Source of the DNA: Bacteroidota bacterium | GTDB lineage: Bacteria > Bacteroidota > Bacteroidia > Bacteroidales > Prolixibacteraceae | Direction: 5' to 3' | DNA length: 11,858 bases | Assembly: GCA_030695265.1 (NCBI GenBank) | Contig: JAUYTA010000416.1 | Span: forward strand, 1 to 11,858 | In this document: positions 1-11,858 of the stretch, piece after piece | How the letters are laid out: each line of letters opens with the position of its first letter | Numbering within the stretch: position 1 is the stretch's first letter | Program-made: the position numbers and the translations under genes | Notes under the pieces: model-generated | The model's input: only the letters and a program-made list of their open reading frames with translations | What the model was told of the DNA's origin: nothing | Database searches by the model: none

Positions 1-1367
1 GGACCTGACATGTTGCTGCTTTCAACATCGAGTACGCCGCTAATCATAGCGCCAAGTCCCATGTAAAGGGTTAAAATGTAAAAGAACCCGATAACGGCAA
101 TGGCAACTATGGTTGATTTTCGGGCGGCGCGCTGACTGGAAACCGTATAATACCTGATCAGGATATGCGGCAAAGCCGATGTTCCTAAAAACAGGGCCAA
201 CATTAAGGATAAGAAGTTTAGCTTATCCCAGATCGTAGCGCCGGCAGCTTTTGAGAGCTTGTATAAAAGACCTGGTTTCATTACATCTTCACCCTTGGTA
301 ACATTCTGGTACCAGACCGTTACTTTCTCTTCTCCATCTTTAAATACTTTTTTGGAGAAACGGACGATTTCGCTATTTTCAATAGTTGTTAGGAATTCAA
401 ATGGGCCAACAGTACCTGTTTGGTCAACTTCCTTACCGTCAACAATTATTTTACTTAAATGCCCAACCTGATAAAATTTACCATCCGATTTAGGGGCGCC
501 GTTATAAAGCTTCGTTCCATCCGTGGTTTCAGAAGTATAAAGCATTTCTTCAAGGGTTGCCTTACTTTCATTTTTGTTTAATTTATACCAGCAGGTAGAA
601 CCTTCTTTTTCAAGCTTTACAAAAACCATTTTATCAACAACCTTAGTCGTTTTTACTAAAAACGAAGGATCAGATACGCCAACTATCGTGTCGTTGGTTA
701 CAACAGCCTCGGTGGTGATAAATTTATGGTAATTTTCGCTCGGCGTAAGGGTTAATCCGTTGTTTAAAATATAGAAGGTGAGGATTGTTGAGAAAACAAC
801 CAATAATGCGCCTTTAATAAACTGGACATAGGTTGTAGAGGTCATCCCGGCAGTAGCAACAATAAGAATAACGATTGAACCTACAATCACAACACCCATC
901 CAGTGAGGTAATCCGAGAAGTGGTACAACAAGGTCGCCAGCTCCAACCATCTGAGGAATAAGGTAGAATATCGAAACAATAAGCGTACTTATTGCTGCAG
1001 TAAGTTTTATTGATTTTGAATCGAATTTTGCATCAAGAGCGTCGGTAAATGTATATTTACCAAGTCTTTTCATAGGTTCTGCAACAAGGAATAATGCCAC
1101 CACCCATCCTGCAAGATAACCAATGGAATATAAAAATCCGTCGTACCCAGAGTATGCGATCATTCCGCAAATACCCAGGAACGATGCGGCCGACAAATAG
1201 TCGCCGGCAAACGCAACGCCATTAACACCCCAATGGATGTTCCCTCCGGCGGCATAATAACCTGCGGCTGATTTCGTCTTTCGGGCAAAGTAAAAAGACA
1301 AGCCCAACACCAGCCCAACAATAGAAAGGAATATTATTATTGCTAAATTAGAGACTTCATAAATCAT
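1..1367 (-). CDS. actP: Cation/acetate symporter (ActP-like, SSS family), 3' end cut by window edge
   Basis: This is a sodium:solute symporter of the ActP branch, an inner-membrane carrier expected to bring in acetate or similar short carboxylates with a cation. About 455 codons are visible from ATG at 1367; the C-terminus lies outside the window. Translation shows typical family segments: a first helix near residues 7-27, the glycine-rich YYAAGGNIHWGVNG region with FAGDYLSAASFLG (about 37-66), and GTSALPHILIRYYTVSSQRA (about 395-413), which closely resembles the E. coli ActP segment. An extra, hydrophilic stretch of about 144 residues (roughly 218-361) separates two membrane segments where E. 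coli ActP has a short loop. The gene starts 18 bases after the stop of the DUF485 gene, so the two are probably co-transcribed. There is no clear Shine-Dalgarno site. A TTG codon three codons upstream is a less likely start. The family is secure; acetate as substrate is inferred from similarity and the DUF485 neighbour. Confidence 0.9.
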   Translation of the reverse strand, partial: MIYEVSNLAIIIFLSIVGLVLGLSFYFARKTKSAAGYYAAGGNIHWGVNGVAFAGDYLSAASFLGICGMIAYSGYDGFLYSIGYLAGWVVALFLVAEPMKRLGKYTFTDALDAKFDSKSIKLTAAISTLIVSIFYLIPQMVGAGDLVVPLLGLPHWMGVVIVGSIVILIVATAGMTSTTYVQFIKGALLVVFSTILTFYILNNGLTLTPSENYHKFITTEAVVTNDTIVGVSDPSFLVKTTKVVDKMVFVKLEKEGSTCWYKLNKNESKATLEEMLYTSETTDGTKLYNGAPKSDGKFYQVGHLSKIIVDGKEVDQTGTVGPFEFLTTIENSEIVRFSKKVFKDGEEKVTVWYQNVTKGEDVMKPGLLYKLSKAAGATIWDKLNFLSLMLALFLGTSALPHILIRYYTVSSQRAARKSTIVAIAVIGFFYILTLYMGLGAMISGVLDVESSNMSG

Positions 1368-1385
1368 ATATTTCAATTATCAGGG

Positions 1386-1658
1386 TTAATTTTTATTCAT
1401 TTCGTTTTCCATCTTTGTACAAAAATAATTATAGATGAAACCCATAATTATTGCCAATACTATTAATCCAAATCCATAGATTATTGCGATGTTTTGTCCT
1501 CCAATTAGTTGAAGGCCCATTATTTCGGGCTTTGTTAAGCCGATAAGCACAAAGCCTGAATAGATGATTGTATAAGCAATGAATAATATTACCCCTAATT
1601 TTGATTTTTTTGCAGCTGCATTGTCTTTCCCAACGGTTACTGCCGGTTCATGAAGCAT
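1386..1658 (-). CDS. DUF485 family small inner-membrane protein (YjcH-like)
   Basis: This 90-residue protein has a charged N-terminus (about 1-20) and two hydrophobic helices (about 22-42 and 54-79) joined by a short loop, followed by a polar tail. It matches the DUF485 family, whose E. coli member YjcH lies directly upstream of actP. Here too it is the first gene of the pair, 18 bases before the symporter. Its molecular role is not established; a small partner or stability factor for the symporter is a reasonable inference. The start at 1658 is supported by a perfect TAAGGAGG Shine-Dalgarno sequence (1663-1670) four bases upstream, which is unusual in this window and suggests strong translation. 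Confidence 0.85.
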   Translation of the reverse strand: MLHEPAVTVGKDNAAAKKSKLGVILFIAYTIIYSGFVLIGLTKPEIMGLQLIGGQNIAIIYGFGLIVLAIIMGFIYNYFCTKMENEMNKN

Positions 1659-1662
1659 ATCT

Positions 1663-1670
1663 CCTCCTTA
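1663..1670 (-). promoter_or_regulatory. Perfect Shine-Dalgarno site of the DUF485 gene
   Basis: On the minus strand the sequence reads TAAGGAGG, fully complementary to the 16S rRNA 3' end, four bases before the ATG. No other gene in the window has such a site, in keeping with Bacteroidota, where these sites are rare. It fixes the start of the DUF485 gene. Confidence 0.8.
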
Positions 1671-1685
1671 TTTTTAAATTTTCGA

Positions 1686-1714
1686 TAAAGGTATTCATTA
1701 AAACTATTGGTCAA
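1686..1714 (-). promoter_or_regulatory. Candidate promoter of the DUF485-actP operon
   Basis: On the minus strand TTG (1714-1712) is followed after 18 bases by TACCTTTA (1693-1686), one base off the Bacteroidota -7 consensus TAnnTTTG. Transcription would begin near 1679, about 20 bases before the start codon. Just upstream is an imperfect inverted repeat, AATCTTCA/TTGAGATT (1713-1734), and further upstream the FNR-like box at 1740-1753. This is a motif match by eye only. Confidence 0.4.
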
Positions 1715-1739
1715 TCTTCAGTTAAGTTGAGATTAAACA

Positions 1740-1753
1740 TTGTTGTAAATCAA
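1740..1753. promoter_or_regulatory. FNR-like operator (TTGTTGTAAATCAA) between divergent genes
   Basis: The 14-base sequence matches 9 of the 10 defined positions of the FNR consensus TTGAT-N4-ATCAA. It lies between the DUF485-actP operon and the Crp/Fnr-type regulator. Relative to the candidate operon start near 1679 it is centred at about -67, a position suited to activation. On the regulator side it overlaps the likely -33 region (TTG 1743-1745; weak -7 AATCTTTG 1764-1771), which would suit autorepression. The consensus is from E. coli; the regulator here keeps the equivalent Glu and Arg of the recognition helix (EENTVRLL), so a similar half-site is plausible. Confidence 0.45.
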
Positions 1754-1788
1754 CTTTTTTTATAATCTTTGAACGAGAATATAAATTT

Positions 1789-2478
1789 ATGAAGCTTACA
1801 AAAAAAATCACCTGCAATAATTGTACAGATCCTTGTGATATTCAATCAGCACTTGTTAAAACAGGTAGAAGTATTGATGAAGCAAATATATTTCATGCGC
1901 ATTTCAAAAAACACGACGGCATATGTAAGCAAGGGAAAGAAGTTACTCACGCCTTATTTTTAACCAAAGGCTCGGCTAAGCTTTATCTTGAAGGATTGAA
2001 CAACAGGAATATCATCCTGTATATTTTAAAACCACCTGCCTATATTGGCTTATTGTCTTTTTTCGAAACCCCCACATATGCCTATTCTGTTACCGCCCTT
2101 GAAGATTCAGAAGTATGTTTCATTGAACTTAGTTTGGTTAAAAAACTTTATATCGAAAGCCATGACCTTCTATTGTGCCTGAATAAAGTATTTGGGAAGT
2201 CGGTTGCAAATATTATGGATAAAATTATTTCAATTAATCAAAAGCAAATCAGGGGAAGGATAGCTGAAAACCTGATTTATTTATCAAATTTGCATCAAAG
2301 CCACAAATTTCATCTGTGTCTTACGCGGAAAGAGATTGGCGAGATGGCAGCCATTTCTGAAGAAAACACGGTGAGGCTACTTTCTGAATTTGCAAAAGAA
2401 AGTATTATCAGTGTTAAAGGGCGCGATATAGAAATTCTTGATATGCCACTTTTGAAAAAAATTTGTGATGTAGGCTGA
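1789..2478 (+). CDS. Crp/Fnr family transcriptional regulator with FNR-like cysteine ligands
   Basis: This 229-residue cytoplasmic regulator has a cyclic-nucleotide-binding-type beta-barrel domain (about 45-125), a long dimerisation helix (about 130-160) and a Crp-type winged helix-turn-helix (about 172-222; TRKEIGEMAAISEENTVRLL). Three N-terminal cysteines, C9, C12 and C16 (C-x2-C-x3-C), plus C110 in LEDSEVCFI are present. C110 aligns with FNR C122 (LETSMVCEI), so the set resembles the four [4Fe-4S] ligands of FNR, with tighter N-terminal spacing than the E. coli C-x2-C-x5-C. C46 is another candidate ligand. I infer an oxygen- or redox-sensing regulator that may control the divergent acetate-uptake operon and itself. 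It could instead sense NO or be a cluster-free Crp paralogue. The metallophosphoesterase gene follows by 24 bases and is probably co-transcribed. Confidence 0.85.
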   Translation: MKLTKKITCNNCTDPCDIQSALVKTGRSIDEANIFHAHFKKHDGICKQGKEVTHALFLTKGSAKLYLEGLNNRNIILYILKPPAYIGLLSFFETPTYAYSVTALEDSEVCFIELSLVKKLYIESHDLLLCLNKVFGKSVANIMDKIISINQKQIRGRIAENLIYLSNLHQSHKFHLCLTRKEIGEMAAISEENTVRLLSEFAKESIISVKGRDIEILDMPLLKKICDVG

Positions 2479-2502
2479 AAATTAAATAAAAACACACTTT
2501 CA

Positions 2503-3258
2503 ATGAGGATCCAATATTGCTCCGACCTGCACCTTGAGTTTGCACAGAATGACAAATATCTTCAGCAAAATCCATTGGTAAAAAATGGCGATATACTGAT
2601 TCTTGCCGGGGATATTGTGCCGTTGCACGAGGTTAACTTCAGCCATCCATTCTTCAGCCTCGTTGCTGATAATTACGAGAAAGTCTTTTGGGTTCCCGGC
2701 AATCATGAGTACTATCACCGTGACATTTGTGAATTCGGTGCTTCATTTGATATCCAGATACGGAGCAATATTCATTTGGTGAACAATGTGGCCCTTCAAT
2801 ATGATGAAGTCAGGTTTGTTTTCAGTACTTTATGGTCGAAGTTGAGCGCTGAAAATGAGAAAATTATAGAACAAGGCGTTTCAGATTTTTCGTGTATCCA
2901 GAAGAAGGACAAAAAACTCAAAGCTTCAGATTACAATAAATTGCATGACGAATGCTTAAATTTTTTAAAGCTTACCTTAACTGATGAAGTTGAAAAAACC
3001 ATCGTGGTCACCCACCATCTTCCATCGGGTTTGTGCAATTATCCCCCGCATGCGAAAAGTCCGATCAACGAGGCCTTTTGTGTAGAGTTGACCGATTATG
3101 TTGAACGTTGCAACGCTAATTTCTGGATATACGGACACAGCCATTTCAATCAAAAACCTTTATACATCGGCGACACCGTATTGCTAACAAATCAGTTAGG
3201 GTACGTGCATTGCAATGAGCATCTTGGATTTAATCGCCAGGCTTATTTTTTAATCTGA
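2503..3258 (+). CDS. Calcineurin-like metallophosphoesterase
   Basis: This 251-residue protein has no signal peptide and is probably cytoplasmic. It carries the complete dinuclear-metal motif set of calcineurin-type phosphoesterases in order: D8-L-H10, G36-D37, G66-N67-H68-E69, H171-H172 and G211-H-S-H214. Enzymes of this superfamily hydrolyse phosphomonoesters or diesters using Mn, Fe or Zn pairs; the substrate cannot be told from sequence. The start at ATG 2503 is placed by the immediate onset of the first beta-strand and the D-x-H motif. It lies 24 bases after the regulator gene, so shared transcription is likely, although a functional link is not shown. Its stop codon directly abuts the stop codon of the converging sensor gene. 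Confidence 0.9.
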   Translation: MRIQYCSDLHLEFAQNDKYLQQNPLVKNGDILILAGDIVPLHEVNFSHPFFSLVADNYEKVFWVPGNHEYYHRDICEFGASFDIQIRSNIHLVNNVALQYDEVRFVFSTLWSKLSAENEKIIEQGVSDFSCIQKKDKKLKASDYNKLHDECLNFLKLTLTDEVEKTIVVTHHLPSGLCNYPPHAKSPINEAFCVELTDYVERCNANFWIYGHSHFNQKPLYIGDTVLLTNQLGYVHCNEHLGFNRQAYFLI

Positions 3259-6120
3259 TCAGCCTGTAATCCTGAAATCATTGCCAATCTTATTTTGATA
3301 GCCGGGCAGTAGGGCAAGTGTCTTTTTTACGACCGACAATTCTATTTCGATAAGCCCTTTGGTATTTAGTGAATTGGACAGGGGCAAATTGCTCTTCAGT
3401 AATTTAACTTGATTTTTAAAACGGAGGCCCATCAGGAAGTTGTAGGCATAAATTATTTCTTCAACCGTATTTTCATTCAATACCTGCTTTGTTTTCAGCG
3501 CATTTAACCTGTCAATCGTGTTTGTACCCCAAATGTTATTCTGAAGCGAATAGGTTCGCGCAAACATGACCAAGACACTTACCGCGTTTTTTAAATCAAT
3601 GGTTTCTGTGTTTTTGTCCGAAATAATAGTTCCTGACGAGATTTGCTGCGTTTTGAGATTAAACGTATTGCGTGCCAGATGGTACAAAAAAACCGACTGT
3701 TGCTTGATTAAAACGCCAATCGTTTCACGTAAGCGATCAGTAATTTCCTCCTTCCCGTATATATTCCTGAAATCAAAGAAAATCATGGCTTCCAATAAAT
3801 TTTGTGGTTCAGGGGTCACAATCCATTTGGCGAAATATTTTTCCCATACATTGATTGGTTTGCACCAGACAGGGTTTTTTGCCATAATGTTTCCTTTGCA
3901 GTATGCGTAGCCGATGTGATTCAGGGTATCGCATACTTTCTCCCCAAGCCTGATAAAATAATCATTTACCGCTGCTTCGTTGTCTTTATCAACTTCATCA
4001 TAAATGATTGCGTTGTCCTGATCGGTAAATAAAGTTTCCTCCTGCCGCCCTTCGCTTCCGAGGCAGATAAACGAAAAACCAACCGGCGGAGGACCCAATT
4101 CTTTTGTGGTCAGTTCAATTATCCTGCAAATAACAGCATCCGAAAACGTAGAAGTCATATTCGTGATGTACCTGATCGTTATGCCACTGTTGATAAGTGG
4201 AACAATCAGGTCGTGAAGCGAACTGTAACAGGTTTTCAATTCGTTGGTGGTTAAAGCCTTTTTTACATCGGAAATTAAAAAAGTAAGCGAATTCTTCAGG
4301 GATTTATAGATATCCCGGATCTTAATGACGCCTTTTACCGCATGGGCATCGTCTCTGACCACGAGGTGGTTTATCTTTTTTTCGTCGCAGAGGGCTATTG
4401 CAGCGTAAACAGAAGTGTCTTCACCGATATAAACAATGGGGGAGCTCATGATTAAATAGGCCGGATTATCCAAATGAAGCTTATGCGAAAGTACCCTGTT
4501 TTGCAGGTCGTCGCTGGTTATAATCCCAATAGGGTCTCTGCCGTTTTTAGTAATTAACAGGTTGTCAGTTTTAAAAACGGTTAAAGATTTTACAACTTCA
4601 TCGATGGTCGAATCAGCATCGAGCGGGCAGGCAGGAGTCATAAAGTCCCTGACCGGCTGTTCCATCAGGAACAAGTTCGATTTTAATTCGGAAATGATAG
4701 TGCCGGTTATGGTTTTTTCATTTTCGATTGAAGTGACATCTTCAATTACCCCATCACAAATCATTTCTTTCGACTCTTTGTTGTCGTACAAAACAAGAGT
4801 CACAGAAACATACGCGGTTTCGTGGTTTTTCCTTTGAATCTTTAATACCTTGTTCCTGATGTAACCGTCTTTTAGAAGGATATTTATGAGTTCATTCCGG
4901 TCGTCTGAATTGACAGGTATTTTAATGAAATTTGTTTCCGACAATTCCCTGAAATTATCGTAACCCAATATTTTGACTGCTGTTTCGTTGGCAAAAATAA
5001 ACTTCCCCTTGCTGTCGATACTTGTCCTGAAAAAGCCAATATTGAGGGTGTTGAGTAATTTTTGATAATCTAAAACCGACAGGTTTGAGTTGCGGTCGGT
5101 GGTGATGTTTTTAATGATGATAATATTTACTTCCCTGCCGCTGAATACAGCACTTGACGAGGTGATCAACACTTCGATGAACCCGCCGTTTTTCTTTTTC
5201 AGGTGAATATCGTATTGTCCTTCCCTGATCATGTTTTGTGAGAAAGTTTCAATCAAATCTTTATTGTTGTTTTCGCTCACCATTGCACTGATTGGCAGGT
5301 TGAGGAGTTCCGTATTTGCAAACCCTGTCATTTTACAAACCACGCCATTCAGGAAAGTTATACGGCCATCTGCCAGCATGATCAATCCTTCGGTTGCCGC
5401 TTCAACCAGTGTCCGATATTTCTCTTTCGATTCGTTTAGGTCGTTTTCGGCTTTGGCTCTTTTCTTCTCTATGGTTAAACTTTGCTGAGAGATAAAAAAA
5501 AGCAAGCTTGCTATCAGGATAGAAATTCCGGTGGATATCCAAATCAGTTTTTTTGTAAGCGCTTTGATCTCTTTCTTTACGTCTTCAATATAAATACCAG
5601 TTCCTATAATCCAACCCCATGCATTAAAAGCTTTTACATACGAAAGCTTAGGGACAATATGCAGCGAATCTTCTTTCCATTGCCACATGTAATTTACATA
5701 CCCGTGACCCGATTTTTCAACAGTCTTCACACATTCAACAAAAAGCAGTGTTCCATGTGGATCGCGAAAATTGCTCAGATCTTTTCCGTTCAGGTCGGTG
5801 CGGTAGGGGTGCATCACCATGTTGGGGTGCATATCGGTTATCCAGAAATAATCCTTGTTTTCATCTCCATACCTGAGGTATTGAATCCTTGAGATAGCCG
5901 TTTCCTGGGCCATTTCGTGGGTCAAAATTCCGTTACGCTCATCGTTTTCGTATTTCGAGACGATGCTTAATGCCGAGTTAGTCAACTCCTTGATCATTTC
6001 ACGCTTGCCATTCATTATATTTTCCTGAAACCGGGGTATGATAATCAGGAAAATGGTAAGAATAAAAAGCAGGATTGAAACTGCTGAAGGAATAATTATT
6101 TTCAGATAAACTTTTTTCAT
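3259..6120 (-). CDS. Membrane sensor: Cache-PAS-PAS-CBS-CBS-DUF294 nucleotidyltransferase-like protein
   Basis: This 953-residue protein begins with a membrane helix (about 7-29), an extracytoplasmic single-Cache domain (about 33-180; DYFWITDMHPNMVMHPY and WGWIIGTGIYIEDV are typical sCache_2 motifs) and a second helix (about 192-212). A short coiled linker leads to two PAS domains (about 234-343 and 350-468), two CBS repeats (about 490-548 and 553-615) and a DUF294 module. The nucleotidyltransferase-like part contains G688-S-E-G-R-x-E and D700-x-D702, the GlnD-type metal-binding signature, followed by the helical DUF294 C-terminal region (about 800-945). There is no histidine kinase, GGDEF or methyl-accepting output, so the DUF294 part is the likely effector. 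CBS pairs commonly bind adenine nucleotides, and Cache domains often bind small organic acids. DUF294/CBS proteins frequently neighbour actP. I infer a sensor linking external carboxylate to cytoplasmic energy state; the target is unknown. The gene appears monocistronic, with a long 5' leader region. Confidence 0.88.
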   Translation of the reverse strand: MKKVYLKIIIPSAVSILLFILTIFLIIIPRFQENIMNGKREMIKELTNSALSIVSKYENDERNGILTHEMAQETAISRIQYLRYGDENKDYFWITDMHPNMVMHPYRTDLNGKDLSNFRDPHGTLLFVECVKTVEKSGHGYVNYMWQWKEDSLHIVPKLSYVKAFNAWGWIIGTGIYIEDVKKEIKALTKKLIWISTGISILIASLLFFISQQSLTIEKKRAKAENDLNESKEKYRTLVEAATEGLIMLADGRITFLNGVVCKMTGFANTELLNLPISAMVSENNNKDLIETFSQNMIREGQYDIHLKKKNGGFIEVLITSSSAVFSGREVNIIIIKNITTDRNSNLSVLDYQKLLNTLNIGFFRTSIDSKGKFIFANETAVKILGYDNFRELSETNFIKIPVNSDDRNELINILLKDGYIRNKVLKIQRKNHETAYVSVTLVLYDNKESKEMICDGVIEDVTSIENEKTITGTIISELKSNLFLMEQPVRDFMTPACPLDADSTIDEVVKSLTVFKTDNLLITKNGRDPIGIITSDDLQNRVLSHKLHLDNPAYLIMSSPIVYIGEDTSVYAAIALCDEKKINHLVVRDDAHAVKGVIKIRDIYKSLKNSLTFLISDVKKALTTNELKTCYSSLHDLIVPLINSGITIRYITNMTSTFSDAVICRIIELTTKELGPPPVGFSFICLGSEGRQEETLFTDQDNAIIYDEVDKDNEAAVNDYFIRLGEKVCDTLNHIGYAYCKGNIMAKNPVWCKPINVWEKYFAKWIVTPEPQNLLEAMIFFDFRNIYGKEEITDRLRETIGVLIKQQSVFLYHLARNTFNLKTQQISSGTIISDKNTETIDLKNAVSVLVMFARTYSLQNNIWGTNTIDRLNALKTKQVLNENTVEEIIYAYNFLMGLRFKNQVKLLKSNLPLSNSLNTKGLIEIELSVVKKTLALLPGYQNKIGNDFRITG

Positions 6121-6155
6121 CTGTTTATAATTTGTTTTTTAATTGCCAGATAGCC

Positions 6156-6225
6156 TGTCCCGATATATCGGGAGAACTCGCCATAGATAATCATGCTCTG
6201 TGTCCCAATAAATCGGGATGGCTCG
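6156..6225. repeat. Two copies of a TCCCGATATATCGGGA-type palindromic repeat
   Basis: The first copy is a perfect 16-base palindrome at 6158-6173. The second, TCCCAATAAATCGGGA (6203-6218), is a decayed version. Similarity extends past the palindrome: both units start with TGTCCC and end with CTCG after the palindrome (6156-6180 and 6201-6225), and are 45 bases apart. They resemble dispersed intergenic REP-like units, or could be a paired operator upstream of the sensor gene. Confidence 0.6.
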
Positions 6226-6406
6226 TTTCATGAAACTTTAGCTAAGAAACTATCCTGACCTGTTGAAATAGCGCTTTTTAATAGCCGCCCGTGTAATGGG
6301 CTTATGCAAAGCTAATCATTAGTTGGCTTATTTCCTGAATTATTTCCCGGAAGGATGCGTACACATTCAATACTGTTTGTGCATTGAAATGTTTTTCTTT
6401 GGGCAT

Positions 6407-6432
6407 AAAAAAGGCTGTCCTTCCAGACAGCC
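6407..6432 (-). terminator. Rho-independent terminator of the peroxiredoxin gene
   Basis: On the minus strand a 7-bp stem GGCTGTC/GACAGCC (6432-6426 with 6419-6413) encloses a 6-base loop and is followed by six T residues (6412-6407). It begins about 31 bases after the peroxiredoxin stop codon. Confidence 0.85.
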
Positions 6433-6463
6433 CATTGTATTCAATGTTTTTCGAACCAATATT

Positions 6464-7015
6464 CTAGTTCTGCATCACCGTGTTTGATAATGTCAGTTCG
6501 CCCGGAATCCAATCGCAGGGAGTTAATTCGCCGGTTTGGAGAGCATCCAAAACACGGATAATTTCTTTTACATTGCGGCCAACATTCAGTCCGTTAACCG
6601 AAACATGCTGAATGATTCCTTCCGGATCGATGATGTACGTAGCACGGTAAGCGATTTTGTTGTCGGCTTCCAATATGCCCAATTCTTCAGAAAGCGATTT
6701 GCTGGTATCAGCTAACATCGGGAATTTCAGTCTTTTCAACCCTGAGTGGTTATTTCGCCATGCGAGGTGTACGAATTGTGAATCGATTGAAGCGCCAACC
6801 ACATTGGCATTACGCTTGGCAAATTCGTCGAAATGATCGTTGAATGATACAATTTCGGTTGGACAAACAAAAGTAAAGTCGAGTGGCCACCAGAAAAACA
6901 CTGTCCATTTACCAGCAATGTCGGCATTGGTCAGGGTTGCGAACTCTTTGCCAAATTCGAGTGAAACAACAGCATCTTTTTTAAACTCAGGAAATTTTTC
7001 GTTGATTGTCTTCAT
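6464..7015 (-). CDS. 2-Cys peroxiredoxin, AhpC/Prx1 type
   Basis: This 183-residue cytoplasmic thiol peroxidase reduces hydrogen peroxide, organic peroxides or peroxynitrite. The active-site motif P44-x3-T48-x2-C51 (PLDFTFVCP) gives the peroxidatic cysteine, R124 (YRATYIIDP) is the conserved supporting arginine, and C167 in ELTPCDW is the resolving cysteine near the C-terminus. The tail VGRNVKEIIRVLDALQTGEL is typical of the AhpC group and recalls the mycobacterial AhpC. The usual FFYPxDF is here FFWWPLDF. No GGLG segment is obvious, so the enzyme may be of the less overoxidation-sensitive bacterial type. No ahpF or reductase gene lies next to it, so it is probably monocistronic, with its own promoter (7058-7089) and terminator. 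Confidence 0.93.
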   Translation of the reverse strand: MKTINEKFPEFKKDAVVSLEFGKEFATLTNADIAGKWTVFFWWPLDFTFVCPTEIVSFNDHFDEFAKRNANVVGASIDSQFVHLAWRNNHSGLKRLKFPMLADTSKSLSEELGILEADNKIAYRATYIIDPEGIIQHVSVNGLNVGRNVKEIIRVLDALQTGELTPCDWIPGELTLSNTVMQN

Positions 7016-7057
7016 ACTATTTGTATTAATAATTTAAAATTCTTCAAAATCGTGAGG

Positions 7058-7089
7058 CAAATATACTCCCCTGTTGTTCGCCAGTCAAA
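7058..7089 (-). promoter_or_regulatory. Bacteroidota-type promoter of the peroxiredoxin gene
   Basis: On the minus strand TTTG (7089-7086) is separated by exactly 20 bases from TATATTTG (7065-7058). Both elements match the Bacteroidota -33 (TTTG) and -7 (TAnnTTTG) consensus with no mismatch. Transcription should begin near 7051, leaving a leader of about 35 bases. Confidence 0.7.
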
Positions 7090-7208
7090 TCGAATTTTTC
7101 AATCCTGAATAGACAAAAACTATCCGAAAAAATTCATTTACTTGAATTTACAGTAAAGTGTTTGATTTACGCTTATTTGAGCGATTCCGGGTTTTTAATA
7201 AAAATCAA

Positions 7209-7220
7209 AAGTTGCAACTT
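7209..7220. promoter_or_regulatory. Perfect palindrome AAGTTGCAACTT, possible operator
   Basis: This 12-base perfect palindrome lies six bases upstream of the candidate -33 element of the oxidoreductase gene, centred about 50 bases before the predicted transcription start. The position suits an activator site. The binding protein is unknown. Confidence 0.35.
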
Positions 7221-7225
7221 GCAGG

Positions 7226-7257
7226 CTTGGTGATTCTGGAAGATAATTTTACCTTTA
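7226..7257 (+). promoter_or_regulatory. Candidate promoter of the first Gfo/Idh/MocA gene
   Basis: CTTG (7226-7229) is followed after 20 bases by TACCTTTA (7250-7257), each one base off the Bacteroidota consensus. It would give a leader of about 60 bases before ATG 7325. The same TACCTTTA element is seen in the candidate promoter of the DUF485-actP operon. Confidence 0.45.
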
Positions 7258-7324
7258 GGGGATTTTTTTAATCAAAAGCACACACATATATTTATTACCT
7301 AAATCGATTTTAAATTTTTAACCA

Positions 7325-8821
7325 ATGAAAGACAAATTTAGCAGAAGATCATTTTTGGCAACGACTGCAACTGTTGCGGCCGGAGTGACTATTCTTCCAA
7401 GCAATGTTATTGCTGGTATGGGTCACAAAGCACCCAGTGACAAATTGAATATTGCCGGTGTTGGAGTTGGTGGTATGGGTTTCGCTAACCTGAAAAACCT
7501 TGCCTCTGAAAATATCATCGGACTTTGCGATGTTGACTGGAAATATACCGGCGGAAACGGTGTGTTTGATAAATTTCCAGGTGCCAAAAAGTACAAAGAC
7601 TGGAGAGTTATGTACGACGAACTAGGCAAATCAATTGATGGTGTAGTGATTGCAACTGCCGACCACACACACGCCATTACAGCAGCTCATGCCATCACTA
7701 TGGGAAAACATGTTTATCTGCAAAAACCTTTGACCCACTCGGTTTACGAATCACGCCTGCTCACCAAACTGGCCGACAAATACAAAGTAGCCACTCAAAT
7801 GGGTAATCAGGGATCTTCTCAGGAAGGTGTTAACCTAACCTGCGAATGGCTTGCCAACGGCGAAATTGGTGAAGTAACAAAAGTTGAGGCATTTACCGAC
7901 CGTCCGATCTGGCCACAAGGCTTGAACACTCCAAAACAAGGACAATGGGTTCCTGAAACTTTGGATTGGGATTTATTTACCGGTCCGGCAAAAATGCGTC
8001 CTTACAATGAAATCTTTCACCCATGGAACTGGCGCGGCTGGTGGGATTACGGTACTGGTGCATTGGGCGACATGGCCTGCCATATTTTGCATCCCGTATT
8101 TGTTGGTCTCGAATTGGGTTATCCAACCAAAGCACAGGGTAATTCAACCTTATTGCTTCAGGATTGCGCACCAACAGCACAGTCGGTTAAATTAACCTTC
8201 CCGGCCCGTGCACCAAAACGCGCATGGAAAGGATCGAAAAAAGGAGCTCAGTTACCACAGGTTGAAGTATTCTGGTACGATGGTGGTATCAAACAAATGC
8301 TTCCTGAAGGATGGCCGGCTGGCAAAAATCCGAACGATGCGGGTGGTGGCGTAATTTTCCACGGAACAAAAGACAAACTGATTTGCGGATGCTACGGTGT
8401 TAACCCTTGGTTGTTATCAGGCCGCAAACCTGAATCTCCAAAATTCCGTCGTCGTGTTGAAACTTCACACGAAATGGATTGGGCTCGTGCAGCCAAAGAA
8501 ACTCCTGAAAGTCGCGTGCAAACTGCCTCTAATTTCAGCGAAGCCGGACCATTCAACGAAATGGTTGTAATGGGCGTTTTAGCCGTTCGTTTGCAAAACC
8601 TGAACAAAGAATTGTTGTGGGACGGACCAAACATGAAATTCACCAACATCACTGCTGACGAAAAAATCAGAATCGTTATCGAAGATGGTTTCAAAATTCA
8701 TGACGGTCACCCAACATTCAATAAAACATGGACAGATCCGGTTCCTGCAACTGAATTTGCTGCCGAACTGATCAAGCATACTTACCGCAAACCATGGAGT
8801 CTTCCTGATATGCCGGCATAG
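7325..8821 (+). CDS. Tat-exported Gfo/Idh/MocA family oxidoreductase
   Basis: This 498-residue protein has a twin-arginine signal (S6-R7-R8-S-F-L followed by a hydrophobic stretch to about residue 30), so it is exported folded, presumably with its cofactor bound. The Rossmann domain has G45-V-G-V-G-G-M-G for NAD(P) binding. The catalytic EKP motif of the family appears as Q133-K134-P135, keeping the lysine. The C-terminal domain contains WNWRGWWDYGTGALGDMACHILHP (about 237-260), where substrate-binding aspartate and histidine usually lie. Such exported Bacteroidota enzymes are thought to oxidise or reduce sugars or polyols; the exact substrate is not shown. The last 39 codons lie in a 120-base sequence repeated downstream of the next gene. 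A terminator follows at 8842-8876. A paralogue lies at 10345-11832. Confidence 0.9.
   Translation: MKDKFSRRSFLATTATVAAGVTILPSNVIAGMGHKAPSDKLNIAGVGVGGMGFANLKNLASENIIGLCDVDWKYTGGNGVFDKFPGAKKYKDWRVMYDELGKSIDGVVIATADHTHAITAAHAITMGKHVYLQKPLTHSVYESRLLTKLADKYKVATQMGNQGSSQEGVNLTCEWLANGEIGEVTKVEAFTDRPIWPQGLNTPKQGQWVPETLDWDLFTGPAKMRPYNEIFHPWNWRGWWDYGTGALGDMACHILHPVFVGLELGYPTKAQGNSTLLLQDCAPTAQSVKLTFPARAPKRAWKGSKKGAQLPQVEVFWYDGGIKQMLPEGWPAGKNPNDAGGGVIFHGTKDKLICGCYGVNPWLLSGRKPESPKFRRRVETSHEMDWARAAKETPESRVQTASNFSEAGPFNEMVVMGVLAVRLQNLNKELLWDGPNMKFTNITADEKIRIVIEDGFKIHDGHPTFNKTWTDPVPATEFAAELIKHTYRKPWSLPDMPA
8701..8820 (+). repeat. Left copy of 120-base direct repeat (live 3' end of the oxidoreductase gene)
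   Basis: Bases 8701-8820 match 10069-10188 at 117 of 120 positions. This copy starts at the third base of the His459 codon and runs to the stop codon. The differences are A/T at 8749, T/A at 8761, T/C at 8779 and, one base beyond, the stop TAG versus TAA. All are third-position synonymous changes. Homology stops sharply at the left edge, where both copies begin TGACGGTCA, itself a TGAC/GTCA palindrome. Confidence 0.97.
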
Positions 8822-8841
8822 ATGAATTAAATGAAAAGATT

Positions 8842-8876
8842 AAAGGTGGATTCGATAGGTAGAGTCCACCTTTTTT
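8842..8876 (+). terminator. Terminator after the first oxidoreductase gene
   Basis: A 9-bp stem AAAGGTGGA (8842-8850) with TCCACCTTT (8865-8873) encloses a 14-base loop and ends in a run of six T residues (8871-8876). It resembles the terminator that follows the right repeat copy at 10213-10242, but the two have diverged much more than the coding repeat. Confidence 0.8.
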
Positions 8877-8928
8877 GATTAAATTTTCCAAATAAAATGT
8901 TTTGTCATAAAACTTTACAGAATAACAA

Positions 8929-10071
8929 ATGATTGAACCTGACATGAATAATATCAATGACTTTGCTCAGATTGCTATTTTGATTGAAGAATCAAGAAAC
9001 AGAGCTTTTCAAAAAGTTAACGAGGAACTTGTTTTATTGTATTTTAGGGTTGGACATATTGTTACTGAAAAAGTGACTGCTGGTGCATGGGGAAGTGGTA
9101 CCGTTGATGAATTAGCGAAGTATATTGCTGAAAGACTTCCTGGATTAGCAGGGTTTAATCGTCGGGGGATCTACCGAATGATGCAGTTTTATGAGACCTA
9201 TGACCTATCTTCCGATTGTTTTTTACTCTGGGTTCAATCCCAAACTCCAATTGTGTCGCCATTGGCGACACAATTACTAACCCACGAAGATGATATTGGA
9301 AAAGTGTCGCCAATGGCGACACAAATTCAAGATATTTATTACCAGCATAATAAATTTGTATCGGCAGTGCTGACACAAATTTCATGGACAAACCATCTTG
9401 AAATATTCTCCGCAATAAAAAATGCAGAACAACGACTATTTTATATATTAATGTCAGTCAAAGAAAAATGGAGTAAGCTTGAATTAAGACGTCAGATTCA
9501 ATCGGCATTTTTTGAACGTACCATGATGGGCAATAATATTCACTCCTTATTACAGCCGCATTTACCAGAGAACCTTTTTAAAGATCCCTATATTTTTGAA
9601 TTTCTTGACTTGCCAGATGTTCATTCTGAAAAAGACTTAGAAAAAGCACTCATTCTTAATCTTCAAAAGTTTATTCTCGAAATTGGAAAGGGTTATACTT
9701 ATATGGGCAACCAATACCGCATACAGGTGGGTAAAAAGGATTATAATACTGATCTGCTCTTCTTCAATCGTGATTTGCAATGTCTTGTGATGTTTGAATT
9801 GAAAATTAGTGAGTTTGAACCTGAATTTTTGGGTAAACTAAATTTTTATCTCGAAGCGCTTGACCGTGATGTAAAACGTCCGCACGAAAAACCAAGCATC
9901 GGAGTTTTGCTTTGCAAAGGGAAAGATTCAGAGGTCGTTGAATATGCCATGGCACGAAATACTTCACCCGCATTGATCGCTGATTATGAAACAAAGTTAA
10001 TTCCTAAAAGTATTCTGGCAAAAAAACTTCACCAATTGGTGGAACAACTTTCAAAGGAAAACGATAAGTGA
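8929..10071 (+). CDS. DUF1016 (YhcG-type) PD-(D/E)XK nuclease, probable inserted gene
   Basis: This 380-residue protein has the two-part layout of the DUF1016 family: an N-terminal YhcG-type domain (about 10-105; LYFRVGHIV, GLAGFNRRGIYRMMQFYETY) and a C-terminal nuclease domain (about 215-365). The nuclease motif D275-x14-E290-L-K292 (TDLLFF...FELK) is intact, with the typical FLGKLNFYLEALD and KPSIGVLLCKGKDSEVVEYA segments after it. Family members are predicted DNA nucleases, sometimes linked to restriction systems; their role is unsettled. Between the domains, three in-frame palindromic repeats encode VSPLATQ, VSPMATQ and VSAVLTQ (residues 109, 126 and 144). ATG 8929 gives the longest frame; ATG 8944 is an equally good start. 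The stop codon TGA is the first three bases of the downstream copy of the oxidoreductase 3' end. The gene is visibly more A+T-rich than its neighbours and sits between two paralogues, which points to acquisition. Confidence 0.9.
   Translation: MIEPDMNNINDFAQIAILIEESRNRAFQKVNEELVLLYFRVGHIVTEKVTAGAWGSGTVDELAKYIAERLPGLAGFNRRGIYRMMQFYETYDLSSDCFLLWVQSQTPIVSPLATQLLTHEDDIGKVSPMATQIQDIYYQHNKFVSAVLTQISWTNHLEIFSAIKNAEQRLFYILMSVKEKWSKLELRRQIQSAFFERTMMGNNIHSLLQPHLPENLFKDPYIFEFLDLPDVHSEKDLEKALILNLQKFILEIGKGYTYMGNQYRIQVGKKDYNTDLLFFNRDLQCLVMFELKISEFEPEFLGKLNFYLEALDRDVKRPHEKPSIGVLLCKGKDSEVVEYAMARNTSPALIADYETKLIPKSILAKKLHQLVEQLSKENDK
9249..9382 (+). repeat. Three in-frame palindromic repeats inside the nuclease gene
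   Basis: Unit 1 (9249-9275) is a perfect palindrome with 13-base arms and one central base; its core is GTGTCGCCATTGGCGACAC (9253-9271). Unit 2 (9304-9322) has the same core with a different centre base, with 9-base arms. Unit 3 (9352-9382) has 15-base arms with 13 paired, and its core matches unit 1 at 14 of 19 bases. The cores start 51 and 54 bases apart, whole numbers of codons, so the reading frame is kept. The peptides read VSPLATQ, VSPMATQ and VSAVLTQ. Unit 3 probably overlies the native family sequence VSAVLTQ-S-W. Confidence 0.9.
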
Positions 10072-10189
10072 CGGTCACCCAACATTCAATAAAACATGGA
10101 CAGATCCGGTTCCTGCTACTGAATTTGCAGCCGAACTGATCAAGCACACTTACCGCAAACCATGGAGTCTTCCTGATATGCCGGCATAA
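10069..10189 (+). repeat. Right copy of the 120-base repeat: orphan 3' end of an oxidoreductase gene
   Basis: This stretch would encode the last 39 residues and stop codon of the first Gfo/Idh/MocA protein but has no start and no upstream part. It is not derived from the adjacent paralogue, whose C-terminus is different. It overlaps the nuclease stop codon (TGA 10069-10071). All differences from the left copy are synonymous in the oxidoreductase frame, so both copies appear to have diverged while coding. It is best read as a displaced original gene end or the remnant of a near-identical duplicate. Confidence 0.95.
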
Positions 10190-10212
10190 GTTTTCTTGAT
10201 GCATAAATATTT

Positions 10213-10242
10213 AAAGGTGAATCCGAGAGGGTTCACCTTTTT
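10213..10242 (+). terminator. Terminator after the orphan repeat copy
   Basis: A 9-bp stem AAAGGTGAA (10213-10221) with TTCACCTTT (10232-10240) extends inward through a T-G and two C-G pairs to a GAGA tetraloop, and ends in TTTTT. It can end transcription of the nuclease gene, and it is the counterpart of the hairpin after the left repeat copy. Confidence 0.8.
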
Positions 10243-10344
10243 GTTTCTTTAACGTATAGATTTATCGTTTCATTTCTGATTTTAAAACAGAATACCTATT
10301 TTCACCGGATATAGAAACGCGTAACTTTCGGAATCAAGAATACC

Positions 10345-11832
10345 ATGGGAAACAATCGTTCGAACATCAGCCGCAGGAATTTTCTGGGTAATACACTACT
10401 TGCAGCAACTGCTGTCACCATTCTGCCATCAAATGTAATTGCGGGGTTGGGCCACAAAGCTCCGAGCGATAAACTCAATATCGCCGGAATTGGCGTTGGC
10501 GGTATGGGTTTTAACAACCTGAGCAACATGGACACCGAAAACATTGTTGCTTTGTGCGACATTGATTTGAAATATGCAGGGAGAAATGCTTTCAGGAAAT
10601 GGCCGCTTGCATCAAGACACCAGGATTACCGCGAAATGTTCGACAAACGCAAAGACATTGATGCCGTGATGATTGCAACTCCCGACCATTCACACGCCTT
10701 GCCTGCATTAATGGCAATGAAAGCCGGAAAACATGTTTACCTTCAAAAACCACTGACCCATTCGGTGTTCGAATCGCGGATCATGACTGAAACCGCCTTG
10801 CGATATGGTGTTGCTACCCAAATGGGAAATCAGGGAAATTCAGGAGAAGGAATCCGGAGAATTTGCGAATGGATTTGGGCTGGAACCATTGGTGAAATTA
10901 CCTCGGTGGATGCCTGGACCAACCGGCCAATATGGCCTCAGGGACTGGAACGGCCAACCGACAAAATGCGGGTGCCAAATACACTGAACTGGGATTTGTT
11001 TATCGGGCCGGCAAAGTTTCGTCCCTATCATGAAGTTTACACACCCTGGAACTGGCGCGGCTGGTGGGATTTCGGTACTGGTGCGCTTGGCGACATGGCC
11101 TGCCATATTCTCGACCCGGTTTTTAAAGCGCTGATGCTGCAATATCCAACAGCAGTTGAAGGAAGCTCCACACAGATTAATAACGAATCAGCTCCCACAG
11201 CCGAAAAAGTTACATATTGGTTTCCACGACGAGATAATTTGCCGAAAGTGGGTATGCCTGAAGTGAAAATAACCTGGTACGATGGCGGAATGTTACCTGA
11301 ACGCCCAGCTGAATTGGCTGACGGAGAACCAATGGGGAATAGTAGTGGGGGTGTAATATTTTACGGTACCAAAGGAAAAATCATGTGTGGAAGTTCTGCT
11401 GCGAATCCAACATTACTGCCAAGTTCAGAAATGGCACATTTTAACGAACCTGGCAAAATCATCCGCCGCGTACAAAATGCCGACACCAACGGGCACGAGC
11501 AGGATTGGATACGTGCTGCCAAAGAAAACAAGGAGAATAGGGTAGAGGCGAGTTCAAACTTTAGCTATTCCGGACCGCTCAACGAAATGGTGGTAATGGG
11601 AGTGTTGGCTGTCCGACTTCAGGATTTGAAAAAACGGTTACTGTGGGACGGAAAAAATATGCAATTTACCAATATCGGTTACGCTGAAAAAATAAGGGTC
11701 ATCACTTCCAATAAATTTGAGGTTGTGAACGGCGATCCAAAATTTGACACCAAATACGACACGATTCCGGCGCTTGCTTCTGCGGAAGAATGGATCAGGC
11801 ACAATTACCGCGACGGTTGGGAACAGATATAG
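10345..11832 (+). CDS. Tat-exported Gfo/Idh/MocA family oxidoreductase, paralogue
   Basis: This 495-residue protein is a clear paralogue of the product of 7325-8821, alike from the signal peptide onward (TILPSNVIAGLGHKAPSDKLNIAG is nearly shared). It has the twin-arginine motif S9-R10-R11-N-F-L, a Rossmann GIGVGGMG fingerprint, a QKP triad in place of EKP, and the WNWRGWWDFGTGALGDMACHILDP block in the C-terminal domain. Here HILDP retains the aspartate that is histidine in the first enzyme (HILHP), a difference near the expected substrate site. Function is inferred as a periplasmic NAD(P)-dependent sugar or polyol oxidoreductase. There is no Shine-Dalgarno site, and no convincing promoter match was found in 10243-10344; a weak TAACTTTC lies at 10322-10329. 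No terminator is visible before the window ends. Confidence 0.9.
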   Translation: MGNNRSNISRRNFLGNTLLAATAVTILPSNVIAGLGHKAPSDKLNIAGIGVGGMGFNNLSNMDTENIVALCDIDLKYAGRNAFRKWPLASRHQDYREMFDKRKDIDAVMIATPDHSHALPALMAMKAGKHVYLQKPLTHSVFESRIMTETALRYGVATQMGNQGNSGEGIRRICEWIWAGTIGEITSVDAWTNRPIWPQGLERPTDKMRVPNTLNWDLFIGPAKFRPYHEVYTPWNWRGWWDFGTGALGDMACHILDPVFKALMLQYPTAVEGSSTQINNESAPTAEKVTYWFPRRDNLPKVGMPEVKITWYDGGMLPERPAELADGEPMGNSSGGVIFYGTKGKIMCGSSAANPTLLPSSEMAHFNEPGKIIRRVQNADTNGHEQDWIRAAKENKENRVEASSNFSYSGPLNEMVVMGVLAVRLQDLKKRLLWDGKNMQFTNIGYAEKIRVITSNKFEVVNGDPKFDTKYDTIPALASAEEWIRHNYRDGWEQI

Positions 11833-11858
11833 ATTATTACAACTAATACACACCTACC

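Follow-up and report, generated by a model that had tools for sequence, protein, structure and literature searches.

The window, an 11,858-nucleotide contig from a Prolixibacteraceae bacterium (JAUYTA010000416.1, assembly GCA_030695265.1), raises the question of how a lone gene of a nuclease family came to be located between an intact oxidoreductase gene, gfo1, and a repeat of the gfo1 3′ end. Many lone defense-like genes have no obvious mobile element.

The duplicated end of gfo1

The last 120 bp of gfo1 are found again, as a direct repeat, after a DUF1016 gene (Table 1). The start points of the copies are 1368 bp apart, and the two sequences differ at repeat positions 49, 61, and 79 only. 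When the terminators are included, the repeat reaches 8701-8875 and 10069-10242 (86%, E 1e-55). Folding supports a terminator downstream of each copy, at -19.2 kcal/mol (z -5.0) on the left and -18.2 kcal/mol (z -3.6) on the right, and a T run comes after each hairpin. The gfo1 reading frame is uninterrupted (498 amino acids), and the TGA stop codon of the DUF1016 open reading frame (ORF) shares the first bases of the second tail copy. The ORF list of the repeat unit includes no ORF of at least 80 amino acids besides the DUF1016 gene and an antisense ORF within it; at this cut-off the unit has neither a site-specific recombinase nor a methyltransferase, and DUF1016 stands alone. The first-pass annotation had described a 97.5% identical recurrence of the gene end, a terminator for each copy, a 1368-base unit, an intact host gene, and a nuclease as the only cargo with no integrase or transposase, all of which agree with these results. 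Its overall reading was partly supported: an insertion with a duplicated target end is borne out, and a homing role for the nuclease is not supported.

Table 1. Features of the gfo1-gfo2 region, in window coordinates.
Feature	Position	Strand	Basis
gfo1, target gene, glycoside 3-dehydrogenase, BT_2158 family	7325..8821	+	NF058561 868 bits, cut-off 750
Left copy of gfo1 3′ end, within intact gene	8701..8820	+	117/120 identical to 10069-10188
Terminator hairpin after left copy, then T run	8842..8873	+	Folding, z -4.99
DUF1016/YhcG PD-(D/E)XK-family nuclease gene, inserted, 380 aa	8929..10071	+	PF17761, PF06250; PADLOC PDC-S02
Perfect 27-bp palindrome in DUF1016 coding sequence	9249..9275		Sequence
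Second palindrome, GTGTCGCCAATGGCGACAC	9304..9322		Sequence
Third palindrome, imperfect	9358-9378		Sequence
Right copy of gfo1 3′ end, runs on into ancestral terminator, spacer, gfo2	10069..10188	+	Alignment to empty sites
Terminator hairpin after right copy, ancestral	10213..10240	+	Folding; empty-site alignment
gfo2, conserved right-hand neighbor, gfo1 paralogue	10345..11832	+	ORF list, genus comparison

Both profile matches of the DUF1016 ORF are far above cut-off, and D275 and K292, invariant across 40 aligned sequences (the window's own included), are the putative catalytic residues. A search of solved structures by sequence gave no match for DUF1016. When the window genome was searched for dispersed copies of the insert, the other matches were to the palindrome within it and, weakly, to other DUF1016 genes. 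YhcG has been described as a PD-(D/E)XK family that lacks clear gene neighbors (PMC1189080), and DUF1016 genes as being carried by conjugative elements (PMC4316617). In the accessible parts of the open-access literature, with subscription journals mostly outside it, no report was found that connects DUF1016 with target duplications or with palindromes inside the gene.

The gfo1-gfo2 site in related genomes

The first-pass annotation had proposed a search of relatives for empty sites, and these were found. In the empty relatives the gfo1 tail runs unbroken through terminator and spacer into gfo2 and matches the window's right-hand copy, and the repeated segment is present once, at the same place. 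Nucleotides 10069-10400 align from base 1 to base 305-326 with the empty sites of genomes G018, G022, G001, and G017, while the alignment begins at base 32 in G011 and is in pieces in G004, G016, and G005. Since the right copy matches continuous empty sites, the insertion duplicated its target's end, and since it leads directly into the terminator, spacer, and gfo2 of the ancestral arrangement, it is the old gene end. Among 21 genomes of the genus with gfo1 and gfo2 on one contig, nine are empty, two have a slightly longer spacer, and ten have inserts; by strain, the slot is empty or contains DUF1016, a YidD/TM2 cluster, or other cargo. A gene of the cluster that relatives carry at this site was looked for in the window genome, the one genome searched, and was not detected. 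In G008 a different cargo lies inside its own 242-bp tail repeat (98.8%), the start point of which differs from that in the window.

The same final layout would be expected from a one-off tandem duplication of gfo1 and DUF1016 if most of the second gfo1 had later been deleted, and gfo1 and gfo2 are themselves adjacent paralogues. However, the full third oxidoreductase gene that the first-pass annotation had associated with such an origin was not seen in any of the 18 relatives with the whole gfo1-gfo2 interval covered, the right copy is the ancestral end, and the architecture recurs with other host genes, as described below. This origin is very improbable, and deletion of a third gene was rejected on the first two of these grounds.

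A full-length second gfo1 tail was found in the window contig only, and the source genome is a metagenome-assembled genome (MAG) of 1074 contigs with 9.7% contamination, as could be expected if two strains had been joined in a chimeric assembly. Nevertheless, the junction between DUF1016 and the tail is present in two other assemblies, G014 and G012, where the second tail is reduced to a remnant of 21-24 bp, and other genome assemblies show this architecture around their DUF1016 genes. A chimera was rejected because of these junction remnants and is extremely improbable. The four full-length DUF1016 genes at the gfo1 site form one group in the tree (98/92), which together with the remnants indicates that the insertion is old; it looks to predate the split from G014.

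The two tail copies are identical to each other at 117 of 120 bases and to G008 and G014 at 114 of 120, leaving out of these counts the out-of-register rows (about 25-35 of 120, alignment offsets); no relative compared in register matches them as well as they match each other. An identity between copies above that to sister genomes, despite an older-looking insertion, requires gene conversion or later recombination. An alternative is homologous exchange between strains, in which a donor segment with gfo1, terminator, and DUF1016 recombined within gfo1 on the left and was joined illegitimately at the tail on the right. The three differences between the copies are natural alleles in relatives, the T/A/C set of the right copy being found in G004, and the two copies track different relatives in their stop codon and the bases beyond it. 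An exchange of this kind is unlikely: three differences make a weak case, and the first arrival of the gene in the donor is left unexplained.

Repeats around other DUF1016 genes and other cargo

The proposal that other DUF1016 genes would also be flanked by duplicated gene ends was supported. After removal of five with too little flank from 137 distinct near-full-length DUF1016 genes, direct repeats (E<1e-6) straddle 20 of the 132 testable genes, a set that is not a random sample because 36 loci were collected by looking for genes closely related to the window's DUF1016 gene (repeated genomes deduplicated); 60 regions were fetched from among the matches listed, which included other places. The gfo1 case is therefore not a one-off. 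The repeats have a median length of 75 bp (range 30-414 bp). At the same threshold none were found on the minus strand (0/132), with mismatched flanks (0/660), or around recA (0/30), and other ORFs gave 3/219 (2/219 on their minus strand). Thirteen of the 20 overlap an adjacent ORF of at least 120 amino acids by at least 20 bp, mostly at its 3′ or 5′ end. The host genes, named by eye, are hsdM, hsdS, cytochrome, recD-like, acyl-CoA ligase-like, Cu-ATPase-like, and four-helix-bundle genes. The other seven overlap no such ORF and could be dispersed repeats. One further repeat (locus L200) sits inside two different ORFs and is ambiguous. Two related DUF1016 genes (78% nucleotide identity) occupy sites that have nothing in common, and both are accompanied by a repeat derived from the gene present there. 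In the relatives checked for an empty site of the acyl-CoA ligase case (locus L059), the flanks are 3-6 kb apart or on other contigs. Fourteen plasmid loci and one E. coli K-12 locus showed no straddling repeats (0/15), so the pattern is limited so far to Bacteroidota chromosomes and MAGs.

Other cargo families, each represented by its 30 best-scoring loci, were compared. Straddling repeats were found at 7 of 30 DUF4143 ATPase genes and at 3 of 27 RhuM genes (two loci without a central ORF and one too short were dropped), several of them at the ends of other genes. DUF1016 in the same format gave 6 of 48 (3 of 51 loci without an ORF at the center were dropped). The DUF4143 and RhuM rates are similar to that of DUF1016 (pooled, Fisher p 0.67). 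Neither DUF4143 ATPase nor RhuM genes are known to have a nuclease domain. MNT genes gave 0 of 28 at 1e-6 (two of 30 loci without a central ORF were dropped), and the pattern is therefore not general to every lone gene. The cytochrome 3′ end carries MNT/HepT, HTH plus DUF2442, or DUF1016 in different genomes; three tail copies are found there in G009, and in G001 and G021 DUF1016 lacks a tail copy. The duplication and the empty sites are accompanied by recurrence around unrelated lone genes at different host genes and, at one site, by more than one extra tail copy.

These comparisons bear on the homing-like role that the first-pass annotation had suggested for DUF1016. Under homing, the nuclease would cut alleles without the insert and be copied in by repair along with the tail. 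The inserted gene belongs to a PD-(D/E)XK family and retains the conserved D and K, DUF1016 is repeat-flanked much more often than other ORFs or recA, and the layout resembles that described, in the accessible text, for fungal mitochondrial endonuclease ORFs with a duplicated gene C-terminus (PMC3630166). However, the DUF4143 and RhuM repeats and the different cargo in G008 mean that nuclease-driven homing is not supported, and other cargo occupies the cytochrome 3′ end as well. The four gfo1-site genes group together, so there is no sign of repeated homing at gfo1. In E. coli, where yhcG has a match in 4417 of 5426 genomes, the gene lies between gltD and nanQ in all four records inspected, with no insertion polymorphism with repeats among them, and no repeat straddles the copy in K-12. 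Homing is quite unlikely, and as a general cause it was rejected, since the control families DUF4143 and RhuM behave alike.

A proposed insertion route and known systems

We consider it probable that a DUF1016 cassette entered gfo1 close to its 3′ end with duplication of the target, the nuclease being cargo and not a needed motor. In this process, a cassette consisting of a promoter and the DUF1016 gene would enter near the gene end, and the insertion would duplicate about 120-175 bp of target, i.e., the gene tail and terminator. gfo1 retains a complete end on the left, and on the right the redundant tail is joined to the undisturbed terminator and gfo2. Long duplications may make gene-end insertions harmless, and such insertions would therefore persist. 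With time, the redundant copy would erode by deletion, and recombination between copies could homogenize them or exchange cargo among strains. Our guess is that insertion takes place by homology-assisted or double-strand-break repair. More tentatively, accessory genes that stand alone in Bacteroidota (nuclease, ATPase, RhuM, toxin-antitoxin-like pairs) might share an unrecognized recombinase-free process that copies 30-400 bp of target; gene ends could thus be used as safe slots, cassettes could stack as tail-gene-tail-gene arrays, and one trans-acting or repair system might serve many families. This would be a possible route for genes to move without obvious moving machinery. As a measurable mark, straddling target duplications, which occur in 11-23% of tested members from three families and in 0/30 recA, permit insertions to be counted and dated, recent ones to be found, and the insertion route to be tested in the laboratory.

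Some integrative elements regenerate the 3′ end of the gene into which they insert and have repeats on both sides. In the gfo1 insertion, likewise, the gene end is rebuilt and repeats lie on both sides, but the unit has no integrase and the repeat start differs between the cargos of the window and G008. The minimal mobile element (Saunders and Snyder 2002) is described, in the accessible text of PMC2649163, as a slot between conserved genes with different cassettes by strain. The gfo1-gfo2 slot likewise holds different cassettes in different genomes. The minimal mobile element concept, to which transfer by transformation and recombination in the flanking genes also belongs, is not known to include target repeats, whereas the gfo1 tail is present twice.

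In fungal mitochondria (Allomyces atp6; Glomus atp6/atp9/cox2/nad3), mobile endonuclease ORFs are accompanied by duplicated C-termini; the gene end that they bring in has diverged and is regarded as foreign, and mobility is reportedly driven by the endonuclease (PMC3630166). Here too, an endonuclease gene, a nuclease by family only, is flanked by two copies of a protein gene 3′ end. In contrast, the copies are nearly identical and not foreign or divergent, and other cargo behaves alike, which argues against endonuclease-dependent mobility.

The insertion with long target duplication described from Helicobacter pylori is not known to involve a transposase. There, restriction-modification genes are inserted in this way (Nobusato et al. 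2000, as presented in the accessible text of PMC1643837, PMC3031569, and PMC4978471). As in that system, long direct repeats of variable length derived from the target flank the inserted gene, and empty relatives have a single copy of the segment. The cargo differs, being a restriction-modification pair there (a frequent association that is not strictly defining) and here a lone DUF1016 gene or, in relatives, DUF4143, RhuM, MNT/HepT, or HTH-DUF2442; in addition, the host belongs to the Bacteroidota and extra copies form an array at one gene end.

The gfo1 end in the window and in related genomes

The window is an 11,858-bp MAG contig. The last 120 bp of gfo1, an oxidoreductase gene with the neighbouring paralogue gfo2, are present in a second copy that begins at the stop codon of the intervening DUF1016 gene, with 117 of 120 bases identical and 1368 bp between the starts of the two copies. 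With the terminators counted in, its length rises to about 175 bp and its identity is 86%, and the hairpin following each tail (the copied 3′ end of a target gene) resembles a strong terminator. The duplication described in the first-pass annotation, in which each gene end has its own hairpin, was confirmed. No recombinase was found in the repeat unit of the window.

Twenty-three genomes of the genus were examined, and gfo1 and gfo2 share a contig in 21 of them. The relatives without the nuclease at this locus that the annotation proposed to look for do exist: the site is empty in nine genomes, with 148-177 bp separating the gene matches. The gap is somewhat longer in two (218 and 403 bp), and ten, including that of the window, carry inserts of 1.2-8.5 kb. 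The stretch of the window from the second tail to the start of gfo2 aligns without interruption to the empty sites of genomes G018, G022, G001 and G017 (75-84% identity); therefore, the right tail copy is the undisturbed ancestral junction. The same stretch is alignable in G011 from base 32 on and piecewise in G004, G016 and G005, in a comparison made without the whole intervals of G003, G013 and G020.

A DUF1016 gene also occupies the gfo1 site in G014, G021, G009, G012 (truncated) and G019 (broken). A tree was built from 45 DUF1016 proteins that represent many families of Bacteroidota and several other phyla in small number; in it, the four full-length genes from this site (G000, G014, G009 and G021) form one group (support 98/92). 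Remnants of the second tail with the same junction measure 24 bp in G014 and 21 bp in G012, after which other genes follow; the G021 gene runs into the ancestral terminator, and the joint in G019 lies further on, in the spacer. The simplest reading is that the gene was inserted once, long ago, and that the redundant right copy has since decayed in a different way in each lineage. The two tail copies of the window are more alike than either is to those of sister genomes, and their three differences are alleles present in relatives. Given one old insertion, this high likeness needs gene conversion or later exchange. The broken G019 gene (L042) is a mosaic, with a C-terminal part 90% and an N-terminal part 50% identical to the window protein.

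Features of the window and direct repeats at other DUF1016 loci (target gene names at repeats are our reading of the proteins)
Feature	Position	Description
gfo1	7325-8821	glycoside 3-dehydrogenase gene, paralogue of gfo2
Lone DUF1016/YhcG gene	8929-10071	between gfo1 and gfo2
Palindromes in DUF1016 coding sequence	9249-9275, 9304-9322, 9358-9378	window
gfo2	10345-11832	glycoside 3-dehydrogenase gene, paralogue of gfo1
L084, L106, L132, L143, L159		repeat at hsdM ends or hsdS starts, type I restriction operons
L073		repeat at multihaem cytochrome 3′ end
L059, L074, L157		repeat at gene starts (acyl-CoA ligase-like, recD-like and Cu-ATPase-like, respectively)
L177, L184		four-helix-bundle gene (whole gene in L177, last 26 bp in L184)
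L083		repeat at gfo1
L200		both repeat copies inside ORFs, ambiguous case

Direct repeats around DUF1016 and other cargo genes

The test set comprised 132 DUF1016 genes, taken from the genus, from the family and from relatives fetched by name (Bacteroidota, several labelled Prolixibacteraceae); direct repeats with one copy on each side of the gene were sought within 800 bp per side. The data are mostly MAGs, one genome per species. Such repeats straddle 20 of the genes at a threshold of E<1e-6, of which 16 remain at E<1e-10. The controls gave 0/132 on the minus strand, 0/660 when flanks of different loci were paired, 0/30 for recA genes and 3/219 for other ORFs of the same loci (2/219 on the minus strand), one of the three being RhuM-like by eye (Fisher, 7e-7 against other ORFs and 0.027 against recA). 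Thirteen of the 20 repeats share at least 20 bp with an adjacent ORF of at least 120 aa, mostly its 3′ or 5′ end, while seven overlap no adjacent ORF of that size. Duplicated gene ends thus recur beside DUF1016 genes at different host genes, and a one-off tandem duplication and deletion, the alternative initially considered, is not borne out. No straddling repeats were found at 15 DUF1016 loci on plasmids or in E. coli.

The right junction is often near the cargo stop codon (median distance 53 bp downstream, with values from -29 to 321) and overlaps it in L177, L083, L184, L159 and L143, a feature for which a good insertion model must account. In L143, an exact 30-bp copy of the end of an hsdM-like gene (3385-3414 and 4472-4501, DUF1016 strand) closes the DUF1016 gene, which sits between hsdM-like and hsdS-like genes; therefore, the hsdM-like and DUF1016 proteins have the same last residues. 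L059 matches the L073 region at 78% identity, and the match as reported is confined to coding sequence; these two DUF1016 genes nevertheless have unrelated sites and unrelated repeats. This pair is the clearest indication of movement by the gene itself.

The same test was positive for 7/30 DUF4143 ATPase genes and 3/27 RhuM genes, which pooled were not different from DUF1016 (p 0.67), and for 0/28 MNT nucleotidyltransferase genes. At the gfo1 end of G008, a 242-bp tail repeat (98.8%) encloses other cargo, namely a 106-aa ORF with no match in Pfam or NCBIfam and, by eye, a shorter ORF. The cytochrome end reads tail-MNT-HepT-gene in G002, tail-HTH-DUF2442-gene in G016, tail-DUF1016-gene in G019 and, with three tails consecutively, tail-MNT-tail-DUF1016(shortened)-gene in G009 (L295, 836-3921), where no recombinase was seen inside the array; in G001 and G021, DUF1016 is present at this end but no additional tail is. 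Cargo varies at fixed sites. Considering the similar rates for DUF4143 and RhuM and the other cargo at the same gene ends, the homing-like drive by the DUF1016 nuclease that had been proposed is neither needed nor indicated, although it might still assist.

Between gfo1 and gfo2, a YidD/TM2 gene cluster (L036, L037, L038) directly follows the gfo1 terminator in G010, G002 and G015, with no tail duplication. It is also found in G012 and G014, and a similar-looking cluster has the opposite orientation in G008. The YidD and TM2 genes were called by Pfam in G010 and the remaining ones by eye.

Palindromes inside DUF1016 genes

Perfect palindromes inside the coding sequence, in the part that separates the two domains, were detected in 95/137 DUF1016 genes compared with 18/151 other ORFs, and 107 of 127 fall at 20-40% of gene length. 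Among those in this stretch that are centred on a single base (n=86), the centre base always has the same codon phase and the centre is CANTG in 67. When only a 5-bp core was required, 108/137 genes qualified, 96 of them in that phase; outer arm positions 6-12 were complementary in 551 of 756 cells, compared with 330 on average when halves were dealt between genes (maximum 358 in 200 deals). The palindromes vary from gene to gene, with covarying arms. Across 23 genomes, the palindrome pattern of the window was located 10 times, always at gfo1-site DUF1016 coordinates, which shows that it is not a dispersed repeat; since any 19-mer is rare, the placement does not imply avoidance elsewhere. The palindrome looks like a candidate symmetric DNA or RNA site evolving with its gene, and is perhaps a recognition target of the DUF1016 protein itself.

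Such palindromes are also present in E. coli yhcG and in 5/14 plasmid DUF1016 copies. The E. coli loci L262 (7828-8955, K-12), L383 and L385 have internal palindromes, and L262 and L385 have another just 3′ of the stop codon. The arms differ symmetrically among strains, and the match of the E. coli B gene to K-12 yhcG ends right at the end of an internal palindrome.

Insertion mechanism and known systems

Between 30 and 414 bp of target are duplicated around the inserted genes, often at gene ends. With a long duplication, the target gene would remain complete, which would allow insertions in gene tails to survive. The duplications fit illegitimate recombination with incoming DNA, assisted by homology, and equally the repair of breaks with a wide stagger or the action of a trans-acting enzyme.

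Conjugative elements are known to carry DUF1016 genes (PMC4316617). The part of the open-access literature covered, with queries that did not include DUF4143 or RhuM by name, yielded no account of such insertions for lone DUF1016, DUF4143 or RhuM genes or for stacked arrays. The layout resembles that of endonuclease ORFs in fungal mitochondria that carry duplicated C-termini (PMC3630166), and the gfo1-gfo2 slot is similar to a minimal mobile element (PMC2649163). The pattern matches a type of event reported by Nobusato et al. (2000, as cited in PMC1643837, PMC3031569 and PMC4978471) for restriction-modification genes and termed "insertion with long target duplication".
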